Shown here one piece after another: positions 1 to 64,000 of a stretch of DNA of 64,000 nt. The stretch lies in the NCBI RefSeq assembly GCF_002464935.1, contig NZ_NBYY01000022.1, positions 1 to 64,000 of the forward strand. Reading direction: 5' to 3'. Source of the DNA: Candidatus Enterovibrio escicola. Its GTDB lineage: Bacteria; Pseudomonadota; Gammaproteobacteria; Enterobacterales; Vibrionaceae. The stretch's first letter is position 1. Each line of letters begins with the position of its first letter. The notes under the pieces were generated by a model, which saw only the letters and a program-made list of their open reading frames with translations, made no database searches and was not told the DNA's origin. A program made the translations under genes and the position numbers.

Positions 1-408
1 GCATTATCTCAATCAAAGTGACGACGACTAACATGGATGATAGAAATCCTGTATCAAAATGGCTAACGAGCTTTGAGGGGATTTATACGGAGATAAAGGT
101 TATATTTCTAGTCCATTGGAGCGGGAGCTCGCAGACAAGGGAGTGACACTAATAACGGGTGTGAAAAAGAATATGAAACCCAAAGTAATGAAATTTTGGG
201 GCCGCCTGATGCTCCGGAAACGATTTATTATTGAAACCATTTTTGACCAACTAAAAAACATATCTACATCAAGCATTCTCGGCACCGTAATTGTATCAGC
301 TTTATGGTCAATTTGCTGGTAGGGATCCTCGCGTATTCATTCCAATCAAAGAAGCTGAGTATCAAGATGACTCGGCTTGATAAGCAAGCGCTTATGAAGA
401 TCGGAGGT
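1..408 (+). mobile_element. IS982-family element, 3' half, cut by window edge
   Basis: The transposase C-terminal half reads along the plus strand (MERELADKGVTLITGVKKN at about 116, then a frameshift near 300). The right terminal repeat is at about 391-408 (cttatgaagatcggaggt). The copy is nearly identical to the inverted copy at 2299-3263, and both share an unusual ISTSSILGT stretch where other copies read ISQIEHSRH. The transposase is broken. The family call rests on the recurring protein and on imperfect terminal repeats ACCTGAGCTGCGCATAAG (left) and CTTATGCAGATCTGAGGT (right) seen across the window. Confidence 0.85.
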
Positions 409-1226
409 TATGTTTGTTTGAATATTTATCCTCGTTGGTTGCAGGAACAATTCGCGAAAAAAACCAGTATCAATAAAGTACCTATATTTTAAACCGATCA
501 TATTTGCGGTGATCGATGATTACAGCCATTTCAGCTATCGATTTGCCTTGAATTGGCAGAGTCGTTAGCCTTACCGAGGACATTTAATTGTAACGCCTAT
601 ACAATTTTGGGTGTTCCTTGTTTTCTACTGGAACTGAACAGTTAAAGATGTGTAGATAAACTGGTTGATATGTTGCTGTATGGGATTGAGAAAGAATGCG
701 ATGCTTCTCCTTTTGCAGCAGACCTAGTTGGAGAAGATTTATCAGAAAGGTTCCACGAGAAACTTGATTTTCTATCTTGGTACTAGTAAGAGAAAGGGAA
801 GCGGAACTATTAGGTTAATTCAACGAAGACGGTAACGTACTATGAATAGTAATGGGGTATCGACATTAGAGGCAGAGCGTTGAGCTATGTTATTATTAAC
901 ATATTACTGTTTCCTGTGTAGGATGAGCCCTTGTTAAGGCGAAAATTCAAGTCTGCCAGCTACAAGTCGTCCTTGTGGGGTTGAATCCCTGATTTAGTGA
1001 TTATGTTCAAACAGGGTGGGGTATTTTTTACGATTAATCTGAGAAAACGCATTGATCAACTGCGACAACTCTTTATTGAGACTATATGATATTGTGGGAA
1101 GTTGTTACTACTCGGGTTACTGCGAATCTAGAGAACACAGTACTAAGTAAAACTCAGAGAATCTCTCACTGTATTAATATAATATTATTATGATGATGCT
1201 GAATTTTAGTATCGGTTAGGACGGAA
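409..1226. other. Decayed spacer between IS982 and tsaB
   Basis: No open reading frame of useful length and no recognisable protein in any frame. It probably holds the eroded neighbour of tsaB. An AT-rich stretch at about 1172-1195 (tattaatataatattatt) just upstream of tsaB could supply a -10 element, but I see no convincing -35 partner. Confidence 0.5.
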
Positions 1227-1943
1227 ATGACATCTAAAATTTTAGCTATTGATACGGCTACCGAGAACTGTTCCGTTGCACTCATGGTGGATGACAATAT
1301 TATCGTGCGTTCCGAAGTGGCGCCACGCGAACATACGAGGAAAATCCTACCGATGGTAGACAGCGTACTTGCTGAAGCTCAGTTAACGTTGACGCAGCTA
1401 GACGCATTGGTGTTTGGACGTGGACCAGGTAGTTTTACAGGCGTTCGAATTGGCGTTGGTATCGCACAGGGTTTAGCGTTTGGTGCTGATTTGCCAATGG
1501 TTGGTGTTTCCACATTGGCCGCTATGGCTCAGCGCGCCTACAACTTGACACAGTCGGCACAAGTACTTTCTGCTATTGATGCACGAATGAATGAAATCTA
1601 TGTTGGTGGGTTTCACTGCCTTGAGAATGGTGATTGGGTAACGATTCAAGAAGAAGCTGTGTTGGCGCCTGAGCTCCTTATCCAAGTTTTTTCTGAACGT
1701 GTACAAGCGTTCTCCATGGGTGCTTGGTCGATCGCAGGAACGGTTTGGAAAGCCTACCCAGAACTAGCAAGCCAACTACACCTACAAATAAGTGATAGCG
1801 GTGTACTTTACCCCGAAGCACAAGATATGTTGGTGTTGGCGTATCATGCGTTGGCACGTGGAGAAGAGGTGAATGCTGAACATGCTAGCTCTGTGTACCT
1901 GCGAGATACGGTCACATGGAAGAAATTACCGAATAGAAAATAA
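1227..1943 (+). CDS. tsaB: tRNA threonylcarbamoyladenosine biosynthesis protein TsaB
   Basis: TsaB is the non-catalytic partner that binds TsaD, with TsaE, to make the t6A37 modification on ANN-decoding tRNAs in the cytoplasm; it is essential in most bacteria. The 238-aa product is close to the usual ~230 aa. It opens with the ASKHA-type strand [15 protein letters not shown] and has the conserved [21 protein letters not shown] block at about residues 68-88. The C-terminus [13 protein letters not shown] is typical of vibrios. The ATG is preceded by a purine-rich taggacggaa. The gene is intact although decayed spacer and inverted IS982 copies lie on both sides, consistent with strong selection. 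It stands alone apart from a small ORF 11 bases downstream. Confidence 0.95.
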
Positions 1944-1973
1944 ATCCAAGATAATTGCTGATAAGGTCTGCCA

Positions 1974-2263
1974 TGGTTTCTATTCAAAAATTATCACAAT
2001 CCATCCAGCATTCCCCTAACGCTAGATGTAAAAAGAACGACAATGTTTCTAGAAGCGTTGGAATACCAAAGCGGTCGCTTGTTGGAACTGTAAGATCAGC
2101 TAGTACTCGAAAGCTTAGTTTTGTCGAAGAAACACATCACCTAATTCAATATTATTTGCCTGATGGAAGAAGTCGCTTTGCGCTTGCGTCGTATATGGAC
2201 GTAAAAAATCAAGCAAAACGTGAACAGTTGACGATACTTTTAGGGGTGGATGTCTTTGCCTGA
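1974..2263 (+). CDS. Small protein of unknown function downstream of tsaB
   Basis: Starting at the ATG at 1974 the product is 96 aa; an in-frame TTG at 1955 would add six residues. I do not recognise a named family. The first half is polar, low-complexity and rich in Ser, Lys and Arg. The second half looks like a folded segment ending IQYYLPDGRSRFALASYMD followed by VKNQAKREQLTILLGVDVFA. It begins just after tsaB on the same strand and could be cotranscribed. The orderly C-terminal half and survival without a stop suggest a real gene rather than chance. No signal peptide or membrane segment is visible. Confidence 0.5.
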
Positions 2264-2298
2264 TATGGTAAAAAATCAACTAATCGTACCTATTTTTA

Positions 2299-3263
2299 AC
2301 CTCAGATCTTCATAAGCGCTTGCTTATCAAGCCGAGTCATCTTGATACTCAGCTTTTTTGGTTGAAATGAATACGTGATGAACCTTGCCAACAAGTTGAC
2401 CGTGAAGCTGATACAACTACGGTGCCGAGAATGCTTGATGTAGATATGTTTTTTAGTTGGTCAAAAACGGTTTCAATAATAAATCGTTTCCGGAGCATCA
2501 GGCGGCTCCAAAATTTCATCACTTTGGGTTTCATATTCTTTTTCACACCCGTTATTAGTGTCACTCCCTTGTCTGCAAGCTCCCGCTCCAATGGACTAGA
2601 AATATAACCTTTATCTCCGTATAAATTCCCTCAAAGCTCGTTAGCCATTTTGATACAGGATTTCTATCATCCATGTTAGTCGTCGTCACTTTGATTGAGA
2701 TAATGCCACCTTGGTCATTGATAATAAGGTGTAATTTGGAGCCGTAGAACCACCCCCTCGTTCCTTTTCCTCGCTTCGTGGTACCTTTAAAACCTGATAT
2801 CTGAAAATGCGTAGGTTGTGATAAACTTGTAGCTTGGACGAATCAACGAAGGAAATCCCTATCGGCCTTACCTGACGGTGAGTGAGGTAAGAGAAAAGCA
2901 GAACATCTTGCATGAGCTTGCGCATTTTCGTGTAGCTGATTAATTCAGGAAATTGATTGGTGAGGTAGCAACAAACAAAGTGGATGTAATAGGTTTTGAA
3001 GTCTCGATACCCCGATTGATGGAAAACTATCACTATCGTCATCACTCCGCTAACGGAGAGGAGAAAAGGCTTATTTCTTTGTTTGATAACGGAAGAAATT
3101 AGGTGTTTTTTCCATGCAGGGAGGAAAGTCTAGCAGAAGTCATCGACATCGACGAAAATAGCGTCTAAGTTATTCATGCACAAGTCCTTATGCAGGCAAT
3201 AGTTTTTTAAATGATCAGATCGCGACTTGGATATTTAGTTCATTTCTTATGCGTAGTTTAGGT
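2299..3263 (-). mobile_element. IS982-family element, full length, inactive
   Basis: Both ends are present: acctcagatcttcataag at 2299 and, on the minus strand, ACCTAAACTACGCATAAG ending at 3263, giving 965 bp. The transposase would start at about 3178 (minus strand, MNNLDAIF). It is split by frameshifts into an N-terminal piece (2686-3045, MMTIVIVFHQSGYRDFKTYY) and a C-terminal piece (2349-2591). It is the inverted twin of the copy at 1-408. Confidence 0.88.
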
Positions 3264-4351
3264 TGATTACCTCAACTACCCTACTGGGCAAACAGAAACA
3301 ATGGCAAAAACACCACTGGTGTTGATTGAAAGCTGGTCTAGCATATCCCAGACAAATATCTTAAAATAATCCGCTATTACGATTTTTTAGCTACCAACCA
3401 CTTCTGGGATATGCCATTTAAGACCTCCGAGGCGCTAAGCCTAGAAGTAAGGAAAAAGACGGTGACACTAGATTATGCCACTATACTGAAGGCATGTTAT
3501 TAAAGTGTGGTTCCAGATGAATCATACTGTTCGGACGAAGGCTGGTTTGTACGGGGTACTGAGTGGAATATCAGGGGATTAGTTACCGACAAGTGCTATA
3601 ACTAGGGATTAAGATGATGCAGGCTTCACGGATTAGGACGCGACGGGTGTGTCTAAATGATGTACCAACAGGCTGGAAACAGTCTATATTTATCTATAAT
3701 TTATCCTGTATGGATTATTGTTAGGATCCAAAAACAATGAAGATAAGCCTTTTAAATCTGATCATTACGCCTGATAAAAAACATTAAATATGCCTTAGCT
3801 TCAAGCTAAAAGCTTTTATTACATAATGGGCAACGATATCGGTGGTATACACACCCCTACCAATGCCATATGCTTGAACAGCACTAGTTTGCTGACAAGA
3901 ACGGCATTGAACGTCAACATTAACCACAATTAATTATCTTAATAAAATAGGTATTTTTAAACGAATATCAATTTATTGGATTCCTGACAGGAAATCTTAT
4001 GGTCAACATTCGCTCTTCTATCCGTAATATCGACCGTGCTTCAGATTGTTTCCTAGCATAAAATCTAAGAAAGTCAATGGCTCTGATACACTTCGAATAA
4101 ATCCGAAATTTTTAATGAGATTTGAGTTTCACCCCATACCTATTTAAGAGTATTATAATGGACAGTTTTACACACCAAAAATCAATATCAAAACTTTTCG
4201 CTCAACGCCGTTAAACATGTTCTGAAATTAACCAATCTCATTGAAGATTTCTGGCTAAATTGTCTTCAGCACCAAGTTAAAGTAACCCATAAAAGTGACC
4301 TGACTAGGCAACATTAGTTATCAGGTATCAAAATAAAAGTAAGGTACGTAA
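3264..4351. other. Decayed spacer upstream of argS
   Basis: About 1.1 kb with no readable gene on either strand. The only structure I can point to is a perfect 12-bp inverted repeat (gcatatcccaga at 3341-3352, tctgggatatgc at 3403-3414). The argS promoter must lie near the right end, but I cannot assign it. Confidence 0.5.
3341..3414. repeat. 12-bp perfect inverted repeat, 50-nt loop
   Basis: GCATATCCCAGA at 3341-3352 and its exact complement TCTGGGATATGC at 3403-3414. There is no U-run after the second arm, so an intrinsic terminator is unlikely. It may be an eroded pair of element ends or a fossil stem. Confidence 0.6.
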
Positions 4352-6082
4352 GTGAATATTCAAGCCCTTCTCAATAACAAAGTATCAGCAGCGATGGTTG
4401 TCGCTGGTGCACCAGAAGGCAGCCAAGCTGCCGTTCGTCAGGCAGTGAAATCACAGTTTGGTGACTACCAAGCGAATGGTATAATGAGCGTTGCTAAGAA
4501 ATTAGGCTGTAACCCTCGCAAATTTGCTCAAAAAGTTCTAGATGTATTAACGCTTGACAGTATTGCTTCCAAAACAGAAATTGCAGGCCCAGGTTTCATT
4601 AATATCTTCTTGGATGAAGAATGGCTTGGTACTCAGGCTGACAAAGCACTTGCGGATCACCGATTAGGGGTATCGGAGGTTAAAAAACAAAATATAGTCG
4701 TTGACTACTCAGCTCCAAATGTTGCAAAAGAAATGCACGTTGGTCATTTACGCTCAACTATAATAGGCGACGCTGTTGTCCGTACGCTGGAATTTTTAGG
4801 TCATAATGTGATCCGTGCCAATCACCTAGGTGATTGGGGTACTCAGTTTGGTATGTTGATTGCTAACCTTGAACGTTGTGAAGTAGATGGTGGCAACATT
4901 TCAACAGATCTGCGCGATATCGAAGGATTTTACCGTGAATCAAAAAAACTGTATGACGAAGACGAAGAATTCGCAAAGACTGCCAGAAATTATGTTGTGC
5001 GTCTGCAAAGTGGGGATGAATACTGCACAGAAAAATGGCAAAAATTAGTAAAAATTACTCTTGAGCAAAACCAATGCAACTATGATCGTCTGAACGTGTC
5101 ATTAACGAACAAAGACGTGATGGGTGAAAGCATGTACAATGTAATGCTATCTGGTCTAGTTGAAGACCTTAAAGAGCAAGGTCTAGCTGTAGAAGACGAT
5201 GGCGCCATCGTAGTGTTTCTTGATGAATTCAAGAACAAAGACGGCAATTCTATGGGTGTGATCATCCAGAAAAGCGACGGTGGTTTCCTGTACTCAACTA
5301 CGGATATAGCTTGTGCTAAATACCGCCACGAAGTCTTAAACACGGATCGTGTATTGTACTTCATCGATTCACGTCAACATCAACACCTGATGCAGGTATG
5401 GGCAATCGTTCGTAAGGCAAACTATATACCAAAATCCATGAGTCTAGAGCACCATGCAATCGGAATGATGCTAGGTAAAGATGGACGTCCATTTAAGAGT
5501 CGTGCAGGTGGTACAGTTCGTCTGGCGGATCTACTAGATGAAGCAGAAATACGTGCGTACAAATTGACTGAAGAAAAAAATCCAAGTCTATCTTCGGAAG
5601 AAAAAGTCAACGTTGCACAAACCCTTGCTATGGCAGCTGTAAAGTACTCTGAGTTATCTAAACATCGTACCACTGACTATATCTTCGATTGGGATAATAT
5701 GCTGACCTTTGAAGGAAACACTGCGCCTTACATGCAATACGCCTACACCCGTGTCGCATCTATCTTTAATAAAGCTGGTATCGATCCAAGCAAAATTGAT
5801 GGCAAAATATTTATTACGGATAAAAGAGAAAAGGCACTTGTGTCGAGACTCCTACAATTTGAAGAAGCCGTTCAGGCTGTCGCACGTGAAGGTCAACCTC
5901 ATATTATATGTGCTTACCTGTTTGAACTCGCGGCTACATTCTCTAGCTTCTACGAAGCATGCCCTATATTGAACGCAAAAAGTAAAACCAAGAAAAGCCG
6001 ATTAAAACTGGCATCTCTTACAGCAAAAACCATCAAAAAGGGTTTAAATCTACTCGGTATTAAAACGCTAGAGCGTATGTAA
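4352..6082 (+). CDS. argS: Arginyl-tRNA synthetase
   Basis: A class I aminoacyl-tRNA synthetase that charges tRNA-Arg. The 576-aa product matches the ~577-aa family length. The N-terminal tRNA D-loop recognition domain covers about residues 1-110. The HIGH-type motif is HVGH in [16 protein letters not shown] (about 128-131). The region equivalent to KMSKS reads [16 protein letters not shown] near residue 380, as in ArgRS, which lacks the canonical lysine motif. The anticodon-binding DALR domain ends [24 protein letters not shown]. The start is GTG, supported by alignment with the family N-terminus ([15 protein letters not shown]) and a modest aaggt Shine-Dalgarno about six bases upstream. Single-gene island between decayed spacers. 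Confidence 0.97.
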
Positions 6083-6550
6083 TATAAAAATGAGCGTATT
6101 CAGAACAACATAAATCCCTAATTAGAAGGTTCTAAGTTTTGTCATTTAGGTGCTAACGTACGGTGTACTTTAAACGTACTATTGTTTTTTTTAAAAAAAC
6201 TCGAGAAACAATACCAGCGCATCCATAATTTCTGAAGTGCTGTAAGTCTTCCAACATGTTGGGTCTCTAATTATCAAATACAAGATACAAGATACCAAAC
6301 GACCCTCCCTATTTGATTTTTTGTATGTCCCTTAATTCAGATAAGGGCAGAGAAACTTATAGTTTAGCGAAAGTTGAAAAGCTCCCTTAATAGGGGTGTT
6401 TATTGCCATGAAATTGCTCAAGATCTATCGATGAATAAGCGCAAGAGAGCAAATAAATGCAACATACCTCCAGATCAAAAAGATTTCGTTTATCTGTTTT
6501 TCTAAAATGATCGGAGTCCAGAGCAAATATTGTACGTACTAACTAACTTA
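6083..6550. other. Spacer downstream of argS
   Basis: No gene or RNA is recognisable. A T8/A7 run sits at about 6185-6201 without a GC stem before it, so I do not call a terminator. Confidence 0.45.
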
Positions 6551-6988
6551 ATCTGCATCTGCGCATAAAAAATCAACTAGATGCCTAAGGCACAATCTGA
6601 TCGTTTAGATCAACTCATCAGCCGAGAAATGATTTTAGGATACATAAGTTGTACGGTATTTTTACCGATATCGACGTTTTATGTCAAATTTTCCTTCCTG
6701 CTTTAGGGAAACACAGGATTTCAGGTGTAACAATAAGAAATAAACCTTCTTACCTTTCAATCAGTGAAGTTATAACGATCATTATATCTTTTCATCAATC
6801 TTGCTTTCGCAATTTTTAAACGTATTACACGTAATTTGTCTACCGTCACCTAACAGGTGAATTTCCTGATGTGATCATCTATACACTGATACTTAAGTTG
6901 ATGCAAAGTGCTCTGGTTCCCCTTAGCTCTTATGTCGACCCACCGACAAGCAAAACCTGCTGATATTGCATTCGTTGATTCTACCAAG
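6551..6988 (+). mobile_element. IS982-family fragment, 5' part, strongly diverged
   Basis: The left end (about 6551, tctgcgcataaaaaatcaac) and the leader and N-terminal coding region can be followed to about 6988, with many substitutions. The middle (acacgtaatttgtctaccgtcacctaacagg) matches the fragment at 62901-63150 better than other copies, so the two belong to one sub-lineage. It is cut on the right by an IS903-like element. Confidence 0.65.
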
Positions 6989-7677
6989 TGGTGTTATTTT
7001 TCAAATATATGAACTTATCGCAATTTCTATGATTAGAACATCATGGAGTTAAGTAGGAGGTAATGATGGGAAAAGCCAAGCACAAGATCAGCTTTTGGAA
7101 ACAATATAATCAAGCATTAGTAAACCGTGGGTTTATATTTTCGGATAGCGCGATTGAAACATCACTGATGATGAAAGGAATTTTTAAGCTCCAACTTCGT
7201 GGATTATACGGCTTTCTCAATTCGGTTTTTACGTTGATGAATGTCCCGCTGAAATACCTTACATACACCTGCATTAGTAAGCGTTCGAAGACCATAAAAG
7301 TTAAGTACTGTTTGCCGAGTCGAGGAGCAGTCGTCCACGTCATTATTGATGCTACAAACCGTAAAATATACGGTGAAGGTGAATGGAAAACGCGTAAACA
7401 AGGTAAGGAGAAGCGACGTATATGGCGTAAACGGTATCTTGCCGTTCATGTGTTTACCCATGAGAGGATTGCTGCAGAAGTTAGCCTGGTTTCTATGGGG
7501 TAATGAGGTTTTACCTATATTACTTAATCCATTACGACGAAAGACACAGCAAGTCAGTACTGATGGAGTCTATGACACAAGAGCATGTCACCACGTACTA
7601 AAGAACAAAGGAACAACGCCTAGTATTCCACTTAGAAGCAACGCGGGGTACTTAGGAGGAAGGGCATCCTAGAAATG
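6989..7677 (+). mobile_element. IS5-family (IS903-group) element, truncated and deleted
   Basis: The left end lies at about 6989 (gtgttatttttcaaatatatgaac). The transposase reads MGKAKHKISFWKQYNQALVN from 7066, then GEGEWKTRKQGKEKRRIWRK, close to IS903 transposase. About 27 codons are missing after NRG (residues SVTFWIDDAAIKAW... in other copies), apparently by deletion between short aaccgtgg repeats. A frameshift near 7500 moves the rest into another frame (LLNPLRRKTQQVSTDGVYDT). Similarity stops at about 7677, before the C-terminus. Confidence 0.85.
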
Positions 7678-7929
7678 TAGCCGATTGGCGTACACGCCAA
7701 GTATTTTTAATACGAGTCGTTTCTTCATTTTCTTGCTATAGTAAATATCGACGGCTAAGCGGGGGTGACTCGCGTATGCCAAATATCTAAGCCAACACCT
7801 GTTGTGTCAATGACGATGTGTGTCACATTATATCGCGCAAACATCATCTATCAATGCCTAATTGATATTAAAAATTGATCCTCGCTAAGTGTGTTTTTCT
7901 AGAATCCTGAAACAGTCAGATTCTGCAAA

Positions 7930-9015
7930 AGTCGGAACAATAACGAGAACAAAAACCATATCAATTAACCACTATCGGAAGCAAATAAATCGAAGAACAC
8001 ACTATGCTTTGGGTGGGAGAACCAAATCAACTCAATCTCTCTCCAAAAAACACTAATTTTAAGGGATTACGACCTGCAACCTCTTCGAGAAGCCCTACAT
8101 AGCTGATACGTTTGGTGTAGTTCATCATTGTATCTACCAAGTCTCCTACTGCCCTCGCTATCACTTCATACCACTTCTTAAAGCTCGCTGTCGCTTGAAC
8201 GCCTTAATATCTCACTCGTTGAAATTTTTTAGGAAGAATGTGCTAAACTAACCTGCCAACAAATACCTGAGCATCCACTGTCTCATACGTTTTTAACTTC
8301 GTTTTATGTGATTGATAGTAATACTTGAGTTGACGACCTTCATACCCAACTATCCTAGATAAGCCTATGGGCAGGGATGACAAATAGTTGGTTAAGTATC
8401 GTATTAACCTTCGGTAGCTTTTACTTGGGACTTTATTTCTATGACCATTTCTAGGATGGGCATAGAAACCATCAGGATAATTAATCCATAGGGTTCTAAT
8501 CACATATTGACGTGCCGGAAACTCAATCTCCATTAACTTTAGTAAGTGTTTTTGTCAAAGTAATCGTAGCTGAGGTAATGATAAATGCTGAAATTATTTC
8601 TAATCCTAGTTTGAAGGAAAGCATGCACTTTTAGCCAGTATCACATGTAAATGCGGATTGTAGTTGCCATTACGACTATGGATATAGATGAAAACAATGA
8701 CGGCGATTTAACACTCATCGGTCTTAAAATGTGTCAGAATTAACTCTGATAAGCAGGCTTCCGCCAAGACCATAAATCTAGAATACAAACGCTTCTGATT
8801 AAAGTTATTATGGAAAGAAATATGAAGTTGCTCAGGAAAGGTTAAGACAACTTGCGGATAGCTCACGCTAGGAAACGGGCGGATACCTATTTTGGCTATA
8901 CTCTCCCGTGCATAACGCTTTCCACATTGCGAACAAACTTTCCCCTTATAACTAAAGTTAACTTTATGTTGTCCTTGACCGCAACCCAAGCATTGGTAAG
9001 TGGCAAAGCCTTTTT
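7930..9015 (-). pseudogene. IS91-family (Y2) transposase, decayed
   Basis: Read on the minus strand, the N-terminal zinc-binding part is at 8989-8708 (KVNFSYKGKVCSQCGKRY, then VVLTFPEQLHISF). The HUH-type motif follows at about 8660-8590 as NPHLHVILAKSACF. The Y2 catalytic region at 8533-8243 contains RLIRYLTNYLSSLPIGLSRI with two tyrosines four residues apart. The C-terminal tail is traceable to about 7930 (ISYVGLLEEVAGRNPLK). Stops and frameshifts separate these blocks, so it is inactive. IS91 elements move by rolling circle; I could not identify oriIS or terIS. Confidence 0.75.
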
Positions 9016-9260
9016 ATGAGCTTCCACATTTCAGTATTTTTGCGATTTATGAATGATAATAATCGGTATCATAGTGGGGATGACTGGATACGAATATGGC
9101 CAAATTCATAGTGAAAATACGTTTAAATCGAAGCAGCTTCGATTTGATACCTTTAAAATTCATTCATGCCTTTTATCTGTTCAATCGTGTTCAGTCTATC
9201 ACAGAAAGGGACATGCCTTAAGCCCCACCACATATAGTTTCTGGAAGGAAATTCCTAGAT

Positions 9261-9308
9261 AAAATGAAATAAAAAGTTGCTGAGCCTGAAACTTACTCTT
9301 CGTAACTA
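9261..9308 (+). mobile_element. IS903-like fragment, 48 bp before the C-terminal tail
   Basis: The sequence aaagttgctgagcctgaaacttactcttcgta encodes the KQLLSPKLTLRN stretch of the IS903-like transposase. It is interrupted by an IS982 left end at the same codon (after LRN) as in the copy at 17038-19084. Confidence 0.6.
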
Positions 9309-9433
9309 ACCTGAGCTACGCATAAGAAATGAACTAAATGCCCAAGTCTTTATGCAGTCGATAGTTCTTTTCAAAAGACTCAGATCGCTACTTTGCATTT
9401 AGTTCATTTCTTATGCGTAGCTCAGGTTAGTTA
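9303..9433. repeat. Perfect 39-bp inverted repeat built from two IS982 left ends
   Basis: The arm at 9303-9341 (taactaacctgagctacgca...) is exactly complementary to the arm at 9395-9433, with a 53-nt spacer. Both arms are IS982 left ends that point at each other, so the element leader has been inverted and joined to itself. Confidence 0.9.
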
Positions 9434-9849
9434 TTAATGACTAAGGTGGCATTATCTCAGTCAAAGTGACGCCGGTTAACGTGGCTGATAGGAAGCCTAT
9501 GCCAGAAATGTCTGACAAGCTTTGGGGATGTTCATACGGAGACAAAGGTTATATTTATGATCCATAGGAGCGGAAACTAGCAAACAAGGGAGTACACTGA
9601 TAACAAGTATAAAAAACATGAAACCCAAAGTGATGAAACTTTAGGATCGCCTGATGCTCCGAAAATGATTTATTATTAAAACCGTTTTTGACCAACTAAA
9701 AGACATGTTCCAAATCGAGCATTCTTATCACCGTAATTCTATCAGCTTTACGGTCAATTTGCTGGTGGGGCTTATCGTGTATTCATTATCAACCAAAGAA
9801 ACTGAGTATCAAGATGACTCGGTTTGATAAGTAAGCGCTCTTCATACGG
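9309..9849 (+). mobile_element. IS982-family element, rearranged
   Basis: After the inverted left-end structure, the 3' half of the element continues on the plus strand from about 9437 (aaggtggcattatctcagtcaaag) to a degenerate right end at about 9849. The N-terminal half of the transposase is missing and the remainder is frameshifted. Confidence 0.8.
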
Positions 9850-10046
9850 GTTTAATTTTTTATGTATACCAATGATCATTCTAATTCCTTTACTGTTTAT
9901 AGAGTTATTAGCTTTTTTTTTGTAATATTGCTATATTTTTTAATCGGTATAGTTTGTATGAAGCCCTATGTGATGCTAAAGATAACGGTCATGTTAGGGA
10001 AAAGGACATTTAAGATTGCAAGTATGAGTTAAAGGTGGAATAAGGA

Positions 10047-10541
10047 ATGGTTGAGACCAACAAAAAATCCTCCAAGGAATTGGATCGTATTGACAGAAAC
10101 ATCCTCAATGAACTACAGAAAGACGGTCGAGTATCAAACGTTGAACTATCAAAGCGAGTAGGCCTTTCGCCTACTCCTTGTTTAGAGCGTGTGCGTCGGT
10201 TGGAGAAACAGGGTTATATTAGTGGATACACAGCGTTATTGAACCCAAAGTTTCTCGACGCATCCTTGTTGGTGTTCGTTGAGATCACCTTAAATCTTGG
10301 AGATTCCGACGTTTTCGAGCAGTTTAATAAGGCTGTTCAGCAGCTCGATGATATTCAGGAATGCCACTTGGTTTCCGGTGACTTCGATTACCTTTTGAAA
10401 ACGCGTGTTTCTGATATGTCGGCTTATCGTAAGTTACTGGGGGAAACCTTGTTGCGTCTCCCTAGCGTGAATGATACACGTACTTACGTGGTCATGGAAG
10501 AGGTAAAACAGAGCAATTATTTGGTGATTAAAATGAGTTAA
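10047..10541 (+). CDS. lrp: Leucine-responsive regulatory protein Lrp
   Basis: A global transcription regulator of the Lrp/AsnC family that binds DNA as octamers and hexadecamers and responds to leucine. The product is 164 aa, the same length as the E. coli protein, and very similar throughout. It has an N-terminal winged helix-turn-helix (NELQKDGRVSNVELSKRVGL, about residues 20-39, then SPTPCLERVRRLE) and a C-terminal RAM domain (HLVSGDFDYLLKTRV; then TYVVMEEVKQSNYLVIK). The ATG follows ggtggaataagga. It lies upstream of ftsK on the same strand, the usual arrangement in vibrios. Retention in a decaying genome suggests amino-acid dependent regulation still matters. Confidence 0.97.
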   Translation: MVETNKKSSKELDRIDRNILNELQKDGRVSNVELSKRVGLSPTPCLERVRRLEKQGYISGYTALLNPKFLDASLLVFVEITLNLGDSDVFEQFNKAVQQLDDIQECHLVSGDFDYLLKTRVSDMSAYRKLLGETLLRLPSVNDTRTYVVMEEVKQSNYLVIKMS

Positions 10542-10590
10542 GATAATAACGCTGTTCGAATATTACCTGCGTAAGACGTATTATATTCAA

Positions 10591-10660
10591 TAAACCAAGC
10601 AGGTTATTGCTCGGTTTGTTCCCTATTTAGTGTATTGGTGTAGACCTTTTTAGAAGGTCT
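10591..10660 (+). terminator. Possible transcription terminators after lrp
   Basis: Two small hairpins: aaaccaagca/tgctcggttt (10591-10616, one mismatch) and agacctt/aaggtct (10642-10660, perfect 7 bp, 5-nt loop). Neither is followed by a strong U-run, so this is a tentative call. Confidence 0.35.
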
Positions 10661-10842
10661 CTGTTAACCGTTATTCGCGTTTAATGTTTAACCATTTACG
10701 GTAGGGGGTTTGCAACAGACTAGCTGGGTAATAACATGTAATTTTCCAATAGTATACAATATGGGAATTCAAGTGTAATAACTAAGCTGTCGTGTTCCCC
10801 TTGGAACTAAATATTCAAGATAGGTAACAATGGAGTTTATTT

Positions 10843-13641
10843 TTGCGTCAGGAGCATAAACAAACAGACACCACACGTCGATTAAGTGGAAGGCAACGCT
10901 TAAAAGAGACTGTACTCATTTTGGCATTATTATCTGCAGTATTTATTCTGGTTGCTCTTTTGAGTTACGACTATACCGATCCTTCGTGGTCCCAAACTGC
11001 ATGGGATGGCGTTGTACAAAACGCTGCAGGTACTTTCGGTGCTTGGGTGGCGGATACATTGTTTTTCATGCTGGGTACGCTTGCCTATCCGTTTCCTCTA
11101 TTTCTTGTCTTGGGGGGATGGGTCTTCTTCTATCGACGTGGTGATTCGGAGGCACCAAATTTTACGATTACGGCTACACGTTTACTGGGTGTTGTACTCC
11201 TATTTCTAACTAGCTGTGGTCTTGCAGACCTCAACTTTGATGATTTCTGGTATTTTTCTTCCGGTGGCGTGATTGGAGATGTACTGAATAGCATTACACT
11301 ACCGTTATTTAACTTGTTGGGCTCGACGCTGGTTTTTTTATTCTTGTGGGCCACGGGTTTCATGCTTTTTACGGGCATATCTTGGTTAACGATTGTTGAA
11401 ACTCTTGGTGAAAAAACTCTTTTATCAGTGACCTTGGTAGTGGATCGCCTACGTGGAGATAAGCCATGGACGCTAGGCATAATGGTGAATACGTCAAAAT
11501 CCGTTGATGCAACTGACGTGGATAAAAATGATCCACTGTTTACCAAGTGCCTTGGCAACGATGCAAGAGAGGTGACTGATCAGAAGGAGTTTAATAAAAT
11601 TAAACACATCAACCAATTTGGCAACAAATCCGATATTCCGAGCATCCATACTCCTTCTTCTGTACCAACCGAACTAAAACGAAAAGAGACTATTATCACC
11701 TCTGTCGTAATCTCTGAAGAAACTAAGTCTGATGAGATTAATGGATGTATTGAAGATGCATGGTCGCTTTCTGATAGGGCAACAACGGACTGTCCAAATG
11801 ATACTGTGATTAAATCGAACGACGAAGACGTTCAGACGCAAGGTATAATTCACACATTATCAGGGTTATCGCCAGAGGCGCCGATGGTTAATGAGTTTCT
11901 GAATGATGGAATGTTTATTAAAGAAAAGTATGTAGACGCTTCATTTTCGGATGAGAGCAACAGTAAAATCAAGATTAACAATACCGACGATTTGTCTTGG
12001 TCTGACAGTGAACAAATAAGGCCGATGATACTGGATGAGTATAATCCGTTCTTTGGAACCCCTAGGGAAGACGAAAATAATTTTGCTGGCACATTGCATC
12101 CATTTTTGGTTAAAGACGAACCGAACTTGCTAAAACCTAAAGAATCACTGCCTACGATTGATCTTCTTGATCCACCACGAAATATTATGACCCGTGCATC
12201 TGACGAAGAATTGCAATATCTGGCTAAGCTGATAGAATCGCGCCTTGAAGATTACAAAATAAAGGTCACAGTGAAAGGGATTTTCCCAGGACCAGTCATT
12301 ACACGCTTCGAATTAGATCCTGCTCCAGGTGTGAAAGGGAGTCGAATTGTCGGACTAGCAAAAGATATCGCCCGATCACTTTCTACTAAAGTGGTACGTG
12401 TTGTCGATGTGATCCCAGGTAAGCCCTATATTGGACTTGAACTACCAAACACTAACCGTGAAACTGTGTACATGTCTGACGTGATTGCTAGTGAACGATT
12501 CCAATCATCCAAATCTCCTCTAACTGTAGTACTGGGTAAAGATATTGCGGGGGATGTCATTGTTACTGACCTATCAAAAGCACCACATATGTTGGTTGCG
12601 GGTACGACAGGATCTGGCAAGTCTGTGGGCGTTAACGTAATGATTATCAGCATGCTCTATAAAGCTAGCCCTGAAGATGTTCGCTTTATCATGATTGACC
12701 CGAAAATGTTAGAACTGTCTGTATATGAAGGTATCCCACATCTGTTGACGGAAGTGGTTACGGATATGAAAGATGCAGGTAACGCACTTCGCTGGTGTGT
12801 AGCCGAGATGGAACGTCGATATCAACTCATGTCTGCACTAGGTGTTCGAAATATTGGCGGTTTTAATGACAAAGTAAAAAAAGCCAACGAAGAAAATCAT
12901 CCGATTCCAGATCCCCTTTGGAAACTTGGTAATAGAATGGATGAAACTGTACCAGTTCTCGTTAAACTTCCTTATATAGTTGTCATCGTTGATGAATTTG
13001 CTGATCTAATGATGGTGGTGGGTAAGAAAGTGGAAGAATTGATTGCACGATTGGCACAAAAAGCACGTGCGGCGGGTATTCACTTAGTCTTGGCCACTCA
13101 ACGCCCGTCGGTTGACGTGATTACAGGGCTTATTAAAGCAAATATTCCAACTCGTTTGGCGTTCACCGTATCGACGAAAATTGATTCTCGCACTATTTTG
13201 GATCAAGGAGGTGCAGAATCACTACTCGGTATGGGTGATATGTTGTTTATGCCAAATGGCTCGAACCACCCAGCACGCATTCATGGTGCCTTTGTTAACG
13301 ACGACGAAGTGCATAGAGTTGTGAGTAACTGGAAAGCGCGAGGGAAACCTCAGTACTTCACTGATATTACTAACGGTGATCAAGGTTCGGAAGGGCTCTT
13401 GCCTAGTGAAGTGGCAGAAAGTACTGATGACGAAAATCTAGACCAATTGTTTGATCAAGTGGTTATTTTTATAACTGAATCACGTCGAGCATCAGTCTCA
13501 AGTGTACAGCGAAGATTTAAAATTGGTTATAATCGTGCTGCTAGAATTATAGAACAATTAGAAGCACAGGGCATTGTTAGCCCACCAGGGCATAACTCAA
13601 ATCGAGAGGTGTTGGTACAATCCCCACCTTTAAAAAATTGA
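10843..13641 (+). CDS. ftsK: DNA translocase FtsK
   Basis: A septal DNA pump that clears chromosomes from the division site and activates XerCD recombination at dif. The product is 932 aa. The N-terminal membrane part (about 20-190) has several hydrophobic helices starting [21 protein letters not shown] polar linker (about 210-440) is followed by the RecA-like motor with Walker [13 protein letters not shown] (about 586-597) and Walker [11 protein letters not shown] (about 712). The winged-helix gamma domain at the end ([20 protein letters not shown]) reads KOPS sites. The start is TTG, chosen because the protein begins in register with vibrio FtsK and ggag lies 10 bases upstream. The linker is shorter than in E. 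coli (1,329 aa total). The stop overlaps the region just before lolA. Confidence 0.96.
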
Positions 13642-13655
13642 TTGGAATAATACGA

Positions 13656-14252
13656 ATGAAGAATATCCTGTTGTCTCTTCTGCTGGTCACATCAGTGGTG
13701 TTTGCTTCAGCACAGCAAGAACTAATTACTCGGTTAGATAAGATGAATAGTTTTACCGCGATATTTAATCAAACGGTAATCAGCCCAGAGGGTGAAGTAA
13801 TCAGTGAAGCCGAGGGAAACCTAGCAATGCAGCGACCTAACTTGTTCAATTGGAAAACGATCTTTCCAGATGAAACGTTGTTAGTATCAGACGGTAGAAC
13901 TTTGTGGTATTATAATAACTTTATTGAACAAGTAACTGCTATGTGGCTAGATGATGCTGCGTCACAAACTCCATTTGTTCTGCTCACTCGCAATAACCCA
14001 AGAGACTGGCAAAATTATAATGTACGGCAAAATGAGGATACGTTTGTATTGTCCCCGAAGAACTTATCAAATATGGGCAAATTTGTTGTCAGTGTACGTA
14101 AGGATGGTTGCATTATTGGATTCTCAGTGGTTGCAGAAGATGGTCAAACAAGCTTTTTTACACTGAAAAATGTCAAGGATGAGTTGCCGAGCATTTTACT
14201 TTTTCGTTTTACTGTTCCTGAAGGTATAGAACTGGATGACCAACGACAGTAA
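13656..14252 (+). CDS. lolA: Outer-membrane lipoprotein carrier protein LolA
   Basis: A periplasmic chaperone that takes lipoproteins from LolCDE to LolB at the outer membrane. I take the ATG at 13656 (198 aa) because it gives a clean signal peptide, MKNILLSLLLVTSVVFASA, with cleavage before QQEL; an upstream in-frame TTG at 13638 would only add six residues overlapping the ftsK stop. The mature part shows the family pattern (FTAIFNQTVISPEGEVISEA; LFNWKTIFPDETLLVSDGRT). It lies 14 bases after ftsK and 15 before rarA, so the three probably form an operon. Confidence 0.93.
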   Translation: MKNILLSLLLVTSVVFASAQQELITRLDKMNSFTAIFNQTVISPEGEVISEAEGNLAMQRPNLFNWKTIFPDETLLVSDGRTLWYYNNFIEQVTAMWLDDAASQTPFVLLTRNNPRDWQNYNVRQNEDTFVLSPKNLSNMGKFVVSVRKDGCIIGFSVVAEDGQTSFFTLKNVKDELPSILLFRFTVPEGIELDDQRQ

Positions 14253-14267
14253 GACGAGTACCCAACA

Positions 14268-15599
14268 GTGAGTAATTTAATCTCCGACTTTATCGAAGAT
14301 GTTCGTCCATTGGCTGCCCGCATGCGACCTACTACTTTGATTGACTATATCGGTCAAAAACATCTTTTGGGTAATGGAAAACCGCTCCGACGCGCGTTGG
14401 AAAGTGGTCAACTGCATTCGATGATCTTATGGGGCCCTCCGGGTACGGGAAAAACCACGTTTGCTGAAATGGCTACCAGCTATTCGAACGCTAAAATTGA
14501 ACGTGTTTCTGCTGTTACTTCTGGTGTTAAAGATATTCGTCTTGCTATTGAAAAGGCCAAGAAAAGTCAACTTGTTGGTCGACATACTATTTTATTCGTT
14601 GATGAGGTACATCGTTTTAATAAAAGGCAGCAAGATGCATTTTTACCACACATTGAAGATGGTACAATTACGTTTATTGGTGCGACAACCGAAAACCCTT
14701 CGTTTGAACTGAATAACTCATTGCTTTCTCGCACCTGTGTCTACAAACTAAAATCCCTCGATAAAGACGAGATTTGCGAGGTGATTGATCAAGTACTTTC
14801 AGACACAACACGTGGTCTTGGTAATGAAAATATAATCTTTTTGTCTAATGTTAAAGAGCAACTTGCTAACATTACGTCGGGTGATGCTAGAATGGCACTT
14901 AATTATCTTGAGCTGTTATCAGATATGGCGGAGCCTGATGATAAAGGTATGAAAGTCATTACGCTAGCACTCTTAGCGGAGGTGGTTGGCGAAAACATAT
15001 CGAGATTCGATAATAAGGGAGATTACTGGTACGATTTGATTTCAGCTTTTCACAAATCGGTACGAGGATCAAACCCTCATGCAGCCTTGTATTGGTATGC
15101 CCGTATCATTACCGCAGGTGGTGATCCGTTATATGTAGCAAGACGATTGTTGGCAATTGCCTCTGAAGACATTGGCAATGCTGATCCACGTGCGATGCAA
15201 ATAGCCATTAATGCGTGGGATTGTTTCACGCGTGTAGGGTCGACGGAAGGGGAAAGAGCGATAGCGCAAGCAGCTGTTTATATAGCATGTGCCCCTAAAA
15301 GCAACGCAGTGCATTCCGCTTGGGAACATGCGTTATCTGATGCAAAAATGTATCCAAATTATGATGTCCCTAATCATCTTCGCAATACGCCAATTAAATT
15401 GATGAAAGAAATTGATGGTGACGGGTATCATTACCCACATGATGAACCAAATGCGTATGCTGTAGGGGAAAACTATTTTCCTGCAGAAATGAAAGGGAAA
15501 CAGTATTACCAACCAGTGCATCGTGGGCTAGAAATTAGAATCTCTGAGAAACTGACATTCCTTGAACAGTTAGAGGCTAATAACTCCCAAAAATGCTAG
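14268..15599 (+). CDS. rarA: Replication-associated recombination protein RarA
   Basis: An AAA+ ATPase (MgsA/WRNIP1 family) acting at stalled replication forks, related to clamp-loader subunits. The 443-aa product is full length. Walker A is [12 protein letters not shown] (about residues 56-67), Walker B is [11 protein letters not shown] (about 108-118), and sensor 1 is [12 protein letters not shown]. The C-terminal tetramerisation domain includes [20 protein letters not shown]. The start is GTG at 14268, in register with the family (MSNLISDF). In vibrios rarA is normally followed closely by serS; here 3.9 kb of IS debris separates them. Confidence 0.96.
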
Positions 15600-15650
15600 G
15601 AAATAGATAGGTATTTGGTATTGCGGCATCTGCAGGAGTATTTATTATTG

Positions 15651-15923
15651 GGAGCCTTGTTGATTAAATCAGGCCTAAAAAGCACTGATCCAAATCTTTT
15701 TTACAGTCTTAATTTGTTTGCTAGCGAACAAGTATATAGAGTCTTATAACTTTGTTCATCACTTTCATATTTACCAGCGCTTTACTAACTGGAGCATTGT
15801 AATCAACCTCAGATCTGCATAAGTGCTTGGCTTTTCCCTTTCCCATTATAATTTCCCGCTTAACTCTAGGATGATCTTATCGTAGGAATTGCGATTAGTT
15901 TAGATATTTTGGAAACAACACCA
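15651..15923 (-). mobile_element. IS903-like element reduced to its two ends, with an IS982 stub inside
   Basis: The right end is at about 15651 (gagccttgttgattaaatcagg, very like the IS903 terminal repeat), followed by the transposase tail on the minus strand up to 15806. A 25-bp IS982 right-end stub lies at 15807-15831 (acctcagatctgcataagtgcttgg). The IS903-like left end follows to about 15923 (attgcgattagtttagata...ggaaacaacacc). The middle of both elements has been lost. Confidence 0.75.
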
Positions 15924-15934
15924 TGATCATGGTA

Positions 15935-16490
15935 GCTACCATTACCGTTGAATATCGTTTTTCCACGTATAAAAACGGTTAAAAATTAAGGTGTTGGCCG
16001 TGGTGGATATAACACTATCGTGGACAGTACTGTTTCAAAACCTTCCAGATTGGATATGCATCCACGGATTATCATGCGAGGATGAAAGACCAACTTGTTG
16101 AACTTGCTATGAACAATGGTTTCTCATGGATAACAAAAATAACCATCGCTAGCTCTGGTATGTTTAGAATCCTCGATTAAGAAACATAATTCCTTACGCA
16201 TTCGTTTGTCATGGAAGAGAAAAAATTAATTTCCTTCTCAATTTGTTATCTATATGCAATATTGCATTTTATCACACGGATAGTGTCCATGTGTACGATA
16301 TTATTCCTGAGAATAAACACATTGTTAGCAAACTCCATACTCAATGTATTTGAGAGGAAAATTTGCCTTCCGTACACGCTTGAAATGACTAAATCTAAAA
16401 AAATTGGGTACCAAAATAACTGGGGATGCACGATAAAGTGAATGGTACATTCATTAAATGTGAATATTATCTTTGATATATAATCAATTT
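15935..16490 (+). pseudogene. IS1-family insA/insB remnant
   Basis: The plus strand shows InsA-like pieces: a start region like those at 32209 and 38727, then YHARMKDQLVELAMNNG at about 16070-16120. Later an InsB-like end (HIVSKLHTQCI near 16318, and MHDKVNGTFIKCEYYL near 16425-16470) matches the IS1 InsB C-terminus pattern. The segments are in different frames and the middle is missing, so it is inactive. The call rests on motif resemblance only. Confidence 0.55.
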
Positions 16491-16644
16491 ATTGAATACA
16501 TGACCAACATTCTCGGTATCGAATGTGGTGTGAGTTTTATAATCAACACGATTACTGGACTCATTGCTTATACGTTACAACAAAAAACTCGCCTTAAAAT
16601 TGCTCGGCTTAAATAAAGATGTGCTTGTACAGATCTGAAGTTAA
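16491..16644 (+). mobile_element. IS982-family right-end fragment
   Basis: The sequence encodes a diverged C-terminus (NILVGLIAYTLQQKT-like pattern) and ends with gtgcttgtacagatctgaagt at 16644, a recognisable right terminal repeat. Confidence 0.65.
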
Positions 16645-16995
16645 GTTACCTTTTTTGCCTTTAACTGCTCATAAATAGTCATCGTCCTGTATGGAGGATG
16701 TCCTTGATAAAATTAAGTTTTACATTCGATAGCATCAAGGGTGACAAAAGCACCTCTCAAGTCGAGCCTTTTTAATAAGGGCAGGAATAGCGGTGATTTT
16801 ATTGCTTTTGTTGTTACTTCTCACGTGTCCATATACTAACTGACTGATATTAAAATAAGCAACCATATGGATAGCACTATGGCGATTATTTTGATTAAAG
16901 GAGCCACGTAAGGTTTTGCCATCAATTGCAATAACTTTTCTATTCATTACCCGATGAACGGTATTCATACATGCTAAAAAGCACTCCCGCAACTC
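16645..16995 (-). pseudogene. ISAs1-family transposase, central fragment
   Basis: On the minus strand, 16992-16735 encodes the ISAs1 (H-repeat) signature: NRKVIAIDGKTLRGSFNQNN, then AIHMVAYFNISQLVYGHVRS and SNKITAIPALIKK. The downstream tail (LDAIECKT) is in another frame. Both ends are missing. N-terminal fragments of the same family occur at 19085-19330 and 39566-39855. Confidence 0.8.
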
Positions 16996-17037
16996 TTTAG
17001 AGTTGATAGCAACAATGAGGAGAGAAAAGTATTATTA

Positions 17038-19084
17038 ATAGGGACTTTGTTTCCTAACTATCTGAACTAATCGCAATGACTACGATAAGAACATCATGGA
17101 GTTAAATGGGAGGTTATAAGGGGAAAGACCAAGCACAAGATCAACAACTGGAAACAATATAATCAAGCATGAGTAAACCGTGGCTCAGTAACTTGTTAGA
17201 TAGACGTCGCTGCTATTAAGGCATGGCATGGTCTAAAACATCACGGTCATCGTGGCTGTAGGTTTATATTTTCAGATACCGAGATTGAAACGGCACTGAT
17301 GGTGAAAGGTATTTTTAATACTCCCACTTCGTGGATTCAAAGGCTTTCTCAATTCGGTTTTTACGTTGATAAATATCCCGATGGAATTCCCTACGTAGAC
17401 CTGTATTAGTAAGTATTTGAAGACCGTAAAAGTTAAGTACCCTTTGCCGAGTCTAGGAGTTGTCGCCCACATCGTTATTGATGCCACGGGCCTAAAAGTA
17501 TATGATGAGGGTGAATGGAAAATGCGTAAACACCGTAAGGATAAGCAGCGTATCTGACGCAAAATTCATCTTACCGTTGATGTTTATACTCATGAGGTTA
17601 TTTTTGCAGAAATTAGCCTAGTATATGTGGGTGATAATGAGGTTTTACCTATATTGTTTAACCCATTACTACGAAAAATACAGCAAGTCAGTGCTGATGG
17701 AGCCTATGACAAAAGAGAATATTACCACGTACTGAAGAATAAAGGAATAACGCCCCGTATTCCACCTCGAAGCAACGTAGAGTCCTGGGAGGAGGGCATC
17801 CTAAAATGAAGCTGTAAAGACGTTAAAAGAGGACAAACTGTCGGAGTGGAGAAAGGACATGGGTTATCATAAATGCTCATTGAGCAGAGACAGCAATGTT
17901 TCGCTATAATCGATATAAACAGTTGCTCAGCCCTAAACTCACTCTTCGTAATTAACCTCAGATCTGCATAAGCGCTTGCTTATCAAGCCAAATCGTCTTG
18001 ATACTCGGCTTCTTTGGTTGAAATAAATATGAGATGAACCCCGCCAGCAAGTTGATCATAAATCTGATACAACTACAGTGCCGAGAATGCTCTATTTGGG
18101 ATATGTTTTTTAGTTGGTCAAAAACGGTTTCAATAATAAATCGTTTCCAGAGCATCAGGTGGTTCTAACGTTTCATTACTTTTGGTTTCATATTCTTTTT
18201 CATACTGGTTATTAGTGTCACTCTCTTAATCTGCAAGTTCCCGCTCCAATGGACCAGAGATATAACCTTTATCGCCGTATAAACACCCCAAAGCTCGTCA
18301 ACTATTTCCGACACAGGCTTTCTATCATCCACGTTAGCAGTCATCACTTTAACTGAGATAATACCACCTTGGTCATTGATAATGAGGTGTAATTTTAAAC
18401 CGTAGAACCACCCCATCGTTCCTTTTCCTCGCTTCTCTGTACCTTTAAAAACCTGATGTCTGAGAATGCGTAGGTTGTGATAAACCTGTAGCTTAGACAA
18501 ATCAACGAAGGCAAGCCCTGTCGGCCTTGCCTTACGGTGAGTGAAGTAAAAGCAAAGCGGAACCAAAACACACCTTGCATGAGCTTGAGCATTCTCGCGT
18601 AGCTGCATAATTCAGGAAATTCATTGATGGGAGAGCAGTAAACAAAGTGGATATAATAAGTTTTAAAGTCTCGGTACCCCGATCGATGAAAAGTTATCAC
18701 TAGCGTCATCACTTCGCTAACTGAGAGGCGAGAAGGTTTGTTTCTTTGTTTGACATCGGAAAAATTAGGTGTTTTTTCCATTCAGGAAGGAAAGTCTAGC
18801 AGAAGTCGTCGACATCGACGACAAAAAGCGTCTGAGTTATTCATGCTTAAGTCTTTATGCAGTCAATAGTTTTTTTTAAACTATCAGATTGCGACTTTAG
18901 CATTTACTTTATTTCTTATGCTCTGCTCAGGTTAATTGCAATTCTCAAGTTAGTGAAGTGCTGGCAAATATGAAAGCGATGAATAAAGGTATAAGACTCT
19001 GTATGCCTGTTTGCTAGAAGACAAATTAAGACTGTAAAAAACATTGGGAGCAGTGCATTCTAGGCCTGATCTAAGCAACACACC
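17038..19084 (+). mobile_element. IS5-family (IS903-group) element interrupted by an IS982
   Basis: The left end is at about 17038 (gggactttgtttcctaacta). The transposase reading is decayed but retains the internal segment missing from the copies at 6989 and 43548. The ORF at 17627-17809 carries DNEVLPILFNPLLRKIQQVS. The element breaks at 17954 after the LRN codons, is filled by an IS982 (17955-18932), and resumes at 18933 (aattctcaagttagtgaagtgctggc) to a right end near 19084. A TAATTA/TAATTG pair flanks the inserted IS982. Confidence 0.85.
17955..18932 (-). mobile_element. IS982-family element, full length, nested, inactive
   Basis: It is 978 bp with right end acctcagatctgcataag at 17955 and left end (gctctgctcaggt) at 18932. 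The transposase remains as three minus-strand pieces: N-terminal 18781-18395 (NFSDVKQRNKPSRLSVSEVM), central 18608-18165 (KARPTGLAFVDLSKLQVYHN), and C-terminal 18155-17958. Frameshifts separate them. Inserted into the IS903-like element described at 17038-19084. Confidence 0.9.
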
Positions 19085-19330
19085 ATTAACAAACCTCCTT
19101 TCTCAAACAGCTTTTTCTTGAAGAACCAATCGCGATGAGCAAACATATATTCAACCATGGGCGTCGGTAATCACGATGCAAATCGAGATAAAGAGTATGT
19201 CAAAAAATGGATCATCCACTTTCGTTCTTTTAAGTGGATTTCGAATCACACTTATATGCTATTTTATTTCTTTAATATTCAGGGTTCCTCCTTAAAATAG
19301 GAGCATAAGATTACAGGATCATCAGGAGGT
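19085..19330 (-). pseudogene. ISAs1-family transposase, N-terminal fragment
   Basis: The minus strand reads as a diverged ISAs1 N-terminus (VIRNPLKRTKVDDPFFDILF, then a frameshift and a DWFF-like segment). It matches the segment at 39566-39855 base for base over long stretches. No intact frame. Confidence 0.55.
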
Positions 19331-19507
19331 GAAACTATTTTATAAATTGGATAAAAAATGTCCATAACCTTGCTCTAGATTTGGTATTGTTCAAACTCAT
19401 GAATGCGGTGATAAAGTCTAGACATTCTCTATACAGGAACCTAAAATCCCATATTATTATAATATAATAGTGAATGGTGGGGCCACCTCTTTTTCAGGCA
19501 CTGTTAG

Positions 19508-20805
<1,298 letters not shown>

Positions 20806-20806
<1 letters not shown>

Positions 20807-20835
20807 GGAGAGTTGATTTCTCTCTTTATTTTTTG
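20806..20835 (+). terminator. Intrinsic terminator after serS
   Basis: AGGAGAG (20806-20812) pairs with CTCTCTT (20820-20826) around a 7-nt loop (one G-U pair), followed by tattttttg. The stem begins within the serS stop codon. Confidence 0.55.
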
Positions 20836-21097
20836 AGAAAAACACAAGCTATACGTTTACATTTATTGGTTAATTGGTCAATTAACTCAATTTATATCTA
20901 TATTAGAATACGTATATATAGCGTACTATCTTGGATAAACCGCGCATCATATAGGTATGTACACTTGAAATTATGAATGATTATCTTAAAGTGCGATATA
21001 AGTAACTTATTTACCATCAACTTGTCATTTAGCTTTGAATAATTGGTCTAAAATTATATATAAGAATATTATCTTATTGATTAAATGGTAGTGTCGT

Positions 21098-22663
21098 ATG
21101 CGAGTCAATAAACCTGTAACAGATAAGGAAGTTCAGTTTCCTCATGAGTTTAATTTGCTCTCCACAACTGATACACGCGGGATCATCAAATATGCGAGTA
21201 ATGAGTTTTGTGAAGTTGCGGGTTACACACGAAAAGAGTTGGTAGGAAAACCCCATAATTTAGTTCGTCACCCTTCCATGCCCCCTACAGCGTTCCAAAA
21301 TATGTGGGAACAGATAAAAAAGGGTCGTTCGTGGATGGGTATTGTTAAAAACCGTACTAAATCTGGAGATTATTACTGGGTTAACGCATTTGCTTCTCCA
21401 ATCCTGTTGAATGGAAAGATCGTTGAGTATCAATCTGTACGGATGGTTCCAGATAGAAAAGCTGTTGAACGTGCCGAAACGGTATATCCAAAACTGTCAG
21501 CAGGAAAAACACCTGTGGCATTAAAAATGCCACGGAGTCGATTATGGCAACGTGTCTCTATGTGGTTCTTACTTGGTGTTGTTGCTGTCCTGCCTATTGG
21601 TTTTTTCTTTGGTTTTATTGCATCTATTTCGGTGCAATTTGTTTCTTCCATTATTGTGGTATTCATGCTTACTCGCCGTCTAGAAAATATCAGCAAGATT
21701 GCTAGGAAAGCATATGACAATTCACTGATGGAATATATATATACTGGATCAATTGACGATATTTCTGAAATTGAACTGGCATTAAAAATGCGGGAGGCAC
21801 AATTGAATGCCGTGGTCGGACGAATTATGGATGGTAGTGATCAGGTATTGGCAGCGGCAAATTTAGCAAAGGAGAACGGTTTGAAGACATCGAGTAACCT
21901 CGATAAGCAAAATGCAGAAACAGATCAGATCGCAACTGCACTTAACCAAATGTCATCAACTGCGAATGACATGGCGAATAATACCAAAAGCGCTTCTGAT
22001 GCTGCTATGGAAGCGCAGGATGCAACATTAGTAGGTATGGAAACAGTTGGAAAAACTGTGAATGCTATTCATCACCTTGCTAGACAACTGAACGGTGCAT
22101 CTAGTGTTATTTCTGAGTTGGAAGCGCATGGAAAACGCATTGGTGCCGTATCTGATGTTATTCAAAGTATTGCTGAGCAAACAAATTTACTTGCTCTGAA
22201 TGCAGCGATTGAGGCAGCTCGTGCGGGTGATCAAGGTCGTGGTTTTGCTGTCGTGGCAGATGAAGTTCGGGCATTAGCACAACGAACACAAGAGTCGACA
22301 TCTGAAATTCAGGATGTAATCTCTCAAATTCAAAACGGAACGCAGAAAGCAGTTGATGCGATGGAACGAGGTACAGCATTGTCAGTGGAATGTGTGACGA
22401 GTGCTGAGAAAGCGGGTGAAGTGTTGCGCCGTTCGCAAGAATTAGTTTCGGATATCAATGGTCGAAATCAACAGATCGCGACCGCAGTACAACAACAAGC
22501 CGCAGTATCGACAGAAATGAGCAGCAGTATTCAATCAGTATCAGAACTATCACAGAAGACGATAAACATTGCAGGGGAATCAGTTGAAGAAGCAGGGAAA
22601 TTGTATACTGCATTGGAAGAACAAAAATGCTTGGTATCTCAATTTAGACAAATGAGATCTTAG
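21098..22663 (+). CDS. PAS-domain methyl-accepting chemotaxis protein (Aer-like)
   Basis: A membrane chemoreceptor that probably senses redox or oxygen through a cytoplasmic N-terminal PAS domain, as Aer does, and signals to CheA/CheW. The 521-aa product has a PAS domain at about residues 15-125 ([40 protein letters not shown]), a hydrophobic hairpin at about 150-190 ([20 protein letters not shown]) without a periplasmic sensor, then a HAMP-like linker and the coiled-coil signalling domain. The hairpin tip is conserved ([19 protein letters not shown] then [20 protein letters not shown], about 360-400). There is no C-terminal CheR-docking pentapeptide. The flavin-binding ability cannot be judged from sequence alone. 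Intact single gene; no other chemotaxis gene is in the window. Confidence 0.9.
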
Positions 22664-22702
22664 GTCTGCTTGTATTGGACGTTGAGAAACCTTGATTAAC
22701 CA

Positions 22703-23642
22703 ACCTAATCTGCGCATGAGAAACTTATTAAATGCCCCAGTCACGATCAGATCATCAGTTAAAAAAGGACTTTAGCATGAATAATTTAGTCGCTATTTTT
22801 ACCTATAGCGACGATTTTTATTAGGTTTTTCTTCCTGCTAGAGAAAAAACTTAGATTTCAGATTCCAAAATAAGGAATAGACCTTTTTACCTCTCAGTTA
22901 GCGAAGTGATGACGATAGTGATAGCTTTCTATCAATCAGGGTATTGAGACTTCAAAACTTATTACATCCACTTTTTTTGCCACTGCCTCACCAATAAATT
23001 TCCTGAATTAGTTAGCTACATGAAAATGTTCAATCTCATGCAAGGTGTTTTAGTTTCGCTTTGCTTTTATCTCACTCACCGTCAGGGATTGCCTTCGTTG
23101 ATTCGTCTACGCTATAGGTTTGTCATAACCTACGTATTCTCAAACATCAGGTTTTTAAAGGTACCTCGAAGCGAGAAAAAGGAACGATAGGTGGTTATAC
23201 GGTTTTAAATTATACCTTATTATCAATAATAAAGATGGTATTATCTCAGTCAAAGTAACGACAGCTAACGTGGATGATAAAAAGCCTATATCGGAAATGG
23301 TTGACGAGCTTTGGGGTGTTTATACGGCGATAAAGGTTATATCTCTGGTCCATTGGAGCGGGAACTTGCAGATAAGGGAGTGATTCTTATAACGGGTATA
23401 AAAATATGAAACCCAAAGTGATGCAACTTTGGAACCGCTTGATGCTCCGGAAACAATTTATTATTGAAACCGTTTTTGACCAACCAAAAAACATATCTCA
23501 AATCGAGCATTCTCGGCACCGTAATTGTATCAGCTTTATGGACAACTTGCTGGCTGGGCTTATCGCGTATTCATTTCAACCAAAGCAACCGAGTATCAAG
23601 ACGACTCGGCTTGATAAGAAAGCGTTTATACAGATCTGAGGT
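22703..23642 (+). mobile_element. IS982-family element inserted in the 3' end of metG, inactive
   Basis: The left end is acctaatctgcgcatgag at 22703 and the right end cagatctgaggt at 23642 (940 bp). Fragments of the transposase are visible (LRYRFVITYVFSNIRFLKVP-like region; MKPKVMQLWNRLMLRKQFII at 23406-23465), all in different frames. It lies directly against the end of the metG reading (minus strand), replacing the last residues of MetG. Confidence 0.88.
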
Positions 23643-23991
23643 TCAAGCAACCATAAGTTTTTATCACCTGGCCCAGCTACTAGGAGCATTCCTTCAGACA
23701 TGCCAAACCTCATCTTACGAGGCTTCATGTTAGCAACAATGACCGTGTACTTACCTACCAAGTCTTCTGCTTTCATACGCAGATTTAATACTCGAAAATA
23801 CTTGACGGATTTCACCACTAATATTTAATTAGAATTTTAGCAAATTATCAGCCTGTGGTACTTCTTCGCATGAAATGAATTCTGCAATTCGCAGATCTAC
23901 TTATGAAATCATTAAATCCAATTTCTGCAGCAATTAGTTTGTATTCGAGAAAGCCTCTAACTTTTACTGTATCAACCTTTTCTGCAATAAC
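23643..23991 (-). pseudogene. metG: Destroyed C-terminal tRNA-binding domain of metG
   Basis: The reading frame on the minus strand beyond the metG stop still shows the C-terminal OB-fold of MetRS: DLRIAEFISCEEVPQADNLL, then [11 protein letters not shown], then [20 protein letters not shown] and [18 protein letters not shown]. It is split by the stop at 23992-23994, at least two frameshifts and further stops, and ends at the IS982 boundary at 23642. This domain normally dimerises MetRS and helps tRNA binding. Confidence 0.88.
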
Positions 23992-25653
23992 TTATTCATC
24001 AGTGATGTTTTCTTTTGATGCTTCGAGCATGGCTTCAACGTGATTAGGATCAATGCGTTTAAATAGTGTTTTGAAAGAATTAACACGGTGGTCGGTTAAT
24101 GGTTGTGCAATACCATACCAGCTTAGGCTGTCATTTAAGAATACTTCTGAACGTGAAACCAGTCTCGGCATGACGGGTTTTAGGTAAGTCATTAAAACTC
24201 GGAATAGGTTGATACCTGTGGAGCAAATTGCTTGAAGCTCAGCTTTTTTACCTTTTTCTTTTGCAACAATCCAAGGTGCTTTTTTATCAACATATTGATT
24301 AGCTTTGTCGGCTAGTGCCATTATTTCTCTAATAGCACGGCTAAACTCGCGTTTTTCATATAAATAACCAATATGATCTGCTGCACCAGCGAATTCTGCA
24401 TACAAGGCAGGCTCAGTACACTCAGCTGATAATTTTCCTTCGAAGAAGTTAGTTATGAAGCCTGCATTACGTGAGGCAAGGTTCACCAATTTATTTACTA
24501 TATCTGAGTTAACACGATGAATAAAATCATCCAAATTCAAATTAAGATCGTCGATGCGGTTATCTAATTTTGCTGTGTAGTAGTAACGTAGGCATTCAGG
24601 ATCCAAATATTTTAGATAAGTACTTGCTTTGATGAAAGTACCTTTTGATTTCGACATCTTAGCTCCGTTGATAGTTACGTAGCCATGTACAAAAATATTG
24701 GTTGGTTTTCGGAATCCTGAGCCTTCTAGCATGGCAGGCCAGAATAAGCTGTGGAAGTAAACAATGTCTTTACCGATAAAGTGATAGAGCTCAGTATCGC
24801 TGTCTTTGTTCCAGTATTCATCGAAATCGATGCTACTGTTCTTATCACAAAGATTCTTGAAAGAACCCATGTAACCTATTGGTGCGTCTAACCAGACATA
24901 GAAGTATTTACCTGGTTCGTTAGGGATACAAAAACCGAAGTAGGGTGCATCCCTAGAAATATCCCATTGTTGCAGACCTGACTTAAACCATTCATTCATT
25001 TTGTTAGCGGTTTCTTCTTGCAGTGTACCCGAATTCGTCCATACCTTTAACATGCCCTCAAATTGTGGTAAATCGAAGAAAAAGTGCACAGAGTCTTTTA
25101 TCACTGGTGTCGTACCGGTAATCGTTGATTTTGGATCTATCAGTTCGGTTGTTGTGTAAGTTGCACCACAGTTTTCGCAGTTGTCTCCGTATTGTTCTTT
25201 TGTTTTACATTTTGGGCATGTTCCTTTTACGAAGCGGTCAGGTAGAAACATTTCTCTTTCAGCATCGAATAGTTGAGAGATGGTGCGGCTATTAATAAAA
25301 CCATTGTTTTTAAGTTGTGTATAAATATAAGACGCTAGCACGCGGTTTTCATCACTATGAGTGCTGTGATAGTTATCAAAGCTAATATCGAAGCCCCTGA
25401 AATCTGTTTCGTGTTTTTTTTGCATCTCAGTAATCATGATTTCTGGTTCAATGCTCAATTGCTGAGCTTTCAACATTATCGGTGTACCGTGGGCATCATC
25501 TCCACAAATGAAGTTTATAGTGTTGCCACGGAGGCGTTGAAAACGAACCCATACATCTGCTTGGATATGCTCAAGCATATGCCCTAAATGAATAGGACCA
25601 TTTGCGTAAGGCAAGGCACAGGTAACTAGAATTTTTCGGTGGGTTACAGACAT
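23992..25653 (-). CDS. metG: Methionyl-tRNA synthetase, truncated to the catalytic core
   Basis: Charges elongator and initiator tRNA-Met. The intact frame is 553 aa against about 677 aa for the full enzyme. It keeps everything needed for catalysis: the HIGH motif as HLGH in [16 protein letters not shown] (about 15-30), the zinc knuckle CPKC...CENC (about 145-162), KMSKS in [12 protein letters not shown] (about 332), and the alpha-helical anticodon-binding domain. The lost part is the C-terminal dimerisation and tRNA-binding domain, whose remains follow downstream. The E. coli enzyme truncated to about 550 residues is known to be an active monomer, so this gene is probably functional. Start ATG at 25653 ([20 protein letters not shown]). 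Confidence 0.95.
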
Positions 25654-25789
25654 AATTTAGAAAGTTTACCTTTGATAAAATTAATCGGAAGATTGATATA
25701 GATCTTACTTGATACAAGAGGCATTGCCTAGCTTGCGTTGTGTATGACTCATGGAGTCATACTTGTCAAAGTTGGGAGCTTTCTCTTAA

Positions 25790-26190
25790 ATTTAAGTCTG
25801 AAGTGCAACACTGTCCAAGCAAGCTGCTAATGCCATTTTCATTGAAAAATAACGACATACTGCTTAAACCATAACCATTTCTTAGGCCAATGATTGATCC
25901 TTGTTTGAGCTAATGTAATATCTTCATCCGTGACCATTTTTGAGTCTGTTACTTTTTTCGTACTGTCTAAGAAGATTATTGGTTTTCTTATTTTCCCATC
26001 ATTTTCCTATTGGAAGAGGAAGAGTGGAAAAGTAAGATCTTAACATCCAAAGATTTTACTATCTTTTCAGGGTAAGCAAACTCTCTACCATTAGTTGGTG
26101 TGGTGACATACGCTGCCCATTACGCTGCCAGTAATTTAATTAAATAAGAACGACTTTTACGTTCATAATAGAATTATGATAGCACCCATA
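25790..26190 (-). pseudogene. IS30-family transposase, C-terminal remnant
   Basis: The minus strand carries a decayed IS30 C-terminus: a region resembling QERINHWPKKYLGFK (here near 25880-25925) and a terminal segment cttaaatttaagtctgaagtgcaacact at 25786-25813. It matches the better preserved fragment at 62510-62890 along its length. No intact frame. Confidence 0.55.
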
Positions 26191-26225
26191 CCATTTTTCC
26201 TAAAACTGTATCAGTTTCTCAATTA

Positions 26226-26441
26226 ACCTGAGTTTCGCATAAGAAATGAACTAAATACCCAACTCTCGATCTGATCGTTTAAATAAAATCATTAGTTGTA
26301 AAAGGACTTTATCATAAATAAGTTAGACAATATTTTTATCGATATTGACGACTTTTATCAGGTTTTTCTTCCTGCCTAGGTAAACACCAAATTTTAGATT
26401 TTAAAGTAAGAAATATACCTTCTTGCTTTTTTATCAGTGAA
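26226..26441 (+). mobile_element. IS982-family 5' fragment
   Basis: Left end acctgagtttcgcataag at 26226, the leader, and the first codons (MNKLDNIF-like, start ATG mutated to ATA) up to about 26441. It lies directly upstream of another IS982 in the same orientation. Confidence 0.75.
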
Positions 26442-26487
26442 GAGCCCTTCGTTAAGTGAAATGCATAACCTAGCGGAGATTTAATCA

Positions 26488-27424
26488 ACCTGAGCTACGC
26501 ATAAAAAATGAATTAAATACCCAAGTCGTGATCCAATCGTTTGAAAGAAACCATTGACTGAACAAGGATTTGGGTATGAATAACTTAAACGATGTGTGCC
26601 ATATTTTCCTCCCTACATGGGAAAAACACCTAATTTTTCCGGTAACAAACAAAGAAACAAGCATTTTCGCCTCTTAGTTAGCAAAGTGATGACGATAGTG
26701 ATAGCTTTCCATCAATCTGGGTATCAAGACTTCAGAACCTATTACATCCACTTTTTTTACCGCTACCTCACCAACGAATTTCTTGAATTAGTTAGCTACA
26801 TGAAAATGTTCAATCTCATGCAAGGTGTTCTGGTTTCTATTTGCTCTTATCTCATTCACCGTCAGGAATTGCCTTCGTTGATTTATCCAAGCTACAGGTT
26901 TGTCATAACCTACAAATTATCAGATATCAGATTTTTAAAGGTACCGTGAAGCGAGGAAAAGAAACGATGGGTAGTTCTACGGTTTCAAATTACACATTAT
27001 GATCAATGATCAAGGTGGCATTATCTCAGTCAAAGTGACGACGGCTAACATGGATGATAGAAAGCCTATATCAGAAATGATTGACGAGCTTTGGGGGTAT
27101 TTATACGGAGATAAAGGTTATATATCTGGTCCATTGGAACGGGAACTTTCAGACAAGGTAGTGATACTGATGACGGATATAAAAAATACGAAACCCAAAG
27201 TGATAAAACTTTAGAACCGCCTGATGCTCCGGAAATGATTTATTATCGAAACCGTTTTTGACCAACTAAAAAACATATCCCAAATCGAATATTCTCAGCA
27301 CCGCTGTTGTATCAGATTTATGGTCAACTTTCTAGCGGGGCTTATCGCGGATTCATTTTAACCAAAAAATCCGAGCATCAATATGGCTAGGTTTGATAAG
27401 AAATCGCTTATGCAGGTCTGAGGT
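26488..27424 (+). mobile_element. IS982-family element, full length, inactive
   Basis: Left end acctgagctacgcataaa at 26488, right end cttatgcaggtctgaggt ending at 27424 (937 bp). The transposase start ATG at 26576 is kept, but the frame is broken. N-terminal ORF 26596-26949 (VMTIVIAFHQSGYQDFRTYY) and C-terminal ORF 26999-27214 (MDDRKPISEMIDELWGYLYG). The leader hairpin has a compensated base pair (see findings). Confidence 0.9.
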
Positions 27425-27465
27425 TAATTAGATACATCTTCGTTAGATGCCAAACATATATGGGT

Positions 27466-28434
27466 TTATGGCAGTATTTTTTCTAATTTCCATCGCTTCC
27501 AAATCGATGCAACAATCCCGACTACCAGTGATGTGATTATAACACCCAGAGACATAGATGTTGCAATGGCAAATGGAGTGTCGATGAGCAACATCTTCGT
27601 GCCGATAAAACAGAGCATAAATGCCAATGTATGGTGTAAGTATGCAAATCTTGTTAACATGCCACCTAGCACAAAATACAGTGAGCGAAGACCCAGCAAG
27701 GCAAAGACATTGGCTGCAAGTACCAAGTAAGGTTCTTGTGTTACAGCAAAGATTGCTGGGATAGAATCCAAGGCAAACATCACGTCTGTCATTGCTATAA
27801 CTATCACAACTACCAGCATGGGTGTTGCTAAAATCCCAATGTCATCGCGAATAAATAGTTTATTCCCAGAATAATCAGGGCTGACACGAAGGACTCTTTT
27901 TATAAACACCACGGTGAAATTATCCGAAAAACATTTGCTCTCTTGACCATGTTGACTTTGATGTAACATTTTGATACCTGTCCAAATTAGGAAGAAACCA
28001 AATAGGTAGAGTATCATATGAAATTCTGCAATCAGGGGTGCACCCACAGAAATCATAAGGGTGCGCAGTATTAGTGCACCCAAGATACCTAACATCAGTA
28101 TACGTGGTACGTTCTTATCGGGTACTTTGTATTGACTAAAGATCAGCGCAAATACAAAGAGATTGTCGACGCTTAATGATTTTTCGAGTAAGTAACCGGT
28201 GACGAATGCTGTAGCAGCTTCGCTTGAAGAGAGCAGACTTGCTGGCGACAGATCTGACCAAAGGAAGTACATAGCCCCTGCAAATAAAAACGCTAACGCA
28301 AGCCAAAATATACTCCAAATGGTTGCGGAACGAAAACTGATACTGCTTCTTGTTAGGAATAAATCGATGCCAAGCATCAACAGTGTCAGCATTAACAGGC
28401 CTTTGTAACCTGAAAAAAGTTCAGTTAAGAACAT
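27466..28434 (-). CDS. alx: TerC/Alx-family integral membrane transporter
   Basis: The 322-aa product has seven or more hydrophobic segments and the family's two conserved acidic membrane motifs, EKSLSVDNLFVFALIF (about 85-100) and MTDVMFALDSIPAIFAVT (about 205-222). E. coli Alx (321 aa) is a pH- and manganese-responsive protein implicated in manganese export; TerC relatives act in metal homeostasis and membrane-protein metalation. The length and N-terminal layout fit Alx better than the shorter TerC proteins. The ATG at 28434 follows cggaggtgcc, a strong ribosome-binding site. I looked for the manganese riboswitch known upstream of E. coli alx and did not see it. The window also encodes a manganese-dependent pyrophosphatase. 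Confidence 0.85.
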   Translation of the reverse strand: MFLTELFSGYKGLLMLTLLMLGIDLFLTRSSISFRSATIWSIFWLALAFLFAGAMYFLWSDLSPASLLSSSEAATAFVTGYLLEKSLSVDNLFVFALIFSQYKVPDKNVPRILMLGILGALILRTLMISVGAPLIAEFHMILYLFGFFLIWTGIKMLHQSQHGQESKCFSDNFTVVFIKRVLRVSPDYSGNKLFIRDDIGILATPMLVVVIVIAMTDVMFALDSIPAIFAVTQEPYLVLAANVFALLGLRSLYFVLGGMLTRFAYLHHTLAFMLCFIGTKMLLIDTPFAIATSMSLGVIITSLVVGIVASIWKRWKLEKILP

Positions 28435-28708
28435 GGCACCTCCGTGTTACAGGGAAATAGTACACACCTAGTCAACCGTATAGCTGAACGATAAAATAAA
28501 ATATATGTGATTGGTATTATCAAAACAATGTTACTGACATTTGATTGCAAAAGGAGTGGAATAACTACTATTGGTAGAATGAGTACTCCCAAAACTTCGC
28601 AAGTTTAGTGTGTTTATGACAAATAGAGAACTAAAAAATGGCAGACAGTAATTAAATATGGAAGAAAGATTGAGACAGCAAATAATGTTAGGGTAGAACA
28701 TCTAAATA

Positions 28709-29598
28709 ACCTGAGCTGTGCATAAGAAATGAACTAAATATCCAAGTCACGATCTGATCCTTTGAAAAAACTATCGACTGCATAAGGATTTGAGCATAAA
28801 TAATTTAGACGCCGTTTTCGTCGATGTCGACGACTTTTGCTAGATTTTTCTTCCTACATGGAGAAAATACCTAATTTCTTCCGGTGTCAAAGCAATAAAC
28901 CTTTTCGCCTCTCAGTTAGCGAAGTGACGACGATAGAGATATCTTTCCATCAATCGGGATATCGAGACTTCAAAACCCATTACATCCACTTTGTTTACTG
29001 CTATCCCATCAATGAATTTCCTGAATTATGCAGCTACACGAGAATGCTCAAGCTCATGGTAAGGTGTTCTGGTTCCGCTTTGCTCTTACTTCACTCACCG
29101 TAAGGCAATCCCTGTCGGCCTTGCCTTCGTTGATTTGTCCAAGTTACAGGTTTGTCATAACTTACGCATTCTCAGACATCAGGTTTTTAAAGGTACCGAG
29201 AAGTGAGGACAAGTGACGACAGCTAACTTAGATGATAGAAAGCCTGTGTCGGAAATGGCTGACGAGTTTTGGGGGTGTTTATACGGAAACAAAGGTTATA
29301 TCTCTGGTCCATTGGAGCTAGAACTCGCAAACAAGGGAGTGACACCGATAACGGATATGAAAAAGAATATGAAACCCAAAGTGATGAAACTTTGGGACCG
29401 CTTGATGCTCCGGAAACGATGTATTATCGAAACCGTTTTTGATTAACTAAAAAATATATCCCAAATTGGGCATTTTTGACACCGTCATTATATTAGCTTT
29501 ATGGTCAATTTTCTAGCGTGTCGTATTCGTTTTAACCAAAGAAACCGAGTATCAAGATGATTCGGCTTGATAAGTAAGCGCTTATGCAGATCTGAGAT
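28709..29598 (+). mobile_element. IS982-family element, nearly full length, inactive
   Basis: Left end acctgagctgtgcataag at 28709, right end cttatgcagatctgagat at 29598 (890 bp). The start codon is ATA instead of ATG. A deletion of roughly 85 bp joins the FLKVPRSE region directly to the TTANLDDRKPVSEMADEF region near 29207. The C-terminal ORF 29213-29446 ends at a new stop. The right end abuts the parA-like gene. Confidence 0.88.
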
Positions 29599-29624
29599 CA
29601 CTTACTACTTTCAAAAAGGCAACG

Positions 29625-30422
29625 TTAACGGTATTCCAAGTTTCTTTCTTCAGCTTGCATTTCTAGCCTCTTATATAAAGTAGCAAAGCTTTGCGACAAC
29701 TTGTGTTGTGGAGCGAAATGCACCAACGGGCATTGATTATAATGTGATTCCTTCATTTTAATCGATTGAGGAAGGAAAGGTTCCAATACAGGTAAACCAA
29801 TATCTCGTACTTTTTGGATGATTTGAGTGGGAAACTTAGCCTGCGCATTAAACATATTTACCACAATACCTTCCAATATAAGCTTACGGTTATGATCGTC
29901 ACGTAGCTCAGCTAAGTTATCTATCAAAGTTAGTAAAGCCTGATGGGAGAAACTGTCACAATCAAAAGGGATCAGTAGCCTATGCGCGGCAATTAGACCT
30001 GCCTTACTATAGAAATTAAGGTTTGGGGGAGTATCAATATAAATGCGGTCATATTCTCTTTCTAGTTCATCAAGCGCGTCTCTGAGCTTGTAAATTTTAT
30101 AACGCCGTTCCAGCTCAACTTCAAGTGTAGCGAGATGAGGGCTGGATGAGATGATATCGAGATTTTCGTAAACTGTCGGTTGAGGAAATTGCTTAATCGG
30201 TGCAGACGTTGAAAACCATGATATGGTTCGATCGAGTAAACCTGCAACAGTTCTATCACTCTTCTCGTTGATATCAACACCTAGGTAATTACTACTATTG
30301 CCTTGTATATCTAGATCTATTAACAGTGTTTTCTTCCCACTCTCAGCGCTTAAGGCTGCAAGATTAACCGTGATGCTTGACTTTCCGACACCACCTTTTT
30401 GGTTAAAAATAATCCGTCGCAT
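29625..30422 (-). CDS. ParA-family (MinD/ParA-like) ATPase
   Basis: A deviant Walker A ATPase of the chromosome/plasmid partition or cargo-positioning type. The 265-aa product has the deviant P-loop KGGVGKSS (about residues 8-15), the A-prime motif LLIDLDIQGN (about 35) and the Walker B-type strand RIYIDTPPNLNFYS (about 127). It differs from the Soj/ParA1 of the origin region by sequence, and no parB, parS or replication gene is next to it, so its cargo is unknown. It starts at ATG 30422 and is intact. It lies alone, with IS982 and IS903 remnants on either side. A chromosomal orphan ParA seems more likely than a plasmid remnant. Confidence 0.82.
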   Translation of the reverse strand: MRRIIFNQKGGVGKSSITVNLAALSAESGKKTLLIDLDIQGNSSNYLGVDINEKSDRTVAGLLDRTISWFSTSAPIKQFPQPTVYENLDIISSSPHLATLEVELERRYKIYKLRDALDELEREYDRIYIDTPPNLNFYSKAGLIAAHRLLIPFDCDSFSHQALLTLIDNLAELRDDHNRKLILEGIVVNMFNAQAKFPTQIIQKVRDIGLPVLEPFLPQSIKMKESHYNQCPLVHFAPQHKLSQSFATLYKRLEMQAEERNLEYR

Positions 30423-30616
30423 GATTCCTACCTTTTTAGTCTTTGAAAAGAACGATTACGAATTGTACGTATATATTAATAATATCAGTTTGTTATGCCA
30501 AAACTACATCAAGATGTTTGTTTTAATAAGATTAAATTGTTTCATGGAGAGGACACAGATTTACCAAGATAGTAGGCTATATTAATATAAGGATAACGTC
30601 CCTTCTAGGGGCGTTA

Positions 30617-31091
30617 TTGATTAATTTATGCCTATAACGCACTGATCTAAATATTTCTTATGGTTTTAATTTGTCTGCTGTCGTACATGCATACCGAGTC
30701 TTAGAACTTTGTTCCTTGCTTTCACATTTACTAGCACTTCACCAACTTGAGTATTCGTAATTACGAAAAGTGAGTTTAGGGCTGAGTACCTATTCATAGC
30801 GAAATATTGCTGTCTCTGCTAATAAACGTTTGTGATAACTCCTGTCCCTTTTTCCACTCCGCTAGTTTGTCCTTTTTCAATGCCTTTACAGCTTCATTTC
30901 TAGGATGTCTTTCCTCCCAATACCCCGCGTTGCTTCGAGGTGGAATACTGTGCGTTATTCCTTTGTATTTTAGTACGTAGTGACATGCTTTTGTGTCATA
31001 GGTTACATCAGCACTGACTTGCTGTATCTTGTGTTGTAATGGGTTAAGCCATGTAGGTAAAATCTCATTGTCACCTACAGAAACTAGGTTA
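30617..31091 (-). mobile_element. IS5-family (IS903-group) element, 3' half
   Basis: Right end near 30617 (aggggcgttattgattaattta). On the minus strand the transposase C-terminal half runs up to 31091 (VSVGDNEILPTWLNPLQHKI-like reading, then IPPRSNAGYW). It is cut on its 5' side by the IS982 left end at 31092. Confidence 0.78.
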
Positions 31092-32069
31092 ACCTAAGCT
31101 GCGCTTAAAACATAAACTAAATGCCAAAGTCGCGATCTGATCATTTGAAAAAACTATTGACTGTATAAGGACTTGGCCTTTGAATAACTTAGACGTTGTT
31201 TTCGTCAATGTCGACGACTTCTTCGAGACTTTCCTCCCTGCATGGAAAAAACACCTCATTTTTTCCGGTTCTAAATAAAGAAACAAGGCTTTTCTCCTCT
31301 CAGTTAGCGAAGTGATGACGATAGTGATAGCTTTCCATCAATCGGGGTATCGAGACTTCAAAACCTATTACATCCACTTTGTTTACTTCTACCGCACCAA
31401 CGAATTTCCTAAATTATTCCGCTACACGAGAATGCTCAAGCTCATGCAAGGTGTTCTGGTTCCGCTTTGCTCTTATCTCACTCACCGTAAGGCAAGGCTG
31501 ACAGGGATTGCCTTCTCGTTGATTCATCTAGGTTACAGGTTTGTTATAACTTATACGCATTCTCAGACATCAGTTTTTAAAGGTACCTCGGAGCGAGGAA
31601 AAGGAACGATGGAGTAGTTTTGTGGCTTCAAATTACACCTCATTATCAATGACCAAGGTGGTATTATCTCAGTAAAAGTGACGACAGCTAACGTGGCTGA
31701 TAGAAAGCCTGTGTCGGAAATGTTTGATGAGTTTTGGGGGTGTTTATACGGAGACAAAGGTTATATCTCTGGTCCATTGGAGCTGGAACTCGCAAACAAG
31801 GGAGTGATAACGATAACGGATATGAAAAAGAATATTAAACTCAAAGTGATGAAACTTTGGGACCGTATGATGCTCCGGAAACGATTTATTAACGAAACCG
31901 TTTTTGACCAACTAAAAAACATATCTCAAATCGAGCATTCTCAGCACCTTAATTGTATCAGCTTTATGGTCAATTTTTAGCGGGTCTTATCGCGTATTTA
32001 TTTCAACCAAAGAAATCGAGTATCAAAATGCCTCGGTTTGATAAGCAAATTCTTGTGCAGATTTGATCT
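31092..32069 (+). mobile_element. IS982-family element, full length, inactive
   Basis: Left end acctaagctgcgcttaaa at 31092; right end eroded (cttgtgcagatttgatct) at 32069; 978 bp. The start codon position reads TTG. ORFs 31312-31617 (MMTIVIAFHQSGYRDFKTYY) and 31678-31980 (FWGCLYGDKGYISGPLELEL) are in different frames. Confidence 0.88.
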
Positions 32070-32189
32070 TAAGTCAGAGACAGAAACAACAGCGAAAATG
32101 GCGCCAAAACAATGGGTTAGTCATTAAAAATGAGATCAATCATCATTGATGAACGCCCCGCGTTTGTAAATGGTCGGGAAGGGTCATAT

Positions 32190-32330
32190 ATTTAATAGGT
32201 TTTTCTTCGTGTAGAATACCTACTTTATGAATAGTGATAATTATAGTTAGCGGTGACATTAGATGTCGTTTTCACTAGGACACAAAAATAGTTAGAAAGC
32301 ATGATATAGGACATGGTGGATACCAAACCT
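32190..32330 (+). mobile_element. IS1-family 5' fragment
   Basis: About 130 bp aligns with 38727-38870 and 15935-16025: tagttagcggtgacattaga, then aggacacaaaaatagttaga, then catggtggataccaaacc. The best-preserved copy reads GGHHRYRCTSC in one frame, like the zinc-binding motif of IS1 InsA. This copy has no readable frame. Confidence 0.5.
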
Positions 32331-32573
32331 ACCGAGATAGTTTTTTATTTGCTAAACGTGTGCGTAAATGATTTGTGTTTTACAGTGTAAGATCAAGTGA
32401 CACTTAACTTATGAATTCAGTCTATAATCCTTCTACTCATTGGAATAGTAGTATTTTTAGCTGTGTGCGCCAATATAATAACGGCTATTTTAGAGTTTAA
32501 GGAGTAGTGATAAAAAGTGAGGTTGTATGTTCTGTATAACTTATTATGGGATTAAAAAGGAGTACTAATAATA

Positions 32574-32912
32574 ATGCGTATGAAATTAATTTTCTTATTA
32601 AGCATAATCTACCTACCGGTTTCGGCACATTCAAAAGATAGCACTTGGGATCAAACAAAAGAATCTGCTACAGAAGCATGGAAATTGGCAAAAAAAACTA
32701 GTGATAGTAGTTGGAAGACTCTCAAAGAAAAAAGCAGCATAGTTTGGGAAAGAACCCTAGAAAAAATCGGTAAATGGGCTGACGAAGCTAATAGGAGAAC
32801 CGATGAAATATTAATACAAAAACCGAAAAAGTCAGTGCCTGAAGAGACTGAAACTGTACCAGTAAATCCGTTAATTTTAAAGTCTTTAGGTGTATTTAAT
32901 CAACAGGCTTGA
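32574..32912 (+). CDS. Small secreted protein of unknown function
   Basis: A 112-aa protein with a clear signal peptide (MRMKLIFLLSIIYLPVSAHS), so probably periplasmic or exported. The mature part repeats a W-rich amphipathic pattern (STWDQTKESATEAWKLAKKT; SSWKTLKEKSSIVWERTLEK), suggesting a helical bundle that could lie on a membrane. I do not recognise a named family. The first ATG (32574) is favoured over the one two codons later by aaaaggag 11 bases upstream. It is intact between an eroded IS982 and an IS903-like relic, with about 500 bases of upstream spacer that contains only an IS1 scrap. Confidence 0.7.
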   Translation: MRMKLIFLLSIIYLPVSAHSKDSTWDQTKESATEAWKLAKKTSDSSWKTLKEKSSIVWERTLEKIGKWADEANRRTDEILIQKPKKSVPEETETVPVNPLILKSLGVFNQQA

Positions 32913-32950
32913 TTCAAGAAAGCACTTTATATATTCAAAGAATTTAAAGA

Positions 32951-33815
32951 GGTGTTGTTTCCAAAATATCTAAACTAATCGCAATTTCTACGGTCAGATC
33001 AGCATGGAGTTAAAAAGGAGGGGATGATAAGAAAAGCAAGCAAAAGATCAGTAACTGGAAATAATATAGTCCAGCATTAATAAACTGTGGCTTAGTCACT
33101 TTTTGGATAGACGACGTTGCCATTAAGGCATGGCCTTATCCAAAGTATCCTGGTCATCGTAACCGTGAGTTTATAACTATCGATACTGCAATTGAAACAG
33201 CACTGATGGTGAAAGGTACTTTCAAGTTTTGCCTTGAGCGTTAAAAGGCTTTCTCAATTCGGTTTTTACGTTGATAAATATCCCGCTGAAATCTCCTACA
33301 TATACTTGTATTAGTAAGTATTTGAAGACCGTAGAAGTATAAGTAACATTTACCGAGTCGTTATTGATGCCAGAGGCCTAAAGCTATACGGCGAAGGTGA
33401 ATGGAAAACACGTAAACACAGTAAGGAGAAGCGGTGTATCTGACTTAAACTTCATCTTGCCGTTGATGTGTTTACTTATGAGGTTATTGCTGCAGAAGTT
33501 AACCTAGTTTCTGTAGGTGATAATGAGATTTTACCTACATGGCTTAACCCATTATGACGCAAGATACAGTAAGTCAGTGCTGATGTAACCTATGACACAA
33601 AAGCATGTCACTACGTACTCAAACATAAAGGAATAACACCCAGTATTCCACCTCGAAGCAACGCTGATTACTGGGAGGAAAGGCATCCTAGAAAATGAAG
33701 CTGTAAAAGCATTGAAAAATGATAAACTAACAGAGGTTAAATCGGATAATGGTTATTACAAACGCTCATTAGCAGAAACAGCAATTGTATCTCTCATAAG
33801 CAGCCTACTTAACCG
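32951..33815 (+). mobile_element. IS5-family (IS903-group) element, decayed, 3' end lost
   Basis: Left end near 32951 (ggtgttgtttccaaaatatc). The transposase can be followed in pieces (FWIDDVAIKAW near 33100, EGEWKTRKHSKEKRC near 33400, IPPRSNADYWEE near 33650) to about 33815. Many stops. The segment deleted in the copies at 6989 and 43548 is present here. Confidence 0.82.
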
Positions 33816-34199
33816 CATCGGTTTTTTTCGTATGAGCGACTTATAAACTCTGCAACACATCTTGGGTTCTCCTGTATAGCGACCAGAATAAGCTGTATTA
33901 AGGCCAAAACTCTTGTCTTGACAAGGGGGACACTATTTCTGCAAGCATAGTTCAGCATTTTGTGTCGTACTAGTTGATCATTAGTGCCTAGAGCGGTTGC
34001 TAGGCAGACAAGCCATGTTCGCTTATTCTTTAAAATACCTTTCTTTTGTAATTGGTTTGCTCATTCTTCATATTCCTTTTTATTGCTTGATATTGATGTT
34101 ATTCGCTTCTCTTTGGGCAGTGTCGTATTGCGTCAATCACCGCAATTGTTATTTACCCATTGTTCTGCTTCGGGTTGAGAGCAGTGGAGAAACTTCATG
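33816..34199. other. Unassigned sequence beside the Mu-like remnant
   Basis: The plus-strand ORF at 33997-34200 is hydrophobic but not recognisable. The minus strand continues the decayed region of the Mu-like remnant in several frames. Nothing firm can be called. Confidence 0.3.
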
Positions 34200-35260
34200 A
34201 TGTATTTAATTCATTGGTTAGGCCGCTTCACTTTCGTCTTTCCATTAGAGTTCCTACCTCATCTCGTCGTACTTTTCGCGAACGTTCGAACCTGAGTGAT
34301 CTAGAATGAACTTCAGTGCTGCGATGTAACATTTTTCAAATGTGCAATCTGAAAACGAAATGCCGTTTTTTCAATTAAGGCTTCAGCCATTTCAATTTCT
34401 CGACCAATCATGCTGCGAGTTTGTGCGGTAGTGAAAAAACCTTGCAGTGGGTTAGCTCTATGCATATTGGAACCCTCAATTCCGTTAGTCATAAATGATC
34501 ACGATGTTGTTGTTTCTCATAGGGCAACTCACGTTTATCTCTCCATGTAGGGTGCTTATCAGTAACATTTACACCTCGCTACAGCTTGGCGATATCAAGG
34601 ACGATTTGTTTATACTGACCATCACATTGGTGTTAATAGATGAGTAGGTAAGGCCTTTTTCCTCCATCGTAAATTGAATTAGCAATGGTATTCATAGCTT
34701 TTAACCAATCTTGGTCGGTAATGTTCAGTTGGCGAAGGCTAAGCACTTGGTTTACAGCGATGTGACCTTGCTTGTTTATACGGAAAGACAAATCAACTAG
34801 GGCTTTAACCGCATCACTTGAATTCTCATTCTAGCGGTTAATTCCTTCGTCAATTTTTGTCTTAGCAGCTTGGATGTGTTCATCGAATACACGGTGTTCT
34901 CCGATTGAGCGTTGCTCTTTATTTTTTCCATCAAATGAAAGCAGGATAATGTTTCTTTTGATGCCACCGTATTTCACATTAAATTCGGCATAGCTTAAGT
35001 TTATAAAATAGTGGTTCTTAATGTGCTTGCTGCAAAAGCTTCCCTAACTGAAAGTTGTGTAAGAAAAATTCCTTGTCTCGATTGCTTTAGTTGACGAACC
35101 TATCTATCAATCGTGGACTCACCCAAATTCATTACTCTGCTGTTTCATCAACAAAGTTGTTTTGATCAAGAATACGTAGGGTAACTTCGTGGTTACATTT
35201 TTGGTTAAATATTATTTTGGTACGTTTATGATTATTATCACCTGTTCGCATTTAAGAGGA
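34200..35260 (-). pseudogene. Mu-like prophage remnant with DUF3164 gene
   Basis: On the minus strand, about 35040-34570 encodes a DUF3164-like protein as found in the early region of Mu-type phages: FNVKYGGIKRNIILLSFDGK, then QRSIGEHRVFDEHIQAAKT, then LRQLNITDQDWLKAMNTIAN and YKQIVLDIAKL. Frameshifts and stops interrupt it. Downstream, 34500-34310 reads MTNGIEGSNMHRANPLQGFF and MIGREIEMAEALIEKTAFRF, probably another early phage gene. No Mu transposase, repressor or end sequence was found. Confidence 0.65.
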
Positions 35261-35397
35261 TGATGTCACCATAAATCGAATGGCATAATTGAATGTGTCA
35301 CTTCAAAACTTAAATCAAACAGCGGGATCAATGTACATTTTATGCCACTCTGATAAAGTTCTATTACATTTAAATATAAGCATGATGAGAGATAACT

Positions 35398-36318
35398 ATG
35401 CCAATCTATGTAGTGGGACACAAAAACCCAGACTCTGATTCAATCTGCGGTGCTATAGCACTTGCCTACTTGCAAAACGAAATTAACCAACCTGCGGTTG
35501 CTACCCGATTAGGTACCTTGTCTCCAGAAACAATATTTATTCTGGAACGCTTTGGTTTCGAAGCACCTGAGTTAAAACTTAGCTATGCGAGGGAAACAGT
35601 ATACATTGTTGACCATTCGGAACTTATTCAGGCACCAGACGATATCGAACAGGCGACCATCATGGGTATCGTTGACCACCACAAATTGGGTGATCTAACC
35701 ACATCTACCCCATTGGAATGCTGGATCCGCCCTGTGGGCTGTTCCAATACTGTCATAAAAATGATGTACGACTTTTATGAAGTGGTAATTCCAAAAAACA
35801 TCGCCGGAATTATGCTGTGTGCAATCCTAAGTGATACAGTTATCTTGAAATCACCAACTTGTACTACAGCAGATATTCGTTGTGTAAAAGAACTTGCTGA
35901 AATTGTGGGTATTGAAGATACCAAAGCACTGGGTATGGAGATGTTTCACGTAAAATCTGCAATTGCAAACACCCCAGCTCTCGATCTGGTTATGCGTGAT
36001 TTCAAGGACTTCAATATGAACGGTAACCTAATTGGCATTGGTCAATTAGAAGTGATTGATTTAGAAGTATTTAATGAAATAAAACCGGCTCTGGAAACAG
36101 AAATCGCTTCACTGAAAGAAAAAGGAAATCGACACTCTGTCATGCTGTTACTAACCGATATCATGAATGAAGGCTCTGAGTTGCTGGTTGTTTCTGATGA
36201 CATTACGACCATCGAACATGCATACGGTATCAAAATAGAAAACGGTCGTGTTTGGCTAGAAGGTGTATTGAGCCGAAAGAAACAAGTGGTACCAGCGCTT
36301 CAAAAAACGTTTGCATAA
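35398..36318 (+). CDS. ppaC: Manganese-dependent inorganic pyrophosphatase (family II)
   Basis: Hydrolyses pyrophosphate to phosphate in the cytoplasm, pulling biosynthetic reactions forward. The 306-aa product has the DHH-superfamily pattern: GHKNPDSDS (about 7-15) and GIVDHHKLGD (about 94-103) supply metal ligands, and the C-terminal DHHA2 domain carries the substrate-binding basic residues (KGNRHSVMLLLTD; WLEGVLSRKKQVVPAL). The ATG at 35398 follows gatgagagataact. Family II enzymes prefer Mn or Co and are more active than the family I Ppa. Intact and isolated. Confidence 0.95.
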   Translation: MPIYVVGHKNPDSDSICGAIALAYLQNEINQPAVATRLGTLSPETIFILERFGFEAPELKLSYARETVYIVDHSELIQAPDDIEQATIMGIVDHHKLGDLTTSTPLECWIRPVGCSNTVIKMMYDFYEVVIPKNIAGIMLCAILSDTVILKSPTCTTADIRCVKELAEIVGIEDTKALGMEMFHVKSAIANTPALDLVMRDFKDFNMNGNLIGIGQLEVIDLEVFNEIKPALETEIASLKEKGNRHSVMLLLTDIMNEGSELLVVSDDITTIEHAYGIKIENGRVWLEGVLSRKKQVVPALQKTFA

Positions 36319-36396
36319 TACCTCTTTGTTCCAAATAACGGCAGTATCTACTGCTATCTCTAGTGATGTTTTCCCTGTTTCATCCTTATTTAATTA

Positions 36397-36677
36397 ACCT
36401 GAGCTGCGCATAAGAAATGAACTATATGCCCAAGTCGCGATCTGACCGTTTGAAAAAAACCATTGACTGCATAAGGACTTGGGCATGAATAACTCAGACG
36501 CTATTTTCGTCAATTTCTGCTAAACTTTCCTCCCTGCATGGAAAAAACACCTAATTTCTTCTGGTGTCAAACAAAGAAATAAGCCTTTTCATCCCTCAGT
36601 TAGCGAAGTGATGACGATAGTGATAGTTTTCCATCAATCGGGATATAGAGACTTCAAAACCTATTACATCCACTTTT
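36397..36677 (+). mobile_element. IS982-family 5' fragment with perfect leader hairpin
   Basis: Left end acctgagctgcgcataag at 36397 flanked by ttaatta. The leader, start ATG at 36485 (MNNSDAIF) and N-terminal coding region run to about 36677, where similarity stops (catccactttt). The leader holds an uninterrupted 11-bp stem over the start codon. Confidence 0.82.
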
Positions 36678-37636
36678 ATCTTCACGGTACGTTGTATGGT
36701 TCTTTTATAGCAGGATTCTTTCAACCTCTTGGTGTGTGTAAGTAACATCTAGTTCATTGACAAACGCTGACCGTAAAGATCTTGATTATCGAAGTGTGTT
36801 TACTTCTCTTTAGAAATTAAGCCAATAACGCAAATTCAACGTCTTCCGGTAAAAATTTCCTTTCTATCTCTTCGCGGATAATAATCCGTGAGAGGTTTCC
36901 CGTACTGGTTTATGGAGCCAGCTCTTTTTTAAAGCCAAAGACAAGGATAGCTACTGGCGCCATGCCTCAATTTTATCTGCTATTACGGGCTTTTATCGAC
37001 ACGCCGTTGCGGGGATCTGTTGCCTAAGGTTTATGGTACCTTAGGCATGGCGATAAGAGAGAAGACGGAAACCTTGAATTATACGGAGATACTGAAGGGA
37101 TATATGAAGGTGAATCAGTATGAATGCATACTGTGGAGTAACAGGTTGATTTTTTAGTGTTACGGTACAGTACACTGGTGGTTGAATTAGTGGTAAGCGA
37201 TCTAACATAGACCAGTGTGATGCTAGGCCGAAACCCGAAGACAAAATAGGTGCATATTAAGAGGTAAAAACTAGCAAAATGATAGGCCATTATTTATTTT
37301 GTATGGTGTTATCATACTCCGAGTATAAGAAGATTGATCTTTTTACTCTGGTCATTATATCCAATTAGAAATATTGAGATGCCTTACCTTTTAACACACT
37401 ATATTGACAACCTGTTTACATCGATGTGCCTCGTTCTTTTATTTTCCACACTTCTGCTAGAAAATCAGATAAGCACATCTATCAGACTCTAATTGAACCT
37501 TTCTATACTGTGATTCCTCGCGAATAACACAGAACAAGTGCCAAGTAACACAAGATTTTCTAATCAATGTAGTTATACGCGTTGGTAAAATGCGTCACAA
37601 TAGGTAGAATAATGCTCTTTTTTTGTGGTGAAATGA
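36678..37636. other. Unassigned spacer
   Basis: About 1 kb without a recognisable gene. Holds a perfect hairpin at 37021-37047. The DUF2786 gene's promoter should lie near 37580-37630 (tagaat at about 37602 may be its -10), but this is a guess. Confidence 0.4.
37021..37047. repeat. Perfect 10-bp hairpin
   Basis: TGCCTAAGGT (37021-37030) pairs with ACCTTAGGCA (37038-37047) around a 7-nt loop. There is no U-run on either side, so it is not an obvious terminator. Confidence 0.6.
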
Positions 37637-38326
37637 ATGTCTGAAGCAAAATGTAAGGCTCTTAAGAAGATTGCAAAATGTCTTGAGCTAAGTAATTCGG
37701 CTAACATCAACGAAGCTGCACAAGCTATTAAAATGGCTCAGAGTTTAATGAAAAAGTATGGATTAGATCAAGATGACATTGATTTTATTAAGATGGGTAA
37801 AACGACATCTAAAACCATTTTGCCAACGTCTATTAACGAATCAATTTTAAGAATCATTCGTGGTATTAATACTAGATTTGGGGTAGAATGTGTCCTCACT
37901 AATTTTAAAGGACTAAAAAAAGCCGAGTTCATTGGTGATGCCGATCGTGCTATTTTTGCTGCCTTTGCATTTGATATCGTTTATCGTGAAATGAACGAGC
38001 ATATTGGACAATTCCGTAGTAGCTTTACGGGTTCTGGTATGCCTCAAACAGAATTGACGCGTCGCATTCAATCATTTACCTTTGGATGGTTGGAAGGTGC
38101 ACTAGAAAAACTGCCTAATATTACACCAGACGGAGATGTGAATAAAAAGATCAAAGACTATATCGACAGTCAATTTAAAAATATTGACCGTGAAACTTTT
38201 AAACAGCAGTTGAGAGATGTTATGAAGGGTATCACAGACGACTATAAAAAAGGCATTAAAAAAGGACAGCAAATTTCAGTTAACCGTCCCGTATCTGGTT
38301 CAAAAGAACCCAAGCTTCTTGGGTAA
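37637..38326 (+). CDS. DUF2786 domain protein
   Basis: A 229-aa soluble protein. Residues about 5-45 (KCKALKKIAKCLELSNSANI then NEAAQAIKMAQSLMKKYGLD) match the DUF2786 pattern: a small helical domain with an EAxxAxxMAQxLMxKYxL core. The middle (about 60-160) contains a Tyr/Phe-rich segment usual in these proteins, and the C-terminal 50 residues are Lys-rich. Function is unknown; the domain is common in phages and mobile regions as well as chromosomes. Start ATG at 37637. The end of the gene forms a perfect 7-bp stem (acccaag/cttgggt, 38308-38324) over the stop. Intact despite surrounding decay. Confidence 0.75.
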   Translation: MSEAKCKALKKIAKCLELSNSANINEAAQAIKMAQSLMKKYGLDQDDIDFIKMGKTTSKTILPTSINESILRIIRGINTRFGVECVLTNFKGLKKAEFIGDADRAIFAAFAFDIVYREMNEHIGQFRSSFTGSGMPQTELTRRIQSFTFGWLEGALEKLPNITPDGDVNKKIKDYIDSQFKNIDRETFKQQLRDVMKGITDDYKKGIKKGQQISVNRPVSGSKEPKLLG

Positions 38327-38726
38327 CCGCCTTAACCACCTTAATCGGTGAGTGTCAGCACTTTTCAGTTTCACAGAGGAATAATACGTATACACCCTTA
38401 ATTGAATTTCAAGCATTGATTACATAATTCTATCAAGTCAAGTATATCGTTTGTCTATGCTCAAGATATTTTGTTAACTCGATGCCGTTTCCAATCACTA
38501 TCATGTCTGTAACAGACTTATTAATAAGGGTAGATCTACCTAAGTGTTAAGATTTGGTACCTTTACGATGGTTTCCTGATTTTAGACGACTTTGCCCCTG
38601 TTAAGAAAATGACCGTCGGTTTTGTATATCTTTCTCTAACCTTATTTTTACTAATATATCTCGACATAAATATTCTTCTAACCGTATAAAAACAGTCTTC
38701 CTAATCATGCGTTCAATAGATTATTT
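38327..38726. other. Unassigned spacer
   Basis: No gene, RNA or element end recognised. Confidence 0.45.
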
Positions 38727-38870
38727 TTTGTGTAAAATACCTGTTTTTGCATGGTCACCTTGCTAGCTACCGTTAATGTTAAATGTCGTTTTTACCAGCA
38801 GATAAAACGGTTAAAAACCATAGTATCAATATTGGTGGACACCACCGCTATCGTTGCACTTCATGTTGCC
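38727..38870 (+). mobile_element. IS1-family 5' fragment
   Basis: The best preserved of three IS1-like fragments. One frame reads DKTVKNHSINIGGHHRYRCT then SC, and the upstream frame reads VNVKCRFYQQ. Together these resemble the zinc-binding N-terminus of IS1 InsA with a frameshift. Sequence continues unrecognised to the IS982 left end at 38984. Confidence 0.55.
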
Positions 38871-38983
38871 CCTGAATTTAGATAATAACTGCGACACTTA
38901 GGGTCTAGCGTAGAAGAGGAAACCAATTATAGAAAGTGGTACATTATTCTCTCTGAGGAAACAAGTAGTACTACGATCAATTA

Positions 38984-39416
38984 ACCTGAACTGCGGATAA
39001 GAAATGAACTAAATGCCAAAGCCGTGATCTGATCGTTTAAAAAACTATCGACTGCATAAGAACTTTGGCATAAATAACTTAGACGCTGTTTTCGTCAAAG
39101 TCGGCGACTTCTGCCAGATTCTCCTCCTTGCCTGGGCAAAATACCTCATTTCTTCCGGTATCAAACAAAGAAACAAGCCTTTTCTTTTCTCAGTTAGCGA
39201 AGTGACGACGATAGTGATAGCTTCCCATCAGTTTGGGTATTGAGACTTCAAGACTTATTACATCCACTTTATTTGCTTTTGCCTCACCAACAAATTTCCT
39301 GAATTAGTCAGCTACCCGCGAATGCCCAAGCTTATGCAAGGTTTTCTGGTACCGCTTTGCTCTTACCTCACTCACCGTTAGGGATTGCCTTTGTTGATTC
39401 GTCCAAACTACAGGTT
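38984..39416 (+). mobile_element. IS982-family 5' fragment fused to an IS903-like tail
   Basis: Left end acctgaactgcggataag at 38984. The transposase N-terminal region continues, frameshifted, to about 39416 (FVDSSKLQV), where it joins the IS903-like tail through a shared caggtt. Start codon is ATA. Confidence 0.82.
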
Positions 39417-39565
39417 GATTACAATGATCAAATTGGTAAAGCGTTGGCAAATGTGCAAGAGATGAACAAAGTCATAGGACTCGTATACTTGTTCGACAAC
39501 AGACAAATTAAGACTGTAAAAAAGATCGGGATTAGTGCGTTATAGGTCTGATTGAATCAACAACT
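39417..39565 (+). mobile_element. IS5-family (IS903-group) 3' tail
   Basis: Encodes DYNDQIGKALANVQEMNKVI then the usual 3' non-coding segment and right end near 39565 (ggtctgattgaatcaacaac). It follows the IS982 fragment without a gap, and an ORF (39357-39545) runs across the join. Confidence 0.8.
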
Positions 39566-39855
39566 TTGGTCGATTATAGAAATGACGTGAGCAAAAGTAT
39601 CATCAATAGATGACTCTCTTATCAAACAGCTTCTTCTTGAGGAACCAATCGTGATGAACGAAGAGATATTCGTGAATATTTGTCCAACCCAGAGTACCCA
39701 CAATCACCACGCAGCCTGAGACAAAGAGTCTACCAAACAATGTTTAATCCACTTTTACATTTTGTGATTCATATCGAATCACATGAAAATACTGTTTTAT
39801 CGCTGTGATATTCATGGTTTTTTCTAAAAATAGTCGTATAAGATTACGAGTTATA
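39566..39855 (-). pseudogene. ISAs1-family transposase, N-terminal fragment
   Basis: The minus strand reads MNITAIKQYFHVIRYESQNV, then LFGRLFVSGCVVIVGTLGWT, then NIHEYLFVHHDWFLKKKLFD and VIIDDTFAHVISIID, which is the ISAs1 N-terminal pattern. One stop interrupts it, and the catalytic part is absent. Confidence 0.72.
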
Positions 39856-39879
39856 GTGATTTCTGGTAGACAGGTAGGA

Positions 39880-41165
39880 AATAATGAGGTGTAACCTGTT
39901 GATTGATCTCACCCGATTAATAACCAACAAGGAAGACAGCGCAGGGACAATAATCATCATGTTACCGAGCTTAATGAACTGCTGAAATAAAGCGCACAGC
40001 AGTTGTTGACTCAAGCTATAGAAACCGAGGTTCAATCCTTGCTCGATAATTTCACATCACTCCAAGCTAACGGAAAGCAGGGAGTGGTTTGCAGTGGCCA
40101 TTTGCCTGATCGGTACCTACAAACTTGGTTCGGCGACATTACCATCAAAGTTCCAAAGGTTCAAGATAAAACAGGGAGCGGGATCAAGTTCAATAACACA
40201 CTGGTTCCACCCTATCTCACAGTGAACCAAAAACATAGAAGAGCTTATCCCTTGGCCCTATCTGCATGGGATCTCAACGGGAGATATGTATCCAACCTAG
40301 AAATCGCTCTTAGATAAGCAAGCCAAAGGGTTATCAGCAAATAGTGTTTCTCGACTCAAGAAGCAGTGGGAAGCAAAATACAACCAGTGGCATAAGCGCG
40401 ACCTAAGTAAACGGCGGTATGTCTACATTTAGACCGATGGTATTTACTGAAAAGTTTGGATGGATGACAAGCTTTTTCTTATTGTTGTCATCGGCATCTA
40501 TGCGGTTGGCCGCAAGGAAGTGCTAGACGTTATCAATGGGTATAGGGAGTCAGAGGTCAGTTAGCTTTAAGTTCTGTCACAGCTGATGTACCAAGGTGTC
40601 AGTATCGCTCCTGAACTCGCCCTTGGTGATAGCGCTTTCGGTTTTTGGAAGGCAGTGATAAAGCATTTGGCTAACGACGCGTCATCAGTGCTGCTAGGTA
40701 CACAAAACGGGCAATATATTAAACAAAGTCCTAAAATCTGTTCAACCAAAAATAAAAGAAACGCTTCACGATATCTGGATGACGGAGACACAACAAAAGG
40801 CACATAAAGCCTTCAGACAGTTCGAAATACGATATGGTGCTAAATATCCAAGAATAGCGGAGTTCCTGACCAAAGACAAAGTGGTAATGCTGATATTTTG
40901 TGATTTCTCCGCTGAGCACTGGACACCTATTCGAACGACAAACCCCATTGAATCAATGTTTTCAACGGTGAGCTTACGAACAAACAAAACCAAGAATTGT
41001 GGAAATCTAAAAACAACACTGGCAATGGCCTGCAAACTACTGAGGCTTTAAATTACTCGCGGATATCATCAAAGGTATGAAAATTAGAGATAGCATTCGT
41101 AAAAAACGTCAATCATTAGGATACGGCTCTGGAAGCCGTACACTAGATTTAACCATAGCTCATAA
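39880..41165 (+). pseudogene. IS256-family (mutator-type) transposase, decayed
   Basis: The plus strand carries most of an IS256-type transposase in pieces. The N-terminal part at 40003-40317 reads AIETEVQSLLDNFTSLQANG and DRYLQTWFGDITIKVPKVQD, then SGIKFNNTLVPPYL. The catalytic region at about 40400-40810 reads YVYI*TDGIY and VIGIYAVGRKEVLDVINGY, with a serine-proline-glutamate type fold expected. The C-terminal part at about 40810-41050 reads APIRTTNPIESMF-like sequence. At least four frameshifts or stops. Ends not identified. Confidence 0.82.
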
Positions 41166-41173
41166 GAATTACA

Positions 41174-41931
41174 GGATGAGCCCCGCCAGCAAGTTGACCA
41201 TAAAGCTGATACAACTACGGTGCTGAGAATGTTCGATTTGGGATATGTTTTTTAGTTGGTCAAAACAGTTTCAATAATAAATAATTTCCTGAGCATCAAG
41301 CAGTCCTAAAGTTTCATCACTTTGGATTTCATATTTTTTTCACACTCATTATTAGTGTTACTCTCTTGTCTGCAAGTTCCCGCTCTAATGAACCATATAT
41401 AACCTTTATCGCCGTTATAACCACTCATTGTTCCTTTCCTCGCTTCGCGGTACCTTTAAAAACCTGATGTCTAAAAATGCGTAGGTTGTGACAAACCTGT
41501 AGCGTGGACGAATCAACGAAGGAAATTCCTGTTGGCCTTGCCTGACTGTGAGTGAGGTAAGACAAATCGAAACCAGAACACCTTGCATGAGATTGAGCAT
41601 TCGCGTGTAGCTGACTAATTCTCGTTGGTGAGGCAGAGGCAAACAAAGTGGATGTAATAGGTCTTGAAGTCTCAATACCCAGACTGATGGGAAGCTATCA
41701 CTATCGTCGTCACTTCGCTAACTGAGAGAAAAGAAGGCTTGTTTCTTTGTTTGATACCGGAAGAAATTAGGTATTTTGCCTAGGCAGGGAGGAGAATCTG
41801 GCAGAAATCGCTGACTTTAACGAAAACAGCGTCTAAATTATCTATGCCCAAGTTCTTATACAGTCAATAGTTTTTTAAACGATCAGATCGCAACTTAGGC
41901 ATTTAGTTCATTTCTTATGCGCAGCTCAGGT
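41174..41931 (-). mobile_element. IS982-family element lacking its right end
   Basis: On the minus strand the left end is at 41931 (ctgcgcagctcaggt complement), and the element runs to about 41174, lacking the last ~60 bp. The start codon reads ATA. Minus ORFs 41675-41415 and 41646-41425 (SLTVRQGQQEFPSLIRPRYR region) are out of frame with the rest. The leader stem is kept by a compensating change. Confidence 0.83.
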
Positions 41932-42326
41932 TAAGTTAAACTAATTTATAAATTGAATGAAAAACGCTTTATGATTTTGCCTTTATGTTTGAAATAGTTA
42001 GCGGTGTATTCACAAAGTTACTTTGTAATGGCACACCGTTATTATTTGAATATAGGTGTTGATTTCTTTAAACGCCTCACAAAAAATATATAATGAACTA
42101 GGTATATTTATTCTGCTATCTAGTTCTATGTACAGATAGTTAATTGGAGAGTGTATTCGATAAGTTTAAAAGTGTGACTGTTAACTCGGTATTCTTGGTG
42201 TCTATCAATGCAGATATCATGTTTTTTAATAAAAGTTGTCACCATTAATCAAATAAGGACAAGTTCTGCACTGAAACTAACTTATTGAACAGACGATCAT
42301 TAATGTATCTAAAAGGATGATTATAA
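41932..42326. other. Upstream region of the 297-aa gene
   Basis: No gene. A possible hairpin at about 42001-42040 (agcggtgt...acaccgt with inner acaaag/ctttgt). The ribosome-binding site for the next gene is aaaaggatg at about 42313. Confidence 0.4.
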
Positions 42327-43220
42327 ATGACTATTATAACGAAAGATCGTGACCAACAGTTTGACACGTGGCTAAGTGACGTAAAGGAACTACGGGTACC
42401 GAAAGAGTTAATGCCTGTACGAAATAATTTTGTACTGTCGGATTTATTTAGTGACAGTACTGTCACGGGACAAAACTCAATAGGTTGCGGTATTGATGCA
42501 AATGAGCAATCAAAACAAGGTAAGTTGGTCGATGAAGCGAAAGAAAGAGGAGACCTAGTTGAATTAACTAATCTATTAGCTTCTTCAACAGGTAATGCTG
42601 TATCGAGTATTTTAGGTTTAGCACAATCACGTACTGACTGGAATCCGCAAGATCCTTGTAATATTAACAATCCTAATGGCTTCATAAAATTTATTGAAAA
42701 ATTACTTACAATGCCTTACTTTCTTGCGGCTAAATCAGAGAAAACAGGTGTTCATTATGATAATAATAATTATGATAGTCTTATAAACAATATAGTGGAT
42801 CTCTATACTGGACTTACTGAGTCTGATAAGACTCTAGTAAAATCTAGTGTTATAAGCTTAGCGAAAGCTTGTACGAGTCGCGTAAATACAAAGAATACAA
42901 AAACTTTGTTCATTCAACAGACCTTAGATGCATCGGATCGAAACATAGTAGTGAGGATTCATCAAACCTTTATGATCATGGAGTACGACAAGCAAAATAA
43001 CAAAGGATGTCCTACATCCCATTTTGGGACTGATCTGGACGTTAATGTTTTAGAATTAACCTTTCAAGGTAATTTGTGGTCTAAAGAGGCCGCTAAAAAA
43101 TTAGCGAACGTATTTGTACAAAGTTGGGATGACTGGCTCCAATACACAACAACTCCGAGTTTGGATGAGAAACAACCAAAAAAATACTGTTTCGATAAAC
43201 CTGAACTGATAATGGAGTAA
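42327..43220 (+). CDS. Intact protein of unknown function, 297 aa
   Basis: No named family is certain. The product is soluble-looking: no signal peptide and no convincing membrane helix. It has a helical N-terminal two-thirds (AKERGDLVELTNLLASSTGN; SLINNIVDLYTGLTESDKTL) and a C-terminal part with alternating strands and a helix (NIVVRIHQTFMIMEYDKQNN; ELTFQGNLWSKEAAKKLANV). Cysteines at 54, 111, 182, 228 and 291. The size, alpha/beta layout and a cysteine late in the chain (228) recall the Erwinia virulence factor Evf, which is palmitoylated on a cysteine, but this is only a loose resemblance. Start ATG at 42327 with aaaaggatgattata upstream. Its survival among broken genes suggests use. Confidence 0.65.
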   Translation: MTIITKDRDQQFDTWLSDVKELRVPKELMPVRNNFVLSDLFSDSTVTGQNSIGCGIDANEQSKQGKLVDEAKERGDLVELTNLLASSTGNAVSSILGLAQSRTDWNPQDPCNINNPNGFIKFIEKLLTMPYFLAAKSEKTGVHYDNNNYDSLINNIVDLYTGLTESDKTLVKSSVISLAKACTSRVNTKNTKTLFIQQTLDASDRNIVVRIHQTFMIMEYDKQNNKGCPTSHFGTDLDVNVLELTFQGNLWSKEAAKKLANVFVQSWDDWLQYTTTPSLDEKQPKKYCFDKPELIME

Positions 43221-43321
43221 TCTTATTATTTTAATGTTCTAATAAAATCTTGGAGAGTGTTCTGAATTCTGTATAAGTGTCTAAACTTTAGCTATATCGG
43301 CTAAAGATAGACTTAATTTTA

Positions 43322-43510
43322 GGACATGCCTCCAATTAATTGCATTAGTGGTAAAATTCACGTTCGATAAGAGTGTCTATCATCTTGTCAGGTATTATTG
43401 TGGATTTAGAGAAACCACATGATACTTCAATAATTGCCATAGAAACCTCTAGATAGAAACATTTAAACGCAGATATTCTATCAGAATTTTAAGAATTGGA
43501 GGCATGGTCC
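43322..43510. repeat. Imperfect 16-17 bp inverted repeat bounding 189 bp
   Basis: GGACATGCCTCCAATT (43322-43337) and, inverted, AATTGGAGGCATGGTCC (43494-43510); they differ by one inserted base. The enclosed ~155 bp has no ORF. It looks like a miniature element or the fused ends of an IS. Confidence 0.6.
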
Positions 43511-43547
43511 ATGCTTCGACTTGTCATAATGATCACTATAATATTAA

Positions 43548-43890
43548 GTTGCTTTGTGTTGTTTTCTAAATGTTTGAACTAATCGCAATTCCTACGATCA
43601 GATCATCATGGAGTTAAGGGGGAGGTAATGATGGAAAAGGCTAGGCATAAGATCAGCAACTGAAAATAATTTAATCAAGCATTAGTAAACCGAGGGTTTA
43701 TATTTGCGGATACCACGAGATTGAAACGGCACTGATGGTGAAAGGTATTTGGAGCCTATTGACGCAAGAAGATGTCAGCATGTACTGAATAACAAAGGAA
43801 TAACACCCAGTATTCCACCGAGAAGTAACACGGGTTACTGGGAAGAAGGACATCCTAGTAATAAAGAGGACAGGGTTTATCACAAATTAT
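43548..43890 (+). mobile_element. IS5-family (IS903-group) element with two internal deletions
   Basis: Left end near 43548 (tttgtgttgttttctaaatg). It shares the ~27-codon deletion after NRG seen at 6989, and has a second deletion joining VKGIW to the ...DARRCQHVLNNKGITPSIPP region. It ends near 43890, just short of the SulP gene stop. Confidence 0.78.
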
Positions 43891-43901
43891 TAACTGGAAT
43901 G

Positions 43902-45461
43902 TCATTGTCCTCGAATATTATCAGTAACTTTATAGTTTTGATCTTCAATATGGTTGATTTCAACCAAACTCCCTGCTTTAGTAAGCAGGGATAAACAGTC
44001 TTGGGAAAGATGGCGTAAGTGCAGAGTCTTGTCCACCTTAGTGTAACGTTCAGCCAGAGTTTCAATCGCTTCAATGGCAGAATGGTCGGCAATGCGTGAT
44101 CTATGGAAATCGATAATTACATCCTTCGGATCGCTTTCTGCGTCAAATATTTCAAGACAATTAGCGACTGAACCAAAGAACAGAGATCCGTTAATTTCAT
44201 AGATTTTCGAGCCATCTTCATTGATATGACTTACTACATAAATGTGTTTGGCATGTTCCCACGCAAACATCAGGGAAGATACTATAACACCAATGATCAC
44301 TGCAATGGCAAGATCAGTCGTGATAGTGATGACTGTTACCAATACGATGACAAAAAAATCCTTCTTGGGAACACAGCCAGCAAGTCTAAAAGACGTCCAT
44401 TCGAATGTGCCAATAACAACCATGAACATCACACCAATCAGCGTAGCAAGTGGAATAATTTCAATCAATGATGACGCAAACAAGATGAAACACAGTAATG
44501 TTAGTGCAGCGATAATACCGGACAAACGTCCACGCCCGCCTGATTTCACGTTTATCATTGACTGACCAATCATAGCACAGCCTCCCATGGCACCGAACAC
44601 TGCGCAGGTTATATTTGCCACACCTTGACCAATACATTCTCGGTTACCGCGACCACGGGTTCCTGTCATTTCATCTATAACAGTTAGTGTTAGCAGTGAT
44701 TCAATCAAACCAACTGCAGCAAGGATTAGGGAATACGGCAGAATGATGTAAAGGCTTTCAAGGTTGAATGGAATATTTGGGATTGATAGTCTTGGCAGAC
44801 TACCTGCCAGCGTTGTGTTGTCATCACCACTCATTGAGTGTAGGTAGTCAATTACGGTGTAGGTATCTAAATCTAGTAGTATCATGGCAGATGTGACCGT
44901 AACTATTGCGATAAGCGATGAAGGTACGGCCGTAGTTAACTTTGGTAGGAAGTGGATTATTGCCATTGTGATAGCGACTAAACTCAACATAAGGTAAAGC
45001 TGTTCGCCTTGTAGCCATTGAAGTGAGCCTGATGTGTCTGGTATTTGGAACAGCCTAAGCTGTGCTATAAAGATCACGATGGCAAGGCCATTTACAAAAC
45101 CAATCATCACTGGATGTGGTACCATGCGAATAAATTTACCCAGTTTGAAGGTACCAAATATGACTTGAATTAAACCAGAAAGCAAAACTGCAGCAAAAAG
45201 ATATTGAACACCGTGTTCGAATACAAGTCTAGCCATAACGACAGCCATGGCTGCAGTAGCACCAGAAATCATACTGGGTCGTCCGCCTAGAATGGAGGTC
45301 AAAAGACCCATAATGAAAGCAGCGTATAGACCAACCATCGGATCAACGCCTGCAACAAAAGCGAAGGCAACCGCTTCAGGAACAAGAGCAAAAGCGACAG
45401 TTAACCCCGATAATACGTCATTTTTTACTGAGTAGTGTGGTAACTTGTAGAATTCAAACAT
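43902..45461 (-). CDS. SulP-family anion transporter with STAS domain
   Basis: A secondary transporter of the SLC26/SulP family in the inner membrane; bacterial members move sulfate, bicarbonate or dicarboxylates. The 519-aa product has ten or more hydrophobic segments and the family N-terminal signature NDVLSGLTVAFALVPEAVAF then AFVAGVDPMVGLYAAFIMGL. The C-terminal cytoplasmic STAS domain covers about 420-515 (YEINGSLFFGSVANCLEIFD; VIIDFHRSRIADHSAIEAIE). Substrate cannot be assigned from sequence. Start ATG 45461. The stop lies 12 bases from an IS903-like relic, so the 3' end may have been trimmed slightly, though the STAS domain looks complete. Confidence 0.9.
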   Translation of the reverse strand: MFEFYKLPHYSVKNDVLSGLTVAFALVPEAVAFAFVAGVDPMVGLYAAFIMGLLTSILGGRPSMISGATAAMAVVMARLVFEHGVQYLFAAVLLSGLIQVIFGTFKLGKFIRMVPHPVMIGFVNGLAIVIFIAQLRLFQIPDTSGSLQWLQGEQLYLMLSLVAITMAIIHFLPKLTTAVPSSLIAIVTVTSAMILLDLDTYTVIDYLHSMSGDDNTTLAGSLPRLSIPNIPFNLESLYIILPYSLILAAVGLIESLLTLTVIDEMTGTRGRGNRECIGQGVANITCAVFGAMGGCAMIGQSMINVKSGGRGRLSGIIAALTLLCFILFASSLIEIIPLATLIGVMFMVVIGTFEWTSFRLAGCVPKKDFFVIVLVTVITITTDLAIAVIIGVIVSSLMFAWEHAKHIYVVSHINEDGSKIYEINGSLFFGSVANCLEIFDAESDPKDVIIDFHRSRIADHSAIEAIETLAERYTKVDKTLHLRHLSQDCLSLLTKAGSLVEINHIEDQNYKVTDNIRGQ

Positions 45462-45585
45462 TATAATGGCTTATTTTTCTTCTTTTTTATAAAAATTGTA
45501 GTAAATCGAGATATCCAACGATTAATCGGTATTTGTTCGGTGATACCCTAAAAATACTAGAGAAATACGCTGTATCGTGAATATT

Positions 45586-45630
45586 GATGTGATGTTGTTT
45601 TGTTAAAAAATTAACTTTCATCATCACATC
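45586..45630 (-). terminator. Hairpin between rne and the SulP gene
   Basis: GATGTGATG (45586-45594) pairs perfectly with CATCACATC (45622-45630); a nested gttaa/ttaac stem lies inside. Placed after rne on the minus strand, it could stop rne transcripts, but no strong U-run follows. Confidence 0.35.
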
Positions 45631-45706
45631 TAATAACTGAACAAATTATAGGGTACCGTACCAATACACCTGTTCAGATAGGTTCTTTTTCCAAATTAGT
45701 AAAACT

Positions 45707-48601
45707 TTATAAGTTTGGCTTAGTTATTGGAGAAGTCGAACGGTTTGTTGCCGCCTCACAGCCAGCTTTCTTAGTTTGTTTAAGCTCAGTACGGAATTGT
45801 GCAATTGTGAGGATAATAGGTATAGAATTTCTTCTCGGTGCGGGTGCTCTCGCCATTGGTGCTGTTGAGTGATTGCAACGGATAATAGGTGAACCTTCTG
45901 ATGTAATAACTTTTACTATAGGGTTTTCACTGGATTCAATCACATCTGGTTCCTTTAACCTAACTGGAAGTTCTCCACTTAGCATTTCCTGAATTTCTAA
46001 TTTAGTTTTTACCTCCAAAGTCGTTGACACAGAATAACGAGGGAATACTCTACCCATAGCTATTTCTGGAAAAGCAACACCGCCAAGAGAAGGTGTTGTT
46101 TTAACCATATCTTTTACTTGTACGCTCGTTACCACTACATCATCAATCACATTTTTGGCACTGACAGGAACTTTAGTATCTGTCTTAAATTGTCGTACTT
46201 TATCCACTGCTATTTCTGGCGATGTGAGGTTTGTTTTCAGATCAACGTCGTTATGTTTATCAAAAATATAGATTGATGTTTCCATCATGTTGAGTTGATC
46301 AAGAGTATGTTTTGTATATTTAGCTTCGTTTTCTTCTTGATTGTTAGAATGATGCCGCTGGCTACTTATGCGTAAGTGACGAGGAGAACGGCGGTTACGG
46401 CGTTTATCGCCATGTTGTTCAGTTTGCGTTGTTGTAGTTGTAACCCTGATATTTATATCCGCTTGTTTGGTTTCTATTGCTAAGACTGGATCTATTTCCT
46501 GCAGTGAAGTTACTGCAACAACTGCCTGCTCTTGTAAGATATCGACAACACGTATTCTTTTATCGAGTTTACGTTGTTGACGGCGTTGATTCACTTTTTC
46601 CGTATGCTCTGTTTTCACTGCAGCTGTAATTGGAGTAATTTCATTCATCTTTTCTTGGCGCAAATCAGTTTGCGCAGTTGGATTAATATTCCGGTCTTTA
46701 CTAGAATATTTCTGATGTTCCGAAGACTCAGGTTTCTCTGTATGACGCTGTTGCTTCTTCTTGGAACGTTCTTGTATTCTGCTGTCTTCATCCAGCTGGC
46801 GATTACGTGAACCATGAGGAGTACGATCTTGTAAACATCTGTTATCACGACGTTTGCGATTATCTTGTTTTTGACTTTTTTGCTTTTCTTTTTTTGAATC
46901 AGCAGTAAATAGATATGATATGAAAGATACTAATTGTGAGAATAAACTAACTTTGTTTTCTTTCGTCGCTGATTTAGCAATAGGAACTGGTTTGGCTGGT
47001 ACCGTGAAACCTTGTAGCGCAGGCTTTTCAAGCTTTTTTACTAAATATGCTATTGGAGCATCGTATTTTCCCTCAGCTTCGCGTATTGCTTCTAGTTGTT
47101 CAGGCAAACGGTAAGATACCGTTGTGTTCTCATCACCACTACGGATACGTATCACTTCAAAGTGAGGTGTTTCCATGTAAGCATTAGGCACAATGATGAC
47201 ACGTACATTGTGGTACTTCTCAACGTATTGTACAGAACGCCGTTTTTCGTTCAATAAGTAGGAAGCGACAGGGACAGGTACCACAGCCATGATTTGTGCT
47301 GAATTTTCTTTCAGAGATTCTTCTTCGATCAAACGAAGAATAGACAGTGATAGTGATTCATTATCACGAATTACACCTGTACCAGTACAACGAGGACAGA
47401 TATGGTGGCTCGCTTCTGACAGAGAGGGGCTTAAGCGTTGACGAGACATTTCCAAAAGGCCAAAACAAGAGATGCGACCGATTTGAACGCGAGCACGATC
47501 CATTCGTGCCGATTCACGTAGGCAATTTTCTACCTCACGTTGATTACGGACAGGGGTCATATCGATGAAATCGATAACAACCAAACCACCTAGATCACGC
47601 AGACGTAGTTGGCGTGCGATTTCATCAGCAGCTTCTAAGTTTGTTTGCAGCGCAGTGTCTTCAATATCAGAACCCTTAGTTGCACGGGCTGAGTTGATAT
47701 CAATAGAGGTCAGTGCTTCAGTTGGGTCGATAACAATCGAACCACCAGAAGGTAAACGAACCTCACGTTGGAATGCGGATTCAATTTGAGTTTCGATTTG
47801 GTAGTGGCTAAATAAGGGGACTTCGCCTTCGTAGTGCTTCAAGCGTTGAATGAAGTCAGGGCGAGTTGCTATAATGCGCTCACGTGCTTGATGGTATATT
47901 GTTTCGTTATCAATGAGTACTTCTCCGATGTCACGGCGCAGATAGTCACGAAATGCACGTGCAATTACATCGCTTTCTTGGTAAATGAGAAAAGGCGCTG
48001 GTGCGCCTGCAGCATCGATAATACGTTTCCAATTATTAAGCAGATAGTTCAAATCCCACTCGAGTTCTTCGGCAGATTTCCCCACACCAGCAGTGCGGAC
48101 AATAAGACCCATACCCAGTGGTAACTGGAGACCGGACATAGCCTCTTTCAACTGGTTGCGCTCTTCACCCTCAATGCGACGAGAAATACCGCCAGCACGT
48201 GGGTTGTTAGGCATAAGTACGAGATAGCTACCTGCAAGAGAGATGAAGGTTGTCAGTGCGGCGCCCTTGTTGCCACGCTCCTCTTTATCGACTTGAACAA
48301 TGACTTCATGTCCTTCTTTTAGGACATCTTTAATGTGTGGACGACCTCTGTAACTGTAATTGTCTGAAAAATATTCTCTTGCAATTTCTTTTAGGGGAAG
48401 GAAACCATGTCGGTCTGAGCCATAATCTACGAACGCTGCTTCAAGACTTGGTTCAATACGTGTTATACGTCCTTTATAAATGTTAGATTTTTTCGATTCA
48501 TGGCCGAGGCTTTCAATATCTAGATCGTACAAGCGCTGACCGTCAACTAATGCGACGCGCAACTCTTCTTTTTGAGTTGCGTTGATCAACATTCTTTTCA
48601 T
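45707..48601 (-). CDS. rne: Ribonuclease E
   Basis: An essential endoribonuclease that starts decay of most mRNAs, matures rRNA and tRNA, and scaffolds the degradosome at the membrane. The product is 964 aa. Catalytic half: S1 domain at about 38-120 ([20 protein letters not shown]), DNase I-like active site with aspartates in [15 protein letters not shown] (about 303) and [11 protein letters not shown] (about 346), and zinc link CPRCTGTG (about 404-411). The disordered C-terminal half (from about 520) is rich in Arg, Lys and Gln, with the RNA-binding and partner-binding microdomains less clear; it ends in an [10 protein letters not shown]-like motif typical of vibrios. The start ATG at 48601 is divergent from rluC. 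Confidence 0.97.
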
Positions 48602-49084
48602 ATCAAACTTTTCTCAATTATCTTTCGTTGTTATTAGTTGTTGGCTTCGAGGTTAAAAACGCAAAGTTTCTGGGTTCAAAAGCTGACATTAATATAACCG
48701 CATAGCTGGGAAATTAGGGGATACTTTTACCCCAAGATACAAAAACATTTCGGTCGACTCAGTCGGCTCTACTTCACATAATGACGATCGTTTCCTCAAC
48801 TATTGGTTATTTATTCCATGTGCCAACAAACTAACGGGTACTTTATCCATCATGTCTTATGCCAATTGCAGCACGATTAAAACTCGTTGAACTATCAGTG
48901 AATCAGCACTATTTAGAGATATTGCCATGAATGGACAATCTGTTTTGGATAAAGCGGTAAATTTACTATACTTTGCCGGTATTCTTACCGTGGTGTGCAA
49001 AAAATCTGCAAACTTATCTGCATTACGGCGCAACTATAGCAGGGACATTTTTTTGCAGCAAATTTGTTTGTTACGATGTAGTAT
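48602..49084. promoter_or_regulatory. Divergent rne/rluC intergenic region
   Basis: A 483-bp gap between divergent rne and rluC, as in other gammaproteobacteria. In E. coli the long rne 5' leader folds into hairpins through which RNase E controls its own mRNA. The length here permits the same, but I could not confirm a conserved fold by eye. An SD-like tttgat and the rne ATG are at the left end. Confidence 0.5.
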
Positions 49085-50044
49085 ATGTCTCTTATGAATA
49101 GAGAAGAACCCAAAGTGCAGTTTATCAAGATTTCTGATGACATTGCGGGCCAACGGATCGATAATTTTCTCCGAAATAGGTTTAAAAAAGTCCCTAGCAG
49201 TATGATTTATCGTATTCTCCGTAAAGGGAGGGTGCGCGTAAATAAAAAACGGATAAAACCGGAATATAAGCTAAAAAATGAGGATGTTATACGTCTTCCA
49301 CCGATTAAGATCCAAGAGACCATGGAGGTTACGGTACCTAACACCAATTTAGAGTTTGTGACTAGACTAGAAAAATGTGTGGTGTATGAGGACGATCACA
49401 TACTGATTCTCAATAAACCATCTGGAACTGCCGTACACGGTGGGAGTGGTTTGTGTTTTGGCGTGATTGAGGCGATGCGTGCGCTTCGTCCATATGTACG
49501 TTTTCTGGAATTGGTGCATCGTATTGATAGAGATACATCAGGTATTCTTTTAATTGCCAAGAAACGTTCTGTACTGCGCCATCTTCAAGTACAGTTCCGC
49601 GAAAAAACTGTAAAGAAGCACTACTTTGCTTTAGTAATGGGAAACTGGAAACCTACAATGTGTAAAGTGACTGCTCCATTGTTAAAAAATGAAATGAATA
49701 GTATTGTTCGTGTTAACCAAAGCGGGAAGAAATGTGAAACACGCTTTAAAGTACTAGAACAGTTTGAAGAAGCCACCTTGGTGCAAGCCACTCCGATCAC
49801 GGGACGTACACATCAAATCCGTGTGCATGCGCAGTACTCGGGTCACCCAATTGCTTGGGATGGTAGGTATGGTGACCAACGCTTTGACGCATACACTAAG
49901 CAGTTTGGATTGAGTCGATTGTTCCTGCATGCTGCAAATATTAAGTTCACGCATCCGGTAACTGAGGAAAAAATGGATATATCTGCACCAATGAATAAAT
50001 TATTGGAAGGTGTAATTGAAGGACTAAGATCCTGTTGTAGCTAG
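49085..50044 (+). CDS. rluC: 23S rRNA pseudouridine synthase RluC
   Basis: Makes pseudouridines 955, 2504 and 2580 of 23S rRNA near the peptidyl-transferase centre. The 319-aa product has an N-terminal S4 domain (IDNFLRNRFKKVPSSMIYRI then LRKGRVRVNKKRIKPEYKL, about 20-70) and the RluA-type catalytic domain with the active-site aspartate in LVHRIDRDTSGILL (about 145-150). The C-terminal part has ITGRTHQIRVHAQYSGHPIA, also conserved. Start ATG at 49085; a second ATG four codons in is possible. Arranged divergently from rne. Confidence 0.95.
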   Translation: MSLMNREEPKVQFIKISDDIAGQRIDNFLRNRFKKVPSSMIYRILRKGRVRVNKKRIKPEYKLKNEDVIRLPPIKIQETMEVTVPNTNLEFVTRLEKCVVYEDDHILILNKPSGTAVHGGSGLCFGVIEAMRALRPYVRFLELVHRIDRDTSGILLIAKKRSVLRHLQVQFREKTVKKHYFALVMGNWKPTMCKVTAPLLKNEMNSIVRVNQSGKKCETRFKVLEQFEEATLVQATPITGRTHQIRVHAQYSGHPIAWDGRYGDQRFDAYTKQFGLSRLFLHAANIKFTHPVTEEKMDISAPMNKLLEGVIEGLRSCCS

Positions 50045-50074
50045 ATCAAAATAAATGGGCATAATCCACGTGCT

Positions 50075-50335
50075 GATAAAATAACTGATCAATGGAACAG
50101 CGCTCTTTCCTTCTTACTAGACTTCACCTCTGCCCATTTATGTTCTATTGGGTTAAGATCTGGATCTGTAAGGAGGAAGCCATTCTAAAGTACAAACACG
50201 AGCTTCAGTATTCTTCCAGTGTATCGCTACGTTTATGAAAACTCGCATTATCCATAACAATCACAGCTTGCTCTGGAACTTTCGGAAGTAAATCTTATTC
50301 GATTCCTGCATTAAATACCTCCGTATTAATACTTT
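50075..50335 (-). pseudogene. IS630-family transposase, C-terminal fragment
   Basis: The minus strand reads LLPKVPEQAVIVMDNASFHK then a broken ILTQ*NINGQR and SLVRRKERCSIDQLF, matching the DDE C-terminal pattern of IS630/Tc1 transposases (MDNxxFHK; SPDLNPIEHKW eroded). No ends found. Confidence 0.72.
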
Positions 50336-50349
50336 CAATTACTAAGCTA

Positions 50350-50415
50350 ACCTGAGCTGCGCATAAGAAATGAACTAATTGCCTAAGTCACGATGTGATC
50401 GTTTGAAATAAACTA
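50350..50415 (+). mobile_element. IS982-family left-end stub
   Basis: Left terminal repeat acctgagctgcgcataag at 50350 plus about 45 bp of leader, then unrelated sequence. Confidence 0.75.
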
Positions 50416-50614
50416 TAAAAAGTGTCCCTTATTTCAGCAAATATAGTAAAAAAATCGTCGAAATAGGAAATATCAGAAAACCAGCTTTGTTACCAATTTC
50501 CATCCGGTTGCAATTGCTGAGAACGAAGCTCGGAAAGTAGTAATGACGAGAGAAAAAACTCTAAATACAGTTGTATCCCCGAAGCAGGCTTTTAAATCCT
50601 TCCAATGTTAACAT

Positions 50615-51045
50615 CCTCCCCCCACGTTCGTGCTTCGCGACTACTTAAGGGGATTCTCATTACTGGGTGATACTAAATGGATTTAGTGGCGGTTTCATGT
50701 TGCTGTCGGCATTGTTGTACCTCTCACTTCACAGGCTAATAAGCGATGTCCTCGCTCTAAAACATTTATAGAGCCAACAACATCAGCGTTGTTGGCGTAA
50801 TTATACCCTACGCATTCAAAGATCGCTTGTGTCTTCCGATTTTCCCGTGAGACATGACCGCAACACAGACAAGTTTGACTTATGTAATGAGCAGGAACGG
50901 CAATAACTAAGCCACCCTTTCAAATTTGCTTATACTCAATCTTCCTTTTGAACTCATACCAACCATGATCTAAGATGGATTTATTAAGTCCTGATTTTAC
51001 CCTGATATTTCTACCATATTCTTCTGACACCTGAAATCCGGCATT
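50615..51045 (-). pseudogene. IS200/IS605-family TnpB, C-terminal fragment
   Basis: The minus strand reads NIRVKSGLNKSILDHGWYEF then KRKIEYKQ, and GGLVIAVPAHYISQTCLCCG, then ADVVGSINVLERGHRLLA. This is the RuvC-like plus zinc-ribbon end of TnpB. The first knuckle CLCC is present, but the second reads CVGY instead of CxxC. A GC-rich structured end (aaggggattctc...ttaacatcctcccccc complement, 50615-50660) resembles the 3' end of IS605 elements, where the guide RNA is encoded. No TnpA or upstream part remains. Confidence 0.75.
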
Positions 51046-51202
51046 CCCCCTAAGGAGGAAGGGAAATCTAATAAAATCGTCGATCTCGGTGGACATTGTG
51101 TTTAAATTATTCATGTTCAAGTCTTTTTATGGCGGATGCTTTGATTCAAACGATGAGATCGCGACTTGGAAATTTAGTTCATTTCTTATGCGTAGCTCAG
51201 GT
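51046..51202 (-). mobile_element. IS982-family left-end fragment
   Basis: Left end at 51202 (gcgtagctcaggt complement), leader and the first ~20 codons (MNNLNTMSTEIDDFIRFPFL), then fused to the TnpB fragment. The resulting ORF spans 51120-50920 on the minus strand. Confidence 0.8.
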
Positions 51203-51289
51203 TAATTGAGTATTTAACCCCGTGATTATTGAAGATGCTTGATTTTTAATCAAAAATGAAGATTAGGCTACGCACTACGTAAGTGCCTC

Positions 51290-51540
51290 TAACCAAGAAG
51301 CAAAAATAAACATTCGAAACCCAGCAGGATACAACACTTGATGGTCAAGTCTGCAACCGCATACAAGCACAGGGTGATAACATCAGTACTTAATGTGCAC
51401 CCAAAACTGTAGGTCATGTATTCAATTATCGGCCTAGGAAATGTTTAGGGTTTTAGCATCCTGCTGTTCTTTTTAAAGAAAGAGCATTAGCAGCTTGATT
51501 GGGAAACCTTGCCTTTCAGACTTAAATTTAAGTCTAAGGA
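51290..51540 (+). pseudogene. IS30-family 3' remnant
   Basis: The plus strand reads NYRPRKCLGF*HPAVLFKE near 51435-51480, the IS30 C-terminal pattern, followed by an end segment cagacttaaatttaagtct near 51515-51535 shared with the fragment at 25790. Upstream limits are unclear. Confidence 0.55.
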
Positions 51541-52316
51541 TGACCCTGTATTGAATTATACATATACGTGGGTTATTGTAATGTTTTAAACATTAGTTTT
51601 GTAACTAATAAGTTGGATAGGTGTCAACCTTACTTACAACGTGGTAGTGTTGGTGTCCATACATGGTAGATACCATGCTTTTAACAACACTTGTTATCCT
51701 GATAAAACAGGACGTTTACACTCAAACTCGCTTATTTGTGGTACACATTAAACTTTAATAAGTGTAATAAACATCCTGTGTTATTGAGCCTTTTATCTAT
51801 AGGCAGTTTAACTTTTGCTAAGTACCTATTGTTCGTGTTCGGAAAATTATATCCTCGTTTTTGAATAGGCGTATTTATTTTAGGTTAAAGCTGTAAAGGA
51901 TAAATTTATTTGACTAAGACTGTTTTGGAAGCATAAAATGTGCATCCGATACAGCAGGTAAGGCTACCACAGCAGTTAACCTGTTTAGAACTGACAGATA
52001 GTAGTTTGGCCAATAGGGTCATTATCATAGTTAAATATCTTATAGCGTCTTACAGAGGAAACCAAGGGGGTTATCAGTCATGCGTTTGTCAGACTCACGT
52101 TAGAATTCGATGAACAAGGACTCAAACTTTTAGTTTTCGTACAAAGGTCATCGTTAGTATTGAGTGTAAACCTTGCTGGACAGTCTATGTCTATATAGGT
52201 TGTTATGATGTAAAACTTGTTTACAGTCCGATTATTCAATAAAATAGCAACTTACTCATTTTCTGAAAACTTATGAATGAGTATTTTTCGATGAAAAAGG
52301 GTGGAGTTAACCTAGG

Positions 52317-52339
52317 TCAACTTATCTAAGATAAGTTGA
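52317..52339. repeat. 23-bp perfect palindrome upstream of rpmF
   Basis: TCAACTTATCT (52317-52327) and AGATAAGTTGA (52329-52339) around a single central A. It could be an operator for a dimeric regulator or a fossil element end. Confidence 0.6.
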
Positions 52340-52429
52340 TTATAACTTTGACACCGATTTCTATGCATGAAAATGTACGATTGTAAGGCCGATGGTATAT
52401 CATTTGGTAAAATCCTACTCGATGATCGT

Positions 52430-52475
52430 TTTAAATCCATTTGCCATTTTGGAAAACTTAGAAAACGTAGTGAGG
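52430..52475 (+). pseudogene. yceD: Possible end of yceD
   Basis: The frame NPFAILENLENV resembles the C-terminal end of YceD (DUF177, PNPFAVLxxLK), which is the usual gene just upstream of rpmF. The rest of yceD is not recognisable. Tentative. Confidence 0.35.
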
Positions 52476-52485
52476 AGTAGGGTTA

Positions 52486-52656
52486 ATGGCAGTACAAAAG
52501 AGTAAAAAATCACGTTCTATGCGTGGCATGCGTCGCTCACACGATGCACTAGGGGCTTCCGCTCTGTCAGTCGATGTAACCTCTGGTGAAACTCACCTGC
52601 GTCACAATGTAACTTCTGATAGTTACTACCGTGGCCGCAAGGTAATCAACAAGTAA
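52486..52656 (+). CDS. rpmF: 50S ribosomal protein L32
   Basis: The 56-aa basic protein of the large subunit. It opens [20 protein letters not shown] and ends [14 protein letters not shown]. No zinc-binding cysteines are present, as in other gammaproteobacterial L32. The ATG at 52486 follows gtgaggagtagggtta, a strong ribosome-binding site. Lies nine bases upstream of plsX and heads the fab cluster as usual. Confidence 0.96.
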
Positions 52657-52665
52657 GGTTAAGCC

Positions 52666-53691
52666 TTGATTGGTCAAACCATCGCACTTGATGCTATGGG
52701 TGGAGATTTTGGATCTCAGGTAACAGTGCCTGCCTCCGTGCAGGCATTGTTACGTTTCCCGTTGTTAAACGTCATACTCATCGGCGACCAGTTTGAAATT
52801 TCACGTCGGCTTGTCTTGCTGGGTGAAGAACAGGCTTCACGCATTTCTATTGTCCATGCAGAATACTCCATTGCTAATGATATGAGACCTTCACAAGCAC
52901 TTCGTACCAGTAAAGGTTCATCAATGCGTATTGCTTTGGAATTAGTTGCTGATGGCAAAGCAGATGCTTTTGTCAGTGCCGGAAATACCGGTGCGCTGGT
53001 AGCATTGTCTCGTTCTTTGTTAAAACTTCTTCCTGGTATAGACCGACCTGCCCTTGTTTCTGCACTCCCCTCACTTGGTCATCACCAAAGTTGGTTGCTA
53101 GATCTTGGTGCAAATGTGTCTGTTGATGCGGATACCCTGTTCCAGTTTGCCGTCATGGGCTCGGTATTAGCAGAAGAGCAGCTTGGATATCGTCCAACTG
53201 TTGGCTTGTTAAATATAGGTGAAGAAGGAATTAAAGGAAACGATTTAGTAAAATGCTGTTCTAAAATGCTACAGCAATGTTCTGCGGTCAATTATATCGG
53301 CTATGTTGAGGGCGATCAGATCTATACAGGAAAAGCTGATGTAATTGTCTGTGATGGGTTTGTTGGCAATGTGAGCCTTAAGACTAGTGAAGGGGTTGCT
53401 AGACTGTTTCTGGAAAACCTAAAAATGCATGTTCTAGAAAGTCCTTTCAAAAGACTGGTGGCTAAATGGTTACTTAGTAGGCTCTTTAACGCACTAAATC
53501 ACCTGAGTCCAGACCAATACAATGGCGCAAGTCTGCTAGGATTACGTGGAATTGTAGTGAAAAGCCACGGGCGTGCTGATATTACCGCTTTCCAACACGC
53601 TATAGGGGAAGCGGTTCACGAAGTTGATCGTCAGCTACCTAAAAAGATATGTGAGCGCTTGGAAGAAGTACTACTCGAGAGGCATTATTAG
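52666..53691 (+). CDS. plsX: Phosphate acyltransferase PlsX
   Basis: Converts acyl-ACP to acyl-phosphate, the donor for PlsY in phospholipid synthesis; peripheral at the inner membrane. The 341-aa product starts [20 protein letters not shown] and contains [19 protein letters not shown] and [20 protein letters not shown], both typical. The start is TTG at 52666, in register with the family N-terminus and 9 bases after rpmF; translation may be coupled. Followed by fabH after five bases. Confidence 0.95.
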
Positions 53692-53696
53692 TCTTC

Positions 53697-54650
53697 ATGT
53701 ACAGCAATATTTTAGGTACAGGCAGTTTTTTGCCTGAAAAAATTCGGAGTAACAGGGATCTCGAAAAAATGGTAGATACCAGCGATGAGTGGATTGTTGC
53801 TCGCACTGGTATTAAAGAACGTCGAATCGCTGCCGCTGATGAAACAGTGGCCACCATGGCTTATCATGCAGCTTGTCATGCCTTAAATATGGCCAAGCTT
53901 GATAAACAAGAAATTGACCTCATTGTTGTAGCCACTACTAGTGGTGAAAGTGCTTTCCCTTCCGCTGCCTGTGATGTACAAGCTATGTTGGGGATTAGTG
54001 GTTGTCCTGCATTTGATATAGCAGCCGCCTGTTCTGGTTTTGTCTATGCGCTTAGCGTTGCAGACCAGTATGTAAAATCTGGTATGTCGCGTAATTCGTT
54101 AGTTATTGGTTCTGATCGTCTTTCACATATGTGTGATCCTACAGACCGCTCAACAGTTATCTTGTTCGGTGATGCTGCTGGTGCGGTGGTTGTTGGTGCC
54201 AGTGAAGAACCTGGAATTATCTCTACCCATTTACGGGCTGACGGAAAGTTTGGTGAATTTCTTAACCTGAAACACCTAACACGCAGTCAAGTAGAAGAAG
54301 ACGCTTGGCTAGCAATGTCGGGTAATGATGTGTTTAAAGTGGCGGTAACGCAACTTGCAAATATTGTTTCTGAAACGTTAGATGTTAACCGAATGAATAA
54401 GTCTGAAATCGACTGGTTGGTGCCTCACCAAGCCAACTATCGTATCATTAAGGCTACCGCGAAAAAACTATCCCTGTCTATGGATCAGGTAGTTCTTACC
54501 TTGCATAAACACGGTAATACATCAGCTGCTTCTGTTCCGACTGCTCTTGATGAAGCCGTTCGTGATGGGCGTATTCAACGTGGCCACATGATATTGCTCG
54601 AAGCATTTGGAGGTGGTTTCGCTTGGGGTTCTGCTCTAATTAAGTTTTAA
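53697..54650 (+). CDS. fabH: Beta-ketoacyl-ACP synthase III
   Basis: Starts fatty-acid synthesis by condensing acetyl-CoA with malonyl-ACP. The 317-aa product has the catalytic triad: Cys in [10 protein letters not shown] (about 112), His in VPHQANYRI (about 244), Asn in [10 protein letters not shown] (about 274). The ATG is at 53697, five bases after plsX, and fabD follows after 13 bases with ataaggaacac as its ribosome-binding site. Confidence 0.97.
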
Positions 54651-54663
54651 TAAGGAACACACT

Positions 54664-55587
54664 ATGTCTAACTTTGCTATAGTTTTTCCAGGACAAGGCT
54701 CACAAACTGTGGGTATGCTAGCAGCATTATCAAATCAATTTGATGTCGTCAATCAAACATTTGCAGAAGCATCTTATGTACTTGGTTACGATCTTTGGGC
54801 ATTGGTTCAAAATGGACCTGATGCGGATCTAAATCAAACCCATCGAACCCAACCAGCATTACTGACAGCGTCCGTGGCAATTTGGCGGGTGTGGAAACAA
54901 GAAGGGGGTGGACAACCATCTGTGATGGCCGGTCATAGTTTGGGTGAATACTCAGCACTGGTTTGTGCAGGTGTGATTGACTTTAAACAAGCAGTTAAGT
55001 TGGTTGAACTGAGAGGGTTGTGGATGCAAGAAGCAGTTCCTGCTGGTATTGGTGCGATGTCTGTAATTATTGGCCTAGGCAAGGATGCGATCGCAAAGGC
55101 ATGTGAAGCAGCATCGCTGGATCAAGTGGTGTCTCCTGTTAGCTTTAACTCACCAAATCAAGTGGTAATTGCGGGGAATAAGGAAGCCGTTGAACGTGCG
55201 AATGAGTTGTGTGCAGCAGCAGGAGCTAAATGTGCATTACCATTGCCTATCTCGGTTCCGTCGCACTGTGCATTGATGAAGCCTGCTGCAGAGAAATTAG
55301 CGAAAGCCCTTGGACATATTAAATTTTCTCCACCATCAATTCCAGTATTCAATAATGTTGATGTATCTGTAGAGACAGATCCAAAGGCGATTAAATCAGC
55401 ACTTGTACGTCAAATGTTTAATCCTGTGCGCTGGACTGAATGTGTTGAGAAAATGGTAAATAAAGGCGTTAAAAATTTACTTGAAATGGGTCCTAGCAGG
55501 GTACTGACGGGGTTTACGAAACGGATCGACCGTAAACTCTGTGCCACTGCCGTTAACGATCCTGCTTCTTTAGTCGCTGAAAAGTAA
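54664..55587 (+). CDS. fabD: Malonyl-CoA:ACP transacylase
   Basis: Loads malonyl onto ACP. The 307-aa product carries the nucleophile elbow GHSLGEYSAL (Ser about 92), the oxyanion glutamine in FPGQGSQTVGML, and the catalytic His in VPSHCALMKP (about 200). Full length. Between fabH and fabG in one operon. Confidence 0.97.
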   Translation: MSNFAIVFPGQGSQTVGMLAALSNQFDVVNQTFAEASYVLGYDLWALVQNGPDADLNQTHRTQPALLTASVAIWRVWKQEGGGQPSVMAGHSLGEYSALVCAGVIDFKQAVKLVELRGLWMQEAVPAGIGAMSVIIGLGKDAIAKACEAASLDQVVSPVSFNSPNQVVIAGNKEAVERANELCAAAGAKCALPLPISVPSHCALMKPAAEKLAKALGHIKFSPPSIPVFNNVDVSVETDPKAIKSALVRQMFNPVRWTECVEKMVNKGVKNLLEMGPSRVLTGFTKRIDRKLCATAVNDPASLVAEK

Positions 55588-55643
55588 TTTCTGATTATTA
55601 TAGCCAGTGGTTGTTGGCTACCGCATTTAAGGAATGTATAAAA

Positions 55644-56378
55644 ATGACCATGAAAGGTAAAATTGCTCTTGTTACGGGTGCAAACCGTGGTATCGGTTGT
55701 GAGATTGCAAAAATTTTGGTCGAACGTGGTGCGACGGTTGTAGGTACAGCAACGTCAGAAAGCGGAGCCTCTGTGATTACTGGGTTTTTAGGTGAGAGTG
55801 GCAAGGGTTATGCCTTAGACGTAACGTCTACTGAGGCTATTAAAACTGTATTGATAGACATCAAGGAGGATTTTGGTGATATTGATGTCCTAGTGAACAA
55901 TGCGGGTATCACCCGTGATAATTTAGTGATCCGAATGAAAGAAGACGAATGGCAAGATATCATGGATACTAACTTGACCTCGGTATTCCACATGTCAAAA
56001 GCGGTAGTGCGTGCAATGATGAAGAAACGTTGTGGGCGTATCATTAATGTAGGGTCTGTCGTCGCTGCAATGGGCAATGCAGGTCAAGTCAATTATGCAG
56101 CGTCTAAAGCTGGCGTAGTTGGCTTCACAAAATCTATGGCTCGAGAAGTTGCCTCGCGCGGTATTACCGTAAATACCGTTTCGCCAGGTTTCATCGAAAC
56201 CGATATGACAAAGTCTCTGAACGCATTTCAGTTGGCTGAAACACTGGCAAAAATCCCTGTTGGACGTCTAGGTGTACCGAGAGATATTGCAGCTACAGTG
56301 GCGTTCTTGGCGTCAGATGATGCTGCTTATATTACTGGAGAGACACTGCATGTCAATGGAGGCATGTACATGATTTGA
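55644..56378 (+). CDS. fabG: 3-oxoacyl-ACP reductase
   Basis: NADPH-dependent short-chain dehydrogenase that reduces 3-oxoacyl-ACP. I start at ATG 55644 (244 aa, the family length) after taaggaatgtataaaa; upstream in-frame codons add only non-conserved residues. Nucleotide-binding TGANRGIG (about 14-21), NNAG (about 87), catalytic Ser in NVGSVV (about 138) and YAASK (Tyr and Lys about 151 and 155). Confidence 0.96.
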   Translation: MTMKGKIALVTGANRGIGCEIAKILVERGATVVGTATSESGASVITGFLGESGKGYALDVTSTEAIKTVLIDIKEDFGDIDVLVNNAGITRDNLVIRMKEDEWQDIMDTNLTSVFHMSKAVVRAMMKKRCGRIINVGSVVAAMGNAGQVNYAASKAGVVGFTKSMAREVASRGITVNTVSPGFIETDMTKSLNAFQLAETLAKIPVGRLGVPRDIAATVAFLASDDAAYITGETLHVNGGMYMI

Positions 56379-56535
56379 ACACTAATGCTACAAGGCTGAA
56401 TGATACAGATCAAACTCCAGCCGTTTATGATGAAATTTATGGTTTGACCAGCATTAAGGGTGTTGCAACTTCCACGTTATTGAATAAACTACTGCACATA
56501 TCGCAACTGCGAATTTTGTAAGGAATGGTATTAAT

Positions 56536-56772
56536 ATGAGCAACATTGAAGAACGTGTTAAAAAAATCATCATCGAGCAACTGGGTGTAAACGAAACAGA
56601 AGTTAAGAATGAAGCATCTTTCGTTGACGATTTGGGTGCAGATTCGCTGGATACCGTTGAGCTGGTAATGGCTCTGGAAGAAGAATTCGATACCGAAATT
56701 CCAGACGAAGACGCAGAGAAAATCACTACTGTTCAAGCAGCAATCGATTATGTTGTAGGTACGTCTGAATAA
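56536..56772 (+). CDS. acpP: Acyl carrier protein
   Basis: The 78-aa acidic carrier of fatty-acid synthesis. The phosphopantetheine serine is in [20 protein letters not shown] (Ser about 37). The ATG follows taaggaatggtatta; an intrinsic terminator follows the gene, so acpP probably gives abundant short transcripts. Confidence 0.98.
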
Positions 56773-56790
56773 TCAAAAACAAGTCTTTAC

Positions 56791-56821
56791 AGGCGGTCAT
56801 ATTGGCCGCCTAAATTTTTTC
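56791..56821 (+). terminator. Intrinsic terminator after acpP
   Basis: AGGCGGTC (56791-56798) pairs with GGCCGCCT (56804-56811; one G-U pair), 5-nt loop, followed by aaattttttc. Confidence 0.8.
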
Positions 56822-56869
56822 TAGCACTCCGATATTTTGTAATATCATCTTTTTCCGGAGAATAGCATC

Positions 56870-58120
56870 GTGTCTAAGCGTCGTGTTGTGGTCACTGGCA
56901 TGGGGGTGTTATCACCTGTAGGTAACACTGTTGAATCATCTTGGAAAGCCCTTCTCTTAGGGAAAAGTGGTATTCAAACTATTGAGCATTTTAATACCAC
57001 AGGTTTCACAACGAAATTTGCTGGTTTGGTAAATAATTTTAATCATGAAGGTTACATATCTAAGAGAGATGTACGCAGAATGGATTTATTTATCCAGTAC
57101 GGTATCGCAACCAGTGTTCAAGCACTTAAAGATTCTGGCTTAGTAATCACTGAACAAAACGCTGATCGTGTAGGTGTTGCGATAGGTTCTGGTATTGGTG
57201 GATTGGGTTTAATCGAAAAAAACTATCGTGCATATCTAGAAAAAGGCCCACGTAAAATCAGCCCATTTTTTGTACCGTCGACTATCGTAAATATGATTGC
57301 CGGTCACGTTTCAATTAATTATGGCTTGCGTGGTCCAAATATTGCGATTTCGACGGCATGTACAACGGGATTGCACAATATTGGTCACTCAGCACGTATG
57401 ATCTCATATGGTGATGTGGATGTAATGGTTGCAGGTGGTGCAGAGAAAGCGTCCACTGAACTGGGTATTGGAGGGTTCGCCGCAACGAAAGCATTGTCTA
57501 CACGTAATGAGGATCCACAAGCAGCTTCTCGTCCTTGGGATAAGGATCGTGATGGTTTTGTTTTAGGTGATGGTGCGGGTGTTATGATTGTTGAAGAGTA
57601 CGAACATGCGAAAGCCCGTGGCGCAAAGATCTACTGTGAGTTAGTTGGTTTTGGTATGAGTGGAGATGCGTATCACATAACATCTCCAAGTGCAGATGGA
57701 TCAGGTTGCGCATTGGCAATGAAAGCGGCCATTCGTGATGCTGGTATTTTTCCTGAAGATATCGGTTACATTAATGCACATGGCACTTCGACACCAGTGG
57801 GTGATTTGGCCGAAACTGCAGGTATCCGTTTGGCTTTTGGGTCTGCGGCTGATAAGGTTATGGTCTCTTCGACTAAGTCGATGACTGGCCATCTTCTTGG
57901 TGCAGCGGGTTCTTTTGAAGCCATCATCACAGTGTTGTCACTGGTTGATCAGGTTGTTCCTCCTACCATCAATTTAGACAATGTTGATGAGGGTTGTGAT
58001 CTGGACTACGTTCCTCATGAAGCTCGCCAAGTAAAGATGGAATACGCGCTGTGTAATTCTTTCGGCTTCGGTGGTACTAATGGCTCATTGATTTTTAAAA
58101 AATCTAGACTTTATTGGTAA
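56870..58120 (+). CDS. fabF: Beta-ketoacyl-ACP synthase II
   Basis: Elongates acyl-ACP and sets the unsaturated/saturated ratio with temperature. The 416-aa product has Cys in [11 protein letters not shown] (about 164), His in [11 protein letters not shown] (about 304) and His in [11 protein letters not shown] (about 341). GTG start at 56870 in register with the family ([19 protein letters not shown]). The gene is complete. Confidence 0.97.
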
Positions 58121-58183
58121 ATAATGATGATTTGATAGTAATATATTTAACCGTTTACTTATCTGTACTTCAGGAGTGATGGA

Positions 58184-58993
58184 ATGATTTTACTAAATGG
58201 ACAGCCTTCTGAATGTATTCCTATCACAGACCGTGGATTGCAGTATGGGGATGGGTGCTTTACCTCTATGTTAGTAAAACATGGTGTAGTGTCAGCATGG
58301 ATGCTGCATGACAAAAGATTGCAGACTAGTGTGAAATACTTAGGTATCATGCCGATCGATTGGAATGATGTGTGCCATTGGGTTCGTCAGGCTGCAAAAA
58401 GCCAGCAATACGCAAAAAAATCTATCGTTAAAGTCATTATCACACGTGGCACAGGTGGTCGAGGTTATAACCCTATTGGCTGCCATTCTCCTAATGTTTT
58501 GGTTTCTACACATACCTACCCCCTTATTTATGAGAAATGGTGTAAAGAGGGTATACAAGTAGTATTACTTGAGCAGCGTTTAGGTATTTCGCCGTTGGCG
58601 GGTTTTAAATGTTTAAATCGCCTCGAACAAGTCATGCTAAAACGAGAAGTGCAAGCACGTGGTGCGGATGATGGCGTCGTTTGCGATATGCACGACCATT
58701 TGGTTGAAACGTCAAACTCTAACTTATTTTGGCGCAAGGATAATACGCTTTTTACACCAAATTTACTGCTAGCTGGTGTGTGCGGTACCATGAGAGAGCA
58801 AGTGATAGCTGTGGTGGGTGAACTTGGGTTTGATCTACAAGAAGTGTCTATCGGCTCCGAAGTGCTTAGGGATGCGGATGAAGTATTTATCACAAATGCG
58901 ATCATGGGTATAATACCTGTACGATGTATTGAAAATATACATTACAGTTCGTTTGATGCCTGTAAAAGAATCATACTGAGATTATGTGCGTGA
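58184..58993 (+). CDS. pabC: Aminodeoxychorismate lyase
   Basis: A PLP enzyme that releases p-aminobenzoate for folate. The 269-aa product has a fold-type IV layout: ITDRGLQYGDGCFTSMLVKH (about 12-31), the PLP lysine in LAGFKCLNRLEQVM (about 141), and LVETSNSNLFW (about 178). ATG at 58184 after caggagtgatgga. Its end overlaps mltG by ten bases. Confidence 0.94.
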   Translation: MILLNGQPSECIPITDRGLQYGDGCFTSMLVKHGVVSAWMLHDKRLQTSVKYLGIMPIDWNDVCHWVRQAAKSQQYAKKSIVKVIITRGTGGRGYNPIGCHSPNVLVSTHTYPLIYEKWCKEGIQVVLLEQRLGISPLAGFKCLNRLEQVMLKREVQARGADDGVVCDMHDHLVETSNSNLFWRKDNTLFTPNLLLAGVCGTMREQVIAVVGELGFDLQEVSIGSEVLRDADEVFITNAIMGIIPVRCIENIHYSSFDACKRIILRLCA

Positions 58994-60003
58994 TTAAAAA
59001 AACTGCCATCGTCGCATTTTATTTGGTATTCGCAGTGGTTGGAAGTATGCGTTGGGTCTCTGGTAAAGTTGAAGAGTATGTGAATGCACCAATAAGGAAT
59101 GATAGCAACGTATTGTTTACTGTTCCTGAAGGGGCAAATTATCATTCAGTAACGGGTTATCTTGTGTCGGAAGGAATGGTAGATTCGTCACAGTGGGGGC
59201 GATGGGCGACGAAAATATATCCGGAACTTACGTACATAAAAGCGGGCACCTATCAACTTGAGCCCAATATGCGAGTTGTCGACATCTTTTCGGTGTTTCG
59301 TGCTGGAAAAGAACACCAGTTTGCAATCACGTTTGTTGAAGGGAGTACATTTAAGGAATGGCTAGAGCTTTTGGCTAAAACTGATTCGATTCGCCATGAA
59401 ATGACCTCTTTAAGTGAATCTGAAATTGCTATGAAACTAGGATTGCCGTCGGAAAAAGGAGAAGGCTTATTCCTTCCGGAAACATATTATTTTGTGATGG
59501 GAGATAGCGATACTTCAATTCTTATCCGTGCATTAAAACAGTTGAATGCAGAGTTAGAATCAGCGTGGAAAGATCGTGCAACAGGGTTACCAATCAAATC
59601 AACATATGAACTATTGACGTTAGCATCTATCATAGAAAAAGAGACATCAGTGGAGACTGAACGTGGTAAAGTGGCATCCGTATTTGTAAATCGCTTAAAT
59701 AAGCGTATGCGACTTCAATCGGATCCTACTGTGATTTATGGGATGGGAGACAAGTACGATGGAAATCTTAGAAAGAAAGATTTGTGGGCACCAACACCAT
59801 ACAATACCTACGTGATTTTTGGTTTACCGCCTACACCAATTTCAATGCCAAGTAAAGCATCTATTATTGCCGCAGCTAATCCTGATAATACGCCTTATTT
59901 TTATTTTGTAGCTGATGGTCTAGGTAGACATAATTTCTCAACAACACTCACTGCACATAACCGTGCAGTCCGACAGTATCTGAAGACATTGAAAAATAAA
60001 TGA
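58984..60003 (+). CDS. mltG: Endolytic murein transglycosylase MltG
   Basis: An inner-membrane enzyme that cuts nascent glycan strands, releasing them from the membrane. The 339-aa product has one N-terminal membrane helix ([16 protein letters not shown]), a LysM-like region, and the YceG domain with the catalytic Glu in [20 protein letters not shown] (about 219) and the conserved [11 protein letters not shown]. Start ATG 58984 overlaps pabC; stop overlaps the tmk start (ATGA). Confidence 0.93.
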
Positions 60004-60632
60004 ACGGGAAATTTATTGTAGTTGAAGGCCTAGAGGGCGCAGGAAAAACAACGGCGATTAAGAAGGTGATTGATACGCTGAAGGAATATGGTGTTACCGA
60101 TATCGAAACTACTCGGGAACCGGGTGGTACTCCACTGTCTGAACAAATACGGTCTTTGTTGAAAAAAGGTCATCCTGATGAATTGTTGACAAATATGGCA
60201 GAGTTACTACTGTTCTACGCAGCGCGTATTCAATTGGTTGATAATGTGATTAAACCTGCAATCAAACGTGGAATAACGGTGGTAGGTGATCGTCATGATA
60301 TGTCTTCTCAAGCATACCAAGGTGGTGGTCGCGGTTTCGATCAAACGCTAATGATGGGCTTACGTGATACTGTGTTGGGAGATTTTCGCCCTGATTTTAT
60401 CATTTATATGGATATTGATCCTGAATTGGGTTTATCGCGGGCGCGGGCGCGTGGCGAGCTAGACCGTATTGAGAAAATCACACCAGACTTTTTTCTTCGC
60501 ACACGTAAGCGCTATTTAGAGCTGGCTGAATTGGATGATAACGTAGTTGTTATTGATGCGTCACAAACAATTGAAGATGTTGCAAATGACATTCAAACTT
60601 CCTTGTATATCTGGTTGGAAAATGCAAGCTAA
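60000..60632 (+). CDS. tmk: Thymidylate kinase
   Basis: Phosphorylates dTMP to dTDP. The 210-aa product has a P-loop [10 protein letters not shown] (about 9-18), the DRY-type motif as [17 protein letters not shown] (about 97), and the arginine-rich lid [12 protein letters not shown] (about 148). The ATG shares ATGA with the mltG stop. Confidence 0.96.
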
Positions 60633-61584
60633 TGTATTTCCATGGCATGCTGAAACGTGGCAGCATTGGAAAACATTGCTTGGGCAGAAAAGTCTGCACC
60701 ATGCCGTATTGTTAGCATCACCAAAAGGTAGCGGAAGATTAGCGCTTGCAGCCATGCTTGCAAAGACAATCTTGTGTAAAAACGGATCCCAAGAACCTTG
60801 TGGCGTCTGCCATAGTTGCGAACTTTTTGTTGCTGATACTCATCCTGACTTCCATTTGGTCAAGCCAGAGGCTGAAGGAAAACAGATTTGTGTTGATGCG
60901 TTGAGAGCTGTCAACCACTATGCATGGAAAACCTCCCAGCTAGGCGGACGGCGTGTTATTTTAATCCAAGACGCTGATCATCTGGGAGAAGCTGCTGCAA
61001 ATACTATTTTGAAAACGTTAGAAGAACCCCCTTCAAGTTGTTACTTTATTTTGGTTGTGGCATCTATGAACACTATGTTGCCAACTGTGGTTAGCCGTTG
61101 TAATAAATCGAGACCTAAGCAACCCAAAGAAGACTTCGTTAAACGCTGGGTAGAAAGCGAATTATTTCAGTCAGTACCAATACAAGTTATTCGCATTAAT
61201 CGTGGTGCGCCGTTAGCAGCAAAAGCCTTTATAGAAAACGGCAATGTGACTATCCATGAGGCATTGATGGATGCGTTTGCAGGTTATCTTGAAAATAAGC
61301 AAGGTATGTTTATCTTGACTGAAAAACTTATCAAAACAAGTGGAAATGGTTTGCAGTGGTTAAGTTTTCTACTTCTCGATGTGATGAAATTACAGCAAGC
61401 AACCAACGAAGGCTTGGTTCACTGTGAATCATTATCGTTAGTTGAGAAAGTTAGTTACACTATCTCTTCATCCCTTGTTATTCGTCAGTTAATGGCACTG
61501 AACAAGATGAAAGCGCATTTAACTAGAAATTTGGGGCTTAATAATGAACTGATGATCAGCAACTGGTTGAGTGACTTCCAGTGA
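60622..61584 (+). CDS. holB: DNA polymerase III delta-prime subunit
   Basis: Clamp-loader subunit. I take the ATG at 60622 (320 aa; [14 protein letters not shown]), overlapping tmk by 11 bases; an ORF start at 60547 lies wholly inside tmk. AAA+ fold with a degenerate P-loop region ([14 protein letters not shown]), four zinc-ligand cysteines in [18 protein letters not shown] (about 52-67), and the SRC motif TVVSRCN (about 155). Delta-prime normally lacks ATPase activity. Confidence 0.93.
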
Positions 61585-61628
61585 TAGCATACCATACACA
61601 TCTTTAAAGATGTATCGGAGTTAACAAC

Positions 61629-62405
61629 GTGTTAGTCGATTCGCATTGCCATCTCGATAAATTGGATTACGATAATCTGCATTTAGGTCTTGCAGAAGTG
61701 ATTATGAACAGCAAAAAATGTGGTGTGGATTACTTGTTATCAGTAGGACTGACCCTGCACAGTTTTCCAGCCATGATAAATTTGATTCGTCCATATAAAA
61801 ATGTGTTTGCTTCGTGTGGTGTACATCCTCTGAATATAGAAGAAGGTTTTGATTTCAAGAAACTAAGAGAATTTTCATCGGATGAGCGTGTGGTGGCAAT
61901 TGGCGAAACTGGTCTGGATTACCATTACCAACAAATACATGCTAAAAAGCAACAAGAGATATTTCGTCAACATGTTCGTCTTGCGGTTGAAGTGAATAAG
62001 CCGTTGATCATCCACACCCGAATGGCACGTAAAGATACGTTGTGTATTCTTAGTGAAGAAAATGCAGAAAAAGTAGGTGGTGTATTACATTGCTTCACTG
62101 AAAATTACGAAATGGCAAAAGCTGCGATCGAGTTGGGTTTTTATATCTCGATCTCTGGGATCGTAACATTTAATAAAGCCTCAGAGTTAAAGGAGGTTGT
62201 TCGGCGCCTTCCACTTGAGAGATTGTTGGTCGAAACGGATTCACCGTATCTTGCTCCGATCCCATACAGAGGGAAACAAAACCAACCCTCCTATGTTCGT
62301 GTGGTGGCTGATTACGTAGGGTTGCTTAAAGGTGTATCAGGGAATGAAGTGGCTAGGGTGACCTCAATAAACTTCTTTAATCTTTTCTCAACAGCTTCTC
62401 GTTGA
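61629..62405 (+). CDS. ycfH: TatD-family metal-dependent hydrolase YcfH
   Basis: A TIM-barrel metallohydrolase of the TatD DNase family; the true substrate is uncertain. The 258-aa product shows all metal ligands: DSHCHLD (about 4-10), GETGLDYHY (Glu about 92), IIHTRMA (His about 127), LHCFTE (His about 153) and ETDSPYLAP (Asp about 203). GTG start at 61629 (MLVDSHCHL), gatgtatcggagtt upstream. Last gene of the fab-holB run. Confidence 0.93.
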   Translation: MLVDSHCHLDKLDYDNLHLGLAEVIMNSKKCGVDYLLSVGLTLHSFPAMINLIRPYKNVFASCGVHPLNIEEGFDFKKLREFSSDERVVAIGETGLDYHYQQIHAKKQQEIFRQHVRLAVEVNKPLIIHTRMARKDTLCILSEENAEKVGGVLHCFTENYEMAKAAIELGFYISISGIVTFNKASELKEVVRRLPLERLLVETDSPYLAPIPYRGKQNQPSYVRVVADYVGLLKGVSGNEVARVTSINFFNLFSTASR

Positions 62406-62509
62406 GAGACTACCATCAATGATGAATTGAGTAGAAGTGCTGTTTAGAGAGGGGCTTAATCTTATAAGACTGTAGTTTATAGCCTTTTGCACATGTCGTA
62501 CCTGAATTC

Positions 62510-62890
62510 AGATCTGAAGTACGATACTTTCTAATCAAGCATACTAATGCTATTTTTTTAAAAAGAACTGCAGGCTACTTAAACCCTAAATATTTCTTAG
62601 GCCAGTGATTGATCCTTTCTTGAGTGAAGGTAATTTCTTCATCTGTGACTATTCTTAAGTTTGTCCTTTTTTGATATACCATCTCAGCAGTCCATCAGTA
62701 TTTTATTTGCCCCTAGTTCCCATGAAGAGCAGGGGGAAAAGTGAAGTTCAACATCCAAATCTTTTTCTGTATTTTTATACTGAGCGCATTTTCGACCATT
62801 ATCCGCTATAATCACACGGCCATACTCTTTGTATGGCATCAGTAAATCAATTGTCGCTAAGGTTATAATTAACTACTAATTTCGATACCA
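62510..62890 (-). pseudogene. IS30-family transposase, C-terminal remnant
   Basis: The minus strand reads YKEYGRVIIADNGRKCAQYK near 62840-62780, then SSWELGANK, and INHWPKKYLGFK near 62620-62575: the conserved DDE and C-terminal blocks of IS30 transposases, with frameshifts. An end segment lies near 62510-62530. Confidence 0.72.
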
Positions 62891-62900
62891 CTTTTCAATT

Positions 62901-63150
62901 TAACATTCTGTGCATAAGAAATGAACTAAATGCCAAACTCGTAATCTGATCGTTTCAAACAAATTATCAGTCGCAAAAGGACGTTAGCATGAATAATTCA
63001 GACGCTGGCTTCACATATATCGACGATGATCAGATCATTTTATCAATTTTATTTTCGTGATGTTAAGACGTGTTACACGAAATTTGTCTACCGTCACCTA
63101 ACAGATAAATTCTCTGATAAGCACAGCTCTCGCCATATATACTGATTTAA
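62901..63150 (+). mobile_element. IS982-family 5' fragment, diverged sub-lineage
   Basis: Left end eroded (ctgtgcataagaaatgaac at about 62909). Leader and start ATG (MNNSDAGF, about 62990) are readable; then the segment cacgaaatttgtctaccgtc shared with 6551-6988 only. Ends at about 63150. Confidence 0.68.
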
Positions 63151-63194
63151 AGATTTCTTCCGCACTTCTAATCTTTTATTATAATAAATGGTTA

Positions 63195-64000
63195 TTACTT
63201 ACTATAAAGGTTATTTTCTTGCTCTTGTACTCGAATGAATGTGGTTCGTTTTGTTAGTTCTTTTAGCTTTGCTGCACCAACATAAGTGCAAGTCGAACGC
63301 ACACCACCAAGAATACCAGACATTGTATTGTGTACAGAGCCCCGGAATGGAAGTAGTACGGTTTTTCCTTCAGCTGCTCGATATTTGGCAATGCCACCCG
63401 AGTGTTTCTCCATTGCAGATTTTGAGGACATACCATAAAATTTCATGAATGTTTTGCCATCTTTCTCAACTAGTTCACCACCACTTTCCTCGTGACCTGC
63501 TAACATACCACCCAGCATCACGAAATCTGCACCGCCACCGAATGCCTTAGCAACGTCGCCCGCACATGAACAACCACCATCACCGATAATTCGACCACTT
63601 AGACCGTGAGCTGCATCAGCACACTCAATGATTGCTGACAATTGTGGATAGCCTACACCTGTTTTAACACGTGTAGTACATACAGAACCTGGGCCAATGC
63701 CAACTTTCACGATATCTGCACCAGCAAGGATAAGTTCTTCAACCATGTCACCCGTAACAACGTTACCTGCGATGATCACTTTATCTGAAAACGCTTCACG
63801 TACTTTACCAACATATTTAACTAGATGTTCTGAATAACCATTAGCAATATCCACACAAATGAAAATCAGTTCATCCGACAATGCCATCACCCTCTGTGTT
63901 TTCTTAAAATCAGCTTCAGATGTGCCAGTTGATACCATCACGTTATTTAGGGTTTTTGCCTCTGATTTAGCAACAAATGTGATCCAATCATCCACAGTGT
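63195..64000 (-). CDS. guaC: GMP reductase, 3' part (start beyond window)
   Basis: Converts GMP to IMP with NADPH, recycling guanine nucleotides. The last ~268 residues lie in the window and the frame stays open to the right edge. The catalytic Cys is in [20 protein letters not shown]. Also seen are [16 protein letters not shown] and the family C-terminus [14 protein letters not shown]. The first visible codons ([10 protein letters not shown]) correspond to about residue 80 of the 347-aa enzyme, so the gene begins outside. Confidence 0.95.

Follow-up and report, generated by a model that had tools for sequence, protein, structure and literature searches.

An IS982 copy that begins at position 36397 of the analysed DNA (the window, 64,000 nucleotides of contig NZ_NBYY01000022.1 from Candidatus Enterovibrio escicola) carries a hairpin over the start codon of its transposase gene. 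Is this hairpin an RNA structure that was kept by selection, and if so, among which elements can the selection be traced and what would the structure do? In IS10/Tn10 and IS50/Tn5, read-through hairpins protect the element from external promoters, a protection that was reportedly the subject of Davis et al. in 1985. Translation-blocking hairpins of this kind have so far been worked out for a few single elements, and with the IS982 family one can test to what extent insertion sequences protect themselves against host transcription.

An 11-bp stem covers the transposase start at 36397

The first-pass annotation of the window had claimed an uninterrupted 11-bp stem whose 3′ arm lies over the translation start. 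The hairpin was confirmed at 36426–36436 and 36476–36486, where that annotation had placed it. The arms are 100% complementary, and the right arm overlaps the Shine-Dalgarno-like AAGGA and ends on the AT of the ATG. The leader contains the following features:

36397–36414, plus strand: left end of the IS982 copy (terminal inverted repeat side), ACCTGAGCTGCGCATAAG; the end motif recurs in the genome
36419–36422, plus strand: GAAC block, −35-like in a putative promoter; the spacing of AAC, 16 nt and GATCnGATC is the same here
36426–36436, plus strand: left arm of the stem, ATGCCCAAGTC, inside the 16-nt gap at 36423–36438
36439–36447, plus strand: GATCTGACC, a decayed GATCnGATC block with Dam sites and a candidate −10 role
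36473–36477, plus strand: AAGGA, Shine-Dalgarno-like
36476–36486, plus strand: right arm of the stem, GACTTGGGCAT, overlapping the start codon
36485–36487, plus strand: ATG of the transposase relic, whose frame stops after 12 codons

The stem was better than those of 1000 of 1000 dinucleotide shuffles, and the fold of the leader had a z-score of −3.4, with 2 of 200 shuffles equally stable. Opening the start region was predicted to cost 12.6 kcal/mol, compared with 8.5 kcal/mol in shuffles (p = 0.065, a marginal value for one decayed copy), and 5.2 kcal/mol when the transcript starts after the left arm. Membership of the IS982 family was judged by a transposase match to NF033520 above the cut-off, which was exceeded by many elements of this genome and of the relatives used. 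The broken transposase relic of the 36397 copy was absent among the listed NF033520 matches, and its leader aligns with the leaders of intact IS982 elements.

Copies within the genome show no clear compensatory change

The first-pass annotation had also cited three other copies in which the arms differ in sequence and still pair, and had taken such changes among the copies of this genome as evidence of selection. All three stems exist; in the copies at 38984 and 41931, ATA stands in place of the ATG:

26517–26577, plus strand: stem of the copy at 26488, ATACCCAAGTC (26517–26527) with GATTTGGGTAT (26567–26577); 11 pairs, one G-U
39013–39071, plus strand: stem of the copy at 38984, ATGCCAAAG (39013–39021) with CTTTGGCAT (39063–39071); start codon now ATA
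41844–41902, minus strand: stem of the copy at 41931, ATGCCTAAGTT (41902–41892) with AACTTGGGCAT (41854–41844); 11 pairs, one G-U; start codon now ATA

Of the 11 window leaders that could be aligned over both arms, only 3 retained every pair of the 11-bp stem, G-U included; the cited copies thus represent the best of a heterogeneous set. In the genome as covered here (2,645,619 bases in 39 contigs), the element-end motif occurred 355 times at up to three mismatches, compared with 0 + 1 for the reversed control motif. After 12 of 111 alignments had been left out (arm missing, or duplicate), 99 distinct leaders remained, among which right arms were dealt anew and each cell was scored as a standard pair or not. 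The observed pairing, 901 of 1089 cells, was not clearly above the permuted mean of 892 (sd 5.3) and was reached in 105 of 2000 permutations. A recount on MAFFT columns gave 900 versus 893 (213/2000), and removal of the two palindromic copies from these columns gave 880 of 1067 versus 873 (200/2000). When copies were sampled by the element end with the arms disregarded (60 stretches fetched, 47 with a usable leader), 410 of 517 cells were paired versus 411 in permutations (1225/2000). Subfamily consensus arms within the genome showed no paired switch.

Variation among the copies was 0.61 bits in the arm columns versus 0.48–0.58 bits across the loop, Shine-Dalgarno and first-codon columns, and the most variable columns were those with consensus G and C. 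It was lower at the element end (0.33 bits) and in the stretch behind it (0.23 bits), partly because copies were sampled by that end. At pair 36431/36481, the commonest combination was A opposite G, a mismatch present in 36 of the 99 copies.

Because pairing was close to the permuted level, only 3 of 11 window leaders kept every pair and two cited copies had lost the ATG, this genome's copies cannot carry the argument from compensatory change. The strain MJ02 of 'Candidatus Enterovibrio escacola' (spelled escicola at NCBI) lives as a symbiont of an anglerfish and has 333 IS982 transposase genes, and every transposase of the two symbiont genomes in that report was classed as a pseudogene (PMC6020299). 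The best explanation is that the IS982 copies here are relics in which the stem was inherited and is being lost; compensatory change should not be sought among the copies of a single degenerate genome.

The stem recurs across the IS982 family

IS982 loci were collected from relatives, from the order, from the class and, by a scan that gave the best 80 of 523, from named genomes containing one intact transposase. In the search of relatives, 9 of 13 loci outside the own genome were left out as fragments or repeats. The total of 123 loci gave 107 usable ones (16 were dropped for want of an N-terminus or a start; L150 was masked) and, after removal of near-duplicates, 77 distinct leaders. For each, the best ungapped stem between the upstream leader and the start region was scored against shuffles and against partners swapped between elements.

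A significant stem over the start (shuffle p < 0.05) was found in 50 of the 77 leaders. Swapped partners gave p < 0.05 for 42, the mean score being 22.5 for own partners and 14.4 (sd 3.5) for swapped ones. When the same upstream stretch was paired with three places inside the gene, only 1, 5 and 4 of the 77 leaders were positive, and other ORFs of the same loci had a stem in 5 of 80 cases (37 of 117 control ORFs were left out). A folding test that does not require an ungapped stem was positive for 53 of 77 leaders versus 6 of 77 other ORFs. Nineteen leaders were negative in both tests.

The right arm ended at a median of −1 relative to the start codon. Among the 51 stem-positive leaders, opening of the region from −14 to +3 was calculated to cost 14.1 kcal/mol with both arms present versus 4.1 kcal/mol when the leader was cut after the left arm. 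Each of the 51 leaders had the higher cost with both arms present; with the left part shuffled, the cost was 6.9 kcal/mol. The stem is thus predicted to bury the Shine-Dalgarno sequence and/or the start codon, as do leader hairpins of the IS10, IS50 and IS200 type.

Stem-positive leaders carried the labels Pseudomonadota, Chloroflexota, Cyanobacteriota, Acidobacteriota, Planctomycetota, Bacteroidota and others; several come from metagenome bins, whose label may be wrong. Plasmid-borne members had a significant stem in 7 of 10 cases: a Vibrio element, a Xenorhabdus element, IS982B, ISLll1 (with arms identical to those of IS982B), ISLgar2, ISEfm1 and ISGsp1. The folding test was passed by 6 of these 10 members; ISGsp1 did not pass it (p = 1.00), and ISLgar2 and ISLgar3 stood at 0.05. 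A plasmid-borne Levilactobacillus element was positive in the folding test only, and a Streptomyces one was negative in both tests. A search of 11 loci against Rfam 15 returned no family at its gathering score; one sub-threshold match, on the minus strand, reached 27.7 bits versus the 47 required (E = 0.49).

In a distant IS982 subgroup, L075 and L077 have a quite different arm pair over the start, which in L075 is GGCATGATCT with AGATCATGCC; the start of L077 reads ATA.

The arms covary between distinct elements

Covariation was analysed in the gammaproteobacterial group of elements that carry GATCnGATC, comprising 29 distinct arm pairs whose right arms were aligned at the last GC ahead of the start (L085 left out). 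Of 261 cells, 240 were paired, compared with 191 (sd 5.8) after permutation, and none of 2000 permutations was as high. In slid registers, 37–51% of cells were paired.

A quick transposase tree of 72 rows (5 of the 77 had short proteins and were left out) contained 21 tips from this group. Parsimony placed on it 16 double Watson–Crick changes in the true register versus 2, 3 and 3 in slid registers, with ties broken towards Watson–Crick pairs in true and slid registers alike. On the same 21 tips, eight one-sided changes kept pairing through G-U and ten broke a pair.

For 14 leaders in which the arm abuts the ATG, that of the window included, RNAalifold on an alignment built from sequence only recovered precisely this 11-bp stem. 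Six of its pairs had changes in both arms, and the covariation score was reached by 0 of 500 shuffles. The full 25-row alignment, in which the arm-to-ATG gap varies and the arms do not share a register with the ATG, gave no pair. The first-pass annotation had suggested that a stem over the translation start was once under selection. The statistical covariation test bears this out between distinct IS982 elements (0/2000) and not among the copies of this genome (105/2000). These comparisons support the view that selection for the stem acted in the past, within the IS982 family. The structure can be traced with covariation through a family of several bacterial phyla, named plasmid-borne members included.

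Putative promoter layout and a proposed mechanism

GATCnGATC was found in 35 of the 107 usable loci. In 30 of the 30 distinct leaders that hold it, AAC lies exactly 16 nt upstream, and the left arm fills the gap. In the same leaders the distance to the left end takes 9 values and that to the start 10. A sigma-70 matrix scan showed no enrichment of sites downstream of the left arm, where the best site fell in 30 of 51 stem-positive leaders versus 53% in shuffles.

Between the arms an ACCAA motif recurs, for example in L062, L137 and L167: the GATCnGATC group has it in 13 of 20 leaders, where 1.3 would be expected, and the other leaders in 11 of 29, where 3.2 would be.

Our computations establish the stem, its position, its covariation and a predicted burial of the start when both arms are present. 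A polymerase entering from flanking DNA would make a transcript that holds both arms; the arms would pair and bury the Shine-Dalgarno sequence and AUG, so that little transposase would be made. The element's own transcript, starting downstream of the left arm and lacking it, would be translatable. GAAC and GATCnGATC may be the element's weak promoter, perhaps gated by Dam, with transcripts beginning past the left arm. We infer this downstream start, the block to translation and the link to Dam; the own-promoter step is drawn from the layout and the analogy with IS10 and IS50, because the matrix scan gave no support.

By that analogy, the layout would suit silencing of read-through transcripts. 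The IS10 and IS50 transposase promoters hold Dam sites (PMC4265352, PMC5006887), as would the putative IS982 promoter, and in all three the proposed role of the stem is to conceal the start when a transcript reads in from outside. The IS982 elements differ in that their transposase is of another family, their arms covary across distant elements and their promoter is read from the layout. IS200 has a stem-loop that occludes the ribosome site, as proposed here, and also a second, terminator-like stem (PMC3196728) that was not seen in IS982 leaders. In ISPpu9, too, a structured leader hides the transposase ribosome site; there, however, the structure forms in the mRNA of the transposase, and its opening is ascribed to an antisense RNA (PMC8450116). 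'Mobile attenuators', 5′ terminators of insertion sequences, likewise keep the transposase silent in transcribed DNA (PMC2965389), but they act on transcription and need a T-run, which the stem-positive IS982 leaders lack.

A leader hairpin over the start is not described in the accessible text of the 2020 review of the IS982 family (PMC7335449), and early hairpins noted for five Amoebophilus elements do not, in the available part of that report, include its IS982 member (PMC3196728). Our search of the literature on IS982 and on transposase leaders found no earlier description of an IS982 hairpin; older subscription work may exist. The kind of device is already known, and its spread through IS982 seems to be undescribed in the literature searched.

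We consider it likely, by a fair margin, that the stem regulates IS982-family elements at the RNA level and is a widespread guard against read-through transcription, like those of IS10, IS50 and IS200. In many IS982 elements, from proteobacteria to cyanobacteria and lactococci, the arms of a hairpin over the transposase start have co-evolved, and this hairpin probably stops translation of read-through transcripts into transposase. More tentatively, and with somewhat less than even confidence, we propose an old IS982 riboregulator across phyla in which the left arm also serves as spacer in the element's own promoter, paired Dam sites gate that promoter in Gammaproteobacteria and the hairpin DNA seeds palindromic miniatures by strand switching. 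If the left arm is indeed the promoter spacer, one DNA stretch would both set promoter spacing and arm an RNA switch.

Alternative explanations

Alternatively, every transposase transcript, the element's own included, could contain the stem, which would then dampen translation at all times and might, as reported for ISPpu9, be unfolded by an antisense RNA or a protein. The comparable structured 5′-UTR of ISPpu9 (PMC8450116) and a sigma-70 scan that does not place the promoter are in keeping with this; we nevertheless regard it as rather unlikely, given that the conserved blocks of the GATCnGATC group straddle the left arm at fixed spacing, as expected of a promoter lying across it. Selection on RNA would not be needed if strand switching at a DNA hairpin kept the arms alike by copying one into the other. 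Palindromic miniature copies with their junction at this hairpin exist in the own genome, and parsimony places both sides of many changes on one branch. However, stems were found at the start codon and not at the other places tested, the eight inferred one-sided changes that keep a G-U pair are as in stepwise change, and in distant groups the placement of the stem over the start calls for more than strand switching. Such homogenisation may contribute; as the explanation of the stem it is improbable.

The arms lie close to the left end, as subterminal transposase binding sites would, yet they are among the least conserved parts of the GATCnGATC group (1.05 bits versus 0.40 for the GAAC block), and a left-arm 8-mer recurs near the right end in 0 of 45 elements (0.8 expected), which makes a DNA role of this sort very improbable. 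A leader peptide or a transcription terminator is less credible still. The 36397 copy does have an ORF that runs from the left arm and ends on the transposase ATG, but of the 51 stem-positive leaders 25 have no ATG or GTG in the left arm; in 10 the frame ends early, in 12 it extends to the start and in 4 it continues past it. An intrinsic terminator or attenuator was rejected, since a T-run follows the stem in 0 of these 51 leaders. The reading that we prefer remains a guard against read-through transcription.

Palindromic miniatures joined at the hairpin

Palindromic miniatures of about 120 bp were observed at 9307–9429 of the window and also at L056 and L057. They consist of the stretch from the left end to the right arm of the hairpin, followed by the left end inverted, with the junction at the hairpin arm. 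The full sequence was read for three, and three more places match the junction motif (6 of 28 motif matches, the rest being ordinary left ends). Miniature elements derived from IS982 are known from Cardinium (PMC9769881).
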